Position numbers and translations under genes: made by a program | Shown here: piece by piece, positions 1 to 64,000 of the stretch | How positions within the stretch are numbered: the first letter of the stretch is position 1 | How the letters are laid out: each line of letters begins with the position of its first letter | Notes under the pieces: generated by a model | The model's input: the letters and a program-made list of their open reading frames with translations, nothing else | Databases searched by the model: none | What the model was told of the DNA's origin: nothing | DNA from: Hydrogenobacter sp. T-2 | GTDB taxonomy: Bacteria; Aquificota; Aquificia; Aquificales; Aquificaceae | Direction: 5' to 3' | Assembly: GCF_033971325.1 (NCBI RefSeq) | Contig: NZ_CP117180.1 | Location: 1,246,041-1,310,040, forward strand | Length of the DNA: 64,000 bases

Positions 1-738
1 AAAAAAGCGTCCAAAACTTCTCACAAAGCCAAGAAAGGCAGAGAGCAAACCACCCGCTATGAGAAAGGGAATACCCATACCCATAGAATAGGCAAAGAGA
101 AGGCTTGCACCCTGAAGAGCGGTTTCCTGTTGACTGGCATACAGCAGGATTGAGCCAAGCACTGGACCTATGCACGGACTCCATCCAAAGGCAAAGAGCA
201 TACCCACCGCCAAAGCACCCAATCCAGAAACACTACCCTTCATTTCCTTTCTCATCTGCCTGTATAACACCTCATGAAGACCAAAGAGGTAAAGAAAAGC
301 CACCACAAGGGCTATGCCCAATAGGTCAAAGAGGGTCTTCTGAGGAATAACTCCCAGAAAAAAGAAAGCAAGTATAAGTGCGGATACGCCTGCCAGCTCC
401 TTTAAAAAACTGGGTCTTAGCATAACACCGGCAAAATGCAGACCAAAGAAAACCACTATACCACCACCCACCTTTGCTATGTGGTCTTGATACTCTCTCA
501 AGAGCCCACCTATACCCGTTGCGGTAGCACCCATAAAGGTAAAGACTACGGAAAAACCCACCACGAAAAGAAGCGAAGCCATAAAAGCCTTTTGGCTAAA
601 GCCACCCTTTTCTTTTACCTCCTGTGCTCCTATGCCAGATATGTAGGATATATAACCGGGAATTATTGGCAGGACGCAAGGAGACAGAAAGGACAACAAG
701 CCAGCGGTAAAGGCTATAAGAAGAGATACCTCGCTCAT
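1..738 (-). CDS. ccdA: Cytochrome c biogenesis protein CcdA (DsbD-type membrane domain), 3' end outside window
   Basis: The reading frame is open from the ATG at 738 to the window edge (246 codons), so the C-terminus is missing. The protein is very hydrophobic and begins MSEVSLLIAFTAGLLSFLSP followed by CVLPIIPGY. A second Cys-Pro element, GWSPCIGPVL, lies near residue 195. These paired cysteines in membrane helices are the hallmark of CcdA/DsbD, which passes electrons from cytoplasmic thioredoxin to periplasmic thiol proteins. A GGAGG site lies 6 bases before the ATG, and the gene follows tolC by 23 bp at the downstream end of the chemotaxis run. A thioredoxin-like protein two genes upstream (1961-2467) is a plausible periplasmic partner (inference). 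Confidence 0.9.
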   Translation of the reverse strand, partial: MSEVSLLIAFTAGLLSFLSPCVLPIIPGYISYISGIGAQEVKEKGGFSQKAFMASLLFVVGFSVVFTFMGATATGIGGLLREYQDHIAKVGGGIVVFFGLHFAGVMLRPSFLKELAGVSALILAFFFLGVIPQKTLFDLLGIALVVAFLYLFGLHEVLYRQMRKEMKGSVSGLGALAVGMLFAFGWSPCIGPVLGSILLYASQQETALQGASLLFAYSMGMGIPFLIAGGLLSAFLGFVRSFGRFF

Positions 739-761
739 TTCTCACCTCCATGATAAATATA

Positions 762-1964
762 TTACTCCAGCACTTCAAAGGGTTCACGACCAGCAAGACT
801 AAGGAGCTTTGCCCACAAGAGGATAAGCTTATACCGAGCTTCCATGAGCTGTCTTTCCGCCTCGCTTTTTTCCGCCATGGCATAGCCAAGGTCAAAGGCA
901 AGCTCCAGCTCGTATTCAGACCTTCTCAAGGTTAAATTTTCCTCCGCAAAGCGATCTTTTGCTATAGCCTCTGTGAGCTTAGCCCTTAGGTATTCCCACT
1001 CATAGGGTGCGGAGAAAAACATTAGCCTCAGGCTTGCCTCAATGCCTTCCCTTTCTGACTGGGCTGACCTTTTTAGAGAAGCCAAGTAATCAACCTTGTA
1101 TTGTCTGCTTGCATCATAAATGGGTGTGGAAAGCTCAAGACCGCTTTTATCTGTGGATATCCTCAAGTTGAGCCTTGGAGATATTACTTGCTTTGCGGAT
1201 TTTATGTCCTCCTCGTAGCTTTTAACCTCAAGGTCTTTTATTCTTAGGCTCGTGTTTTCCTCAAGGGCTTCTTTTAAAAGCTCTGGGAAGGGTTTTATGA
1301 GCCTATCTACTTCTCTTGTTGGCAGGTCTTCAACCTGTATTATGGCTTCGTAGGGTATGCCAGCAAGCTCCTTTATTTGAAGAAGGGTGTGATTATACAT
1401 GTGCTGTGCATAGAATAGCTCTGACCTTTTTTCTCTGTAGACGCTTTCAAGTCTAAGGACTTCGTGGTCTGTGGCAAGTCCCAGCTCTTTCCTTTCCCTT
1501 GCCCTATCAAAACGCACATAGGCTATAGCCATCTCCTCTCTCTTTACCTCGGTAAGCTTTCTGTATAGCTGAGCTTCTGCAAAGAGCCTTATTATCCTAA
1601 GCTGTAGGTCTATGTGGAGTTGTCTTAGCATCAGCTGTGCGGTATCTCTCCTTATCTTTGAAAGCTCTATCCTTGACTTAGTCCGCTGGAATTCATACAG
1701 AGTGCTTACTACAGTAAGGTTAGCATCTAACTTCGTATCCTTTTTATCAAGGTCATAAAGAAGTGAAGCACCTGCGTAGACTATGGGTAGGTAATACTTT
1801 TGTGCAAGCTGATAGTCTATCTCAAGAGCGATTATCTGATGTCTTAGTCTCTGAAGTTCCTTGTTGTTTTTGAGTGCGAGTTCATACACCTTTTTGTAAT
1901 CAAGGGTTATTATCTCCTGAGAGAAAGACATACCAAAGAAAAGAAGGATGGCAAGAAATATCAT
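762..1964 (-). CDS. TolC-family outer-membrane efflux protein
   Basis: The 400-residue protein has an N-terminal signal peptide (MIFLAILLFFGMSFSQ) and then long amphipathic helices rich in Leu, Glu, Arg and Lys. It has the two-fold repeat typical of the TolC/OEP family, with Y-ELALKNN near residue 27 and a similar helix start near 235. Family members form trimeric channels through the outer membrane and periplasm for efflux or type I secretion. Its start overlaps the upstream thioredoxin-like gene by 4 bp (ATGA), so it is translationally coupled. No RND pump or membrane-fusion partner is visible nearby, so the substrate is unknown. Confidence 0.8.
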   Translation of the reverse strand: MIFLAILLFFGMSFSQEIITLDYKKVYELALKNNKELQRLRHQIIALEIDYQLAQKYYLPIVYAGASLLYDLDKKDTKLDANLTVVSTLYEFQRTKSRIELSKIRRDTAQLMLRQLHIDLQLRIIRLFAEAQLYRKLTEVKREEMAIAYVRFDRARERKELGLATDHEVLRLESVYREKRSELFYAQHMYNHTLLQIKELAGIPYEAIIQVEDLPTREVDRLIKPFPELLKEALEENTSLRIKDLEVKSYEEDIKSAKQVISPRLNLRISTDKSGLELSTPIYDASRQYKVDYLASLKRSAQSEREGIEASLRLMFFSAPYEWEYLRAKLTEAIAKDRFAEENLTLRRSEYELELAFDLGYAMAEKSEAERQLMEARYKLILLWAKLLSLAGREPFEVLE

Positions 1965-2467
1965 CTCCCTTTGTTTTCTCTCAAGAACTGCACCAAGTTT
2001 TTATTTCTGTAATGTCCTTCCACCACATACCTGCCTATGAGAACAAATTCCTGAGGTTCTATGTAACCCGGCACCTTTGCCACCACCTTACCCTCTTGGT
2101 CAAAAAACATAAGGACTGGAGTTAGCCTAACACCGTGCTTTAGGGAAAACTGTCTCTCTGTGAGCTTTTTCCCATCAAGGTCCACCAATTCATTAGCCCC
2201 TCTTATATCTATTTCCACCATGTAGAAATACTTTGTGAAATACTCCTGAACTCTCCTGTCCTGAAAGGTCACCCTCCTCATCTTGTCACAGAAGGGACAC
2301 CCCTCCTGATGGAACATTATAAAAAGAAACTTGTTTTCCTTCTTTGCTTCCTCAAAGTCTTCTTTCAGATTAAGAAAGGAAGGCTTCAAAAAGGGTATGG
2401 CTTCCGCAGAAAAGACAAGTAAGGGAGTTAAAAGTATTAGCAGGAAATATTTAGCTACATACTTCAT
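1961..2467 (-). CDS. Secreted thioredoxin-fold protein (SoxW/DsbD-gamma-like)
   Basis: The start was placed at the ATG at 2467, because GGAGG lies 7-8 bases upstream of it; an earlier in-frame Met at 2482 has no such site. The protein of about 168 residues starts MKYVAKYFLLILLTPLLVFS, a signal peptide, followed by a thioredoxin-like fold with the redox motif EGCPFCDKM and a cis-Pro region (LTPVLMFF). It is probably a periplasmic reductase or disulfide protein. It overlaps cheB by 17 bp upstream and tolC by 4 bp downstream. ccdA two genes further on could supply its reducing power (inference). Confidence 0.82.
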   Translation of the reverse strand: MKYVAKYFLLILLTPLLVFSAEAIPFLKPSFLNLKEDFEEAKKENKFLFIMFHQEGCPFCDKMRRVTFQDRRVQEYFTKYFYMVEIDIRGANELVDLDGKKLTERQFSLKHGVRLTPVLMFFDQEGKVVAKVPGYIEPQEFVLIGRYVVEGHYRNKNLVQFLRENKGR

Positions 2468-3497
2468 GGCGTAAACCTCCACATAGTTCTCTTACCTTTT
2501 TTCCCATTTCTTCCACAGGCATAATATAAGTATATGCACCGGCTTCCATGGCGGAGCATGGCATTCCACACACTACACATGTAGAGGGCTCTTGAACTAT
2601 TACGGTAAATCCCTTTTCCTTAAACTTCTTTGCACCCTCCGTGCCATCATTTCCCATACCTGTAAGTATAAGAGCTACTGGACTTTTCGCCTTTTCCGCC
2701 ATGCTCTTGAAAAGCACATCAGCAGACGGTTTTACTATTGTTTGAGGTTCTTCATGAACTCTGAGTATAAAAGACTCATTTTTCCTTTCCAAAGAACCAT
2801 TCTTTCCTCCTGGGATAACTACGAAAAGCTCCCCTTCAAGCTTCATCCCATCGTAACCCTCTTCTACCCTTAGATGGGTTTCCTTTGAAAGCCACTCCGC
2901 AAGCCCCTTTGTAAAGGTAGGAGGCATGTGTTGAGCTATAACCACAGGAACAGGAAGTCTTCCCATGTTTTTTATTAAAACAGGCAAAACCTTTGGTCCA
3001 CCAGTTGAAACACCAATGCCCACAATATCCACCGCACTTTGGGTTTTTGTTTCTTGAACCTTTAAATCCTGTGGAGAAAAGGGCTTTCTCTCAGACTTTT
3101 TCCTTGTGTAAAGCCTTAGCTTATCTACAAGCTCTTCGGCAACCTTTGAAAAGTCAAACTTTAATTTTGCAGAGCCCTTCGAGATAAAGTCAACTGCTCC
3201 AGCCTCAAGGGCTTCAAAGGTTATCTTTGCTCCTTCAGTGGTATGGTCACTTATGACTATTATGGGAACATCCATATGCTTTTTTATTTCCTTTATAGCC
3301 CTTACTCCATCCATCTTTGGCATAACTATATCCATGGTTATTATGTCAGGCTTTAGTTCAAGGGCAAGCCTTACTGCCTCTTCTCCATCCCTGGCTTCCC
3401 CCACCACTTCCACATCCTTTACTTCTTCAAGAACCTTCCTCAATGCCATTCTTATGAATTTGGAGTCATCAACCAAGAGAAGTCTCACTCTACCCAT
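2451..3497 (-). CDS. cheB: Chemotaxis response regulator protein-glutamate methylesterase CheB
   Basis: The 348-residue protein has a receiver domain at residues 4-120 (phospho-acceptor Asp56 in ITMDIVMPKMDG) and a C-terminal methylesterase domain. The catalytic triad elements are visible as GVSTGGPK (Ser), AQHMPPTFT (His) and GMGNDGTEGAK (Asp). It removes methyl groups from, and can deamidate, receptor glutamates during adaptation. It overlaps cheR (13 bp) and the thioredoxin-like gene (17 bp), so it is part of a coupled block with cheR. Length and motif order are normal for the family. Confidence 0.97.
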   Translation of the reverse strand: MGRVRLLLVDDSKFIRMALRKVLEEVKDVEVVGEARDGEEAVRLALELKPDIITMDIVMPKMDGVRAIKEIKKHMDVPIIVISDHTTEGAKITFEALEAGAVDFISKGSAKLKFDFSKVAEELVDKLRLYTRKKSERKPFSPQDLKVQETKTQSAVDIVGIGVSTGGPKVLPVLIKNMGRLPVPVVIAQHMPPTFTKGLAEWLSKETHLRVEEGYDGMKLEGELFVVIPGGKNGSLERKNESFILRVHEEPQTIVKPSADVLFKSMAEKAKSPVALILTGMGNDGTEGAKKFKEKGFTVIVQEPSTCVVCGMPCSAMEAGAYTYIMPVEEMGKKVRELCGGLRHEVCS

Positions 3498-4278
3498 GGC
3501 TTATAAAAATATGAAAGCCTTCCACAAAATCGCCTCTCGATTTTCCCGTCAGGGTTGTCCAGAGGACCCATAATCAAAAAGCCTCCCTTCCTCATAGCTC
3601 TTATTAGATTATCATACACCTTTTTTCTCGCTTCATCGCTGAAGTATATAAGCACATTCCTGCAAACTACTAAGTCCACGTCCTTAATTGGGGGTTCGTC
3701 CATCAGATTATGCAGGTGAAATTCCACAAGGTTCTTTATTTCCTCTTTTACGTGGTAATTGTTTCCATCCTTTAAGTCAAAGTATTTAAACAGGCTGCGG
3801 GGAGTGTTTCTAAAGGATCCCATAGGGATATCTTTATATACTCCCTTTGTGGCAGTCTGAAGTGCATTTAGAGATATGTCGGTTCCAATGATTGTTAGCT
3901 TACCTTTAAGTGTATGGGCGATGTAGCCAAGCGAGGTGAGGTATTCTACCGCAAGCATGGCGATAGTATAAACTTCTTCACCGGTTGCACATCCTGCTGA
4001 CCATATCTTTACGCCCTCTTCGAGCCTTTTAAAAATTTCGGGAAATATAGAATCCCTAATGCACTCAAAAACTTCCTTATCTCTGTAAAAATATGTTTCC
4101 TGCACACTAATTGCATCTATTATCCTCTGCCAACTATCTTCTTTTATATTCTTACCCTCAATGCCTATAAATATCTCTTTATTATCCTCGTATAGTTTCT
4201 TTAATCTATCTAACCTGGTTCCAGAAAGGACAATGCCTATTCTTTTTTCTATGAGCTTTAAGACTTCAGAAAACTCCA

Positions 4279-4279
<1 letters not shown>
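3485..4279 (-). CDS. cheR: Chemotaxis protein methyltransferase CheR
   Basis: The 264-residue protein has the N-terminal alpha-helical CheR domain followed by the SAM-binding fold. Motifs seen are QETYFYRD (substrate and SAM-binding arginine region), IWSAGCATGEEVYTIAM (SAM motif I) and DLVVCRNVLIYF. It methylates receptor glutamates using S-adenosylmethionine. It starts within the last codons of the upstream receptor gene and overlaps cheB downstream, which supports co-translation of the two opposing adaptation enzymes. No C-terminal TPR extension is present. Confidence 0.96.
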
Positions 4280-6705
<2,426 letters not shown>

Positions 6706-6709
<4 letters not shown>

Positions 6710-7167
6710 ATGCTATCCACCACGCGGTCAAACTCAATAATGCTTATTAGTCCTTGGGGCAATTGGGCGACGTTTCGTATGTATTCGCTATACCTTCCAG
6801 ACATGGGGTTTGGCTCAAGTTTTTCCTCTTCGATCCTTATCACACCCACCACTTCATCCACAAGAATCCCTACCTTTCCCTTATGGCTTTCTACCAACAC
6901 AACTCTATCACCTTCCCTTTCCCTTCTGAGCCTTAGTATGGTTTTGAGGTCAATAACGGGGAGTATCTCTCCTCTTATGTTTATAACACCTAAGATAAGT
7001 GGAGAAGAAAAGGGAACAGGCACTATGGGTAGGAGCTTTGATATTTCCACCACCTCCTTCAGAGGAACACCAAAGAGCTCCCTCTCAAGATAAAAGCCCA
7101 AAAATTCAAAGAACTTGCTTACTCTCTGAAGACCCTTCTCCTTTACCACAGGCACTAAGTCAGCCAT
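6706..7167 (-). CDS. cheW: Chemotaxis coupling protein CheW
   Basis: The protein of about 153 residues is a single CheW domain. Recognisable parts are [17 protein letters not shown], the beta-strand [15 protein letters not shown] and [15 protein letters not shown]. CheW links receptor tips to the CheA P5 domain. The start was set to the ATG at 7167, which has GGAGG 7 bases upstream; an ATG six bases earlier sits directly against the GGAGG. It overlaps the upstream receptor by 8 bp and the J-domain gene by 4 bp. Confidence 0.95.
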
Positions 7168-8818
7168 GGGCATACCTCCTTACACATTCAGCGAGGGCTT
7201 GTATTCTGTCTATTATCTGTTGAGAGTCAACAACATAATCCATAAGTTTGTTTATTGCCTCTTCAAGTTTTCCTTCCTTCATGAGCTGGATAATATGATT
7301 GCCATCCCTATGATACTTAATGTGTGGCTCTTCTATAGCCTTAAAAAGGTTCACACATTCATCGCCGTATCTTTTCACGTCCTCAAGACCTGTAGAATAA
7401 TACCATTTACCCAAAGCACACTGAGTATGGTCCGCTAAGAACTCAAACCTCTTGTAAACTACGCTGTCGGTAACATTTTTCATAAAGTTAGCATGGTCTA
7501 TAATGCGTTGAACGATGTTGATGTAGTCAGAGAATACACGGTCATCCTTTTTCATATCCCTTATGCTTAGCACTTGATCCCAGGCATCTTTGAGCATTTC
7601 GAGGGTGTGCTTTGCAGTATTGGCTGTTAGGTTGAGTATGTTCATTATGGTGGAGAAACTTCTCTGAAAATCCTTTGTGTTGCTGGTTATGTTTTTGTAT
7701 GTGTCGATGATATCTTTAGAAATGGCTTTCACATCTGTAACTATGGTGTTTATAACCTCTCTCACCTGTGTGGTGCTTTGGGCTGTCTTTTCTGCAAGTC
7801 TACGAACCTCATCTGCAACAACCGCAAAGCCTCTACCAATCTCTCCAGCCCTCGCCGCTTCTATAGCTGCGTTGAGAGAGAGGAGGTTTGTCTGTTCTGA
7901 TATTTCAAGGATCAGGTTCAGAACCTCTCCCGTTTCACCCACTTTTGCCTCTGTTTCAACTGTTGAATTCTTTAGAGATTCTAAGCTACGGGCATCTGCA
8001 AGGGTTTTGTCTAATATGTGCTTTAGCACCTCCGCTATGTAGCTTTCCAAGATAGCTGCGGTAGAATAGTTTTTGGCGGAATTGTAGTAAGAGAGTGCAA
8101 CATACATAGACTGTCCAAAGATTATGTTTTTCTCCACAAACCTTTGCCAGGTTACATCAGTCCAGATGGTCAAATAGGCTACTATTTCACCCTTTGAGTT
8201 GGTCAATGCGGACCTGTCGCTTTGTATTATCACATTACCTACCACTATATCTGCGTTTCTCTTTACTTCTCCGGGTTTTGTTTCCCTAAGAAGCTCCTTT
8301 ACTCTTTCTGGGTCTTTATGGAAGATGTGTATGGATTGCCCTACTATGTTGGAGGAGTCTATCTTATAACCATAAGTCCTTTCTATCTCCGAAGACAACC
8401 TATCTATTATCCTTTTGCCTGCGTTGTTTACAAAGATTATTCTGTTGCCATCCCTACCCGGTTTGAACTCTGTATCCGCAATGTAAACGCCTTCATACTG
8501 TAGGTTTTCTATGATTTGCCAAGCCATGTGGTTCTTATCTTTTAGCTCTTCTTGTTCCTTGAGTAGTTTACTTATCTCCTCCTTATAGGCTTTCTCCAAT
8601 TCTGCTACTTTTTCTTTGAGTTCTTCTCTCTCCGCGATGAGCCTTTCTATCTCACTCCTGAGGCTGTTTTCTGTCTTTTCCTTTTGCAGATTTTCCTTCT
8701 CCAGTTCAACCACCCTTTGGGAGAGGTTTTCTATCTCAAGCTCTCTGTTTTTGAGTTGTTGCCTGCAAGCTTCAAGCTCTCGCTCAAGCTCCCTTATCCT
8801 TTTACCTCCAAATATCAT
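7160..8818 (-). CDS. Cytoplasmic chemoreceptor: coiled coil, PAS, signalling domain, C-terminal CZB
   Basis: The protein of about 552 residues has no membrane segment. Residues 5-95 are a long coiled coil. A PAS-like domain follows (about 100-225; [17 protein letters not shown]), then a signalling hairpin with tip [22 protein letters not shown]-terminal zinc-binding CZB domain ([15 protein letters not shown], later HIKYHRDG) completes it. CZB domains bind zinc through a His/Cys set and are linked in other bacteria to sensing of zinc, oxidants or pH. The start at 8818 has GGAGG 7 bases upstream. It lies 26 bp after the preceding CZB receptor and overlaps cheW. Confidence 0.9.
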
Positions 8819-8844
8819 CACCACACCTCCTAATAGGTTTATTG

Positions 8845-10395
8845 TTATGCCTTCTGCAATTGATAAACTTCCAATTGCTCTAAGCTGTGAGAGTTATTCT
8901 TTAACTTCTCTATTAGACCATCAATGAGGTGGAAAAGCTTCATGGAAGCGGCCTCCATCTTCTCAAAGTTTTCTCTTAGCCTGTTGGCATTCTTAATGAG
9001 TGCCCTCATGGGGTCAGGGACCTCTATAATTCTTAGGTTCTCTTCCGCGTATCTGTGAACGAGCTCGTGAGGTTCAGAGAGCTGGATAAACTCTGGAAGA
9101 TGGGCATAAGATTTCATTCCTTCGCTGTAGTACCATTTTCCGAGATTACAGCTTCTGTGGTCGGAGAAGAACTCCTTCCCCTTGCCTAACCTAAAGATGG
9201 TTCTGTAGGCGTTGCTCTTAAATATGATATGGTCTACCTTATAACCCGCCAACTTTAGGAACTTACTGGTGCTGGCAATCTTTTCGCTTGCATCCTTTAT
9301 CTCGTGGTTAAAGGAAATGACATTTTTCATAAGACCCTCTATGGATTCTACCGCATGGTCTACCTTTTCCTTCACATCTTTGGCTTTTTCCAAGGTGCTC
9401 TTAGCCTCTTCCTTTAGGGAGTTTAGCACTTCTTGAACCTGCAGGGTTGCCTTCTGGGTTCTTTCCGCAAGCCTACGAACTTCGTCCGCAACAACTGCAA
9501 AACCTCTCCCCGCCTCTCCAGCCCTCGCCGCCTCTATTGCTGCGTTTAGAGCAAGGAGGTTTGTCTGCTCCGCTATGTCCCTTATAAGGTTTATAACTGC
9601 AGTGACCCTCGTGCTTTTCTCTACTAGGGAATTGACTACCATGCTGGTATCCTCTGAAAGGCTTTTAAGGCTGTCTACTTCTTGCAGTGTAGACTTTATA
9701 CCTTCTACCGTATCCTCCGAAGACCTTACAACCTTTTCCATCATATGCTTTATGGTTTCCACCTCTTCTCCAGCTTTATAAAAGTCCTTTTTCAGAAGCT
9801 CAAGGTTATAGCCTATACCATTACCTAAATTGCCGAATTCTTCCACCATTTCAAACATCTCTGCAAGCATATAACTTTTCTCTATACCTTCTATAGCTTT
9901 TTGTATCCTATCTGCTGTAGTCTTAAATATCCCAGGAAAGCCTGATGAAACAAGCTTTCTGAAAAATTTACCTTGCTGGGCGTATTCTACCGCATAAACG
10001 ATCTCCCTAAGAAAACACTCTACAATGTCTATAAAGTAGTTAAACTCTCTAACGGTCTCCCTAAGCTTGCCCTGAGCCTTTGGCATATACACCCTATCCT
10101 CCAAATACCCCCTGACCGCTTGGTGTAGCACCCTGCAGGTTTCTTTGAAAAACTCCTCCACTTGAGCCTTTTCCTCCTTGAGCCTTTTGTTTTCCTCCTC
10201 CAGCTCCTTTTCCCTTTTTAGCTTTTGAGATAGTATCTCCTCATCCTCATAACACTTTTCTTCTAAGCCTCTGAGACGCTGAGCTATGGCTCTTAGTTCC
10301 TCCTCAATACCAAGCCCAAGGTCCGGCAATTCCGCTTCCTTTCCATCCAAAACATCCTTCAAAAAGGTTTTTAGCCTTTCCATTTCCTTTCTCAT
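8845..10395 (-). CDS. Cytoplasmic chemoreceptor with C-terminal CZB domain
   Basis: The protein of about 516 residues is soluble. It has an N-terminal coiled coil (about 1-95), a helical region homologous to that of its neighbour ([20 protein letters not shown]), the signalling tip [20 protein letters not shown] and a CZB domain ([15 protein letters not shown], then HELVHRYAE). The start at 10395 is preceded by GGAGGG 7 bases upstream. It sits 2 bp after the stop of the PAS gene, so the two are tightly coupled. Because it lacks a PAS domain of its own, it could act with that protein (inference). Confidence 0.9.
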
Positions 10396-10397
10396 GT

Positions 10398-10907
10398 TTA
10401 TTCCCTCCAAAGTGTCCATATCCATTCTTCATAGGGCATGCCTTTCAGAACTTCCTGAAGAAGCCTCTCACTAGCCTGCATGCCACCAGACCTCTCCGCT
10501 TCAAGTAGCTTCTTGTATATCTCCTCTACTTTCCTAACCGCTTCTTTATTCGCCCTCCTTCTGTCGCTCTGATAACCGATTATATTTGTTCCACTTTCAT
10601 CCCAAGAGGGTGTGACATGGGCGTATACCCAGTAGTAAGAGCCATCCTTTGCCATGTTCTTCACATAACCCCAGAATTCCTTGCCTTGCTTTATGGTATC
10701 CCAAAGGAGCTTGAAGACTATGCGAGGCATATCTGGATGCCTTATGATGTTGTGGGGCTTGCCTACAAGCTCTTCTTCAGTGTATCCTGTCACTTCGCAG
10801 AATACTTCATTGGCGTAAGTTATTACGCCCCTTGGGTCTGTCTTGGAGACCAAAAACCTGTCTTCTGGCACCTCCCTTTCTTTGTTTACCGGGGTTGGTC
10901 TTTCCAT
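10398..10907 (-). CDS. Stand-alone Aer-like PAS (probable FAD/redox) sensor protein
   Basis: The 169-residue protein is one PAS domain (about residues 20-130) with a helical C-terminal tail. It carries features of the Aer aerotaxis PAS domain: [20 protein letters not shown], the RHPDMP motif that helps bind FAD in Aer, and [13 protein letters not shown]. Aer itself fuses this domain to HAMP and signalling domains; here the signalling part is absent. It lies between two CZB chemoreceptors, 2-3 bp from each, so it probably feeds redox or oxygen information to a neighbouring receptor. That link is an inference. Confidence 0.82.
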
Positions 10908-10910
10908 AGT

Positions 10911-12347
10911 TTACCTCCCTTCAAGATTTTTTATTAAATTATCAAACTCATTGAATATTTTTGAAAGACTTTCTTCAGCTTCGTTAAACTCGTGGAGTAT
11001 TTCATCCCTTCTTCTTATAAGCTCATCCGCTGGGTTTTCCTTTTTCAGCACCTCAAGGACTTTTTCAATATGTTGGTGGAAGCTGTCATGATAGCCTTCA
11101 ACCTCCCTGTATTCTGTATAATCTCCAAACCTTTCCATGCCATATCCATAATACCAATGAGCAAAGGTGCAGTTCTTACTATCTCTGTAAAAACCTGTAT
11201 CCACAAGGTTGTATATACAGAAATATGCATTATGCTTGAAGATTATAAGGTCAAGTTTGTTGGCGGTTATATTAAGAACATCCTCTATAAGGCTTGCATG
11301 CTTTGATGCTTCTTCCGCACTTTTGCTAAAGGCTTCCATTACTTTTCTTAATGAATACACATTTTCCGAAGATTCCTTTACATTCCTTACCACCTGCACC
11401 GACTTTTCCAATGTAGCTCTCACCTCCTCTTGTATACTTGTGAGTATATGAGCTACCTCTTCTGTTGCCTTCTGGGTTCTTTCCGCAAGTCTACGAACCT
11501 CATCCGCAACAACCGCAAAGCCTCTTCCCTGCTCTCCAGCCCTTGCCGCCTCTATTGCGGCGTTTAAGGCAAGGAGGTTTGTTTGCTCTGCTACCTCCCT
11601 TATAAGTTCTATTATACCCACCACATTCTTAGCTCTTTCTGAAAGAGTTGTTATACTCTTGTTTTCCTCTTCAACGCTTTCTACCACATCCACAAAACTT
11701 TTTGAGACACCTTCAAGTAATTCAACTCCTCTCTTGGAGAGCTCTGAAGTTTTCTGACTTTCTATGCTTATGCTTTTTGCCTTTTCTACGCTCCTAAGAA
11801 GGTCGTGGTATATTACCCCAAGACTTGAAGCAATACCACCACCAAGCTGGCCCAGTTGGGCATTAAGCTCTATCCTCTTCTTTAGCTCTGCGTCTTCTTT
11901 CATGTCATGTAGAGGTTTTTTGAGAGCTTGAGCGGTTTGCTTAAATAGTCCAGGAAAACCCGTATCCACCACAGGCCTGAAAAACTTACCCTGTGCTGCG
12001 TACTCTATAGGAGTTCTTATCTCTCTTAGGAAGGTTTCTACCACGTCAAGGAAATAGTTAAGGTTTTTCGCCATTCTTTTTAGCTCACCCTCGTCCTTTA
12101 GAAGAACGATCCTGTCATCCAGCTTCCCCCTTGATGCAGTTTCTAAGAGAAGGGCTATACGGTGTATGGTGTTTTTTGCATGCCTTACGCTTACAAAGAT
12201 AACCCAAGCAAGTAAGAAGTTGGCAATGTTTAGGACCCTTATTGGTTCAAAGCCGTATTTGTAAAACTCCACACCAAGAGCTATAGCAAAAAGAAGTATA
12301 GAGGCTATGTTAGCATACTGAACCTTATCAAGACTGCTCCATCTCAT
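10911..12347 (-). CDS. Membrane-anchored chemoreceptor with CZB domain
   Basis: The 478-residue protein has two closely spaced hydrophobic helices at about 11-28 and 36-52, with almost no periplasmic loop, so it is anchored but senses from the cytoplasm. A HAMP-like region (about 55-105), the signalling tip [20 protein letters not shown] and a CZB domain ([14 protein letters not shown], later [10 protein letters not shown]) follow. It resembles the neighbouring soluble receptor over the region [20 protein letters not shown], so the two probably arose by duplication. It follows cheA by 10 bp. Confidence 0.9.
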
Positions 12348-12357
12348 ATAAAACCTC

Positions 12358-14289
12358 CTAAAATACTCCTACAGTTCTCCTTATTAAACCCACAGGGTCA
12401 AGGATTAGCACTATGCTACCGTCTCCTGTGATTGTAGCTCCAGAGATGCCTTCTATGTCTCCAAAAACCTTACCAAGTGGTTTTATAACCACCTCTTCAT
12501 CTCCCAGCATATCTTCAACAGCAAGAGCAACCCTCCTATTACCTATCAAACAGACCACTATGTAGCCTATTTTGTTCATATGTATACCGAGTATCTCTCC
12601 AAGGCTAAAAAGGGGTATTGTGCTTTCTCTAAGTATAAGCACATCTTCTCCAGACACATGGGAAACCATTGCATCATCACCACTCACTATTTCAAGCACG
12701 GAGTATATGGGAATGGAGAAGAGTCTTCCACCAATACTAACAAGAAGGGATTTTATGATGCCTACGGTGAGCGGGAAGCTCATAACCACCCTTGTCCCCT
12801 TACCCCTTTCGCTCCACACATCCACCGTTCCTCTGAAGTTTATAACTGTGTTCATAACCACATCCATACCCACGCCTCTGCCGGAGACCTCGGAAACCCT
12901 GTCTGCGGTAGAAAAGCCTGGACTGAATATAAGAGACAGAAGCTCTTTCTCCGTCATCTTCTCTGCTCTTTCTGGTGTTATTATGCCTTTTTCTATAGCC
13001 TTTCTTTTTACCTTCTGCACATCTATGCCCCTTCCATCGTCCTCAACAGATATAAAAACCCTGTCCCCTTGATAGTAGGCTTTGAGCTTTAATTGCCCCA
13101 CTTTTTGTTTCCCTAATCTCTCCCTCTCTTCTACTGGTTCTATACCATGGTCAATACTGTTTCTAAGAAGATGTATAAGTGGTTCTTCAAGTTTCTCTAT
13201 TAGAGATTTGTCCATCTCCGTATCTTCTCCCTCCATTATAAGCTGGACTTCTTTTCCTAAGAGCCTTGAAAGGTCCCTTACCACTCTTGGAAACTTTTGA
13301 AAGAGCTTTTTTACAGGTTGCATTCTTGTTTTCATAACCGCAAGCTGTAAATCGCCCACTATACGGTCAACGGAAGAAACAACTGTTTCTAATTCTTCAA
13401 CAGCCCTTGACTGGTATTCTTCAGATAGAGATTGGATAGTTTTTAAAAGTCTGTTCCTTTCAAGCACCAGCTCACCTACAAGGTTCATAAGGTTCTCTAT
13501 CTTTTGCACATCTATACGCAGGACCCTCTCCACCTCTTCTTCTTTTTTACCTTCTTTCCTTTCACGAGACTTTTCTTCCTCTACCTTCTCCTCTTTTGCG
13601 GGACTTTGAGCTTCTAATGTAGAAGGCTCCTCCATATTTTCTTCAAGGAATCTTCCTTCCGCATACAACATCATAATTTTGTCTGCCTCTTCTTCTATTT
13701 CTTTTGATATCTCTGCCGGTAGTGTAGTTTTCTTAATGAGGTTGTCTATGAAATCTATAAGCTCCTCCGGTCTTTTATCTGGAGGCATAAGGACAAGTTC
13801 TTCAAGTATTTCTTCTATGCTTTTACCCTTAAGATGGGAAAGACCATACTTATCAAGTAGCTCTTCAAGGGATGGTTTCTTTTCTTTTTCTGAAGCAATC
13901 CTTCCACCTTGCAGTATTGTGGAAAGCATGTGGATAAGAGATTGGTCTATACTGACTTCTTCATTCCTTGAGTAAAGGAAAAGGGCCTCCCTTATAAAGT
14001 CAATAGCTTTGAGGATTGCATCGCCTATTTCTCGGCTAAAAGAAAGTTCACCGCTTCTGATTTTACCGAGCACATCTTCCGCCTTGTGTGCGGTTTCCAC
14101 TATTGCGGAAAGACCAAGAAAGCCAGCACCTCCCTTTATGGTATGCATACTTCTGAAAGCTGAGTTTATTAAGTCTGAATTCTCAGGGTCTTTTTCCAGT
14201 TCTAAAAGTATCTGTTCAAGATTATCAAGATGCTCCTTAGCTTCCACAACAAACTCTTCAAATATCTCCCTCATTTCTTCTGGTATCAT
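12358..14289 (-). CDS. cheA: Chemotaxis histidine kinase CheA
   Basis: The 643-residue protein shows the normal domain order. An HPt domain has phosphorylatable His49 in [14 protein letters not shown] linker region without a clear P2 domain follows (about 140-255). Then come the P3 dimerisation helices ([17 protein letters not shown]), the P4 ATPase ([27 protein letters not shown]) and a C-terminal P5 CheW-like domain. It phosphorylates CheY and CheB. GGAGG lies 9 bases before the ATG, and the gene overlaps cheV by 4 bp. Confidence 0.97.
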
Positions 14290-15236
14290 AGCTTGCCACC
14301 TCCTGCTTTATCAACAAGCTCAAGCATCTCCTTTGCATCAAACTTGACAAGGTAAGCGTCCGCACCCACGCTCATTGCCTTTTGTTTGTTCGCCTCATCG
14401 GAAAGTGTTGTATTTACTATAACTGGCAGGTGCATAAGTCCGGGTGTCTCTTTTATTTTCCTGGTAAAGGTAAGACCGTCCATGCGGGGCATTTCAATAT
14501 CTGTAAACACAACCTGCACAAAGTCCTTTATGTTTTTGTTTTCCGCTTTTGCCCTTTCAAGAAGTTCGTTGAGTTTTTCCCACGCTTCAAGACCATCCTC
14601 ACAAGCTATGATAGTGTGTCCAGCACTTTCTAATGTGTCGCTTATTATTTTCCTTGCCACAGCAGAATCCTCAGCAAGAAGAATTGTGTAGTGCATCGTT
14701 TCTTTTTGAGCCAATTCTTTTGCCTCCATCTCTCCAAATATCTTGAGAATACCCATATCGTGCAATATGCCCTCAAAGTCAAGTATGAGAAGCATCCCTT
14801 CCTCCGTATCCACAACTCCCGTTATTCTGCCACCAAGCTTTATATTCAAAACCTCTGGAGGCTTTTTTATGTCCGCCCAGGATATACGCATTATCCTCTT
14901 GGCGTCATGCACTATAACACCAACCTTCTCTCTGAGGAATTCAAGATGAAGCAGATACTTTCTCCGCTCTGGAGGTTCAGGTATACCCATCCATCTTGCC
15001 AAGCTGACCACAGGTATAAGCTCTCCTCTTACTTCAGCCATTCCCTCTAAAAACTCTGGCATGTTTGGCACTCTAGTTATCTGAGGAAGTCTTAAAACTT
15101 CTCTTACCTTTGCCACATTAACACCCAGTATCCACTGATAGAGACCTTCAGGCCTGTCTTCGTATACCCTAAAATTAACTATCTCAAGCTCGTTCGCCCC
15201 AGTCCTCAAAACCTCAGGCATCGCATAGGTGTCCAT
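14286..15236 (-). CDS. cheV: CheV: CheW-like coupling domain fused to receiver domain
   Basis: The 316-residue protein has a CheW-like domain at about 20-160 (MAEVRGELIPVVSLARWMGI) and a receiver domain at about 172-310 (ILLAEDSAVARKII, phospho-site region VVFTDIEMPRMDG). CheV couples receptors to CheA and can be phosphorylated to aid adaptation. GGAGGG lies just upstream of the start. It overlaps cheA by 4 bp, which would keep coupling protein and kinase in proportion. Confidence 0.95.
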   Translation of the reverse strand: MDTYAMPEVLRTGANELEIVNFRVYEDRPEGLYQWILGVNVAKVREVLRLPQITRVPNMPEFLEGMAEVRGELIPVVSLARWMGIPEPPERRKYLLHLEFLREKVGVIVHDAKRIMRISWADIKKPPEVLNIKLGGRITGVVDTEEGMLLILDFEGILHDMGILKIFGEMEAKELAQKETMHYTILLAEDSAVARKIISDTLESAGHTIIACEDGLEAWEKLNELLERAKAENKNIKDFVQVVFTDIEMPRMDGLTFTRKIKETPGLMHLPVIVNTTLSDEANKQKAMSVGADAYLVKFDAKEMLELVDKAGGGKL

Positions 15237-15238
15237 GT

Positions 15239-15514
15239 TTAACCCTCCTTCTTCATGTCCAACACCTCATTTTCTAATTCCCTTACCACAGCCTTCATTT
15301 CTCCAGCTATCTTATTGGAGATCTCCGCAAGCTTTCTGAACTCTGCAGCAACAACAGAAAAGCCCTTACCCATCTCTCCCACCCTCGCAGCTTCAATAAC
15401 CGCATTGAGTGCGAGAAGATTGGTCTGCTTTGCAATGCGTGTGAGATTGTCAGAAAGCTCCCTTATCTTCTCCATCTGCCCCAAGAGTCTCTCCAGAGCT
15501 TCCACCTTTTCCAT
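15239..15514 (-). CDS. Miniature chemoreceptor signalling-tip protein (91 aa)
   Basis: The whole 91-residue protein is one receptor-type hairpin, with [20 protein letters not shown], then [16 protein letters not shown], between short helices. It has no sensor, membrane helix or methylation-region length. The consensus tip is altered (Val for Ala before IEAAR, AAEFRKL for ADEVRRL). The ATG has GAGGAGG 7 bases upstream, inside the upstream gene, and a stop codon (TAA) in this frame lies just before the start. It overlaps the 303-residue receptor-like gene by 65 bp and ends 2 bp before cheV. It could bind CheW/CheV/CheA as a modulator (inference) or be a decaying receptor end. Confidence 0.7.
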
Positions 15515-16361
15515 GACTTACCTCCTCAATGTTTTTTTCAAGCTCTTCCATATATTCCTTCATTTTTCCCATAAGGTCCCCATAGATTTCCTTTACAGCC
15601 TTAAGCCTGTCTTCTATTATTTCCAGTATGGTCCTAGTATCATCTGAGGTATCCTTGAGGGACTTTATATCCTCAAGACCAACCTCTATCTTTTCCGCTA
15701 TGTTCCTTATTCCATCTCTTATTTCCTTAAGGTTTCTACTTATGTCTTTTGCAGATTCCATAGACTTCTGGGCTAACCTACGAACCTCATCCGCAACTAC
15801 CGCAAAGCCTCTTCCTTGCTCTCCAGCTCTTGCCGCCTCTATTGATGCATTGAGGGCAAGGAGATTGGTCTGTTCTGATATACCCTCTATTATCCTCGTT
15901 ATGTTTTCTATGTATTTGGATTTTTCCCTGAGCTCGTCTGTCAGCTTTTTCATGTTATGCATGTCCTGAGTTTCTTCTTCCAGTTTTTTGAACATATATC
16001 CTATAAGCTCAAGCCCATTTATAAGGGTTCTATAAACATCCTCAAACTCTTTGAGACTTTCCTCAAAGTTTTCCCTTATATATTTAGCTCTTTCAAGAAT
16101 GGGCTTAAATATTTCCATGAGGTTTGGCAGAATTTCTTCTGATTCCTCCACCTTTTCTACTTTTCTAAATATGCTAACATTCTCAGAGATTTTTACTTCC
16201 TCACCCTCTGGTCTTCTTTCAAAAAGAACCTCCCCATCAAGCTCTATCCTTACACCTTCAGAGATATTGTTGAGTGCAAGCTCATAGAGGGCTTTTATTC
16301 TTTTGAGCCTCTCCAGTTCAGCCCTCAACTCTTCTTCTTCCTTTTCCTTTTTCCAAAACAT
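15450..16361 (-). CDS. Short cytoplasmic chemoreceptor-like signalling protein
   Basis: The 303-residue protein has no transmembrane segment. The first 70 residues form an acidic/basic helix ([20 protein letters not shown]) with a small beta-rich piece, then a helical region and a signalling domain with the tip [20 protein letters not shown]. Its last 18 residues, [18 protein letters not shown], are Gly-rich and unlike a receptor. They are read in the frame that overlaps the start of the mini-receptor gene. GGAGG precedes the ATG by 7 bases. It sits 3 bp after cheY. Confidence 0.82.
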
Positions 16362-16364
16362 CCT

Positions 16365-16757
16365 CTACCCTCCTTTGATAGCGGTCCAGGCTTTCTCTAT
16401 TTTTTCCTTTAATGTTTCTGGAGTAAAAGGCTTTACCACATAATTATTAGCCCCGGCTTGAATTGCTGCAAGCACATTCTCCTTTTTTGCTTCTGCGGTA
16501 ACCATTATTACGGGTATCCCCTTAAGCTTATCATCGGACCTTATTTGCTTTAGAGTTTCAAAGCCATCCATCTCCGGCATGTTCCAGTCTAAAAGCACAA
16601 AATCATAGTTGCCAGACCTTAGTTTTGAAAGGGCTTCTTTCCCATTTTCAGCTTCCTCTACATTGGTATAACCAAGCTGGTTCAGAATTGTTCTTATTAT
16701 CTTCCTCATAGTGCTCATGTCATCAACAACGAGAAACTTAGCCTCCTTTGGTGGCAT
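16365..16757 (-). CDS. cheY: Chemotaxis response regulator CheY
   Basis: The 130-residue protein is a single receiver domain with acidic pair VVDD, phospho-acceptor Asp57 ([12 protein letters not shown]), switch residue in VMVTAEA and conserved Lys in YVVKPF. Phospho-CheY binds FliM to change flagellar rotation. The surrounding residues match the E. coli-type CheY pattern. GGAGG lies 7 bases upstream. It follows cheZ by 10 bp, so signal and phosphatase are made together. Confidence 0.97.
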
Positions 16758-16767
16758 GCTTTACCTC

Positions 16768-17328
16768 CTAAAGTCCAAGTTCTTCAAGAAGTTTATCCAC
16801 ATCTTCTTGAAATATCCTATCGCCAGTAAGCATCTCTGTTGCTTTACCTACTATCTTCTCCTTTTGTTCGGAGGGCAAAGTTGCCGCCTCTATGGAGGAC
16901 ACGATAATACGAAGGATGGTCTTTTTAAGGTTTTCAAGCACCTCTATAACCCTCTTTATTTGCTGGCTTGCAAGGTCTTGGAAAGACATCAAGGTTATAA
17001 TCTGAAGGAGTAGTTCAGAGAGCCTTCTTGACCTTTCCTTTATACTTTCAAGCCTTGACCTTATACTGCTTACTGGGTTCAAGCTCAAGAGAAAATCCAC
17101 ATCTTCTTGAACTTTTTCCAATTCTCCTATAAGCTCGTTTATTAAGCTTATTATCTGATGGACACTTTCTTCTGTAAACCTTATTACATCCTCCAAACTA
17201 CCACTTGCCATAGGAATGGCACTTGAAGTTTCTTCAAGGGGTCTCACGACCTCGTCCAGCTTTGTCTCAAGGCTTTTTACCTCCTCCAACAACTCTCTGA
17301 CAAGTTGTTTTACATCTTCCATAGCCAT
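16768..17328 (-). CDS. cheZ: CheY-P phosphatase CheZ
   Basis: The 186-residue protein is almost entirely helical. It carries MSFQDLASQQIKRVIEVLE at about 114-132, matching the CheZ catalytic segment: Asp118 and Gln122 sit at the spacing of the E. coli pair that positions water for CheY-P hydrolysis. Its extreme C-terminus, FQEDVDKLLEELGL, resembles the CheY-binding tail of CheZ. Both ends of the family signature are therefore present although the rest is divergent. It lies between fliN (17 bp) and cheY (10 bp). Confidence 0.9.
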   Translation of the reverse strand: MAMEDVKQLVRELLEEVKSLETKLDEVVRPLEETSSAIPMASGSLEDVIRFTEESVHQIISLINELIGELEKVQEDVDFLLSLNPVSSIRSRLESIKERSRRLSELLLQIITLMSFQDLASQQIKRVIEVLENLKKTILRIIVSSIEAATLPSEQKEKIVGKATEMLTGDRIFQEDVDKLLEELGL

Positions 17329-17345
17329 CTTTCTCTCCCGTATTA

Positions 17346-17723
17346 TTATACAACTTTCTTTATTCTTTCTTCCCTCGCTATTATATCAATGATCCTAACC
17401 CCGAACCTGTCCTCTACGATTACTATTTCACCTTTTGCCACTAACTTTCCGTTTACTTTTATATCCACTGGAGTCTCCACACTTTGTTCAAGCTCTACCA
17501 CAGAGCCGGGTCCAAGATGAAGCAATTCTCCAAGGGTCAGAGTTGCGGTCCCAACCACCACTTCAACCTCAAGAGGTATGTCCAAAAATCTTTTTAGCTT
17601 ATCAGATATCTCACCTTCCTTTTCCTCCTTTAGTTCTTGTTGGTAGCCCTTTGACGCTTCTTCCTGCTCTTTTAAAGCCTCCGCCCACATGTCTGCAAGG
17701 TTTTCTTGTTTTTCATCCTCCAT
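17346..17723 (-). CDS. fliN: Flagellar motor switch protein FliN
   Basis: The 125-residue protein has a C-terminal SpoA (surface presentation of antigens) domain: LDIPLEVEVVVGTATLTLGELLHLGPGSVVEL, with a shorter charged N-terminal part. FliN forms the lower C-ring with FliM. It follows fliM by 1 bp, so translation is coupled. Length is normal for the short FliN class. Confidence 0.94.
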   Translation of the reverse strand: MEDEKQENLADMWAEALKEQEEASKGYQQELKEEKEGEISDKLKRFLDIPLEVEVVVGTATLTLGELLHLGPGSVVELEQSVETPVDIKVNGKLVAKGEIVIVEDRFGVRIIDIIAREERIKKVV

Positions 17724-17724
17724 T

Positions 17725-18684
17725 TCAATCCTCCTTTTCTAAATGTTTGTATACTTTTATTGCCTTTTTGCTACCGACCTGCCCGAGAAAAGCAAGGGTT
17801 TTGGACTTGCCTTGCACTCTAACCTCAAGGGCTTCCCTGAGGAGTTTATTAAGGTTTATGAGGTCACCTTCTTTAAGTTCTAATATTTCCCTAAAGCTCA
17901 TATTTGTACTTCCGAGGACTACTTCGATCTTTAACGGTATCTTTTGGAAACTTTTTAATATAATAACATCGAGTTCTTTACTTTTAGCATCCGTAGGTCC
18001 TTTTAACATATCCTTGTAGGGTGCTATGGAACTTTCTGGTATAGCTAAATATATGTGTCCTTCGTTACCTTCTATAACTAAAGCCAGTTTGAGAAGTATA
18101 AACTTTTCCTTAGCACGATACATCGTCAGAAGGGCTGGATTTGTTTCTATTCCAACAGGGTTTATCTTTACATCCATAAGAGTGCTCCACGCTATTTCCA
18201 GCTCCTGATAGCATATATTCAAGAATCTCTGGATGAGTTTCATTTCTATGCGAGTGAAATCCCTACCCTCTATCTTGTAAGGCTTGGCACTACCACCAAA
18301 AACACTGCTCACTACAATGTATATAAGCTTTGGGTCTATTGCTAAAAGACATGTCCCCCTAAGGGGCTCTATGTTAAAAAGACCTATGGCACATGGGACT
18401 GGTAACTTTGCGGTAAATTCTCCAAACCTACTTAGGCTAAGGCTGTCCTTAAATATACTCGGAATTGTAACCACAAGAGAAGTAAGACCCCTTCTCAAGC
18501 CATTAATCCATCTTTCAAATATTAGCTCAAGTCCCGGAATCCTACCTGCGGATATATGCTCAAACAGTGAAAGGTCAAGGGGTCTTACCCTTTCCTCTTC
18601 TAACTCAGCTTTTTTTTCCTCTTCTTTGCCGAGAGTCTTGAGAAGAAGGTTTATCTCTTCTTGACTTAGAAATTCATCCGCCAT
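17725..18684 (-). CDS. fliM: Flagellar motor switch protein FliM
   Basis: The 319-residue protein starts MADEFLSQEEINLLLKTLG, the N-terminal peptide that binds phospho-CheY in FliM (EIDxLL-type). The FliM middle domain follows (VSSVFGGSAKPYKIEGRDFTRIEMKLIQRFL), then a C-terminal SpoA domain (KIEVVLGSTNMSFREILELKEGDLINL). It connects the chemotaxis signal to the flagellar C-ring. It is placed 2 bp after fliF and 1 bp before fliN. fliG is not in this cluster. Confidence 0.95.
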   Translation of the reverse strand: MADEFLSQEEINLLLKTLGKEEEKKAELEEERVRPLDLSLFEHISAGRIPGLELIFERWINGLRRGLTSLVVTIPSIFKDSLSLSRFGEFTAKLPVPCAIGLFNIEPLRGTCLLAIDPKLIYIVVSSVFGGSAKPYKIEGRDFTRIEMKLIQRFLNICYQELEIAWSTLMDVKINPVGIETNPALLTMYRAKEKFILLKLALVIEGNEGHIYLAIPESSIAPYKDMLKGPTDAKSKELDVIILKSFQKIPLKIEVVLGSTNMSFREILELKEGDLINLNKLLREALEVRVQGKSKTLAFLGQVGSKKAIKVYKHLEKED

Positions 18685-18686
18685 GT

Positions 18687-20192
18687 TTAACCTTTACTCC
18701 TTAACCATCCTTTAATTATCTTTGCAACCTTTTCTGGTTCTTCTTTTGCGGTCTTGACTATTGCTTCAACTGCTTCCACTTTTTCCGCCTTTATTCTTAT
18801 TTCCTCTGCACCCTCTATTACCTCAAGAGGGGGTTGACCCTCCAAGACGGGAAGCGGAGGAACCTCTTTCCTCTTGAGTAGCTTTCTCAATATTAACAAG
18901 GATGCCAGAGTTATAGCAAGCACAAGAAGGGCAAGAAGTCCGAGCCTTATGTAATTTTCATAGTCCGGTGCTGGTTTTTCAAAGACTGGCTTTTGGAAGG
19001 GTATAGCTTCAACGGTTATCACATCACCCCTCTGTGTATCTATTCCTGCGGAGGCGGAAACAATTCTCCTAATCTTCTCTAAGTCAAGGTCTTTTATGTT
19101 AGAATCTACCAGAACTCCCACGCTTAACCTTCTAACCTTTATAAGAGGGTCAACACTGTAAACCTCCTTCTTGCTTACTTCATAGTTGGTTATAGTTTCA
19201 CTTCTTTCGGTGAGCACCTGACCCGCACCTGCTACAGCACCAGCACCCGGTGGTATGTTTGCTTGAGCTCCGGGAATTCCTGCAATGCCCCCTGTGGTTG
19301 TTCTTTCTCTTTTCTTTTGCTGGCTTACTACTGCGGTCATATCTGGGTCGTATATCTCCTCCCTCTGTTCCCTCTTTGTAAAATCAAGGTCCGCAGATAC
19401 TTTGACCTTAACTGTGCCAAAGCCCAAGGCTTCTTCAAGAGCTTTTTGCACTTCTCTTTCAAGCCTTCTTTCAAACTCTGCCTTGAGCCTTAGCTCCTTA
19501 TCCTGGACAGTGCTTTCTGCTTCATCTAACATGGCGGTAAGATCACGACCCTTATCGTCCACAACCACCACATTTTTAGGCTTTAGCCTTGGAACACTTG
19601 CGGATACGAGGTTTCTTATAGCTTTTACTTGTTCTGGAGTAAGCTCATAGCCTGGTTTTAACTTTACAAAAACGCTTGCGGTAGGCTCTTCCTCTTCTCT
19701 TAGAAATATAGACCTTTGTGGCATACCTATGTTTACCCTTACATCCTCAATGCCAGACATTCTTAAGATTGTCCTGGCAAGCTCTCCTTCTACAGCCCTC
19801 TTGAAGTTTACCTGATTCTGAAAGTCTGAAACACCCATACCTGTTCTGTCAAAGACCTCATAACCTACTATCCCCTTACTGGGAATGCCCTTCGCTGCCA
19901 GTTTCAACCTTATATCCCTTGCTTGTTGTTCTGGAACAAGTATGCTCCTGCCATCCTGCCCCACCTTGTAGTTTATACCTTCCTTATCAAGCTCTACCAT
20001 AACCGCAGACATATCTTCTTGAGAAAGACCAGAGTAAAGGACTGTATAGTTGGGCTTAGTGGCGAGTGTTATCAATGCTATAAGAGCAACCAATGTGAGA
20101 ATAGGTATAGCTATGAGGGCTATTTTCTGAGGTGTGCTTAGTGCCAAAAACCTGTCTTTTAGGTTGTTTAAGGTTTCCCTCGCATCTACCAT
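18687..20192 (-). CDS. fliF: Flagellar MS-ring protein FliF
   Basis: The 501-residue protein has TM1 at about 24-44, a YscJ/FliF domain (TVLYSGLSQEDMSAVMVELDKEGINYKV, broken here for length), a FliF C-terminal domain with a Gly/Ala-rich loop (about 300-330) and TM2 at about 415-437. It ends in a helical cytoplasmic tail (VKTAKEEPEKVAKIIKGWLR) that in other bacteria binds FliG. It builds the MS ring in the inner membrane. It follows fliE by 2 bp. Confidence 0.96.
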   Translation of the reverse strand: MVDARETLNNLKDRFLALSTPQKIALIAIPILTLVALIALITLATKPNYTVLYSGLSQEDMSAVMVELDKEGINYKVGQDGRSILVPEQQARDIRLKLAAKGIPSKGIVGYEVFDRTGMGVSDFQNQVNFKRAVEGELARTILRMSGIEDVRVNIGMPQRSIFLREEEEPTASVFVKLKPGYELTPEQVKAIRNLVSASVPRLKPKNVVVVDDKGRDLTAMLDEAESTVQDKELRLKAEFERRLEREVQKALEEALGFGTVKVKVSADLDFTKREQREEIYDPDMTAVVSQQKKRERTTTGGIAGIPGAQANIPPGAGAVAGAGQVLTERSETITNYEVSKKEVYSVDPLIKVRRLSVGVLVDSNIKDLDLEKIRRIVSASAGIDTQRGDVITVEAIPFQKPVFEKPAPDYENYIRLGLLALLVLAITLASLLILRKLLKRKEVPPLPVLEGQPPLEVIEGAEEIRIKAEKVEAVEAIVKTAKEEPEKVAKIIKGWLRSKG

Positions 20193-20194
20193 CT

Positions 20195-20476
20195 TTATAC
20201 CTGCATTCTATTTAGCTCTTGGAAGGCTTCAAGTAACTTGTTTCTTAGTTGAATAAGGAGGTTAAGGGCTGTTTTAGCCTTCTCAAGCTCCACCACCATC
20301 TGATGGAGAGGTATGTCCGCACCCTTAAGGACAGCTTCCTTTATGCTTTCTGCTTTCTGTTGTTCCTTGTTGACCCACTGGACAAATCTGCCAAGCTCTT
20401 GCAGAAAATCTCCCTTATTGCTCTTTTGTTGGGTTAGCCTCTGCCCTAAAATACCTTCTATAGCCTTTATCTCCAT
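20195..20476 (-). CDS. fliE: Flagellar hook-basal body protein FliE
   Basis: The 93-residue protein has the FliE family pattern: FLQELGRFVQWVNKEQQKAE, then DIPLHQMVVELEKAKTALNLLIQLRNKLLEAFQELNRMQV. FliE links the MS ring to the rod and is exported through the flagellar type III system, so it has no cleaved signal. It overlaps flgC by 10 bp. Size and position between flgC and fliF agree with the usual flgBC-fliEF order. Confidence 0.94.
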   Translation of the reverse strand: MEIKAIEGILGQRLTQQKSNKGDFLQELGRFVQWVNKEQQKAESIKEAVLKGADIPLHQMVVELEKAKTALNLLIQLRNKLLEAFQELNRMQV

Positions 20477-20880
20477 AGCTCAAGGGTCCTTTGTGCCATT
20501 TCTCTTGTTGTTTTGAAGGCGTTTAGGTTTGCCTCATAGCTCCTCATAGCAGATATCATATCCGCCATCTCTTTGACCAGCTCTACGTTGGGCAATCTTA
20601 TAAAGCCCTCTGCATCCGCCCTTGGGTTTGTAGGGTCAAAGACAAGTTTAAAAGGCTCGTTGGATTCCCTTATCTCCCTGACTCTTACAGGTATATAACC
20701 CTTCTGTAGACTTTCCTCTGTTTGCACCGCTTCAAAAACTGGCTCTAACTTTCTGAAGGGTTCACCGTTTGCCTTGTAGGATTCAAAGTTTGCCAAGTTA
20801 CTGGCTATGGTGTTAAACCTTATTCTTTGAGCTTGCATTCCACTTGCAGACACATCAAAGGTTCTAAAAAGGTCCATCAT
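20467..20880 (-). CDS. flgC: Flagellar basal-body rod protein FlgC
   Basis: The 137-residue protein has the N-terminal rod motif (FDVSASGMQAQRIRFNTIAS, then NLANFES) and the C-terminal helix MADMISAMRSYEANLNAFKT, typical of FlgC. It is a proximal rod subunit exported by the flagellar apparatus. GGAGGG lies 6 bases before the first of two adjacent ATGs. The start overlaps the flgB stop (ATGA). It overlaps fliE by 10 bp. Confidence 0.96.
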   Translation of the reverse strand: MMDLFRTFDVSASGMQAQRIRFNTIASNLANFESYKANGEPFRKLEPVFEAVQTEESLQKGYIPVRVREIRESNEPFKLVFDPTNPRADAEGFIRLPNVELVKEMADMISAMRSYEANLNAFKTTREMAQRTLELWR

Positions 20881-21248
20881 TGCCTACCCTCCTTTATTAT
20901 ATTGTTTAGCTTCTCAAGACTTCCGGTGGCAAATTTCATATAGACCTCATAGGCTATCCTATTTTGGCTGAGCTTTGCCATTTCTTCCTCAAGACTCACA
21001 TCGTTAAGGTCATTGCCTATGAGCCGTTTTCTGACTTCAAAAACTTTAAAATCTTCAGAGCCTGCTGGCTTTATGTGTTTTAGACGTGTAACCCTTAAGT
21101 TGCTGTCCTCTGCGAGATTAAAGGCAACCTCCTTGGTTCTGTAATTGGGTGTGTCCGCATTGGCAATGTTGCTAAGAATTATCTTATGCCTTTTCCATGC
21201 GTAGTTAAGATAAGGCATTATCTTGTCCGCCCCCTTGAAAATATCCAT
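20877..21248 (-). CDS. flgB: Flagellar basal-body rod protein FlgB
   Basis: The protein of about 123 residues begins MDIFKGADKIMPYLNYAWKR and contains ILSNIANADTPNYRTKEVAF, the FlgB signature. Its C-terminal helix is EEEMAKLSQNRIAYEVYMKF. The ATG at 21248 was chosen because a GGGGGTGA ribosome-binding site lies 5 bases upstream; an upstream in-frame ATG at 21263 is less well placed. It ends with an ATGA overlap with flgC. The TPR gene upstream ends 5 bp before this start. Confidence 0.94.
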   Translation of the reverse strand: MDIFKGADKIMPYLNYAWKRHKIILSNIANADTPNYRTKEVAFNLAEDSNLRVTRLKHIKPAGSEDFKVFEVRKRLIGNDLNDVSLEEEMAKLSQNRIAYEVYMKFATGSLEKLNNIIKEGRQ

Positions 21249-21253
21249 CTTCA

Positions 21254-24576
<3,323 letters not shown>

Positions 24577-24594
24577 AGGGTATATTATAAGCCT

Positions 24595-24951
24595 TTAGAG
24601 TTTAAGGAGTAGCTTAAGGAGCTCAAAAAACACAGGGCTGTATAAGGCTATGGCTATCAGAAATAGGGCTATGAGGACTTTTACATAGGTTTCAAGTTTT
24701 GAAAACCTCGCTTTAAGCTCAAGCACCTCTCCCCTTACCTTGACAATTTCTTCCATCAATTTAGCACTTTCTTCCTTCAAGTCAGCCTTTGTAACTAGCT
24801 CCTTAGCAAGCTCTTCTTTTAGCTCCAACTTCCTCTGGAGGCTCAGCTCCTTTATAGTCTCATCCAATGCCTTTATAAACTCAATAGCTTCTTCTTTTCC
24901 TAACTTTTCCTGTAACTTTATAACAACTTCTGGTGGAAGTGTGCTAACCAT
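24595..24951 (-). CDS. Coiled-coil, C-terminally membrane-anchored protein (paralogue 2 of 3)
   Basis: The 118-residue protein is nearly identical to its neighbours over the first 55 residues and the last 35 (KLETYVKVLIALFLIAIALY). The central coiled coil is shorter (KLMEEIVKVRGEVLELKARF) and lacks the GEIGDLR repeats. Predicted topology is a cytoplasmic coiled coil with a C-terminal membrane anchor. Only 18 bp separate it from copy 1, and that spacer holds the same TATAAT-ATACCCT-ATG start arrangement, so each copy may have its own promoter. Confidence 0.78.
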   Translation of the reverse strand: MVSTLPPEVVIKLQEKLGKEEAIEFIKALDETIKELSLQRKLELKEELAKELVTKADLKEESAKLMEEIVKVRGEVLELKARFSKLETYVKVLIALFLIAIALYSPVFFELLKLLLKL

Positions 24952-24969
24952 AGGGTATATTATAAGCCT

Positions 24970-25305
24970 TTAGAGTTTAAGGAGTAGCTTAAGGAGCTCA
25001 AAAAACACTGGACTGTATAAGGCTATGGCTATCAAAAATAAGGCTACGAGGACTTTTATGTAGGTTTCAAGTTTTGAAAGCCTTGCGTTTACTTCTGCAA
25101 TTTGTTCTCTTAACTTTGCAGTTTCTTCTCTCAGGTCTGCTTTTGTAACCAGCTCCTTGGCAAGCTCTTCTCTTAGCTCCAACTTTCTTTGGAGGCTTAG
25201 CTCCTTTATAGCCTCATCCAATGCCTTTATAAACTCAATGGCTTCTTCTTTTCCTAACTTTTCCTGTAGCTTTATAACAACCTCTGGTGGAAGTGTGCTA
25301 ACCAT
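24970..25305 (-). CDS. Coiled-coil, C-terminally membrane-anchored protein (paralogue 3 of 3)
   Basis: The 111-residue protein is the shortest copy: the same N-terminal block (MVSTLPPEVVIKLQEKLGKE), a coiled coil reduced to about 25 residues (LREETAKLREQIAEVNARLS) and the same membrane helix. It is the first of the three in transcription order and faces lipA across 47 bp. A TATAAT box lies 7 bases before its ATG. Because ends are conserved and only coil length varies, the coil may serve as a spacer or partner-selecting rod (inference). Confidence 0.78.
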   Translation of the reverse strand: MVSTLPPEVVIKLQEKLGKEEAIEFIKALDEAIKELSLQRKLELREELAKELVTKADLREETAKLREQIAEVNARLSKLETYIKVLVALFLIAIALYSPVFFELLKLLLKL

Positions 25306-25352
25306 AGGGTATATTATATGCTCTTTGCAGACTTTTGCTAAGATTTTATCCT

Positions 25353-26180
25353 ATGAAGCCCATATTAGAGCTATCAAAGACCCACGAGATTAAAAAACTG
25401 CTGAGAAGTTTAAGACTACACACAGTTTGCGAAGAGTCGCGATGTCCTAACATAGGAGAGTGTTTTGGCTCTGGCACTGCAACCTTTATGATAATGGGAG
25501 ATACATGCACGAGAGCTTGTAGCTTCTGCAATCTACAAAGAGGAAAGCCCTTACCCCCTGACCCAGAAGAGCCCTATAAACTACTGCATGCGGTCAAAAC
25601 CCTTAAGCTAAGCTACGTGGTGTTAACATCTCCCACAAGAGACGACCTATCAGACGGTGGTGCAAGTTATTTTGCAAAGTGCGTAAGAGTCCTGAAGGAA
25701 AACATAGTGGGTATAAAGGTAGAAGTGCTTGTGCCAGACTTTAAAGGCGATACTCAAGCCCTTTCAAAAGTGCTATCCTCCGAACCGGACGTGCTTGCAC
25801 ATAATGTGGAGACTGTGCCAAGGCTCTATGACCCTGTAAGGGCTGGGTCTAAGTATGAGAGAAGTCTTTCACTGCTGAGGTTTTCAAAAGAGCTCGCTCC
25901 TCATATACTTACGAAGTCCGCACTGGTGCTCGGCTTTGGAGAAAGTCTTGAAGAGATAATCCAAGTTATGAAAGACCTTAGGGCAGTGGGTTGCGACCTT
26001 TTAACCATAGGTCAATATTACCAGCCTTCAAAAGAACACCATCCAGTGGTTAAATACTACACAGAGGAGGAGTTCAAAACCCTTGAAGAGCTGGCATACA
26101 GTTTAGGTTTTAAAAAAGTGGCAAGCGGACCTAATGTGAGAAGCTCCTACAAAGCTATAGAACTATCTTTGTTCCTCTAA
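25353..26180 (+). CDS. lipA: Lipoyl synthase LipA
   Basis: The protein of 275 residues inserts two sulfurs into octanoyl groups on lipoyl-dependent enzymes. The auxiliary iron-sulfur cluster motif CEESRCPNIGEC and the radical-SAM motif CTRACSFC are intact, as are GDTCTRACSFCNLQRGKPLP and the C-terminal RSSY signature (NVRSSYKA), whose Ser ligates the auxiliary cluster. The start was set to the ATG at 25353; an in-frame TTG at 25335 has no ribosome-binding site. It converges on, and overlaps by 18 bp, the metallo-beta-lactamase-fold gene. Confidence 0.96.
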   Translation: MKPILELSKTHEIKKLLRSLRLHTVCEESRCPNIGECFGSGTATFMIMGDTCTRACSFCNLQRGKPLPPDPEEPYKLLHAVKTLKLSYVVLTSPTRDDLSDGGASYFAKCVRVLKENIVGIKVEVLVPDFKGDTQALSKVLSSEPDVLAHNVETVPRLYDPVRAGSKYERSLSLLRFSKELAPHILTKSALVLGFGESLEEIIQVMKDLRAVGCDLLTIGQYYQPSKEHHPVVKYYTEEEFKTLEELAYSLGFKKVASGPNVRSSYKAIELSLFL

Positions 26181-27137
26181 AATCTCCCTCTCTATCTCAA
26201 AGTAAAGATAGTAGGCGTTCACTGGATTAACCTCAAAGAATACTGAAAGCTGTGAGTATTCTGGGTTTATCTTAAGCATCTCCTCGTTAGCTTTGTCCCT
26301 TACTTCCTCCACACTGTAGCCTCCCTCATATAACTTTTTTACCACTGACCTTATGTCCTTTATATAATTCATCGTCCAGCCTACCTGTTTACTTATATCC
26401 TCTTTACCATAGAGCGGTTCACCATGTCCTGGAAGGAGTATTTCTGGAGAAAGCTCCTTTATCTTCTCAAGGCAAAGTAGCCATGTGCGGGAATTACCAG
26501 AGCCTAAGAAGGGGACACGTCCTCCAAAAACGAGGTCTCCTGCAAAGAGTATCTTTCTCTTTGGCATCCAAACTACAAGATCTCCATCCGTATGAGCCTT
26601 ACACCAATGGTGTATTTCAAAGAGCTCATCACCTAATCTTATTACCATACTACTGGATGTAGTTATGTCCGGTCCTATAAGTTCTGTTCCTTTAAGAAGC
26701 TCTTCACCTAAGATTTCAAGCCTAGCATTGAACATCCTTTTAGAAGCATCATCCGCAAGATAGCTGTAAGACCATGGATGTGCTATTATTACAGCACCAG
26801 CTTCCTTTAGAGCCTTCACTCCGTAGAAGTGGTCTGTGTGATAATGGGTGATAAGAACATATTTTATGGGAAGTCTTGTTTTTGTTCTTATGGTCTCCAC
26901 AAGCTCCCTTCCAAGTATGTAAGTGCTTAGGGCATCTATAACGAATACGCCATCCTTGGTTACTACGAAGTAGGCGTTAGATATAAAGCCTCTGTTTTGC
27001 TTGTTTACCTGCTCGTAAACTCCAAAAACTCCAAAAACATTGGGTGAAAGCTCTCGCAAAGTTTCCTTGACGTGCTTTGGATAGGTATAGGAAAGCAGTG
27101 GTAGGGAAAGGATGATTAAGGCGATTAGCTTACTCAC
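26163..27137 (-). CDS. Secreted metallo-beta-lactamase-fold hydrolase (SoxH-like)
   Basis: The 324-residue protein has a signal peptide (MSKLIALIILSLPLLSYT) and the metallo-beta-lactamase metal motif ITHYHTDHFYG, with later ligands in HTDGDLVVW and LLPGHGEPLYG. Enzymes of this type near sox or quinoprotein loci are often called SoxH or quinoprotein relay proteins; the substrate is unproven. It overlaps the double-DUF302 gene by 8 bp and is the last gene of the sox operon, so a role in periplasmic sulfur chemistry is likely (inference). Confidence 0.85.
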   Translation of the reverse strand: MSKLIALIILSLPLLSYTYPKHVKETLRELSPNVFGVFGVYEQVNKQNRGFISNAYFVVTKDGVFVIDALSTYILGRELVETIRTKTRLPIKYVLITHYHTDHFYGVKALKEAGAVIIAHPWSYSYLADDASKRMFNARLEILGEELLKGTELIGPDITTSSSMVIRLGDELFEIHHWCKAHTDGDLVVWMPKRKILFAGDLVFGGRVPFLGSGNSRTWLLCLEKIKELSPEILLPGHGEPLYGKEDISKQVGWTMNYIKDIRSVVKKLYEGGYSVEEVRDKANEEMLKINPEYSQLSVFFEVNPVNAYYLYFEIEREILEEQR

Positions 27138-28005
27138 CCTTTGCCTCCTTGAGAGCCTGCTTTATGTCTTGGTCTGCCCTGCGGAATATCTCTGCGTTTT
27201 CCTTGCTAAGGTGCCTTCCATAGCTTCTAAGCAGGAAGGGTATGTTTATGTAGCCAGTAATAACTTTTCCATCCTTTTCGTATAGATACACTCTACAGGG
27301 TGCGAGAGTCCCAAATTGAGGTATATCCTTGAGTATGGCTTCACCGTAGCTAAGATTACATGCAAGGAATATGGAAAACTTCGGACTATCCTCTCTTATA
27401 TCCATTATGTCTAAGATGTTCATATTCACACCATCAAGGGCTGTTTTGTAGAGGGTCTTAAAGGTGTCAAAGTCAAGATCCTCTACTACATCCTCGTGGA
27501 CGAGGTCTTCTTTCATGGCAGGGACTTGAGGGATTGCTGGCTTGTTGGTGCTTACAGAAGCAAGGGCTGAATGAAGCCTGCGATATACTTGACTTATCTC
27601 CCTTCTTTCAGATAGAGTTAGGTTGTTTCTGTATTGAGTTAAAAAGACCTGATGATTTACCACCGTTGCCCTTACCCTACCTCTTTCTTCGTAAACCGCC
27701 ACACTACATGGGACTATATTGCTAAGGGCTGGTGCTTTGAGGAGAATGTCTCCCATACCATCAAACTCGCACCCGAAGACAACGTAGTAGTTTCTGAAAG
27801 TTTCGTTTCCTCTCGCTCTTATGGCGTCAGAAATGGTAAGAGTTCTCAATACCTTTAGACCTTGAGCCTCCATGCTTTTTCTTACAGACTCTACTCCTGC
27901 TTTGAAATCCCTCTCCTTAAGGTTATAGGTAATATACATCACTCTTATAGGGTCCATAGCAAAGGTAAAAAGAGGCAGGAGGAGGAAAAGGAGAAACTTC
28001 AGCAT
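27130..28005 (-). CDS. Secreted protein with two DUF302 domains
   Basis: The start was set to the ATG at 28005, which has GGAGG 7 bases upstream. The protein (about 291 residues) starts with a signal peptide, MLKFLLFLLLPLFTFA. It contains two related DUF302 domains (about 20-150 and 175-290), aligned at VVFGCEFDGMGDILLKAPAL / IFLACNLSYGEAILKDIPQF and VPCSVAVYEERGRV / APCRVYLYEKDGKV. DUF302 proteins are common beside sulfur-oxidation genes, but their biochemical role is not settled. Its start lies inside the 3' flank of soxB, with which it overlaps by reading toward 28010. Confidence 0.82.
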   Translation of the reverse strand: MLKFLLFLLLPLFTFAMDPIRVMYITYNLKERDFKAGVESVRKSMEAQGLKVLRTLTISDAIRARGNETFRNYYVVFGCEFDGMGDILLKAPALSNIVPCSVAVYEERGRVRATVVNHQVFLTQYRNNLTLSERREISQVYRRLHSALASVSTNKPAIPQVPAMKEDLVHEDVVEDLDFDTFKTLYKTALDGVNMNILDIMDIREDSPKFSIFLACNLSYGEAILKDIPQFGTLAPCRVYLYEKDGKVITGYINIPFLLRSYGRHLSKENAEIFRRADQDIKQALKEAKGE

Positions 28006-28009
28006 CTTC

Positions 28010-29752
28010 TTACCTCCAGTAGCAGTCTGTATTGTATGGATGGTCAAGCACCTTTACATTGGGTCTTCTGTCTACTTCAATGTTTTTCTTTTTCCTTATG
28101 TAGTCTACCACTATGTCCCTTATGTTCTTCTTTTCAGGCTCAACTCCCATTGGAGGTGGTCCTCCGTAGACCGCAACTACGTATTCCTTGTCCATATCTA
28201 TAGGCTTACCCTTTATCTTTACGTTTCTTATCCTTTCACCTTGCCTTGCGTTTATTTTTAGCTCGTATTCCACACCGTATATCCTTGACATGTCTCCACC
28301 TTGCTGATAGAGGGGGTTAGGGTTAAAAACATTGTCCGCCACATCCTCCCACAACACGAGGAGGTCTCTTCCCTTTCTCTTCATAATAAAGACCTCAGGA
28401 TAGGTCATGCCAAGCACATCGTAAACATGCTCCACAGTTATCTTCTGACCTGGGAGGACAGTAGTTCCCCATCTAAAGCCCGGGGATGTGCCCACATCCA
28501 AAGACATAACCGCGTCCACACCATGATAATAGTCCGCAAGAGCTTCGCCTATAAGCCTGTCCCACGTGCTAAAGACAGTATCTCTCTTGTAGAGTATCGT
28601 ATTAGCTGTGCCTATTACCGTGTTGAACTCCTTTTCATAGGGCTCATACCACTTTTTCACTAAATCCTTTGCACCCCTATCCTCTGGAACCACATCAGAA
28701 AGCACTGGTATGAGCTTAAACCTGTATCCTTGAAGTTTTCCATTTCTTACATCTAAGTCCATCCTTCCCACAAACTTCCCATGCGAGCCGGGTGATATAA
28801 TAAGCGTATCTCCCACTCTGACAGGAGTTGGAGTTATATCGTGAGTATGCCCAGATATGACTATGTCAATACCCTTGACCATCTTCATTAGGGCTATATC
28901 AAGAGGAAGACCATCGTGAGAAAGCAGTATAACAAGGTCTACTTTGTGGTTTTCCCTAAGCTCGTTGACATACTTTTGAAGCTCCTCAGGTCTTACGCCA
29001 AAGCTCCAACCCTCCGTGTATACTCTTGGGTTTGCAAGGGGAGTAAATGGAAAAGAGCTTCCTATTATACCTACCTTCACTCCATTTTTCTCTACCACAT
29101 CGTAAGGTGGAAAAACGAGGTCTCCAAAGGGCTCTTCGGTTATGTTGTAGGAGATAAACTTTGCTTTTAGTTTATTTTTGACTATGTCTAAGAACTTTTC
29201 TTTGCCTACGGTTACATCCCAGTGAGCGACCATGTAATCAAAGCCCACATAGTTCATCCAATCCACTATTGCCATACCATCAGTTTTGACTGCAATGCCA
29301 GAAGTTGCCCAAGTGTCTCCACCGTCAAGCACAAGACATTTATCCTTCCCCCTTTCGTTGACTATGGTCTTTATTACAGTGGCAACCTGAGGTCCACCAC
29401 CGGTCATACCATACCGTCTTGCCAACCTTATAAAGCTCACACAAGAACCCATGTAGGCTTCTACAGATCCCGGTTTTATGTTGTAAAACTTCAAAAAGTC
29501 CATGCCTGCAAGATATCCGGGAGTCCCCCTTAAAGGTTCCGGAGCCAATAGATTCATAGGTTCTGCAAAATACATAGGCTTGAGATGTCCGTGAAAGTCC
29601 GATATGAATACGAGGGTAAGGTTGCCATAGGGCTTGAATTCCATAAGTTTTTCAAAGCTCACAGGTTTTCTCGCAAAGGCTTCTGGAGCAAAGGCTAAAG
29701 CAGAGAGAGCTAATGCGGAGTATCCAAGAAATTCCCTCCTGTTAAAAGCCAT
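28010..29752 (-). CDS. soxB: Thiosulfohydrolase SoxB
   Basis: The protein of about 580 residues hydrolyses the sulfonate from SoxY-bound thiosulfate, releasing sulfate. It begins with a Tat signal (MAFNRREFLGYSALALSALA). A metallophosphoesterase domain follows (FISDFHGHLKP, LDGGDTWATS, VVISGHTHDITP) and a 5'-nucleotidase C-terminal domain (about 400-570). The ATG at 29752 was selected because GGAGG lies 7 bases upstream and the Tat motif follows at once; the longer frame upstream overlaps soxX and looks untranslated. Confidence 0.96.
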   Translation of the reverse strand: MAFNRREFLGYSALALSALAFAPEAFARKPVSFEKLMEFKPYGNLTLVFISDFHGHLKPMYFAEPMNLLAPEPLRGTPGYLAGMDFLKFYNIKPGSVEAYMGSCVSFIRLARRYGMTGGGPQVATVIKTIVNERGKDKCLVLDGGDTWATSGIAVKTDGMAIVDWMNYVGFDYMVAHWDVTVGKEKFLDIVKNKLKAKFISYNITEEPFGDLVFPPYDVVEKNGVKVGIIGSSFPFTPLANPRVYTEGWSFGVRPEELQKYVNELRENHKVDLVILLSHDGLPLDIALMKMVKGIDIVISGHTHDITPTPVRVGDTLIISPGSHGKFVGRMDLDVRNGKLQGYRFKLIPVLSDVVPEDRGAKDLVKKWYEPYEKEFNTVIGTANTILYKRDTVFSTWDRLIGEALADYYHGVDAVMSLDVGTSPGFRWGTTVLPGQKITVEHVYDVLGMTYPEVFIMKRKGRDLLVLWEDVADNVFNPNPLYQQGGDMSRIYGVEYELKINARQGERIRNVKIKGKPIDMDKEYVVAVYGGPPPMGVEPEKKNIRDIVVDYIRKKKNIEVDRRPNVKVLDHPYNTDCYWR

Positions 29753-29780
29753 TGCATAACCTCCTTTGGAAAATATTATA

Positions 29781-29795
29781 GGGGGCATAGCCCCC
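29781..29795 (-). other. Intercistronic hairpin between soxX and soxB
   Basis: A perfect 6-bp inverted repeat (GGGGGC-tat-GCCCCC on the transcribed strand) lies between the soxX stop and the soxB ribosome-binding site. It is followed by TATAATATTTT, which is T/A-rich but not a clean T-tract. It could be a partial terminator, an mRNA-processing boundary, or precede a secondary promoter for soxB. Confidence 0.5.
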
Positions 29796-29802
29796 AAGAA
29801 AG

Positions 29803-30480
29803 TTATTTGTTTACAGGAGATTCTGGATGGAGAAGATAGGCAACTATATTTGCCACATCTTCGGGAGAGAGGCTTCCGTGATAGCCAAACCTCGGCATAG
29901 AGGAGCAAGGAAAAGCAGACCAAGAATTATATATTATGTTATAAACCGCCTTTATCTTTTCAACCGTTTCTGGGCTGTTTAGATTTTCCTTTGTTATACC
30001 CCACCTTTCACCATACCGGTAAAGATTGGGTCCCATTGTCCCACCAGGAACACCCTTTTCTATAAGGTGGCAAGCATAACAGTTTCCGCCCCTATCGGTG
30101 GGTCTGTCAGAGAATCCATAGCTTGCAAACCTTCCACCTCTTGGAGAGTCCACCAGTTTCTTACCTTCTTTCCAATCACCCATATATATTCCCCATTGAG
30201 GATACCTTATCTCCGCTTGGCTTAGCTGGATAACCCTTTGTATAGCCTGTGCTGGCATCTGTTCCCTGCTGGGATACTGAGAGCATATTCTCTGAGCTTC
30301 GTCTTGCTGTATTTTCCATGTAAACCTTGGGTCTGAAGAAAAACTGGATTTTAAGACCTGCATTACTTCTTCCTGTTTTATCGCTTGTTGTCTTTGTGGT
30401 TGACTTTTTCTTTGTTGGGCTTCAACCACAGCACCTGTTAAAAGGGCTGAAATACCTGCAAGGATTAGAACCTTTTTCAT
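29803..30480 (-). CDS. soxX: Sulfur-oxidation c-type cytochrome SoxX
   Basis: The protein of about 225 residues has a signal peptide (MKKVLILAGISALLTGAVVEA) and one heme c site, GGNCYACHLIEKG (Cys134, Cys137, His138), with probable axial Met195 in SSMPRFGY. The long helical N-terminal insertion (about 25-125) is typical of the larger SoxX forms. With SoxA it oxidatively couples thiosulfate to SoxY. The ATG at 30480 has GGAGG 8 bases upstream, which is better than the GTG nine bases earlier. It begins 5 bp after soxA ends. Confidence 0.94.
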   Translation of the reverse strand: MKKVLILAGISALLTGAVVEAQQRKSQPQRQQAIKQEEVMQVLKSSFSSDPRFTWKIQQDEAQRICSQYPSREQMPAQAIQRVIQLSQAEIRYPQWGIYMGDWKEGKKLVDSPRGGRFASYGFSDRPTDRGGNCYACHLIEKGVPGGTMGPNLYRYGERWGITKENLNSPETVEKIKAVYNIIYNSWSAFPCSSMPRFGYHGSLSPEDVANIVAYLLHPESPVNK

Positions 30481-30485
30481 CTTTA

Positions 30486-31325
30486 TCACCTCCCTATTCC
30501 TGGTGCTTTTATCTCTGTGCCGTTGGCAGAGCCATAGAGATATGTAGAAAGTGCTACTCCAAGGTCAGAGTGGGGTATAAACTCTGGCCATCTCATCTGA
30601 CGCATACACTCCGAATATCTGTAATGCATAGTCATGGGAAGACCCCACCTAACCAGATATTTCGGAAAGATGGAAACCGCACTGCCTACTTCACCAGGTC
30701 TATCCATGCTCCAAAGTTTCGTTGCTCTTATTCTTACCTCTTGTTTACCCGCATGACAGGTCGCACAGTTAAAGTCCCAAGGTCCAAGCCTTGCGTAGTA
30801 AATTTGCTTACCTATATCATACATCCTTTTGACGTTTGGGTCTCTGAGGTTTACATTTATTTTCTGCCCATTGGATTCCATGGTGAGATACATAATTATT
30901 CCATCGTATTCGCTCACACAGTTACCTGTTTTACCCCAGCATTGACGCACAAAATTGAGAACCTGCTCCTGTGTCATTCCTGCGTGCTGTTGTAGACACC
31001 ATCCTACTCTTGTTTCAAGGTCCATCACCTTTTTTGCGTCGGGGAAATATCTGGGAAGTTGTGCTGCAGCACCTTTGAAAACACCAGGACCAAGACCAAG
31101 GTCGCACTTGTCAAGGTTATACTTCTTTATGGCTTCTTTACCCACCTCATACCATATTTCACCGGGGTTTATACCTTCTGCGAGCATTCTATTGAACTCT
31201 TGGACGAGCCTGATTTCCTCTTCTGGAGAAAGTTCTCCTTCAACCTGAGCAAAAGCCTTTGTAGACAAAAGCCCACCGGCGATAGCACCGGCGGTAAACA
31301 CTGCCAGAAGTGCTTTCTTTCTCAT
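30486..31325 (-). CDS. soxA: Sulfur-oxidation cytochrome SoxA (monoheme type)
   Basis: The 279-residue protein has a signal peptide (MRKKALLAVFTAGAIAGGLL...AFA) and one heme c motif, FNCATCHAGKQ (Cys187, Cys190, His191). Cys240 in YSECMRQMRWPEF sits where the Cys-persulfide heme ligand of SoxA lies. The first heme of diheme SoxA proteins is missing; cysteines 74, 110 and 136 remain and may form disulfides. SoxAX catalyses the first step of the Sox cycle. It lies 13 bp after soxZ. Confidence 0.94.
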   Translation of the reverse strand: MRKKALLAVFTAGAIAGGLLSTKAFAQVEGELSPEEEIRLVQEFNRMLAEGINPGEIWYEVGKEAIKKYNLDKCDLGLGPGVFKGAAAQLPRYFPDAKKVMDLETRVGWCLQQHAGMTQEQVLNFVRQCWGKTGNCVSEYDGIIMYLTMESNGQKINVNLRDPNVKRMYDIGKQIYYARLGPWDFNCATCHAGKQEVRIRATKLWSMDRPGEVGSAVSIFPKYLVRWGLPMTMHYRYSECMRQMRWPEFIPHSDLGVALSTYLYGSANGTEIKAPGIGR

Positions 31326-31338
31326 AACATAACCTCCC

Positions 31339-31665
31339 TTAAGAAACCTTTATCTCCGCAGTTCTCTCCCACTTACCACCCTTATTGTCCTCATAAACTA
31401 TCTTCACAACACCACTGTCCTCCACCCTTAGAGTAAAAGCCATAAAGGGATTTGCACTCACACCAGCACCCATGTTCACAGTGCTTACAGGCTTATCGTT
31501 AAAGAAAAGCTCAAGTTTGGTCAAAGTATAAGCAGGCACTTCCTGTCCTGTCTGTGGGTCTTTCCTTGGTGGTGTCATGGGATGGGTTATAACCATCTGC
31601 ACCCTTACAACTTCTCCCTTCTTTGCTTCTCTTGGCACACGAAGTATGCCAGTCCCTACTGCCAT
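31339..31665 (-). CDS. soxZ: Sulfur carrier complex subunit SoxZ
   Basis: The 108-residue protein has no signal peptide and an immunoglobulin-like beta fold: GEVVRVQMVITHPMTP, then FFNDKPVSTVNMGAGVSANPF. SoxZ forms a complex with SoxY and is co-exported through its Tat signal. The ATG has GGAGG 6-7 bases upstream. It follows soxY by 44 bp. Confidence 0.95.
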   Translation of the reverse strand: MAVGTGILRVPREAKKGEVVRVQMVITHPMTPPRKDPQTGQEVPAYTLTKLELFFNDKPVSTVNMGAGVSANPFMAFTLRVEDSGVVKIVYEDNKGGKWERTAEIKVS

Positions 31666-31709
31666 ATTGCACCTCCTGTATAGAATTTTGAGATTAGAAA
31701 TCTATTGAA

Positions 31710-32153
31710 TTATCCGCATCCGCCAGCGGTAACTTTGACTTCCCTTGTTGCCATTACATAGGAGCCGTCCTTGAGCTTGAGGATAGCCCTCACATTGGAG
31801 GTTTCTCCCATCTTTATCCTTGTGGAGAAAAAGACCTGACCGTTCATAGGAGTAAAGGACACATCCGCTATCCAAGGCACAGGGTTTTTGTCAACGAATA
31901 TCCAGAGCCTTTCTACTCTGTCCACGGGTATGGTGGACTCCACAGTGATTGGTACATTGGCACCAGATTCTGCTATGGTAGGAGCTGTGAGTTTGATGTC
32001 TTCCACCTCTTTGATTTGAGACAGCTGAACTCCAAGCCTCTTTTGCACCTCTTCTTCAAGTTTTGTGGCACCAAAGGCTGGCTGAAGTGCTGGGGCAAGG
32101 GTTAAACCTACGACTGCAAATGCGGACAGTGCAAAAAATCTTCTCCTGTCCAT
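31710..32153 (-). CDS. soxY: Sulfur carrier protein SoxY
   Basis: The 147-residue protein has a Tat signal peptide (MDRRRFFALSAFAVVGLTLA) and ends in VTAGGCG, the flexible arm whose Cys carries sulfur intermediates during thiosulfate oxidation. The arm is one glycine shorter than the often-quoted GGCGG. The body is a beta sandwich. It follows soxW by 23 bp and precedes soxZ, the normal order. Confidence 0.95.
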   Translation of the reverse strand: MDRRRFFALSAFAVVGLTLAPALQPAFGATKLEEEVQKRLGVQLSQIKEVEDIKLTAPTIAESGANVPITVESTIPVDRVERLWIFVDKNPVPWIADVSFTPMNGQVFFSTRIKMGETSNVRAILKLKDGSYVMATREVKVTAGGCG

Positions 32154-32176
32154 GGTTTATACCTCCTTAAAGGTTT

Positions 32177-32584
32177 TTAACATGACCTAATGTTTTGCAT
32201 CTTACATATCCTCTGGATAGTGTTAAGGATTTCTCCCCTTGGTCTGCTTCCGAAGAGGACACCAAGCACCCTTTCCTGCTTTGGGTCATAAAAGACCAAG
32301 GTAGGAACACCAGGAACACCTAACCTTCTTGCCCATCTGCTTCCGTCGTCAGAGGATATGTTGAGGTTTATCACTACGAAATTCTCCAACTTTTTTTGAA
32401 CATCTTCTTGATTAAGGACAAACTCCTCCATCTGGGCACAATAGGGACAGTAGTTTCCATAGAAGTAGAAGGCAACAGGCTTGTTTTCTCTCTGGGCGTA
32501 TTCTAAACCTTCTGAGGCTTTGTTAAACCACTTTGCAAAACTTACCGAAAATATCAAAACTGTACCTATTAATACCTTCCACAT
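32177..32584 (-). CDS. soxW: Periplasmic thioredoxin SoxW
   Basis: The protein of about 135 residues has a signal peptide (MWKVLIGTVLIFSVSFA) and a thioredoxin fold with active site GNYCPYCAQMEEF and the cis-Pro region GVPGVPTLVFYD. In sox operons such proteins keep SoxY cysteines in a usable redox state. The ATG at 32584 was preferred over a TTG at 32614, because TACTAT lies 6 bases upstream and the signal sequence starts directly; no Shine-Dalgarno is visible for either. It is the first gene of the sox operon and diverges from lepA. Confidence 0.85.
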   Translation of the reverse strand: MWKVLIGTVLIFSVSFAKWFNKASEGLEYAQRENKPVAFYFYGNYCPYCAQMEEFVLNQEDVQKKLENFVVINLNISSDDGSRWARRLGVPGVPTLVFYDPKQERVLGVLFGSRPRGEILNTIQRICKMQNIRSC

Positions 32585-32723
32585 GTCAAGATAGTAATGT
32601 ATGAGAGTTAACAATTCTTGGCAATAAGAACTTCTACAGATGAATATAAACGAGGCTTATATTAGATAATGCTTATATAAGAAAAAGGATAAAAGCCTAA
32701 AGTAGGCATAAAATATAAATCTT

Positions 32724-34517
32724 ATGGAACGAGTGAGAAACTTCTCCATAATAGCACATGTGGACCATGGCAAGTCCACTCTTGCGGACAGGCTTTTGGA
32801 ATACACTGGTTCTGTCTCAAGAAGGGAGTTAAAGGAGCAGATGCTTGATACCCTTGAGATTGAGAGAGAAAGAGGCATAACCATAAAACTTCAAGCGGTA
32901 AGAATGTTTTATAAGGCAGGGGACGGAGAAACCTATACCTTACATCTTATAGATACCCCTGGGCATGTGGACTTTTCTTACGAGGTTTCAAGAGCTCTCG
33001 CTGCTTGTGAGGGAGCTTTGCTTCTTGTTGACGCAACTCAAGGCATAGAAGCCCAAACAGTTGCAAACTTTTGGAAGGCGGTAGAACAGGACCTAACTAT
33101 AATTCCCGTTATAAACAAGATAGACCTGCCGGCCGCAGACCCAGAAAGGGTAAAAAGGCAGATAGAAGAAATACTTGGACTACCCTCAGAGGATGTTATA
33201 TTAGCCTCCGCCAAAGAAGGTATCGGTATTGAGGAGATATTGGAGGCTATTGTAAAGAGAATCCCACCACCAAAGGGAAGCCCAAACAAACCTCTAAAGG
33301 CATTAATTTTTGACTCCTATTATGACCAGTATCGTGGTGCGGTTGCCTTTGTAAGGGTCTTTGATGGTGAGGTAAGACCAGGCACAAGGATAAGGCTTTT
33401 CTCCACTGGTAAAGAGTTTGAAGTCACAGAGGTAGGAGCACAAACTCCAAAGATGACCAAGTTTGAAAAACTCTCCGCTGGCGATGTGGGATATCTTGCT
33501 GCGTCTATAAAGGATGTGAGGGATATAAGGGTTGGTGATACTATAACCGATGCTAAAAACCCAACACCTGAACCTGTTCCCGGCTTTAGACCAGCCAAGC
33601 CCATGGTCTATGCAGGCATATACCCCTCCGAAGGCTATACTTACGAAGAGCTAAGGGATGCACTTGAGAAGTATGCCATAAACGACGCAGCCATACAGTT
33701 TGAGCCAGAGACCTCTCCGGCTCTTGGTTTAGGTTTTAGAGTAGGCTTTTTGGGATTGCTACATATGGAAATAGTGCAAGAACGACTTGAAAGAGAATAT
33801 GGCGTAAGCATAGTAACCACTGCACCTAGTGTGGTCTATAGGGTAAGGTTTAAAAATGGTCAGGTAAAGGAAATAAGAAACCCCTCAGAGCTTCCAGAAA
33901 ACTGGGGCATTATCCAAGCCATTGAAGAACCCTTTGTGCTTCTTACTGTAATAACACCCAAAGACTATGTGGGAAACATCATGAACCTCTGTCAAGAAAA
34001 GAGGGGCATTCAAAAGAAGTTTATCTACCTTGACCCAAACACTGTAATGCTTGAGTATGAGATGCCTTTGAGCGAAGTGATAATGGATTTTCATGACAAG
34101 ATAAAGGGTGTTTCAAGGGGCTATGCCTCCTACGACTACGAGTTTCTTGGCTTTAGAGAGGAAGACCTTGTTAGGTTAAACATATTTATAAACAATGACC
34201 CAGTGGATGCCTTATCCTTCATAGTCCACAGGGACAAGGCTTATAGAAGAGCGCGTCAACTTGTGGAAAAACTAAAGGAAGTCATCCCCAGACAGCTCTT
34301 TGAGGTAAAGGTTCAAGCAGGCATAGGGACTAAGATAATAGCTTCGGAGAGAATACCGCCTCTAAGGGCAAACGTAACTGCAAAATGCTACGGTGGAGAT
34401 ATAACAAGAAAGAAAAAGCTCCTTGAAAAACAGAAGGAAGGCAAGAAGAGACTAAAGCAGTTTGGCAAGGTGGAGCTTCCTCAAGAAGCCTTTCTCACCG
34501 TCCTAAAGGTTGATTAA
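32724..34517 (+). CDS. lepA: Elongation factor 4 (LepA), back-translocating GTPase
   Basis: The 597-residue protein has the GTPase signatures [38 protein letters not shown] and NKIDLPAA. Translation-factor domains II, III and V follow, then the LepA-specific C-terminal domain ([40 protein letters not shown]). It acts on the ribosome. No ribosome-binding site is visible; TATAAA lies 4 bases before the ATG. Its end overlaps the convergent panE-like gene by 23 bp. Confidence 0.97.
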
Positions 34518-35427
34518 ATAGCTCCTTTGCCTTTATGAGTTTTACCACCATCTCGTTAACGGGAAGGGTTATACCCTTTGACCTTCCAAGCTCAAGGAGA
34601 GCACCGTTTAGTGCGTCTATCTCCGTTTTTCCCCTTTTCACATCCGCAAGCATAGAAGGGTAATGCTCCGCAGTGGGTGGGATAAGCCTATGATAAAAGT
34701 GTATTTTGTATTCTTCCACCCCTTGCCAAAAGGTGGGAATGGCATTGACCCTTATGACCTCAAAGGCTTCTCCCAATATCTTGTCCATAAGCTCTTTTGT
34801 GTATATATTGCTTGCAAGATTACCATAGGTGGTTTCAAAAATAGCACCAAGAGGGTTCAAGGCACAGTTATAGAGAATTTTGTCCCATAGGTATTTATAA
34901 ACTTCCTTTTCGTATCTGGTGGGTATGCCAGCACTGCTAAAGGTATTGGCTAACTCCTTTAAAAAAGCCTCCTCTATTATGCCCTCTGGGTCTCCAAGCA
35001 CCACATCATCACCGCACACGGTTATTCTAACCCTTCCCCACTCCAAAAGCTCCGCACCAAATATGACCCTTGCAAGTATAACCCTACCCTTGCCAAAAAC
35101 CTCTATAGCCTTTTCATAGTTGCCATAACCATTTTGTGCTATCATAAAAAGGCTCTTAGTGTCTTTAAGCCTTTCTATATCCTTGAGAGCTTGTATGGTA
35201 TCGTAGCTTTTAACTGTTAGTATGGTGATATCTGGCTCAAAGTCAAGAGCATCAAGTGTGTCTATGGCTTTCACTTCCTGAGTGAACTCACCCCATATAC
35301 CCTCTACCCTTATACTTTGGAGTTTCCTTCCCTTCTTTAAAAGCCCTACCGCCTTATAACCTGCCCTGCTTAGAAAGGCAAGGTAAGCACTTCCCAGAGC
35401 ACCCACACCTACCACTAAGAACTTCAT
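34495..35427 (-). CDS. panE: 2-dehydropantoate 2-reductase (ketopantoate reductase)
   Basis: The 310-residue protein has the NAD(P)-binding start [20 protein letters not shown] and a C-terminal ApbA/PanE domain containing [19 protein letters not shown] and [20 protein letters not shown], both typical of ketopantoate reductase. It would reduce ketopantoate to pantoate for coenzyme A. coaD, a later step, is 10 kb away. The start overlaps the NYN gene by 4 bp. Confidence 0.9.
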
Positions 35428-35936
35428 TCCTTTTCCTCTAACTTCACAAGAGGCAAAAGGTCTCTAAGGTCTATGTATCTATCACAGGCATTTACAAGCT
35501 CCACAGCGGTAGCCTCGCGCGTCGATACACATATTATTTCCTTTCCAAAGTTTCTTAGCGTCCAAACCAGCTTTTCAAAATCTCCATCTCCAGTGCAGAG
35601 TATGGCGGTCTGATAGTTGTCTTTGGTAAGCAAGGCATCTATGGTAAGGTTCACGTCTAAGTCTCCCTTATAAGTTCCATCCTTGAGCTGTTTTATGGGT
35701 TTTTTCACCACCGTTATACCGCTAAAGGCAAGCATCTTAACAAAACTTTCTTGCTTTTCGTCTCCTTCTCTGTAGGCAAGATAAAAAAAGGTGTTGTATA
35801 TATCAAAATCCACCTTAAAGTAGTTTACAAGTTTTATAAGGTCAATGCGTTGATGCAGGATATCCTTCTGGACAAAGTAAAAGTTCGCTCCATCTATAAA
35901 TATACAAGCCCTTCTTTTCAGTCCTGAATATACCAT
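35424..35936 (-). CDS. NYN-domain (LabA/DUF88-type) putative ribonuclease
   Basis: The protein of about 170 residues fits the PIN-like NYN fold. Acidic residues are found in ACIFIDGANFYF, KGDLDVNLTIDALL and LCTGDGDFEKLV, consistent with a metal-dependent nuclease centre. The substrate is unknown. The ATG at 35936 was preferred; a longer frame begins at 36020 but would overlap the small upstream gene by about 100 bp. It overlaps panE by 4 bp and the 63-residue gene by 19 bp. Confidence 0.82.
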   Translation of the reverse strand: MVYSGLKRRACIFIDGANFYFVQKDILHQRIDLIKLVNYFKVDFDIYNTFFYLAYREGDEKQESFVKMLAFSGITVVKKPIKQLKDGTYKGDLDVNLTIDALLTKDNYQTAILCTGDGDFEKLVWTLRNFGKEIICVSTREATAVELVNACDRYIDLRDLLPLVKLEEKE

Positions 35937-36109
35937 ACCCTTATACCCGCAGAAACGTGAGAATTTCTCTCCCAGAGGGTTTCCACATTTATTATCTTTG
36001 GTTTGTTGAGTTTTATCCACTGGTTTACCTGTTCCTCAAGAAGTTGATCCATGCTTTCATCCTTAAAAGGCGTCATTTTACGATGAAAGTCTTTAAAACG
36101 AATTTCCAT
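35918..36109 (-). CDS. 63-residue protein coupled to grpE
   Basis: The small protein reads MEIRFKDFHRKMTPFKDESM at its start and has ETLWERNSHVSAGIRVWYIQD at its end. Its ATG overlaps the grpE stop (TAATG), a strong sign of coupled translation. The pattern (acidic helix, then two beta strands) loosely resembles small Cse60-type proteins, but this is not certain. It overlaps the following NYN gene by 19 bp. Function unknown. Confidence 0.65.
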   Translation of the reverse strand: MEIRFKDFHRKMTPFKDESMDQLLEEQVNQWIKLNKPKIINVETLWERNSHVSAGIRVWYIQD

Positions 36110-36654
36110 TAGGTAATCTCCTCTTCGTAATAGGATACCACCACCTTAGCAGGTCTTAGCACCCTATCGTGTAGCCAATAACCCTTTCTCTCTACACGCA
36201 CTACCGTGTTGGGTGGTGCATCCTGAGCATATTCCCTGTCTATAGCCTCCGCAAGATATGGGTCAAACTCCTTGCCCAAAAGGTGCATCTCCTTTATACC
36301 ATACTTTTCCAATATCTTCAGAAGTTCTTTGTATATAAGCTCAAGGCCCCTTCTTAGCCCTTCTAGGTCTTGTCCTTCATACTGAAAAGCTCTCTCAAAG
36401 TTGTCTACCACTTCCAAAAGCTCAAGAGCCAGCTTCTCATACCCGTATTTCTTTGCCTCCTCAAGGTCCCTTCTGTATCTTTCCTTTAAATACTCCATTT
36501 CTCTCTGAAGGTCTACATACCTTTGGTTTATAACCCTTGCGGTATTTTCAAGCTTTGAGAGCTTCTCCTCAAGCTCCCTTATCCTTTGGTCTCTTGGGTC
36601 TTCCACTGGTTGTGAAGGTTCTTGAGCCTCTTGAGGTTTTTGCCTGTCTTCCAT
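36109..36654 (-). CDS. grpE: Nucleotide exchange factor GrpE
   Basis: The 181-residue protein has an acidic, Pro/Gln-rich start, a long coiled coil (about 25-90) and the C-terminal beta-wing domain: LLEVVDNFERAFQ, EFDPYLAEAID, NTVVRVERKGYWLHDRVLRP. It releases ADP from DnaK. No Shine-Dalgarno is present; TATAAT at 36663-36668 (minus strand) lies 8 bases before the ATG. dnaK and dnaJ are not in the window. Confidence 0.96.
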   Translation of the reverse strand: MEDRQKPQEAQEPSQPVEDPRDQRIRELEEKLSKLENTARVINQRYVDLQREMEYLKERYRRDLEEAKKYGYEKLALELLEVVDNFERAFQYEGQDLEGLRRGLELIYKELLKILEKYGIKEMHLLGKEFDPYLAEAIDREYAQDAPPNTVVRVERKGYWLHDRVLRPAKVVVSYYEEEIT

Positions 36655-36690
36655 AGAGATTAATTATAGCACACGCTTTGAAAATGAAGG

Positions 36691-37488
36691 CTAAAGGCTA
36701 ATGAAGGTTATCTCCAAGTTCGGACTAACTATAACAAGGTTCTTCAGAGGTATTAAAGTCCACCTTTCTTTCGTTAGCTCCTCCGAAGAGACCAAAACAG
36801 CCTTTTCTCCTCTCAAGGATTTACTTCTTAATAGCTGTCTTGTCTCCTCTGATAGGTGTTCAAAAAGGTCATAATCAGGGCTATCCCTTTTAAGAAGATA
36901 GAGGGAGTAGTATTCTTCCTTGTCCCTATCAGACGCGTCTCTATATGCATACAGTCTATTCCCATCGGATAGTATAAAGTTCAATCCAGTGTAGTTTTCG
37001 CAGTTATAAACTATGCTTAAGGCACTCCTTATCCCTTCAAGCGTGTCTCCGTGCCTTTCAATTTCCTGCATTATCAAAAGGAAATACACTTCTGAGTCTG
37101 TATTCCCCTCAATTAGCCTAAGGTAGTCTTCACTTAAGTATCCTTTCAGACATTCCCTATTTACGCTTCCGTTGTGTGCAAATATCCAATCTTTGAAAAC
37201 AAAGGGATGAGCGTTTACCTTGAAATAGTCGCCATAGGTAGCGTATCTAACATGTGAAAGAATAATCCTTGAACGCACCGTTTCTACCACGGAAAAGTCA
37301 TAATTCCTTATACTTCCTACCTCCTTCAGCCCCTGCTTTATGACCCTTGCCTTACCTTTATTGTAATATCCTATACCCCAACCATGAGGGTTATCTTGTG
37401 AAAATTCCCTAAAGGGTTTGTCCGCTAAGTTAAAGGAAAAATCCATATCCACCTCTTTGTTGGCTATAACTCCAAACAGCCTGCACAT
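36691..37488 (-). CDS. Class II glutamine amidotransferase (YafJ-like)
   Basis: The 265-residue protein starts MCRLFGVIAN; Cys2 would be the N-terminal nucleophile after Met removal. Other Ntn-amidotransferase features are NPHGWGIGYYNKGK, ILSHVRYATYGD, FAHNGSVN and GNTDSEVYFLLI. Only the glutaminase domain is present, so the ammonia acceptor is unknown. GGAGG lies 5 bases before the ATG. The aminotransferase gene ends 20 bp upstream. Confidence 0.85.
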   Translation of the reverse strand: MCRLFGVIANKEVDMDFSFNLADKPFREFSQDNPHGWGIGYYNKGKARVIKQGLKEVGSIRNYDFSVVETVRSRIILSHVRYATYGDYFKVNAHPFVFKDWIFAHNGSVNRECLKGYLSEDYLRLIEGNTDSEVYFLLIMQEIERHGDTLEGIRSALSIVYNCENYTGLNFILSDGNRLYAYRDASDRDKEEYYSLYLLKRDSPDYDLFEHLSEETRQLLRSKSLRGEKAVLVSSEELTKERWTLIPLKNLVIVSPNLEITFISL

Positions 37489-37508
37489 TTTGTCCTCCAG
37501 ACAAACAG

Positions 37509-38684
37509 TTATATAAGCTCAACCGCACCTTTTATCCTATTTATACCCTCCCGTATGGTATCCTCAGAAACGCAGTAGGAAAGCCTTAGATACCCTTCCG
37601 CACCAAAGGCAGAGCCTGGGACACCTGCAACGCGACCCTTTTCTATGAGATAATCCGCCAGTTTTAGGTCTGAACCCAGCCTTTGTGAGTAATGCCTAAA
37701 GTTTGGAAAAATGTAGAAGGCTCCCTTAGGTTTGACTACGCTTACCTTTGGTATCTCCCTCAATAGACTGTAAGCAAGGTCTCTTCTCTTTTCAAAGGTT
37801 TTTCTCATATTTTCCACAAAGGCTTTGGCTTCTGGATTTTTTAAAGCCTCTAAGGCTCCATACTGAGCAAAGGTGGTGGCGTTGGAAATGCTTTGACTGT
37901 TTAGGTCCGCTATTACCTTTGCATATTTTTCTGGACAGGCTACATAACCCACACGCCATCCTGTCATAGAATAGCTCTTTGAAAAGGCATTAACGGTAAA
38001 GGTTATTTCCCTTATCTCCTTTGAGAGGCTGGCAGGACTTACAAACCTTTCCCCGTCGTAAAGAAAGGCTTCGTAGCATTCATCCGAAACTATAAGTATG
38101 TTCTTTTCAAGGCATAGCTCCGCAATCTTTCTTAGTTCTTCTTCTGGAATTACCGCACCAGTAGGGTTAGAGGGTGAGTTAAGTATTAGCATTTTTGTCT
38201 TTGGTGTTATGTATTCTCTCAGAAGGTCAGCCTTGAGGACAAAGCCTTCTTCTTCTCTAAGTGGCACTTCTACAACTTTTGCATTACAGAGAAGTATCTG
38301 CTCTGGATAGGTTACCCAGTAAGGTGTAGGGAGTAGCACCTCATCACCCTCTTCCAAAAGAGCAAGCATAATAAGAAAAAGTGCCATCTTTGCTCCTGCG
38401 GTTATTACTATCTCAGAGGGTTTGTACTCTATACCGTTTTCCTTCAAGAGTTTCTCTGCAAGGGCTTCTCTTAGCTGTGGAATACCCGCAGAGGGTGCAT
38501 ACTTGGTTTTCCCATCCCTTATGGCTCTTATACAGGCTTCTTTTATAAAATCTGGCGTGTCAAAGTCTGGCTCTCCTGCACCAAAACCCACTATGTCTAC
38601 ACCTTGAGCCTTGAGCTGGTTCACCTTAGCTGTAAGGGCAAGCGTAGGTGCTGGCTTTATGTGAGATACTCTCTTTGCAAGCAT
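37509..38684 (-). CDS. Class I pyridoxal-phosphate aminotransferase (aspartate aminotransferase type)
   Basis: The protein of about 391 residues belongs to aminotransferase family I gamma. It shows GFGAGEPDFDTPDFIKEA, KTKYAPSAGIPQLREALA, LNSPSNPTGAV, SDECYEAFLYDG, the PLP-lysine motif NAFSKSYSMTGWRVGY and RLSYCVSED near the end. The substrate is likely aspartate, prephenate or a related amino acid. The ATG at 38684 was chosen: TATAAT (38691-38696, minus) lies 6 bases upstream, typical of leaderless starts here. Confidence 0.93.
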   Translation of the reverse strand: MLAKRVSHIKPAPTLALTAKVNQLKAQGVDIVGFGAGEPDFDTPDFIKEACIRAIRDGKTKYAPSAGIPQLREALAEKLLKENGIEYKPSEIVITAGAKMALFLIMLALLEEGDEVLLPTPYWVTYPEQILLCNAKVVEVPLREEEGFVLKADLLREYITPKTKMLILNSPSNPTGAVIPEEELRKIAELCLEKNILIVSDECYEAFLYDGERFVSPASLSKEIREITFTVNAFSKSYSMTGWRVGYVACPEKYAKVIADLNSQSISNATTFAQYGALEALKNPEAKAFVENMRKTFEKRRDLAYSLLREIPKVSVVKPKGAFYIFPNFRHYSQRLGSDLKLADYLIEKGRVAGVPGSAFGAEGYLRLSYCVSEDTIREGINRIKGAVELI

Positions 38685-38812
38685 AGAGTTATTATAACCC
38701 GAGTTAACAGCTATAATCCACAAGCCGTTATCTTGGTCAAAAATGAGTAGTAGGTTGTAGCTCTCTATGGATGATGGTATGGATGATTATATTATATATA
38801 ATAGAATAGCCA

Positions 38813-41800
38813 GTGAAAGCTATGAAAAAGCTAAGTTCAGGCATAAGCTTTTCTGTATGCCCGCATGATACGGAGAAGGGTATTAAAAGGTGGCAGGAGT
38901 TTGCAAAAAGGTTGGAGCTTGCCATTGGTCAGAGGGTAAATTTTGAGGTTCTTAGCGGGCATGAGGAAGAATACAAAAGAATAGAGAAGGGTGAATTTTT
39001 TGACCTTTACTATGCGGGACCACTAATCTCTCCAAGGCTCTATGAGCTTGGTTATATTCCTGTGGCTAAGTTCAAGGGGCAAAAAGACAAAATGTTTCTG
39101 GTAGAGAGAAAAATCCCTGAGGAAGGGCATATACTGGTTGCTACACCCTTCCTAAGACCCTCTGCCTATTCCTTTTTGGACCTTGACATAGAGAGGGTTA
39201 AGGTTGTCCTTGTGAATAATTTCTACGAGGCCTTTAGGGCTCTTAAGGAAGGAAGGGTGCATGCCTGTATCATGTATAACGAGACTTGGGAGGAGATAGA
39301 GGAAGAGGAGAAAAAGCTCCTTGTGGTTGTGGAAGAACATGTTTTTGAGACCTCTCACCTGTTTATGGCAAAGCCCGAGGTCTACTCTAAGGTTAGAGAT
39401 GCATTACTTTCCTTTGAAGAGATTGAACCTGCGGACGAATCGGATGTGTCAAAAGTTTTGAAGCTCTTTAAAGAGTTTGACAAGTTTATGAGGCTTTGGT
39501 CAAAGGCAAGCTTTTTCCACGCCATTGATAAGGCAAAGCATGTGGGTGTGCTTCTATACACCAAGAAGATAGAATATGTAAACGATTGTCTTGCGGAGCT
39601 TCTGGGCTACTCTAAAGAAGAGCTTGAAGGAATGGATTCTTATACAGCCTTGCAAAAGTTCTTCCCGATAGAATACAGAAAACCGGTAGAAGCGGTTGTT
39701 ACAAGAAGACTTTCTGGTGAGGATTTCAGTCAGAGCTACGATGAGCTACCCTTACTTAGAAAAGATGGAAGCACTGTATGGACTATAGCTTTCTCTGAAA
39801 CGGTGCTTTATGAGGGGTCTTATGCGGGTCTGGTCTTTTTTGTTGATATAACGGAGAAAAAGAAGGCAATTAGATTTTACCGTCTACTAATTGACCTTAT
39901 TGAAAACATTCTGAAGGCACAAACAGAAGAAGAAGCCCTGAGAGAACTCTGTATTCAACTAACAAAGAATATGTCTCTAAAGCTCGTTTGGGTTGGTATT
40001 CCAGACTACGAAAAGGAATTGATAGTGCCCGTATATTCTTACGGTCAAGCGGAGGAATACCTGAAGGACCTTACCATATCCACAAGGGAAGACCTGCCTG
40101 AAGGTCAAGGGGTAACCGCAAGGGCATACAGGGAAAACAAGATATACATAAACGAAAACACCCTCAAAAACCCTACTATGACTCCTTGGAGAGAGAAACA
40201 GCTCAAGTTTGGTATCCTTTCTTCCTGTGCCATACCGATTGTGAAGGACGAAAAGGTGGAGTATGTAATTAACCTCTATGCAGGTGAACCCTATTTCTTC
40301 TCCGAAGAGAGTACTGAAGTGCTTTATGAAATAAAAAATGCTGTGGAGTTTATACTCAAAAAGGTCAAACGGGACAGAGAAAGCTATATGATATTTAATG
40401 CGGTTGAAAAGGCAAAATCGTGGACTTTGATAACAAATAAGTTAGGTGAAATAATTTATGTAAACGAGGCAGTATGTGAAATATCTGGCTATTCAAAAGA
40501 GGAGCTTATCGGGAAAAGTCCAGAATTGTTCAAATCTGGATATCACCCACCCGAATTCTATAGCCAACTTTGGAGCACCATAAGGGCAGGTCAGAACTTC
40601 CACTCTATATTCGTAAATAGAGGAAGGCACGGTCAGATTTTCTATCTTGAAAGCTCTATACATCCCATCAAGCTTCCCGATGGTTCTCTTGTGTATATGC
40701 AAGTAGGTAGGGATATAACGAGAGAAGTGCATTTATCCTCTGAGATAGAAAGACTAACCTTCTTTGACACACTTACAGGGTTACATAACCTTGATGGCTT
40801 AAGGACAAAGGCAGAGGAAGTCCTTAAGAGAAGCAATCTTGTTCTCTTGGCTCTTGTAGATCTTTGCAACTTTTCTATGGTTAACAGGCTTTATGGAGAA
40901 ATGGTTGGAGACACAGTGCTTATAGAGATAGGCAAAAGACTCTCCAAATATTCAGAAAAGCAGGGGATAATTGCAAGACTTGCCAGTGATGAGTTTGCTG
41001 TTTTTTTACCTCTTAAAAGAGAGGAGGATGCCATAGAGATCTTAAAGGAAATGGAGGAAACTCTGGAAAAATCCTTTATCTTGAATGGCATTCCAATAAA
41101 CCCCTCCTTTAACATAGGTGTCGCATTGTATCCTCACGACGGTTCAAGTTTTGGAGAGCTCCATGAAAAAGCAAGCATAGCACTTTCCAACGCCAAAAGA
41201 GCAGGTGAGGGTGAAATAAGGTTTTTTGAGGTGGGGTTTGAAGAGAGGATAAGGTCCAAGAACCTTGCTATAGAGCTTGTTCATAGAGCTGTTGAAGATG
41301 ACCTATTTGTTTTCTATTATCAACCTTACTGGAATAGTAAGGATATGAAACTTGCAGGTTTTGAAGCCCTTGTAAGGATAAAGGACAAGCATGGAAATGT
41401 TTATAGCCCTGCCCTCTTTATTGATTATCTTGAAAACAGTAGGTATCTTAGGAGCTTTGAAGGTATTATGTTAAGGCATGCAAGAAGATTTTATGAAAAG
41501 TATAAATACCCACTTTCTATAAATGTATCCGCTCGCAGTTTCAGGGACAAGAGGTTTATAGAAAACCTTATAGATCAGGTAGCATATACGAGCATTACCG
41601 TTGAGATAACAGAAAGAATCTTTATGGAAGGTGAAAAGGAGGTTATTGAAAACATAGAAATTTTAAGAGAAGCAGGTATAAAGGTAGCTCTTGATGACTT
41701 TGGCACTGGCTACTCATCCCTTTCCTATATTTCTCGCATCCCCGTAAACGTTATCAAGATTGATATATCTTTTGTCAGAGGAATGTTAGAAGATAAAAGA

Positions 41801-41989
41801 ATAAGAGTCGTAGTAGAGAACATCATAAGATTATCTCATGGTCTTGAAATTGAAACCATAGCAGAGGGCGTGGAAACTCAAGAGCAAGTGGATATCCTCC
41901 GGGATATGGGTTGCACCTACCTTCAGGGCTATTTCCTTGGAAAACCCATGCCCGAAGAAAACATAATAAAACTGATTTCCGTGGTATGA
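38813..41989 (+). CDS. Cyclic-di-GMP signalling protein: PhnD-like sensor, PAS, GAF, PAS, GGDEF, EAL
   Basis: The 1058-residue protein has a periplasmic-binding-protein-like (PhnD-type) domain at about 10-225 (RWQEFAKRLELAIGQRVNFE, FFDLYYAGPLIS). It is followed by PAS (about 230-350), GAF (about 355-515), PAS (about 520-640), GGDEF and EAL domains. The GGDEF motif is degenerate (RLASDEF near 721), so cyclase activity is doubtful. EAL motifs are intact (GFEALVRI, VEITER, DDFGTGYSSL, AEGVET). It is probably a c-di-GMP phosphodiesterase. No signal peptide or membrane helix is seen. The start may be GTG 38813 or ATG 38822; TATAAT lies at 38797-38802. Confidence 0.9.
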   Translation: MKAMKKLSSGISFSVCPHDTEKGIKRWQEFAKRLELAIGQRVNFEVLSGHEEEYKRIEKGEFFDLYYAGPLISPRLYELGYIPVAKFKGQKDKMFLVERKIPEEGHILVATPFLRPSAYSFLDLDIERVKVVLVNNFYEAFRALKEGRVHACIMYNETWEEIEEEEKKLLVVVEEHVFETSHLFMAKPEVYSKVRDALLSFEEIEPADESDVSKVLKLFKEFDKFMRLWSKASFFHAIDKAKHVGVLLYTKKIEYVNDCLAELLGYSKEELEGMDSYTALQKFFPIEYRKPVEAVVTRRLSGEDFSQSYDELPLLRKDGSTVWTIAFSETVLYEGSYAGLVFFVDITEKKKAIRFYRLLIDLIENILKAQTEEEALRELCIQLTKNMSLKLVWVGIPDYEKELIVPVYSYGQAEEYLKDLTISTREDLPEGQGVTARAYRENKIYINENTLKNPTMTPWREKQLKFGILSSCAIPIVKDEKVEYVINLYAGEPYFFSEESTEVLYEIKNAVEFILKKVKRDRESYMIFNAVEKAKSWTLITNKLGEIIYVNEAVCEISGYSKEELIGKSPELFKSGYHPPEFYSQLWSTIRAGQNFHSIFVNRGRHGQIFYLESSIHPIKLPDGSLVYMQVGRDITREVHLSSEIERLTFFDTLTGLHNLDGLRTKAEEVLKRSNLVLLALVDLCNFSMVNRLYGEMVGDTVLIEIGKRLSKYSEKQGIIARLASDEFAVFLPLKREEDAIEILKEMEETLEKSFILNGIPINPSFNIGVALYPHDGSSFGELHEKASIALSNAKRAGEGEIRFFEVGFEERIRSKNLAIELVHRAVEDDLFVFYYQPYWNSKDMKLAGFEALVRIKDKHGNVYSPALFIDYLENSRYLRSFEGIMLRHARRFYEKYKYPLSINVSARSFRDKRFIENLIDQVAYTSITVEITERIFMEGEKEVIENIEILREAGIKVALDDFGTGYSSLSYISRIPVNVIKIDISFVRGMLEDKRIRVVVENIIRLSHGLEIETIAEGVETQEQVDILRDMGCTYLQGYFLGKPMPEENIIKLISVV

Positions 41990-41999
41990 TTTTTAGACC

Positions 42000-43208
42000 A
42001 TGCGTATAGCCTTTTTAAGACAAGGAAAGGACCTCGGGATAAACAGACATATTTTGGCTTTTCTTGAGCTTTTTAGAGAAAAGGGTGCACAAGTGCAGGA
42101 CTTTGACCTAACCGAGGGTAACCTTCAGGAAGTGGTAAACAGGCTATTGGACTTTTCTCCACTCTTCACCCTTGACCTTAACGGTAGCTGTGTGGTCTTT
42201 GGAGAAAGGGATGGTGAGAGACTTCCTATTTTTGATGCCTTTGGCTTTGTGCATGTAAGCCTCTTTACAGACGAGCCATTATTTCACTTTCCCACCCTCT
42301 TTGACCTAAGGCGAGCAAACAACTTCCTTCCTGTGGTTACAGACCTTAAGTATGCGGACAGCCTGAGGTTTCTCGGACATGAAAGAGGCACCTTCTATAT
42401 AACTCCCTTCGTAGACCCAGGCCAAATGATAGAACCCTCAGAAGAGAGAGACATAGAAGCAGTCTTCCTTGGACCTGTGGTAGACCCCAACATAATTGCC
42501 CAGCAGGTAGCAAAGAACCTGAAAGAGGAATATGTCCCATACTTTTTTGAAGTAGGTGAGTTTCTCTTTAGAAACCCAGAGGCACATATCCTTTATGTTA
42601 GCGAATATATACTGTCCATGTTTAACCAGAGCTTTCAAGAGGAGTTTAACAAATGGCGTCAAGAAAACCCTCAGGACTATGTAAGGTTCCTAAACGATAT
42701 AAGCTTCTACGCAACCGCCAGAAAAAGGTGGTATATCCTTAACTTCCTTGAGGGTATAAACCTCAAAATAGTGGGTCTTTTTGAAGGAGAGCTAAAGGAA
42801 GGACACGAGCACGTGCCAATAGAGAGCTGGGACCAGGCACTTGAGATAATTGGAAGGTCTTACACAACCATACTTAGCTACCCTCATGCGGTTCCCACCG
42901 GTGTGGGCTTTGCACCCTTAGAGGTCGCCTATATGGGTAGTGCACCCTTTATAGACTTCAGAGCAACCTTGCCAGGCTTTTTTACACCAGATCAGGAAAT
43001 AATAACCTACCTTCCCCTTGACAGGGCGGATATAGAGGAAAAGGTGGTATATTACTTAGAAAACCCACAGGAAGCCATGGAGATAGGTCAGAGGGCAAGG
43101 GAAAGGGTGCTTCAAAACTATACACCACAAGATAGGGCAGAGTTTTTCTATAAGATGTTTGAAGATATACTCTCTCAAGCTCAATCAAGCCAAAACAGCG
43201 AAGGTTGA
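42000..43208 (+). CDS. CgeB-like / GT-B glycosyltransferase-like protein
   Basis: The 402-residue protein has a C-terminal part (about 300-395) typical of GT-B glycosyltransferases with CgeB-type ends: PTGVGFAPLEVAYMGSAPFI, then DIEEKVVYYLENPQEAMEIG and RARERVLQNYT. The N-terminal half is divergent. It may glycosylate a surface component or flagellin, but the substrate cannot be read from sequence. It starts 10 bp after the EAL gene and shares a TGATG junction with the DUF554 gene. Confidence 0.7.
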   Translation: MRIAFLRQGKDLGINRHILAFLELFREKGAQVQDFDLTEGNLQEVVNRLLDFSPLFTLDLNGSCVVFGERDGERLPIFDAFGFVHVSLFTDEPLFHFPTLFDLRRANNFLPVVTDLKYADSLRFLGHERGTFYITPFVDPGQMIEPSEERDIEAVFLGPVVDPNIIAQQVAKNLKEEYVPYFFEVGEFLFRNPEAHILYVSEYILSMFNQSFQEEFNKWRQENPQDYVRFLNDISFYATARKRWYILNFLEGINLKIVGLFEGELKEGHEHVPIESWDQALEIIGRSYTTILSYPHAVPTGVGFAPLEVAYMGSAPFIDFRATLPGFFTPDQEIITYLPLDRADIEEKVVYYLENPQEAMEIGQRARERVLQNYTPQDRAEFFYKMFEDILSQAQSSQNSEG

Positions 43209-43861
43209 TGTTTCCCACCTTTGGAACTTTGGTGAACGCAGGGCTTGTGCTGGTGGGTTCCTCTGTGGGTCTTCTCATTTCTAAAAACCTTCCAGAAAGG
43301 TTAAAGACCTCTGTTATGCAGGGCATAGGTCTTTTCACCTTGCTTTTGGGAATAAAGCTCATTTCAGAGAACAAGCCAGAGCTCTTGAAGGTCTTTTTTC
43401 TTTTAGTTATTGGCTCTCTAATTGGTAGTTTTCTTAAATTGGAAGAGAGAATTGAGGCTCTAACAAAAACACAGTCAGACCTTGCCAAGGGCTTTGTCTC
43501 TGCTTCCTTGCTCTTTACCGTTGGACCCATGACCCTTATGGGTTGTATTCTTGAGGGTGCAAAGGGAGATAGCTCTCTAATACTTTCAAAGGCTTTTATG
43601 GACGGATTTTCTTCCATCATTCTTGCCTCTTCTCTTGGCAAAGGAGTAGCCTTCTCTGCCTTGTATGTGCTTATTTTTCAGGGTTCTATAACCCTTCTTG
43701 CTTACCTTTACGGCGAGTTTTTAAAAGAGCAATCCATGTCAAATGCACTTTTTATAGGTGGTGGGCTTATGGTGCTTACCGCACTTAAAATCTTTGACCT
43801 TTTAAAAAATGTAAAAGTGCTTAATCTTATGCCTGCTCTGGTGCTTTCTTTATTTTTCTAA
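43208..43861 (+). CDS. DUF554-family membrane protein
   Basis: The protein of 217 residues has about six hydrophobic segments with Gly-rich starts: LVNAGLVLVGSSVGLLI, GIGLFTLLLGIKLI, FVSASLLFTVGPMTLMGCIL. The last is the conserved FCVGPMAILG-like element of DUF554 (YdfK) proteins. The function of the family is unknown; a transporter role is usually suspected. The ATG overlaps the previous stop (TGATG). It converges with the DnaC-like gene (4-bp overlap). Confidence 0.85.
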   Translation: MFPTFGTLVNAGLVLVGSSVGLLISKNLPERLKTSVMQGIGLFTLLLGIKLISENKPELLKVFFLLVIGSLIGSFLKLEERIEALTKTQSDLAKGFVSASLLFTVGPMTLMGCILEGAKGDSSLILSKAFMDGFSSIILASSLGKGVAFSALYVLIFQGSITLLAYLYGEFLKEQSMSNALFIGGGLMVLTALKIFDLLKNVKVLNLMPALVLSLFF

Positions 43862-44505
43862 GTGCTTAGGTATATCACATCTGTCATCTGGTATATCTTC
43901 CCCACTATGGCTGGTGAAAGCCTTTCTTCCAGAGCCTTTGCCACTTCGTCCTCGCTTTGCTTAAGCAGAGGGTAGTTTGTGGTTATGAGAGTGCTTTTGA
44001 GGAAGTTGTATCTATGGCTTATTATGTGAGATAGGGTTTCTATTCTCCAATCTGAGAGTCTTTCACTTCCTAAGTCATCAAGGGCTAAAAGAGATGCGTT
44101 CAAAAGCAGGTTCATGAAACGATGATACTTTTCTGTGTTTGCGTAGTTTTGAAGCCTATAAAAAAGGTCTTTCGTATCAAAAAACACCCCTCTTATTCTC
44201 TTCTTTCTGTAAACGGTCTTTAGTATGGCAACTACAAGATGTGTTTTTCCCATCTGCGGAGGACCTATAAGTGTTAGACCCTTTCCCTCTTTTGGTTCAA
44301 AGCTATAGGCGTAGTGAATGCAGGTCTCAAGGGCTTGCTTTTGTGAGGCTGATATAGGCACGTAGTTTTCAAACTCTGCGGATACAAACCTTGGAGGTAT
44401 GTTTAGGTATTTTTGGAGGTTAACCCCCTCATACCTGCAATCACAAAGCTCCAACACGCCTCCCTTATCTATAAAGCCTGTTCCACCACACTTGGGACAA
44501 CCCAT
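43858..44505 (-). CDS. dnaC: DnaC-type replicative helicase loader ATPase
   Basis: The protein of about 215 residues has an N-terminal zinc-ribbon-like motif (CPKCGGTGF...LCDC) and an AAA+ domain: Walker A IGPPQMGKTHLV, Walker B SLLALDDLGSE, sensor ITTNYPL and arginine-finger region LEERLSPAI. It is expected to load DnaB helicase. The ATG at 44505 is supported by the zinc motif beginning at once and by a TATATT box 7 bases upstream. It diverges from surE with 17 bp between them. Confidence 0.86.
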   Translation of the reverse strand: MGCPKCGGTGFIDKGGVLELCDCRYEGVNLQKYLNIPPRFVSAEFENYVPISASQKQALETCIHYAYSFEPKEGKGLTLIGPPQMGKTHLVVAILKTVYRKKRIRGVFFDTKDLFYRLQNYANTEKYHRFMNLLLNASLLALDDLGSERLSDWRIETLSHIISHRYNFLKSTLITTNYPLLKQSEDEVAKALEERLSPAIVGKIYQMTDVIYLST

Positions 44506-44522
44506 GAGATAAAATATAAGCG
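44506..44522. promoter_or_regulatory. 17-bp divergent intergenic region with two back-to-back -10 boxes (dnaC/surE)
   Basis: TAAAAT lies 7 bases before the surE ATG on the plus strand, and TATATT lies 7 bases before the dnaC ATG on the minus strand. There is no room for untranslated leaders, so both mRNAs are probably leaderless and each -35 region would lie inside the opposite gene. Confidence 0.6.
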
Positions 44523-45272
44523 ATGCCTGTCTTTCTGCTAACAAACGACGACGGCTATTTTTCAGAAGGCATAAAAGCCCTAAGGGAAGAGCTAAGAAGT
44601 CTTGGAAGGGTTATAACGGTAGCACCAGACAGAAACCTTAGCGGTGTGGGACACTCTCTCACCTTTACGCGACCTTTGAGGATAAGAAGGGTGGATGAGG
44701 ATTTTTGGACTGTTATAGGTGGAACGCCTGCGGACTGTGTGCATTTTGGATATTATCTTTTCCTTGATGGCAGAAAGCCAGACCTTGTTTGCTCGGGTAT
44801 AAACGAAGGTCCAAACCTTGGAGAGGACATAACCTACTCTGGCACTGTTTCTGGTGCTATGGAAGGGAGGATACTGGGAATACCTTCCGTTGCCTTTTCC
44901 GCCTTTGGAAGGGAAGAGGTGGACTTTTCCCAGATGGCAAGGATTGCAAAGGAGGTAGTCCTCAAGGTTCTTGAAGTGGGTATGCCAGAGGACACATACC
45001 TGAATGTGAACATACCAAACCTGCCTAGGGAAGAGATAAGGGGCTTTATGCTTACCCGTCAGGGCAAAAGGGCATACAAGGAAAGGGTGTTAAAACTTTC
45101 AGACCCTTCTGGAAGACCCCTTTACTGGATAACCGCAGAAGAGTTTGGCTGGCATTTGGAAGAGGGCACCGATTACTGGGCGGTTTACAATGGGTATGTT
45201 TCTATAACGCCTCTCCAGCTTGACCTTACAAACTATAGAGCTTTAAGACTTCTTGACGCTTTAACTCTATAA
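44523..45272 (+). CDS. surE: 5'/3'-nucleotidase SurE
   Basis: The 249-residue protein has the metal-binding start FLLTNDDGYFSEGIKAL, the motif APDRNLSGVGHSLT, GTPADCVHFGYY and SGINEGPNLGEDITYSGTVS. SurE dephosphorylates nucleoside monophosphates and is linked to stationary survival and damage repair. There is no Shine-Dalgarno. It ends 39 bp from the convergent coaD. Confidence 0.96.
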   Translation: MPVFLLTNDDGYFSEGIKALREELRSLGRVITVAPDRNLSGVGHSLTFTRPLRIRRVDEDFWTVIGGTPADCVHFGYYLFLDGRKPDLVCSGINEGPNLGEDITYSGTVSGAMEGRILGIPSVAFSAFGREEVDFSQMARIAKEVVLKVLEVGMPEDTYLNVNIPNLPREEIRGFMLTRQGKRAYKERVLKLSDPSGRPLYWITAEEFGWHLEEGTDYWAVYNGYVSITPLQLDLTNYRALRLLDALTL

Positions 45273-45311
45273 AAAATAAAGATAGTGGTAAGTGGAAATA
45301 GCCCTTTACTC

Positions 45312-45791
45312 TCATCTACAACCAAACTTTTCCCTTAACCTTTCTTCCACATAAGGATGCACCAAGCCCTTTAGGCATCCACAGTAGCTCGCTATGTCTC
45401 TTACTATGGTAGAGCTTATGTGTATGTAGTCCTGCGATGGCATCATAAAAACCGTTTCTACCTTCGCCAATTTGTAGTTATTCAGTGCAATCTGAAGTTC
45501 ATACTCAAAATCTGTAAAGAGCCTCACACCACGCACTATAACCTCAAGGTTTTCTTTTTTCATAAAATCCACCAGTAGCCCATCAAAGTCCCGAACTTCC
45601 ACAGCCTCTATATCCTCTACCATTTTTGAAAACATGTCCACTCTCTCTTCCACGCTAAAGAGGAGGTTCTTCCTCGGGTTTCTTGCAACCGCTACTACAA
45701 GACGGTCAAATATTCTCACCGCTCTTTTTACTATGTCTAAATGTCCTAAGTGTGGAGGGTCAAAGGTGCCAGGATAGACTGCTCTTTTCAT
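45312..45791 (-). CDS. coaD: Phosphopantetheine adenylyltransferase CoaD
   Basis: The 159-residue enzyme makes dephospho-CoA from 4'-phosphopantetheine and ATP. It has AVYPGTFDPPHLGHLDIVKR (HxGH-type nucleotidyltransferase motif), RNPRKNLLFSVEERV, RGVRLFTDFEYELQIA and the ISSTIVRDIA motif. The ATG at 45791 has GGAGG 8 bases upstream, and it overlaps rsmD by 4 bp. Confidence 0.96.
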   Translation of the reverse strand: MKRAVYPGTFDPPHLGHLDIVKRAVRIFDRLVVAVARNPRKNLLFSVEERVDMFSKMVEDIEAVEVRDFDGLLVDFMKKENLEVIVRGVRLFTDFEYELQIALNNYKLAKVETVFMMPSQDYIHISSTIVRDIASYCGCLKGLVHPYVEERLREKFGCR

Positions 45792-46246
45792 TCTTCTTTC
45801 CTCCATATAGACAGGACAGTATCGCCGTATATTTTTTTCTTTTTTGCAGAAAAACTCAGCTTTTTAGAATGTTCAAGCATGAAAACACCTCCTTCATTTA
45901 GACTTTTCAAAGCCAGTTCAATTAGCTTATCGTAGAATTCATAAGCGTATGGTGGATCTGCGAATATTATGTCTGCTCTTATATCAGACCTTTCCAAAAA
46001 CCTAAGTGCATCCTCAACAACCACCTTACCCTTGGTTTTCTGCCTTATCTTTTCTGCAAACTTTGGGTTCTTTTCCACAAAAATAACCTCCGCACCTCTC
46101 TCTTCTGCAAACATGCCCATCTGACCAGTTCCAGCGAAAAGGTCAAGAAACAGCATCCCTTCTATGTCTCCTAACATATTAAACACTGCCTGCTTGACAA
46201 GGTTAGAAGTTGGTCTAAGTTTTTGCTTTCCACTTGCTTTTTTCAC
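45788..46246 (-). CDS. rsmD: 16S rRNA (guanine966-N2)-methyltransferase RsmD
   Basis: The 152-residue protein starts at GTG (46246), with TATAAT 7 bases upstream and no ribosome-binding site. It shows LRPTSNLVKQAVFNML, the SAM-binding motif FLDLFAGTGQMGMFAEERGA and the catalytic IIFADPPYAYEFY. This matches RsmD, though it is somewhat shorter than the E. coli enzyme. The rsmD-coaD pair is a common bacterial gene neighbourhood. Confidence 0.93.
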   Translation of the reverse strand: MKKASGKQKLRPTSNLVKQAVFNMLGDIEGMLFLDLFAGTGQMGMFAEERGAEVIFVEKNPKFAEKIRQKTKGKVVVEDALRFLERSDIRADIIFADPPYAYEFYDKLIELALKSLNEGGVFMLEHSKKLSFSAKKKKIYGDTVLSIWRKEE

Positions 46247-46253
46247 AAAAAGT

Positions 46254-46259
46254 ATTATA
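46254..46259 (-). promoter_or_regulatory. -10 box (TATAAT) for leaderless GTG-started rsmD
   Basis: TATAAT on the minus strand is 7 bases before the GTG start of rsmD. The surrounding ATTATAAT is nearly palindromic and could also serve the divergent speD leader on the plus strand. Confidence 0.5.
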
Positions 46260-46292
46260 ATTTAGCTTTCTGTTTTTAAGGAGGTTTTTGCC

Positions 46293-46370
46293 ATGAGGCA
46301 GTTTAAACTGCTACAAAAACTTGATAAGGAGGAGTGCAAATGGTCAAAGCCCTCGGACTGCATATCCTAG
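46293..46370 (+). CDS. Short upstream reading frame (25 codons) overlapping the speD start
   Basis: The ATG at 46293 has AAGGAGG 8 bases upstream, a stronger site than many genes here. It reads MRQFKLLQKLDKEECKWSKP and five more residues to TAG at 46370. The speD Shine-Dalgarno (46328-46334) lies inside it and speD starts at 46340 in another frame, giving a 31-bp overlap. Translation of this frame would control access to the speD start. It is too short to assign a family; it may be a leader peptide. Confidence 0.5.
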   Translation: MRQFKLLQKLDKEECKWSKPSDCIS

Positions 46371-46735
46371 CAGACCTGTATGGGGTCCACCCTGACCTTA
46401 TTGACAGGGTGGAGGATGTGCGTCAGCTCCTTGAGAGCGCAGTTAAGGTAGCAGACCTCACCAAGATATCTTCCCACTACTACCAGTTCCAGCCTCACGG
46501 TGCCACTGGTGTGGTGCTTTTGGCGGAGTCTCACATCTCCATCCATACGTGGCCAGAACATGGTCTTGCTACCATTGACGTCTATACCTGCGGAGACCCC
46601 ACAAAGGCTTACAAGGCAATGGACTACATCATTGCCACCCTTGAGCCTGCAAGGGTTGATAAGCAGGTGCATGAGCGAGGTTTGGTTGGTCAGTCCGAGG
46701 CGGACCAATTGCGAAGTATTTTGCTAAAGGTTTAA
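46340..46735 (+). CDS. speD: S-adenosylmethionine decarboxylase proenzyme (SpeD, short bacterial class)
   Basis: The 131-residue proenzyme cleaves itself before Ser64 in AESHISIHTWPEHG to form the pyruvoyl cofactor; TIDVYTCGDPTKA contains the conserved Cys region. It makes decarboxylated SAM for spermidine and longer polyamines, which are important in thermophiles. The ATG at 46340 has GGAGG 5-6 bases upstream. It converges on, and overlaps by 12 bp, the amidotransferase gene. No speE is in the window. Confidence 0.96.
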   Translation: MVKALGLHILADLYGVHPDLIDRVEDVRQLLESAVKVADLTKISSHYYQFQPHGATGVVLLAESHISIHTWPEHGLATIDVYTCGDPTKAYKAMDYIIATLEPARVDKQVHERGLVGQSEADQLRSILLKV

Positions 46736-47398
46736 GAGTCTTTTTATAAGTTTTTGGAGAGAGTCCCTATGGCTCTCTCCCTCATAGGCTAAAAGTTGCG
46801 AGACTTGTATACCTTCTTGGCTTAACTCATCCTTGTAATCTTCAGCCCACTCCTTTACCATGTTTTTGTCCACCTCTATGTGGAACTGCAAGCCCACAGC
46901 CCTTTGAAAGACAAAGGCCTGATTTTCGTAGTTTTTAGAGGAGTAGAGCCTAAATGCTCCTTGAGGCAGGTCATAGGTATCACCATGCCACTGAAAGACC
47001 ATAAGGCTTTGTGGAAAGTCCTTGAAATACTCGTGGTCTCCTACCTTATAAACTTCCATCCATCCTATCTCCTTGCCTCTTTCACCCTTATAAACCCTTG
47101 CACCAAGCACCTTCGCCAACATCTGAGCACCAAGGCATATGCCCAAGAGAGGTATACCTTCTTTTAGAGCCTTTTCCATGACTTTGTATTCGTAAGACAA
47201 AAAGGGATACTTTGACTCTTCGTAAGCACCCATATAACCACCCAGAACCACCACAAGGGAGTAATACTCAAGAGGTCTATTTAGGAGCATACCCTCTGCG
47301 GTATCCACATAATCCACATCAAAGCCAAGCCCTTTCAAAATAGGCTCAAGCAAACCAAGATGCTCTATCCTTACATGTCTTATGGCTAAGGCTTTCAT
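46724..47398 (-). CDS. Class I glutamine amidotransferase (GuaA-N/GATase1-like)
   Basis: The 224-residue protein has the nucleophile elbow LLGICLGAQMLAKVLGARVYKG and a catalytic His in VGLQFHIEVDK, with MVFQWHGDTYDLPQGA nearby. This layout is that of stand-alone GMP-synthase-like amidotransferases, including gamma-glutamyl-polyamine hydrolases. Convergence with speD makes a polyamine link tempting but unproven. GGAGG lies 7 bases before the ATG. Confidence 0.85.
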   Translation of the reverse strand: MKALAIRHVRIEHLGLLEPILKGLGFDVDYVDTAEGMLLNRPLEYYSLVVVLGGYMGAYEESKYPFLSYEYKVMEKALKEGIPLLGICLGAQMLAKVLGARVYKGERGKEIGWMEVYKVGDHEYFKDFPQSLMVFQWHGDTYDLPQGAFRLYSSKNYENQAFVFQRAVGLQFHIEVDKNMVKEWAEDYKDELSQEGIQVSQLLAYEGESHRDSLQKLIKRLLNL

Positions 47399-47620
47399 AC
47401 CTTATCCTCCATAGTTAGTTATTGACGAAGGACAGTGCTAAGCCCTTCATAACTTTCTTGTGCAATTAGAATGCCAAACGCTTAGGCTTAGTAAAAGGTA
47501 TCTGAGCGAGTCTTCTTTGTGTTTACATATTTACAAAAATGTTAACAAATCTACATAATAGTGGAACATGCTATAAGTGTAAAAGTCAAATCCCACAGGG
47601 TTTTTAGATATGTCCACTGC

Positions 47621-47637
47621 TTGGTATTTTTCTTGCA
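47621..47637 (+). promoter_or_regulatory. Sigma-54 (-24/-12) promoter for the NifI-like PII pair
   Basis: TTGGTATTTTTCTTGCA has GG (47623-47624) and GC (47635-47636) exactly 10 bases apart, the sigma-54 requirement, with TTGGNA and TTGCA blocks. It ends 26 bp before the TTG start of the first PII gene. The rest of the 265-bp gap upstream (47399-47620) is AT-rich and could hold activator sites; none was identified. Confidence 0.75.
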
Positions 47638-47663
47638 TGAGAATGTATTGAAGGAGGTCAAAG

Positions 47664-47954
47664 TTGAAGGAGCTGATAATCATAGTGAGGCGAGAAAAGG
47701 CTCAGGATGTGAAGGCACTTCTTCAGGATATAGGGATTGAGTATGTTTCAAAGCCTGTGCTTGGAAAGGGTAAGGAAGGTGGACTTGGTTATTCAACGAG
47801 GAAAGACATCTTCACATCCATGGTTCCAAAAGTTCTAATCATGAGCTGGGTGGAGGATGCCTTGTATAACGACGTAGTTAGCAGGGTCCTCAGGATTGCC
47901 CATACGGGTCATTACGGTGATGGAAAAATCTTTGTGATGGGAGGTCTGCCATGA
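47664..47954 (+). CDS. PII-family regulatory protein, NifI-like (first of pair)
   Basis: The 96-residue protein starts at TTG with AAGGAGG 6 bases upstream. It has the PII fold, with IIIVRREKAQDVKALLQDIG and the C-terminal AHTGHYGDGKIFV. The T-loop (LGKGKEGGLGYSTRKDIFTS) differs from GlnB and lacks the GlnB-type uridylylation context around Tyr51, as in NifI proteins, which regulate nitrogenase in archaea and some bacteria. It overlaps the second PII gene by 4 bp. Confidence 0.85.
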   Translation: MKELIIIVRREKAQDVKALLQDIGIEYVSKPVLGKGKEGGLGYSTRKDIFTSMVPKVLIMSWVEDALYNDVVSRVLRIAHTGHYGDGKIFVMGGLP

Positions 47955-48274
47955 GGCTAATAAAGGCGGTTATAAGACCAGAAAGGCTGTATGAGGTGAT
48001 AACCGCTCTTGAGGAGAAGGGTTTTAGAGGGTTTACTGTAATGGATGTGGTCGGGAGGGGTAGGGAGGGAGGGTTGAAATTTGGAGAGGCAAGCTACATG
48101 GAGCTTGCTAAAACTCTTCTGATGGTGGTGGTTCGTGATGAGGATGTGGAAAGGGTGGTAGAGGTCATAAAAAGGCACGCAAGCCTCGGTATGTTCGGAG
48201 ATGGAAAAGTATTTATTTGTCCTATTGAAGAGGTGTGGACTATAAGGACTGGTAAAAGGGAGTTGGAGGTGTAG
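47951..48274 (+). CDS. PII-family regulatory protein, NifI-like (second of pair)
   Basis: The 107-residue protein reads MRLIKAVIRPERLYEVITAL and has VVGRGREGGLKFGEASYMEL in the T-loop region, close to the NifI pattern, with GMFGDGKVFICPIEEVWTIRTG at the end. NifI1 and NifI2 work together as 2-oxoglutarate-responsive regulators. The ATGA overlap with the first copy supports co-assembly. No nif structural gene is in the window. Confidence 0.85.
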   Translation: MRLIKAVIRPERLYEVITALEEKGFRGFTVMDVVGRGREGGLKFGEASYMELAKTLLMVVVRDEDVERVVEVIKRHASLGMFGDGKVFICPIEEVWTIRTGKRELEV

Positions 48275-48276
48275 GG

Positions 48277-48396
48277 ATGAGGATAGCATTTTTGGGGCTA
48301 ACTATTGGTTATGTAAAGTATCTTAAACACAGCCACAAGGCAAACAGTGTCCCCACAAGCACGGGGAAGGTTAGGACAAAGCCTACCTTAGTGTAA
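48277..48396 (+). CDS. Possible 39-residue gene or truncated gene remnant after the PII pair
   Basis: An ATG at 48277 follows GGAGG by 7 bases and lies 2 bp after the second PII gene, as expected for the next operon gene. It reads MRIAFLGLTIGYVKYLKHSH and then enters sequence that is antisense to the convergent permease gene, stopping at 48396. The start looks real but the rest looks like a join, so the original gene may have been cut off by a rearrangement. Confidence 0.3.
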   Translation: MRIAFLGLTIGYVKYLKHSHKANSVPTSTGKVRTKPTLV

Positions 48397-49616
48397 TACC
48401 ACCAGCCTATGCGTATACCTTTTTTATCCAAAACATGAAGCCACAGGAGGGTTGCCAAAGAGCCAATGGGTGTGAGCTTGGGTCCTATGTTTGTTCCCAC
48501 AAGGTTTGCAAGGGCAAGAAACTCAGCCATTTTGGGATCAAGCCCAGCCTCGCCTATTGATATGTTTACTGTCATTACCGTTGGTAAGTTATTCATCAAA
48601 GCAGAAAGAAGTGCGGAGGTTATACCCACGCCCATTATGGCAGTCAGATCTCCGTAGCTTAGAAACTTATGGATAAGTCCTGTAAGGCTGTCTGTATATC
48701 CTGCTCTTTTTAGAGAATAAACCACCGCATACATACCGATAGAGAAAAAGACAATGTTCCATGGGGCAAAAAGGAAAACCTCTTTTAGGTTAACTACCCT
48801 ATTTTTCAAAGTGGCAAGAGCCAGCAAAAAGGCACACAAGCCAAGCACGAAAGAGACAGGAATTTTAAGGCTCAAAAGCTCAAGTAATAGAAAAGTAGAA
48901 CCAAGCAGGGCTATTAGCAGGAAACCAACCTTGAAAACAAGCCTATCCCTTATTGCGTAGTGGGCTGGAGAGCTCAAAAGCACCTCTGGGTCATAGCTCC
49001 TTATAAGGTCTTTGCGGTAAAAAACATATAGCACAAGCAAGCTCAAAAGCACAGACACAAGGTTGGGGAAGAACATATAAAGGGCGTATCTCCAAAAGTC
49101 TATGCCAAAGTATTGGGCGGTTATTATGTTTGTTAGGTTAGATATCACCAAGGGCAGGCTTGCAGTGTCTGATATAAAGCCAGCTCCCATAATGTAGGGT
49201 AGAATGTGCCTTTTGGGTAGGTTGAGGTATTTTATCTTAGAGTAGATTATGGGAGTTAACATAAGGGCAGAGCCGTCGTTGGCAAAAACTGCTGAAATAA
49301 ATGCACCAAGAAGCATAAGAGAAACAAAGAGATAAATTCCTCTACCCTTGCCTAACTCTATAGCCTTTAGGGCAAACCACTCAAAAAAGCCAGCTTTATC
49401 AAGGATTATGGATATAACTATAAGAAACACGAAGGCAAGGGTGGCATCCCACACAAGACCAGCAATGTAGAGAACATCTCCTGGCTCTATTAAACCAAGA
49501 GCCAAAGAAAGACCAGCACCCAGCCAAGCGGACCAGCCTATACCAAGACCTTTGGGTCTAAAAAGGACGAGAAGAAGGGTTAAAAGGAAAACCGTTGGTG
49601 CAAGAAAGGTTTCCAT
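48309..49616 (-). CDS. ArsB/NhaD-type ion permease
   Basis: The 435-residue protein has about 11-12 transmembrane helices of the ArsB/ion-transporter superfamily. It shows FVFLIVISIILDKAGFFEWF, GAFISAVFANDGSALMLTPI, SDTASLPLVISNLTNIITAQ and ALMNNLPTVMTVNI. ArsB extrudes arsenite, but related members move Na+ or carboxylates, so substrate is uncertain. No arsR or arsC is nearby. It begins directly after the Cys-rich gene (their coordinates abut). Confidence 0.82.
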   Translation of the reverse strand: METFLAPTVFLLTLLLVLFRPKGLGIGWSAWLGAGLSLALGLIEPGDVLYIAGLVWDATLAFVFLIVISIILDKAGFFEWFALKAIELGKGRGIYLFVSLMLLGAFISAVFANDGSALMLTPIIYSKIKYLNLPKRHILPYIMGAGFISDTASLPLVISNLTNIITAQYFGIDFWRYALYMFFPNLVSVLLSLLVLYVFYRKDLIRSYDPEVLLSSPAHYAIRDRLVFKVGFLLIALLGSTFLLLELLSLKIPVSFVLGLCAFLLALATLKNRVVNLKEVFLFAPWNIVFFSIGMYAVVYSLKRAGYTDSLTGLIHKFLSYGDLTAIMGVGITSALLSALMNNLPTVMTVNISIGEAGLDPKMAEFLALANLVGTNIGPKLTPIGSLATLLWLHVLDKKGIRIGWWYYTKVGFVLTFPVLVGTLFALWLCLRYFT

Positions 49617-49883
49617 TTAGTTTTTCTCTTCGTAGGGTCTACAGCCAAGGGTGTTTATAAAGAAAGTTTTTCCATCCCTTGTGGTGCATTTGTAGACCTG
49701 ATAGGCTGGGCAGTCCTCCGCAGGAGTTATAAGAAGTTTTCCATCCTTTACCTCTATATGACACTTTCCACATACCGCTGGTCTAAGAGAGTCTTTCCCA
49801 AGCACTGGCTCGCAGGAAGTTATGTAGCTATTCGTGGAAAAGGCACAGCTTCCCAAGGCTAAAAGAAGGCTTAAAAACCACAT
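49617..49883 (-). CDS. Small Cys-rich lipoprotein-like protein with a CxxCH motif
   Basis: The 88-residue protein has a signal sequence ending in a lipobox-like LALGSC, then six further cysteines. One pair forms PAVCGKCHIEV, the minimal heme c attachment motif; no distal Met or His ligand is obvious, so heme binding is uncertain. It has no ribosome-binding site; TAAAAT lies 8 bases before the ATG, just after the terminator of the porin gene. It directly precedes the ArsB-like permease. Confidence 0.65.
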   Translation of the reverse strand: MWFLSLLLALGSCAFSTNSYITSCEPVLGKDSLRPAVCGKCHIEVKDGKLLITPAEDCPAYQVYKCTTRDGKTFFINTLGCRPYEEKN

Positions 49884-49897
49884 AAGGCTATTTTATC

Positions 49898-49919
49898 AAA
49901 AAAAGCCCCCGGAAGGGGG
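49898..49919 (-). terminator. Intrinsic terminator of the glnB-glnA-amt-porin operon
   Basis: On the minus strand CCCCC-TTCC-GGGGGC is followed by seven T residues. It lies just past the porin stop codon. A second small hairpin (GAGGC-TCGT-GCCTC) at 49921-49934 overlaps the stop. Confidence 0.85.
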
Positions 49920-49932
49920 TGAGGCACGAGCC

Positions 49933-50988
49933 TCAGAACAGGAAGCCTACCTCCAGTCCCAGCCTTGTTTGATTCTTTTTACCTTTGGTGGTGAAGGGAT
50001 TGTCCGCTTTCACGTAAGAGAGCTCCGCTCTTACCATAAGAGGACCTGCCTTATAAGCAGGAGTAATCGTAAATGTCCAGCCCTTGTTTCCGTCTCCAAG
50101 ACCTACAAGGTCTGTGTCTCCAGTATCTGAGTTGTCCTTGAAGTATTCTACTCTACCAGAAAGTTTTATAGCTTTTAGTTCATAGGAAAGATGCAAAGCT
50201 CCTCCACTTGCCTTTGCCTTTGTGGGCACTACTGCTTTTGAGCTTTTTGGAGCTTCCACATACATAAGGTCTGCACCGAAGGATAGATTTTCAAAGGTGT
50301 AGCTCGCCACTATGTTGTATTCCCTTTTATTTGTGGGAAAAGCGGTATCATTTGGTTTGGAGTCCTTGTCTGGAATTAGAAAGTTAAAAGATAGGGAAGC
50401 ATCCTTTATAGGCGTTATGCCTATACTTCCTTCAAAGGCTACTTTTGGGTCAGTGGTGCTAAGGGTATAAAAGCCGTCGTTAATGCCAGCTTTCACCGTA
50501 AAGAGGTCTGTGCTGTAAGCTACCCTCACACCGTTGTTTATCACCGGTTGCATGTTCCATACCAGCCCTCTCTGAATATAGTTATTCAGATAGGTAAAAG
50601 CGGACTCATAACCTATTATGGTGGGCAGTTTTCCAGCTTGTAGGGAAAGCCCCTTTATGGGTGCATATTCCACATAGGCAACAGGAAGAGCACTAAAGAG
50701 GTCTGTAGTATCTGAGGTCTTTAAAAGCCCAACCCCTACCACAGGTATGGCATAGGCACCACCTATTAGGGTAAAACCGAAGGGTTCAGCAGGCTTTGAG
50801 AGGCTTATTATGGCTGAGCCTACATCGTAGCGAGTCTTCTTTGTGTCTGAAGTGTTGTTGCTGTGGAGCATGTAGCCTGTAAGGGCACCCTCTATCTTGA
50901 GGGTTCCAAGCAAGTCTGTTTTTAGCTCAAGGGCGTAGGCGGAGCCAAAGGCTCCAAGGACTGAACCTATGAGAGCTAACTTTCTCAT
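49933..50988 (-). CDS. Outer-membrane porin-like beta-barrel protein
   Basis: The 351-residue protein has a signal peptide (MRKLALIGSVLGAFGSAYA) and alternating amphipathic strands ending in phenylalanine (LGLEVGFLF), the signal for outer-membrane assembly. Segments such as FTLIGGAYAIPVVGVG and YEFTLSYLNNYIQRG-like regions resemble DUF3138/OprP-type porins of autotrophs, but no firm family can be named. It follows amt by 12 bp with GGAGG before the ATG, which suggests it lets ammonium or other nitrogen compounds cross the outer membrane (inference). Confidence 0.8.
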   Translation of the reverse strand: MRKLALIGSVLGAFGSAYALELKTDLLGTLKIEGALTGYMLHSNNTSDTKKTRYDVGSAIISLSKPAEPFGFTLIGGAYAIPVVGVGLLKTSDTTDLFSALPVAYVEYAPIKGLSLQAGKLPTIIGYESAFTYLNNYIQRGLVWNMQPVINNGVRVAYSTDLFTVKAGINDGFYTLSTTDPKVAFEGSIGITPIKDASLSFNFLIPDKDSKPNDTAFPTNKREYNIVASYTFENLSFGADLMYVEAPKSSKAVVPTKAKASGGALHLSYELKAIKLSGRVEYFKDNSDTGDTDLVGLGDGNKGWTFTITPAYKAGPLMVRAELSYVKADNPFTTKGKKNQTRLGLEVGFLF

Positions 50989-51000
50989 GTCTATACCTCC

Positions 51001-52278
51001 TTATGAGATGTTGTATGCACTTTCTCCGTGCTGGGACCTGTCAAGTCCAGTTATTTCCTCTTCCTCTTTAACCCTTAGCCCAGTTAGAGCCTTTGCAACA
51101 AAGAGGATTATGGCGGTCATAACACCACTGTATACCACCGTCACTATCACAGACCATATTTGTGTAATAACCTGCCCGGGGTTTCCATAAAGAAGACCCT
51201 TGCCAGCTTCGTTTACGGATGGGTCTGCAAAGACGCCTGTGAGGATAGCTCCTATTATGCCTGCTACACCGTGTATGCCAAACACATCAAGAGCATCGTC
51301 ATAACCCAGTTTCTCTTTTACCTTAGCCACCATGAAGTAGCATATGGGTCCTGCAGTCAAGCCTATTATGAAGGCACCAAACACATTTACAAAGCCCGCA
51401 GCAGGAGTAATAGACACAAGTCCCGCTATCACACCGGAGGCAAGTCCGAGAACTGTAGGTTTTTTCCTATGAAGCCATTCGGTAAACATCCATGCTAAAG
51501 CAGCGGTGGCTGTTGCTATGTTGGTGTTTAGCATGGCTACCGCAGCAAGCCCATTGGCACCTACCGCAGAACCCGCATTAAAGCCAAACCATCCGAACCA
51601 CAAAAGCCCTGCACCAAGCACCACGAGAGGTAGGTTGTTAGGCAGTAAGACCGCATCCCTTCTCCTGCCAAGGATTATGGCTCCCACAAGACCTGCAATG
51701 CCAGCATTTATGTGGACTACCGTTCCCCCTGCAAAGTCAAGGGCACCATCCTCTGCCAAAAAGCCTCCGCCCCACACCCAGTGGGCTATTGGAACATAAA
51801 CCAAGCTCACCCACAGAACCACAAATATCACCCAAGCGGAGAACTTAAGCCTTTCCACCAAAGAACCACTTACTAAGGCTACGGTAATTGCCGCAAAGGT
51901 AAGCTGAAACATAACAAAAAGGAGCTCAGGAATGGTGTCCTGAAGACTATCAACACCCACTCCGCTTAAGAATATTTTGCTTGCACTACCTATGATGCCT
52001 CCGATGTCTTCTCCAAAGGCGAGGCTATAGCCGTAGGCGAACCAGACCAAGGACGCAAGGCAGTATGCTACAAAGGACATGGCTATGGTGTTTAAGGTGT
52101 CTTTTCTCTTCGCCATGCCTCCATAGAAGAGAGCAAGACCCGGCAGGGTCATGAGCATAACAAGGGCAGAAGACACCAAAAGCCACGCGGTGTCTCCAGT
52201 GTCTAACTTTGGAGCGTCCTCCTCTGCAAAGGAAAGACTTACCAAAAGCAGTGGTATAATAGTTGTCAGGCGAAGCAT
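51001..52278 (-). CDS. amt: Ammonium transporter Amt
   Basis: The 425-residue protein has a signal-like first helix (MLRLTTIIPLLLVSLSFA) and 11 transmembrane helices. Conserved parts include PGLALFYGGMAKRKDTLNTI, WGGGFLAEDGALDFAGGTVVHINAGIAGL, GWFGFNAGSA and DDALDVFGIHGVAGIIGAIL, with the pore twin histidines in VVHIN and GIHG. GlnK/GlnB proteins block such channels when nitrogen is ample; glnB heads this operon. AGGAGG lies before the ATG. Confidence 0.97.
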   Translation of the reverse strand: MLRLTTIIPLLLVSLSFAEEDAPKLDTGDTAWLLVSSALVMLMTLPGLALFYGGMAKRKDTLNTIAMSFVAYCLASLVWFAYGYSLAFGEDIGGIIGSASKIFLSGVGVDSLQDTIPELLFVMFQLTFAAITVALVSGSLVERLKFSAWVIFVVLWVSLVYVPIAHWVWGGGFLAEDGALDFAGGTVVHINAGIAGLVGAIILGRRRDAVLLPNNLPLVVLGAGLLWFGWFGFNAGSAVGANGLAAVAMLNTNIATATAALAWMFTEWLHRKKPTVLGLASGVIAGLVSITPAAGFVNVFGAFIIGLTAGPICYFMVAKVKEKLGYDDALDVFGIHGVAGIIGAILTGVFADPSVNEAGKGLLYGNPGQVITQIWSVIVTVVYSGVMTAIILFVAKALTGLRVKEEEEITGLDRSQHGESAYNIS

Positions 52279-52293
52279 TTTATCTCCTCCTTT

Positions 52294-52316
52294 GCCCCAC
52301 CCAAAAGGGGCGGGGC
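52294..52316 (-). other. GC-rich hairpin between glnA and amt
   Basis: The minus strand reads GCCCCGCCC-CTTTT-GGGTGGGGC, a 9-bp stem with one G-U pair, directly before the amt ribosome-binding site. No T-tract follows it on the minus strand, so it is not a terminator in that direction. On the plus strand it is followed by GGTTTTTT and would stop antisense transcription. It may stabilise or separate glnA and amt message levels. Confidence 0.6.
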
Positions 52317-52326
52317 GGTTTTTTAC

Positions 52327-53736
52327 TTAGATATCAAAGTAAAGCTCAAACTCCTTAGGATGGGGTATGAACCTTAGCTCATCAATTTCCTTCTTCTTGG
52401 AGCTTATCCAGAGCTCTATAAGCTCCTCTGTAAACACCCCACCCTTTAAGAGAAACTCGTAGTCATTTTCAAGAGCCTTGAGGGACTCCTCCAATGAGCC
52501 TGGTAGCTGTGGTATGTCTTTTAGCTCCTCTGGTGGCAGGGAGTATATGTCCTTGTCAAAGGGCTCTCCAGGGTGTATGCGGTTTTCTATACCGTCTAAT
52601 GCTGCCATAAGTATGGCAGAGAAGGCAAGGTAAGGGTTGCAAGTGGGGTCTGGGAAGCGAATTTCTATCCTCTTTGCTTTTGGAGAGGGTGAATAAGTTG
52701 GTATCCTTATGGCGGCAGACCTGTTTCTTGCGGAATAGGCAAGCCTTACTGGGGCTTCAAAGCCTGGCACAAGTCTATGGTAGGAGTTAATGGTTGGATT
52801 GGTGAAGGCGGTAAGTGCTGGTCCATGCTTGAGAACACCTCCTATAGCATACAGACAGATTTCTGACACTCCTGCGTATCCAGAACCCGCAAAGAGGTTT
52901 TGACCCTCCTTCCATATAGAGAAGTGGGTATGCATACCCGAGCCGTTGTCGTTAGGTAAAACCTTCGGCATAAAGGTGGCAAACTTTCCATACTTGTGGG
53001 CAACCATACGCACTATATACTTGTAAAGGAATAGTTTGTCCGCCTGATTTACCAAAGAGTCATAACGAATGTCTATCTCTCCTTGACCTGCGGTGGCAAC
53101 CTCGTGGTGGTGAAGCTCTACCACTATGCCAAGCTGGGACATAAGGGAGACCATTTCGCTCCTTAGCTCGTGTGTTTTATCCAAAGGTGGCACTGGGAAG
53201 TATCCCCTCTTGTGTGGTATTTTGTAGCCAGAAGAGGTTATCTCTCTGTTCCACCAGCCCTCCTCTGAGTCTATTCTCCAAAAGGCGTAGTTGGCAGAGG
53301 TTCCAAACTCCACAGAGTCAAAGATGAAAAACTCCGCCTCTGGTCCATAGTAAGCGGTATCGCCTATACCTACCTGCTTTAGGTATTGCTCCGCCTTTTG
53401 AGCAATATAGCGAGTATCCCTACCATACCTCTCTCTTGTTATAGGGTCATAGATATCGCATATCATCACCAAAGTCTTTGGCTCCATAAAGGGGTCAATA
53501 AAGGCGGTAGTAGGGTCTGGGATAGCTATCATATCGGACTCATTGATAGACTGCCATCCCCTTATGGATGAGCCGTCAAAGCCTCTACCTTCCTCAAAGG
53601 TATCCAAAGACAGCTCATAGGCTGGGATAGTAAGGTGTTGCCACTGACCAAAGAGGTCAGAAAACCTCAGGTCCACATACTGGACTCCTTCCTGCTCGAT
53701 GAGGCTTAGCACCTCAGCTGGTGAATACTTGGGCAT
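52327..53736 (-). CDS. glnA: Glutamine synthetase type I (GSI-beta)
   Basis: The 469-residue enzyme condenses ammonium and glutamate. Motifs seen are FDGSSIRGWQSINESDM, YGPEAEFFIFD, KVLPNDNGSGMHTHFSIW and RNRSAAIRIPTYSPSPKAKRIE (broken family pattern). The adenylylation tyrosine Tyr398 lies in DKDIYSLPPEE. The Tyr and length mark the adenylylated GSI-beta form. It lies 24 bp after glnB and 48 bp before amt, in the sigma-54 operon. Confidence 0.98.
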   Translation of the reverse strand: MPKYSPAEVLSLIEQEGVQYVDLRFSDLFGQWQHLTIPAYELSLDTFEEGRGFDGSSIRGWQSINESDMIAIPDPTTAFIDPFMEPKTLVMICDIYDPITRERYGRDTRYIAQKAEQYLKQVGIGDTAYYGPEAEFFIFDSVEFGTSANYAFWRIDSEEGWWNREITSSGYKIPHKRGYFPVPPLDKTHELRSEMVSLMSQLGIVVELHHHEVATAGQGEIDIRYDSLVNQADKLFLYKYIVRMVAHKYGKFATFMPKVLPNDNGSGMHTHFSIWKEGQNLFAGSGYAGVSEICLYAIGGVLKHGPALTAFTNPTINSYHRLVPGFEAPVRLAYSARNRSAAIRIPTYSPSPKAKRIEIRFPDPTCNPYLAFSAILMAALDGIENRIHPGEPFDKDIYSLPPEELKDIPQLPGSLEESLKALENDYEFLLKGGVFTEELIELWISSKKKEIDELRFIPHPKEFELYFDI

Positions 53737-53760
53737 GTTTAAACCTCCTTTATAAAGTTT

Positions 53761-54102
<342 letters not shown>

Positions 54103-54124
54103 TTAACCTCCTGTGAGTTATTTT

Positions 54125-54141
54125 TGCAAAAAACATGCCAA
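54125..54141 (-). promoter_or_regulatory. Sigma-54 (-24/-12) promoter of the glnB operon
   Basis: The minus strand reads TTGGCATGTTTTTTGCA, an almost ideal sigma-54 promoter with GG and GC 10 bases apart. It lies 25 bp upstream of the glnB ATG. This predicts NtrC-type control of glnB-glnA-amt-porin by nitrogen status. Confidence 0.88.
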
Positions 54142-54235
54142 CCACAAGGAGCTGGCTAAGGGTTAATTTTACTACCTTTTAGAGAGACGAGTTTTGAGAA
54201 GTTATGTAAAGTTGTTTACAAAATTGTAAAATTGT

Positions 54236-55126
54236 TCACTCACCTTTTGCACAGCTTTTCAGCTCTACCGTTGCGTGGGCTATCTCTTCAAAGCGGGATA
54301 TTATCCTATGGTAATGTTCAAGGTCGTAGTTTTCAGAGGTTTCAATCCCCACTATGCAGGCGTATTTGCCACTATAAATCTTAAGAAGGTGTATGTCATA
54401 GACCTTGCTTTTACCACCCTCCTCAAGGGCATTTATTATCTCTTTCACTAAAGGATTTTTGCCTTCCCTGTCAAGGAGTATAGGTGCTGTTTCCTTCATG
54501 AGAGACAAAGACCACCTTATTATAAGCACAAAGCCCAACAAACCCATTAGAGGGTCCATAAACCACAAACCAAGATACTTTCCTGCCAGCAAACCACCTA
54601 TGGCAAGCACGGAGGTAAGAGCATCCGCAAGCACATGCAAATAAGCACCCCTGAGGTTTAGGTCATGATGGTCGTGCTCGTGGTGGTGCTGTCCACCATG
54701 AAGTATGTAGGCACTAAGGATATTTACCCCAAGCCCCACAAAAGCCACAAGCAGTGCCTCCTCATACTTGGTTTCTCCACCCCTTATAAACTTTGAGAGG
54801 CTCTCTTCCAATATGAGAAAGGAAACAAAGAAAAGCAAAATAGCACTGGTATATGCTCCAAGCACCTCCACCTTCCAAGTGCCAAAGGTAAAACTACCAT
54901 CCCTTGCCCATCTTTTTGCAAAAAAGTAAGCCATATAGGCTATGGCAAAGGCAAAGGCGTGTGTAGACATATGAATCCCATCCGCAAGGAGAGCAACAGA
55001 GTTAAACATATATCCTGCCAATATCTCCAAGAACATGGTAAAAAGCGTGATAAGGAAAACTATCAAAACCCGTCTTTGGGCTCTGTAATGTGGTGTATAA
55101 AACTCATGTTGATGCTTGCAAACCAT
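54236..55126 (-). CDS. Cation diffusion facilitator (DmeF-like metal exporter)
   Basis: The 296-residue protein has six transmembrane helices, the CDF metal site ALLADGIHMSTHAFAFAIAY and the second LHVLADALTSV. A His-rich loop (LHGGQHHHEHDHHD) lies between helices 4 and 5. These features and the His-rich N-terminus (MVCKHQHEFYTPHYR) fit the DmeF group exporting Co, Ni or Zn. The ATG is 6 bases after TATAAT, with no ribosome-binding site. Confidence 0.9.
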   Translation of the reverse strand: MVCKHQHEFYTPHYRAQRRVLIVFLITLFTMFLEILAGYMFNSVALLADGIHMSTHAFAFAIAYMAYFFAKRWARDGSFTFGTWKVEVLGAYTSAILLFFVSFLILEESLSKFIRGGETKYEEALLVAFVGLGVNILSAYILHGGQHHHEHDHHDLNLRGAYLHVLADALTSVLAIGGLLAGKYLGLWFMDPLMGLLGFVLIIRWSLSLMKETAPILLDREGKNPLVKEIINALEEGGKSKVYDIHLLKIYSGKYACIVGIETSENYDLEHYHRIISRFEEIAHATVELKSCAKGE

Positions 55127-55170
55127 GAGGAAATTATAGAAACTTACTGACTACTGGGCTATGAAACAGC

Positions 55171-55485
55171 TCATGCAAGAGAGTCATCTATCCACTTAAG
55201 GTAGTCCTCATTGCCTGCAACTATAGGCAAGGCAATTATCTCAGGAACCGTATAGGGATGAATAGACTTTACACCCTCAAGCAAGTCTTTAAACTTTTGA
55301 GCGGAAGTCTTTACCACAAGAAGGCTTTCCTTATCCCTTTCTATGTTCCCCTTCCACCAGTATATGGAGCTAACCTCTGGAACCACGTTTACGCAAGCAC
55401 CCAGCTTATTCTCTATTATGTAATTGGCTATTTCTTGAGCCTTGTCCACTGGTGTAGTGATAAAAACCACATAGTAGCCCAGCAT
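55171..55485 (-). CDS. cutA: Divalent-cation tolerance protein CutA
   Basis: The 104-residue protein matches CutA1: YYVVFITTPVDKAQEIANYI, CVNVVPEVSSIYWWKGNIERDKE (broken), ESLLVVKTS, HPYTVPEIIALPI and YLKWI. It forms a very stable PII-like trimer; its in vivo role is poorly defined. It lies next to the metal exporter and diverges from the MNT-HEPN gene across 17 bp. Confidence 0.95.
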   Translation of the reverse strand: MLGYYVVFITTPVDKAQEIANYIIENKLGACVNVVPEVSSIYWWKGNIERDKESLLVVKTSAQKFKDLLEGVKSIHPYTVPEIIALPIVAGNEDYLKWIDDSLA

Positions 55486-55502
55486 AGAGTATATTTTAAC
55501 CT
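55486..55502. promoter_or_regulatory. 17-bp divergent intergenic region with two -10 boxes (cutA / MNT-HEPN)
   Basis: TATATT ends 7 bases before the plus-strand ATG at 55503, and TAAAAT ends 7 bases before the minus-strand cutA ATG at 55485. No ribosome-binding site fits on either side, which suggests two leaderless transcripts. Confidence 0.6.
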
Positions 55503-56198
55503 ATGCCAAAGGAGAAAACTCTACCAACTCTTGAGCTTTTCATGGAAGAGCTTTTAAGCCTCTTGCCCTACTTGAGAGAGAGGTATGGAGTGAAAGAGCT
55601 TGGAGTTTTTGGCTCATACCTAAGAGGAGAGCAAAGACAAGACAGCGACCTTGACCTCCTTGTGGACTTTGAAAAGGATATTTCTCTTTGGGATGTTATG
55701 GAGCTTGAGGAGTTTCTCTCTGAGAGGCTTGGAGTAAGGGTTGACCTCATTATGAAAAGCTCTTTGAGGTTTAGACCTCATACCGCAGAAAAGATTCTAA
55801 AAAGCTACGTGCCCGTGATGGAAAACTGGAAGGATATAATAAGGCAAAAGGAGATGCCAAAAAGAGACTACAGGGAATACATAAAAGACATTCTGCAAGA
55901 GTGTGAGTTTTTAAGAAAATACACGCAAGGCATAGAATACGAAGACTTTTTGGAAAGCGACCTACTTAGGCATGCGGTGGTGCGTGCCTTGGAAGTAATA
56001 GGCGAGGCGGTAAAGAACCTGCCAAATGAGCTTTTGGAAAAGTATCCACAGATAGAGTGGAAAAGGGTAAAGGGCATGAGGGACAGGCTGGCTCACGCAT
56101 ACTTTGGTGTGGACTACGAACTTCTCTGGAGGGTGATAAAAGAAGAGCTTCCGAGCTTATGTAATGTGGTAAAGGATATGTTAGATGAAGAAACTTAG
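55503..56198 (+). CDS. Fused MNT nucleotidyltransferase-HEPN protein (copy 1)
   Basis: The 231-residue chain joins two parts usually encoded by separate toxin-antitoxin genes. Residues 8-112 are a minimal nucleotidyltransferase (MNT) with GSYLRG (G37-S38), the acidic pair Asp49/Asp51 and third Asp81. Residues 120-228 are a HepT-type HEPN (DUF86) domain with the RNase motif R193-x4-H198-x-Y200 (RDRLAHAY). In known pairs the MNT antitoxin adds AMP to the Tyr of that motif; here enzyme and target would be in one molecule. Frame and both active sites are intact. Confidence 0.88.
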   Translation: MPKEKTLPTLELFMEELLSLLPYLRERYGVKELGVFGSYLRGEQRQDSDLDLLVDFEKDISLWDVMELEEFLSERLGVRVDLIMKSSLRFRPHTAEKILKSYVPVMENWKDIIRQKEMPKRDYREYIKDILQECEFLRKYTQGIEYEDFLESDLLRHAVVRALEVIGEAVKNLPNELLEKYPQIEWKRVKGMRDRLAHAYFGVDYELLWRVIKEELPSLCNVVKDMLDEET

Positions 56199-56868
56199 CC
56201 AAAGACCAACCCTTGAGCTTTTCATGGAAGAGCTTTTGAGCCTCTTGCCCTACTTGAGAGAGAGGTATGGAGTGAAAGAGCTTGGAGTTTTTGGCTCATA
56301 CTTGAGAGGAGAGCAAGGACAAGACAGCGACCTTGACCTCCTTGTGGACTTTGAAAAGGATATTTCTCTTTGGGAGGTTATGGAGCTTGAGGAGTTTCTC
56401 TCTGAGAGGCTTGGAGTGAGGGTTGACCTCATTATGAAAAGCTCTTTGAGGTTTAGACCTCATACCGCAGAAAAGATTCTAAAAAGCTATGTGCCTGTGG
56501 TGGAAAACTGGAAGGATATAATAAGGCAAAAGGAGATGCCAAAAAGAGACTACAGGGACTATCTTAGAGACATACTTGAAATGTGCCAGTATTTAGAAGG
56601 CAGGTCAAAAAACCTTAGCTTTGAAGAGTTTTTGGAAAATTTAGAGCTTAGGCTATCCTTTACGAGGGCTTTGGAGATTATAGGCGAGGCGGTAAAGAAC
56701 CTGCCCAATGAGCTTTTGGAAAAGTATCCACAGATAGAATGGAAAAGGGTAAAAGGCATGAGGGACAGGCTGGCTCACGCATACTTTGGCGTGGACTATG
56801 AGCTTCTCTGGAAGGTGGTAAAGGCGGAGCTTCCAAGCCTTTGCAAAGTGGTAAGGGATATGCTCTAA
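56185..56868 (+). CDS. Fused MNT nucleotidyltransferase-HEPN protein (copy 2)
   Basis: The 227-residue protein repeats copy 1 in tandem, starting 14 bp inside its 3' end. The MNT part is almost identical, including GSYLRG and the DLD pair. The first half of the HEPN part (about residues 125-165) differs strongly, and the end is again nearly identical with RDRLAHAYF. The duplicated DNA is offset by 682 bp. Both active sites look intact. It converges with mnmG with a 4-bp overlap. Confidence 0.87.
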   Translation: MKKLSQRPTLELFMEELLSLLPYLRERYGVKELGVFGSYLRGEQGQDSDLDLLVDFEKDISLWEVMELEEFLSERLGVRVDLIMKSSLRFRPHTAEKILKSYVPVVENWKDIIRQKEMPKRDYRDYLRDILEMCQYLEGRSKNLSFEEFLENLELRLSFTRALEIIGEAVKNLPNELLEKYPQIEWKRVKGMRDRLAHAYFGVDYELLWKVVKAELPSLCKVVRDML

Positions 56869-58709
56869 TCTAACTTTCCAAGGTATGCCAAGAGGGCGGT
56901 TATTGTGGCTGGAGTTATGCCATCTATCCTGCTTGCTTGACCCACCGTCATGGGTCTGAATTTTTTGAGCTTTTCTCTTGCTTCGTGGGTGAGCCCTGGG
57001 ACCTTGTCATAATCCATATCCTGTGGAAGTGCTATGCCCTCCAGTTTCTTTAGCCTTTCGTTTAGCTTCTGCTCCCTTTCTATATAAGGCTCATACTTTA
57101 GCTGAACCTCCACCTCTTCCTTTACGTAGGGATGCTCTGGAACTTCAAAACCAAGAGCTTTTAGGTCATCTATGGTATACTCCGCAGTGAGAAGTTGTGA
57201 TGGTGTGTAGCTCCTTGTGTCAGAGCCAACCGCCACTGCAACCCTTTGAGACTTGTAAAACTCCACCCAGCTCTCTATTTCTCTCTGTAGTTCCTTTACC
57301 ATTTTGTATTGCTCCTCTGTGAGGAGACCAAGCTCGTAGCCAAGTTTAGAGAGCCTAAGAATGGCGTTGTCTTGTCGGAGTTGGAGTCTGTATTCAGACC
57401 TTGAAGTAAAAAGCCTATAAGGCTCAAGCACGCCCTTCGTTACAAGGTCATCCACCATTATGCCAATATAACTTTCATCCCTTCTTAGGTATATGGGCTC
57501 TTTGCCAAAGGCTCTAAGTGCTGCATTTATACCCGCAAGGATACCCTGCCCTGCTGCCTCTTCATAACCAGTAGTTCCGTTTAGGTTTCCTGCATGGAAG
57601 AGACCTTTTATCTTTTTGGTTTCAAGGGTAGGATAGAGTTCTGTGGGTGGCACTACGTCGTATTCTATGGCATAGGCAGGTCTTATAAGCTCTACTTTTT
57701 CAAGCCCTGGTATGCTCCTATACATCTCCCATTGGACCTCTTCTGGCAAAGAGGTAGAAAGACCGTTGGGATATATCTCCACTGTATCCCAGCCCTCTGG
57801 CTCAAGAAAGACCGTGTGCCTATCCTTGTCGGAGAATTTTACCACCTTGTCCTCTATGGAGGGACAATATCTTGGTCCTATACCTTTTATAAGACCTCCA
57901 TATAGTGCTGTTCTGTGTAGGTTTTTACGGATTATTTCGTGGGTTTTGGGTGTGGTGTAGGTTATCCAGCATAGAGCTTGCTTTTTGCCCTTTTCAAACC
58001 AGTAGCTTCCTACTGGCTCTGTCCAAAAGGAAAACTTGGGTGGTGGGTCATCTCCCGGTGCAGGTTCAAGGTTAGAAAAGTCTATGGTTCTCTTGTCAAG
58101 CCTTGCGGGAGTGCCTGTCTTAAATCTAAGAAGTGGAAAGCCATGTCTTTTGTAAAAGTCCGTAAGACCCGTAGAAGGAGGTTCCCATGCCCTACCTGCA
58201 GGAAAGGTTTTATCTCCTATGTATATAAGACCCTTTAGAAAAGTTCCCGTTGCCACAACCACCGCCTTTACCCTATACTCAAGCCCCAGCTTGGTCTTTA
58301 CCGCTACCACACGGTCATTTTCTACAATGATGTCCACCACCTCATCTTGCTTTATGTGGAGATTTTCTTGGGTTTCGCAAACCCTCTTCATGTATTCTCT
58401 GTATAGCTTTTTGTCCGCCTGAGCCCTCGGAGACCAAACCGCCTTGCCTTTGCGAGTGTTTAGCATCTTAAACTGTATGCCTGTGTGGTCTATAGCCTTT
58501 CCCATCTCGCCACCAAGTGCGTCTATCTCTCTAACCACTATTCCCTTTGCTATACCACCTATGGCGGGATTGCAGGACATCTGACCTATAGTGTCCGCAT
58601 TTAGCACAAAGAGGACAGTCTTTGCTCCCATGCGTGCAGATGCCAGTGCAGCCTCTATGCCTGCATGACCCCCACCTATAACCGCCGCGTCAAACTCATC
58701 CACCAGCAT
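56865..58709 (-). CDS. mnmG: tRNA uridine-5-carboxymethylaminomethyl modification enzyme MnmG (GidA)
   Basis: The 614-residue flavoprotein has the FAD site AAVIGGGHAGIEAALASARMG, the motif MSCNPAIGGIAKGIVVREID, and GYEEAAGQGILAGINAALRA near the middle. With MnmE it modifies the wobble uridine of several tRNAs. The ATG at 58709 has TATATT 8 bases upstream and no ribosome-binding site. Length is normal. Confidence 0.97.
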   Translation of the reverse strand: MLVDEFDAAVIGGGHAGIEAALASARMGAKTVLFVLNADTIGQMSCNPAIGGIAKGIVVREIDALGGEMGKAIDHTGIQFKMLNTRKGKAVWSPRAQADKKLYREYMKRVCETQENLHIKQDEVVDIIVENDRVVAVKTKLGLEYRVKAVVVATGTFLKGLIYIGDKTFPAGRAWEPPSTGLTDFYKRHGFPLLRFKTGTPARLDKRTIDFSNLEPAPGDDPPPKFSFWTEPVGSYWFEKGKKQALCWITYTTPKTHEIIRKNLHRTALYGGLIKGIGPRYCPSIEDKVVKFSDKDRHTVFLEPEGWDTVEIYPNGLSTSLPEEVQWEMYRSIPGLEKVELIRPAYAIEYDVVPPTELYPTLETKKIKGLFHAGNLNGTTGYEEAAGQGILAGINAALRAFGKEPIYLRRDESYIGIMVDDLVTKGVLEPYRLFTSRSEYRLQLRQDNAILRLSKLGYELGLLTEEQYKMVKELQREIESWVEFYKSQRVAVAVGSDTRSYTPSQLLTAEYTIDDLKALGFEVPEHPYVKEEVEVQLKYEPYIEREQKLNERLKKLEGIALPQDMDYDKVPGLTHEAREKLKKFRPMTVGQASRIDGITPATITALLAYLGKLD

Positions 58710-58730
58710 AGGATAAAAATATAGTTCTTC

Positions 58731-59423
58731 TTAAGTAGAAAGGCTTGTATCCTTGAGCTTTTTTACGTTGTCCGTTGCTATGCCATCCACACCCCTTTCA
58801 AAAAGCTCCCTTGCCTTTTGTGGGTCGTTTACGGTCCAAGCAACCACCTTTAGCTTTAGTCTGTGAGCAAAATCTACCGCCTTTTGAGTGGCAAGCCCAT
58901 ACTTGGGAAGGGCAAACAGACAACCTAATTTCTTAGCCTCTGGTATCATACCCGGTGGCTTTGAATAGACAAGACCAGTGGTTATTTTCCCCCTTAGCAC
59001 CTCAAGTGCCTGAGGGTAAAAACTTATTATGGCGGTCCATTCCTCTGCCTTGTATTCTAATACCTTTTTGTAAACCCCTTCCGCATCTTCTGGATGCTTT
59101 ATCTCTAAAAACAAGCCTACCTTACCTTTTACCAACTCAAAGGCTTCCTCAAGCCTTGCAGGGCGATAACCATTTTTTTGAACCTTTGCCACCTCTTCCC
59201 AGCTTGCGTCCCTTATATTTAAGCCTACACCAAAAACTCTAAGCAGGTTATCATCATGGCTAAGCACAAAAACCCCATCCCTCGTTCTTTGTATGTCTAC
59301 CTCTACCACATGTGCACCAAGCTCAATGGCTTTCTCTATAGACTGTAAGGTGTTTTCCAACTCAAGCTCTGGCACTCCCCTGTGTCCCACAAGAAAGGTT
59401 TTTAAAGCCTCAAATACCCCCAT
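58731..59423 (-). CDS. Glycerophosphodiester phosphodiesterase
   Basis: The 230-residue protein has the GDPD catalytic set: GHRGVPELELENTLQSIEKA, VEVDIQRTRDGVFVLSHDDNLLRV, LFLEIKHPEDAE and the C-terminal AWTVNDPQKARELFERGVDGIATD. There is no signal peptide, as in cytoplasmic UgpQ-type enzymes. It hydrolyses glycerophosphodiesters to glycerol-3-phosphate. It diverges from endonuclease V across 16 bp. Confidence 0.94.
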   Translation of the reverse strand: MGVFEALKTFLVGHRGVPELELENTLQSIEKAIELGAHVVEVDIQRTRDGVFVLSHDDNLLRVFGVGLNIRDASWEEVAKVQKNGYRPARLEEAFELVKGKVGLFLEIKHPEDAEGVYKKVLEYKAEEWTAIISFYPQALEVLRGKITTGLVYSKPPGMIPEAKKLGCLFALPKYGLATQKAVDFAHRLKLKVVAWTVNDPQKARELFERGVDGIATDNVKKLKDTSLST

Positions 59424-59439
59424 GTTAGAATTTTAAAGC
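59424..59439. promoter_or_regulatory. 16-bp divergent intergenic region with two -10 boxes (gdpd / nfi)
   Basis: TAGAAT lies 8 bases before the nfi ATG on the plus strand, and TAAAAT lies 6 bases before the minus-strand phosphodiesterase ATG. Both genes lack ribosome-binding sites. Confidence 0.58.
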
Positions 59440-60090
59440 ATGCATAAAGAACTTGAAGAAATACAGCTCCAGTGTGCTAAAAGGGTGATACAAAGAGATG
59501 ACTTTGAAAAGATAGAGCTTATCGGAGGGATAGACCTTACCTTTGAAAGCATAAAGGAAAACCCAACCCGTGCTTGGGCATCCCTTGTAGTGATAAGGCT
59601 TTCGGACCTAAGGGTAGTTTACCAAAAGGTGGTCCAAGGCGTGGTGGACTTTCCCTACATTCCCACCTTTCTTGCCTTTAGAGAACTTCCTCTAATGCTC
59701 AAGCTCTACCAAGAGGCGGAGCTAAAGCCGGATGTGTTTTTCATAGACGGTCAGGGTATAGCTCACCCTCGTGGCTGTGGTATAGCATCCCACTTTGGAG
59801 TAGAAACTTCCACAGTAAGCGTTGGCGTTGCCAAAACACGCCTCTTTGGTTATGGAAAAGAACCAAACAGAGAAAGAGGGAGCTATTCTTATCTAACCTA
59901 CAGAGGAAAGGTAATAGGAGCAATTTTGAGAACAAAGGATAACACAGAACCTGTATATGTCTCAGTAGGACACAGAATAAGCCTAAGAACCGCCATTGAC
60001 CTCGTCCTTAGGACATCCCTTTACCGAATACCAGAACCCACAAGACTTGCCCACAATCTTCTGCAGAGGGTGAGAAAGGCTAATCTGTGA
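59440..60090 (+). CDS. nfi: Endonuclease V (deoxyinosine 3'-endonuclease)
   Basis: The 216-residue protein carries the endonuclease V pattern: IGGIDLTFE (first Asp), [37 protein letters not shown] and [14 protein letters not shown], with [16 protein letters not shown] at the end. It cleaves one base 3' of inosine in DNA, a lesion favoured at high temperature. The 94 bp after the gene contain a small inverted repeat (AGGGTC-ttaca-GACCCT, 60113-60129) without a T-tract. Confidence 0.95.
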
Positions 60091-60184
60091 TATAATCTTC
60101 TTAGAAGGTTTTAGGGTCTTACAGACCCTTGACATCTTGGCAGTTGAATAGGGTTTTTGCTCTTTGAAGTTAAGGGGGTAGTAT

Positions 60185-60397
60185 TCACTCAAGAGGTTTG
60201 AGAAGTCCCTCCTCGTCCACTTCCATTATGGTGGTCTTTTCTTTGAGTTTTTCCAACTCCTTTAACTTTTTGGCTATTAGCTCTCCCATTGAGGTGTTTT
60301 TCCTTATGCTTTCTATACGCAGGCTCTCCCAGAGGTCATAGGGTAGAGATATAGTGGTTCTCTTAAACTTTTGCCTTTTCTTCTGCTTGCCTCTCAT
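60185..60397 (-). CDS. Small ribbon-helix-helix DNA-binding protein
   Basis: The 70-residue protein has a basic start (MRGKQKKRQKFK) and then a ribbon-helix-helix core: RTTISLPYDLWESLRIESIR, then KNTSMGELIAKKLKELEKL. The last 15 residues are acidic, as in antitoxins. No toxin gene adjoins it, so it may be an orphan regulator. TATAAC lies just before its ATG, with an inverted repeat further upstream that may be its operator. Confidence 0.72.
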   Translation of the reverse strand: MRGKQKKRQKFKRTTISLPYDLWESLRIESIRKNTSMGELIAKKLKELEKLKEKTTIMEVDEEGLLKPLE

Positions 60398-60414
60398 AGG
60401 TTATATTTTAATGC

Positions 60415-60442
60415 CTTTATGCTTTTATGTTTTAGCATAAAG
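60415..60442. promoter_or_regulatory. Perfect 9-bp inverted repeat, candidate operator of the ribbon-helix-helix gene
   Basis: CTTTATGCT and AGCATAAAG flank a 10-base loop, 18 bp upstream of the start of the small DNA-binding gene and over its likely -35 region. Ribbon-helix-helix proteins commonly bind such paired half-sites and repress themselves. Confidence 0.5.
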
Positions 60443-60581
60443 ATGCAGTGATGCTTTGATGTTTTGATGACATATGTCTCAAAGCCTTGTCTCTCAAGGG
60501 TTTAAATTTGACAATACTATACTCAACCTTGCAGGACCTGACACTTTTGGCAAACCACCTTCACTTGAGAGGGGTGCCCCC

Positions 60582-60610
60582 TTGACAAAAGGCTTGATAT
60601 GTCTTATTAT
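60582..60610 (+). promoter_or_regulatory. Sigma-70 promoter reading into the CRISPR-like repeats and beta-barrel gene
   Basis: TTGACA (60582-60587), a 17-bp spacer and TATTAT (60605-60610) form a near-consensus promoter. Transcription would begin near 60617, about 14 bp before the first repeat, like a CRISPR leader, and continue into the gene at 60740. Confidence 0.7.
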
Positions 60611-60630
60611 TCTTTATGTGGTGAGTTGAG

Positions 60631-60708
60631 GTTGCTAATCCACCGTGTGGAGTTGAAACGCGTGTTATAATTTAGTATTGTTGCTAATCCACCGCGTGGG
60701 GGTGAAAC
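60631..60708 (+). CRISPR. Two CRISPR-like repeat units with a 20-bp spacer
   Basis: Unit 1 (60631-60659) and unit 2 (60680-60708) are 29 bp, begin GTTGCTAATCCACC and end GTGAAAC or GTTGAAAC. The core CCAC-cgt-GTGG forms a small hairpin; unit 2 changes the loop and flanking bases but keeps the stem. The 20-bp spacer contains TATAAT and is shorter than normal spacers. No cas gene is in the window. This is a remnant or CRISPR-derived element rather than a proven array. Confidence 0.5.
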
Positions 60709-60739
60709 GTATACAAAACTCTTTAAAAGGAGGTGCAAG

Positions 60740-61507
60740 ATGAAAAAGGCTTTGGCAGTAGGAGCTTTGTTTACCTTGTCAGTTGGCACAGCCAACGCAC
60801 TGGATTTTAGCATCACTCCAGTTGTGGGCAGTTTTCAGCAAAAGGCAAACTACAGAAAAGACGATGGAGAGGAAGGTAAAGTCAAATACGATGGGACCTT
60901 CTATGGATTGAAGATAGGGCTTGGGCACTCCTTTGGTAATGTAAGACTGGAGGGCGACCTATCCGCTTATTATGTGGGCGATGGAAATGTAAAAGTGGAA
61001 CCTTCTGACTATACCTCATCTAAATACAAGCATGTGGAACTTCAAGGAGAAGGCAGAGTGGGATACAAATATGACCGCTTTGAAGGAAATCTAAAGGGAG
61101 TAGCCATAGCAGGATATATCCCTATTGGCTATTCTTTCAGGAAAATGGATGTAGACTACCTTGATGAGAATACTGATGGTTCATACTCTGACGACTACAA
61201 ATATCTATACACTGGCTTAGGCATGAGGCTTGAATACAAGATGTTATATTTGGATGGCAAAGTTTTGCTTCCCCTGAAAAATAAGGTAAAGCTTGATAAA
61301 AGTTATGCTGGGGAAGGTTCAATAGAAAAGGATATGGGTAAAAAGGTAGGATACAATGTATCCGCAGGCATAAAGTGGAAATTACTCACCGCAGGCGTCT
61401 TCTATGAAAGAAGAGAACACAAGAGCTTTTATGACCATATAGATAGATACACTGCTTCCAATGGCAAGGAGGAAAGATTAGGACTGCAAGTGGGCTTTGT
61501 TTTCTGA
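60740..61507 (+). CDS. Outer-membrane beta-barrel protein flanked by CRISPR-like repeats
   Basis: The 255-residue protein has a signal peptide (MKKALAVGALFTLSVGTANA), alternating beta strands rich in Tyr and Gly, and a C-terminal phenylalanine (RLGLQVGFVF), as in small outer-membrane barrels of 8-12 strands. Family unknown. AAAGGAGG lies about 7 bases before the ATG. It has its own promoter and terminator and lies between 29-bp CRISPR-like repeats, of which the outer two are identical. Confidence 0.8.
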   Translation: MKKALAVGALFTLSVGTANALDFSITPVVGSFQQKANYRKDDGEEGKVKYDGTFYGLKIGLGHSFGNVRLEGDLSAYYVGDGNVKVEPSDYTSSKYKHVELQGEGRVGYKYDRFEGNLKGVAIAGYIPIGYSFRKMDVDYLDENTDGSYSDDYKYLYTGLGMRLEYKMLYLDGKVLLPLKNKVKLDKSYAGEGSIEKDMGKKVGYNVSAGIKWKLLTAGVFYERREHKSFYDHIDRYTASNGKEERLGLQVGFVF

Positions 61508-61517
61508 ACCAATTGAG

Positions 61518-61542
61518 GGGGAAGGCAGTAGCCTTCTCCTTT
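61518..61542 (+). terminator. Intrinsic terminator of the beta-barrel gene
   Basis: A 9-bp stem GGGGAAGGC / GCCTTCTCC (one G-U pair) with an AGTA loop is followed by TTT. It lies 11 bp after the stop codon and directly before the third CRISPR-like repeat. Confidence 0.75.
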
Positions 61543-61544
61543 CC

Positions 61545-61573
61545 GTTGCTAATCCACCGTGTGGAGTTGAAAC
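61545..61573 (+). repeat. Third CRISPR-like repeat unit, identical to the first
   Basis: The 29-bp unit starts GTTGCTAATCCACC and ends GAGTTGAAAC, identical at all positions to the unit at 60631-60659. It lies between the terminator of the beta-barrel gene and the 3' end of metG, 914 bp from the first unit. Confidence 0.65.
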
Positions 61574-61613
61574 AGGATATATTAGCCTTATTAGGTCTAA
61601 TGTAGCCTTTTGA

Positions 61614-63657
<2,044 letters not shown>

Positions 63658-63675
63658 ATTATAATCTAATATTCA

Positions 63676-63762
63676 GCGGGTGTGGCGGAATTGGCAGACG
63701 CGCTGGACTCAGGATCCAGTGGGCTTATGCCCGTGAGGGTTCAACTCCCTCCACCCGCACCA
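63676..63762 (+). tRNA. tRNA-Leu (anticodon CAG)
   Basis: The 87-base gene folds as a class II tRNA: acceptor GCGGGTG pairs with CACCCGC, and the anticodon stem CTGGA/TCCAG encloses loop CTCAGGA (anticodon CAG). A variable arm (about GGGCTTATGCCC) follows, then a T-arm with GGTTCAACTCC, and CCA is encoded. It begins 18 bp after the lipoprotein stop and ends 7 bp before the next gene. Confidence 0.95.
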
Positions 63763-63769
63763 AGGAGCC

Positions 63770-64000
63770 ATGAGATTTCTAATATTTGGAGACATAATAG
63801 GAAAGCCTGGAAGAAGGGCACTTAGGTATTTTCTCGCAGGCTACAGGGATTTGGTGGACGTGGTGCTCGTTAATGTGGAAAACTCCGCAGGTGGCTTTGG
63901 TATAACAAAAAAAGTCTACGAAGAGCTACAAGGCATGGGCGTGGATATTATGACCTCTGGAAACCACATATGGGACAAAAAGGAAGTTTACCAATTTATA
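63770..64000 (+). CDS. YmdB-type metallophosphoesterase, 3' end outside window
   Basis: The open frame of 77 codons reaches the window edge. It begins MRFLIFGDIIGKPGRRALRY and contains NVENSAGGFGITKKVYEELQ and MTSGNHIWDKKE. These match the YmdB (TIGR00282) family of 2',3'-cyclic nucleotide phosphodiesterases often linked to RNase Y. AAGGAG overlaps the last base of the tRNA CCA end and is only 2 bases from the ATG. Confidence 0.92.
   Translation, partial: MRFLIFGDIIGKPGRRALRYFLAGYRDLVDVVLVNVENSAGGFGITKKVYEELQGMGVDIMTSGNHIWDKKEVYQFI

Follow-up and report, generated by a model that had tools for sequence, protein, structure and literature searches.

Compact genomes of the Aquificales carry several short CRISPR arrays that lie without adjacent cas genes, as orphan or dispersed loci (PMC4227106). 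The locus described here differs from those orphan arrays (PMC4227106) in that a protein gene lies between its repeats and its spacers have been lost. In the CreTA and ectopic-repeat modules (PMC9458426, PMC8501985), a mini repeat pair, partly degenerate, likewise sits beside a gene, but our locus shows no guide match, encloses a long gene for a secreted protein, and has a full leader. Viral single-repeat units and Racr (PMC10651486; Faure et al. as cited in PMC8616872) resemble it in having solitary repeats that could recombine with arrays; our locus differs in being chromosomal and linked to a leader, and no virus with its gene was found in the viral collections searched. IS insertions that inactivate CRISPR-Cas, reported for cas genes (PMC10359306), also place foreign DNA within a CRISPR locus. 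They differ from the present case, where no transposase is found around the gene. Integron gene cassettes likewise occupy a promoter-proximal platform and are flanked by repeats that share one orientation, but the similarity is a resemblance only, our locus having neither an integrase nor an att structure. Among the open papers searched, none was found to describe protein genes that lie between intact CRISPR repeats and are served by a CRISPR leader.

The locus lies in a 64,000-nucleotide stretch of the genome of the heat-loving bacterium Hydrogenobacter sp. T-2, here called the window, and is laid out on the forward strand as leader-R1-20 nt-R2-ORF-R3, with no ordinary spacers. Elsewhere in the window (55503-56868) are two adjacent near-duplicate genes that by eye appear to encode fusions of an MNT-type nucleotidyltransferase with a HEPN-like domain. 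The 29-bp units singled out in the initial annotation were verified: R1 (60631..60659) and R3 (61545..61573) are identical in sequence and match the consensus exactly, R2 (60680..60708) has 3 mismatches, and the number of such units expected by chance in the window is 0. The interval between R1 and R2 (S1; 60660..60679, forward strand) contains, as read from the sequence, an extended -10 element, TGTTATAAT. A genome-wide search recovered 12 copies of the unit. Five are exact and, at a distance of 65-67 bp from each other, form a regular array at 1,654,330-1,654,622 with spacers of 36-38 nt; over its last 60 bases, the leader of this array nearly matches the sequence preceding R1. The other seven comprise the three window units and four solo copies that are near-exact. 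In the sister genome G007, the same exact repeat is found downstream of Cas1b-Cas2. Hence, the unit is not a mere dispersed repeat but belongs to regular arrays, and the three units in the window are true CRISPR repeats. The intervals at the locus (20 nt and 836 nt) lie far from the 33-52 nt of 509 spacers in about 42 arrays examined. Since uniform spacers are wanting, we regard the locus as a former CRISPR array, an assignment that draws on comparison of its leader, repeats, and orthologous sites.

The leader unit (60127..60630, forward strand) is 95% identical to that of the five-repeat array (1,654,593-1,655,126). It represents a dispersed element of about 530 bp, in which a small ribbon-helix-helix (RHH)-like gene on the opposite strand is followed by AT-rich sequence and then by the leader, and which here ends at R1. 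About nine full or partial copies are present in the genome, one of which, at 503 kb, adjoins the Cmr (type III-B) operon, while two precede arrays built of a second type of repeat; related leaders and repeats are found through the family. Within the leader is an intact sigma-70-type promoter, TTGACA-17-TATTAT (60582..60610, forward strand; 11/12 matches), whose position, about -49 from the first repeat, is conserved in most of 45 leaders. At least 10 of 12 promoter positions match in 35 of these leaders, versus 4% in shuffles, with 4 of the 35 best matches sitting further upstream. The near-identity of the leader and the conservation of its promoter are as expected of a CRISPR locus. The folded 5' leader is no more stable than shuffled sequences, and in the G007 copy of the locus the promoter is spoilt by a small deletion.

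The divergent RHH-like gene (60185..60397, reverse strand) encodes 70 aa and gave weak Pfam RHH scores, below the cutoff. Its homologues occur, likewise divergently, upstream of CRISPR array leaders in several genera (loci L060, L014, L016, L062-L064, L066, L083, L095, L101, L107, and L116-L118), making it a candidate leader-linked regulator. AT-rich iterations of the GATGCTTTGATG type sit between this gene and the leader (60410-60475) and are replaced in some copies by a TACGGTTTTACGG-type iteration (sites compared: window 60410-60475, L016 element B, and L108); this exchange has the look of a joint switch of operator and regulator. At the left end of the unit, both in the window (60090-60140) and at the matching position of other copies, a TATAAT is followed first by a small hairpin and then by a conserved TGACATCTTGGCA; the stem of the hairpin varies among copies, with pairing retained in most.

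Comparison with relatives reveals what preceded the present arrangement. The genes that bound the locus, nfi (endonuclease V) and metG, are 97-98% identical in DNA between the window and G007, where they enclose the RHH gene, the leader, ten exact repeats that form a regular array, and then a gene for a 78-aa membrane protein. In a second relative, G003, contig C33 ends exactly at R3, so that the left side lies beyond the contig, and the 3' flank up to metG is the same; the window gene is absent from this assembly, which is 99% complete. In a third, G011, an array adjoins metG and no gene is present there. From these three comparisons, R3 is most readily understood as the terminal repeat of an ordinary array that once stood here, with the gene occupying what was probably its spacer region. 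The suggestion of the initial annotation that a gene had been inserted into an old array, with its call to compare relatives with and without the gene, is thereby supported: the array is intact at the same locus in G007, the ancestral end repeat persists in the gene-less G003, and the array of G011 is free of the gene. Both the array ancestry of the locus and the position of the gene inside the array are, at the level of comparative sequence analysis, established.

The enclosed gene (60740..61507, forward strand) encodes a 255-aa orphan that, from its signal peptide and C-terminal Phe, is a probable outer-membrane beta-barrel protein; its score against the TDE1717 outer-membrane family was weak (21.9 bits, below the curated cutoff of 135). 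Searches across 136 genomes of the phylum recovered no homologue beyond marginal scores (best E = 0.0019), and those in species-genome, viral, phage, and plasmid collections recovered none. Rfam gave no match. A single-sequence structure prediction reached a pLDDT of 32 and was left unused, as was its fold search. Codon usage is on the low side yet within range (rank 6 of 51), and the gene thus bears no clear foreign signal. A transposon was ruled out, there being neither a transposase nor long inverted repeats around the gene. Its start codon lies 31 nt downstream of R2 and is preceded by a strong ribosome-binding site, AAGGAGGTG (60727-60735). An 11-bp hairpin is predicted by folding 3' of the gene (about 61515..61543, forward strand), but it lacks a proper T-run and is absent from the listed terminators.

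As had been remarked, no cas gene lies nearby; this is right locally, and the genome carries a I-B operon near 532-541 kb (about 770 kb from the locus in contig coordinates, with a repeat different from that of the window), a Cmr operon near 497-502 kb, and two Cas6 genes, the second at 1,432,723. Both Cas6 genes were matched by TIGR01877 and missed by PF10040, and one of them has a solo repeat (1,434,149) at a distance of 0.7 kb. In the predicted fold of R1 and of R3, a 5-bp stem precedes the 8 nt GTTGAAAC, an arrangement that is usual for Cas6. The three changes in R2 alter the handle and the predicted fold, and this repeat folds less well. Cas6 cutting of the transcript of the gene at the repeats, another possibility raised in the initial annotation, is plausible as a prediction, given the correct repeats, the promoter, and the two Cas6 genes of the genome.

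We consider it rather probable, though well short of certain, that the locus is a collapsed, recombining array in which a foreign or relocated gene was captured between the second and the end repeat, placed under the leader, and is transcribed into an RNA that Cas6 can cut. Transcription would start from the conserved leader promoter or from the extended -10 element in S1; as only 31 nt separate R2 from the start codon, the most likely place for the promoter is within R2 or upstream of it. Both R1 and R2 would be part of the transcript, as would R3 if transcription does not stop at the hairpin, and each of these could be cut by one of the two Cas6 enzymes. The resulting mRNA would have a 39-nt 5' end, made up of the 8-nt repeat handle and the 31 nt that include the strong ribosome-binding site, while its 3' end would carry a repeat hairpin. 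Leader transcription, Cas6 cutting, and recombination at the locus are what we infer.

Arrays elsewhere offer a clue to how the gene entered. Several regular arrays of G007 correspond to solo repeats in G000, and G000, G007, and G011 differ in which left and right flanking genes are paired at the array units (genes named by eye): a pgl-like gene is followed by an array and a thiF-like gene in G007 versus a solo repeat and a Sir2-like gene in G000, and in G011 the nuoN side is joined to metG. The rearranged array sites in G000 are mostly solo repeats (loci L014-L018, L022-L024, L060-L069, and L083). Solo repeats and reshuffled flanks fit recombination between dispersed leaders and repeats. The gene probably arrived by recombination involving the repeats, through exchange between dispersed arrays or on an incoming element with a repeat, and the same process would have collapsed other arrays here to solo repeats. 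Given such recombination between dispersed leaders and repeats, repeat-mediated capture is the most likely route of entry. The idea that the repeats serve as recombination targets, raised at the outset, is thus consistent with the collapsed arrays and their reshuffled flanks but unproven for the window gene: the outer flanks of the locus are not rearranged and a direct sign of repeat-mediated recombination is for that reason lacking there, and no donor of the gene was found in the collections searched.

The main alternative to repeat-mediated capture as described above is the footprint of a mobile element, in which an element with a solitary repeat entered the array by homologous recombination, as has been proposed for viral single-repeat units according to a review (PMC8616872). 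The orphan status of the gene and the presence of a divergent R2 beside an exact R1 and R3 would suit such an event, and viruses of these hosts do exist, being matched by array spacers. However, no virus or plasmid with the gene or the exact repeat was recovered from the viral, phage, and plasmid collections, and the sole viral contig on which a related array occurs is possibly chimeric in its assembly. We judge this explanation improbable. That contig, IMGVR_UViG_3300017562_000001 (L138 and L139), has terminase and portal genes together with two opposed arrays bearing a host-family repeat; G011 array spacers match it at about 97%, and it may have been joined at spacers during assembly. A more serious competitor, though still unlikely, is that the locus is a mere relic, where the array decayed and a gene with its own promoter landed by chance, the repeats being irrelevant to its expression. 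The other collapsed arrays here have left solo repeats that are also near-exact, and the intactness of R1 and R3 is consequently no proof of function; S1 does offer an extended -10 element, and in other arrays, too, genes start 16-60 nt after the last repeat. Against this, the leader promoter is the only conserved strong one, and the start codon lies so close to R2 (31 nt) that even an mRNA driven from S1 would start at about R2 and, if unterminated, would reach R3. It is highly improbable that R1-S1-R2 forms a CreTA-like mini-array whose guide RNA represses the adjacent gene. Two repeats, one of them degenerate, do adjoin a gene as in those modules, but S1 is just 20 nt long, the product is a 255-aa secreted protein rather than a small toxic RNA, and the locus is far from the cas operons, with no linkage to a type I effector. 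A guide of this type was rejected on the missing match of the pseudo-spacer to the promoter of the gene: the longest local match of S1 is 7 nt, with none of at least 8 nt on either strand.

Two further genes, both for small membrane proteins, are found between repeats of such arrays, one in the genome of the window and one in another genus. At locus D of the window genome, the gene is bounded by a repeat on one side and the end repeat on the other and is now split by an IS; it is homologous to the membrane-protein gene at the window locus of G007, whose own D array has no such gene. In G014, of the other genus, the eighth repeat is followed by a gene for a 106-aa membrane protein and then by a degenerate end repeat; the gene points in the direction of the array. 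The 78-aa gene at the window locus of G007 comes after a degenerate repeat whose score was reached by 1 in 2000 shuffles. The distance from a repeat to the start codon in these cases ranges from 3 to about 31 nt. In L108 (G030), a 1.6-kb gap between repeats holds a gene that by eye resembles an Rpn-type PD-(D/E)XK transposase and a second stretch of array. The enclosed genes number only three, and many ordinary arrays also have a gene that starts shortly after them, so that the case for a capture system is not made. It is improbable that the dispersed leader-bearing arrays of the family act in general as gene-capture sites, at which membrane-protein genes would be moved between repeats by recombination, expressed from the leader, and released by Cas6 as separate mRNAs.

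If repeat-mediated capture is the correct reading of the window locus, CRISPR repeats would act in these genomes as homology for gene capture and for the reshuffling of the chromosome. If Cas6 cuts the mRNA, the locus would provide a naturally occurring example of the crRNA machinery acting on a coding transcript.
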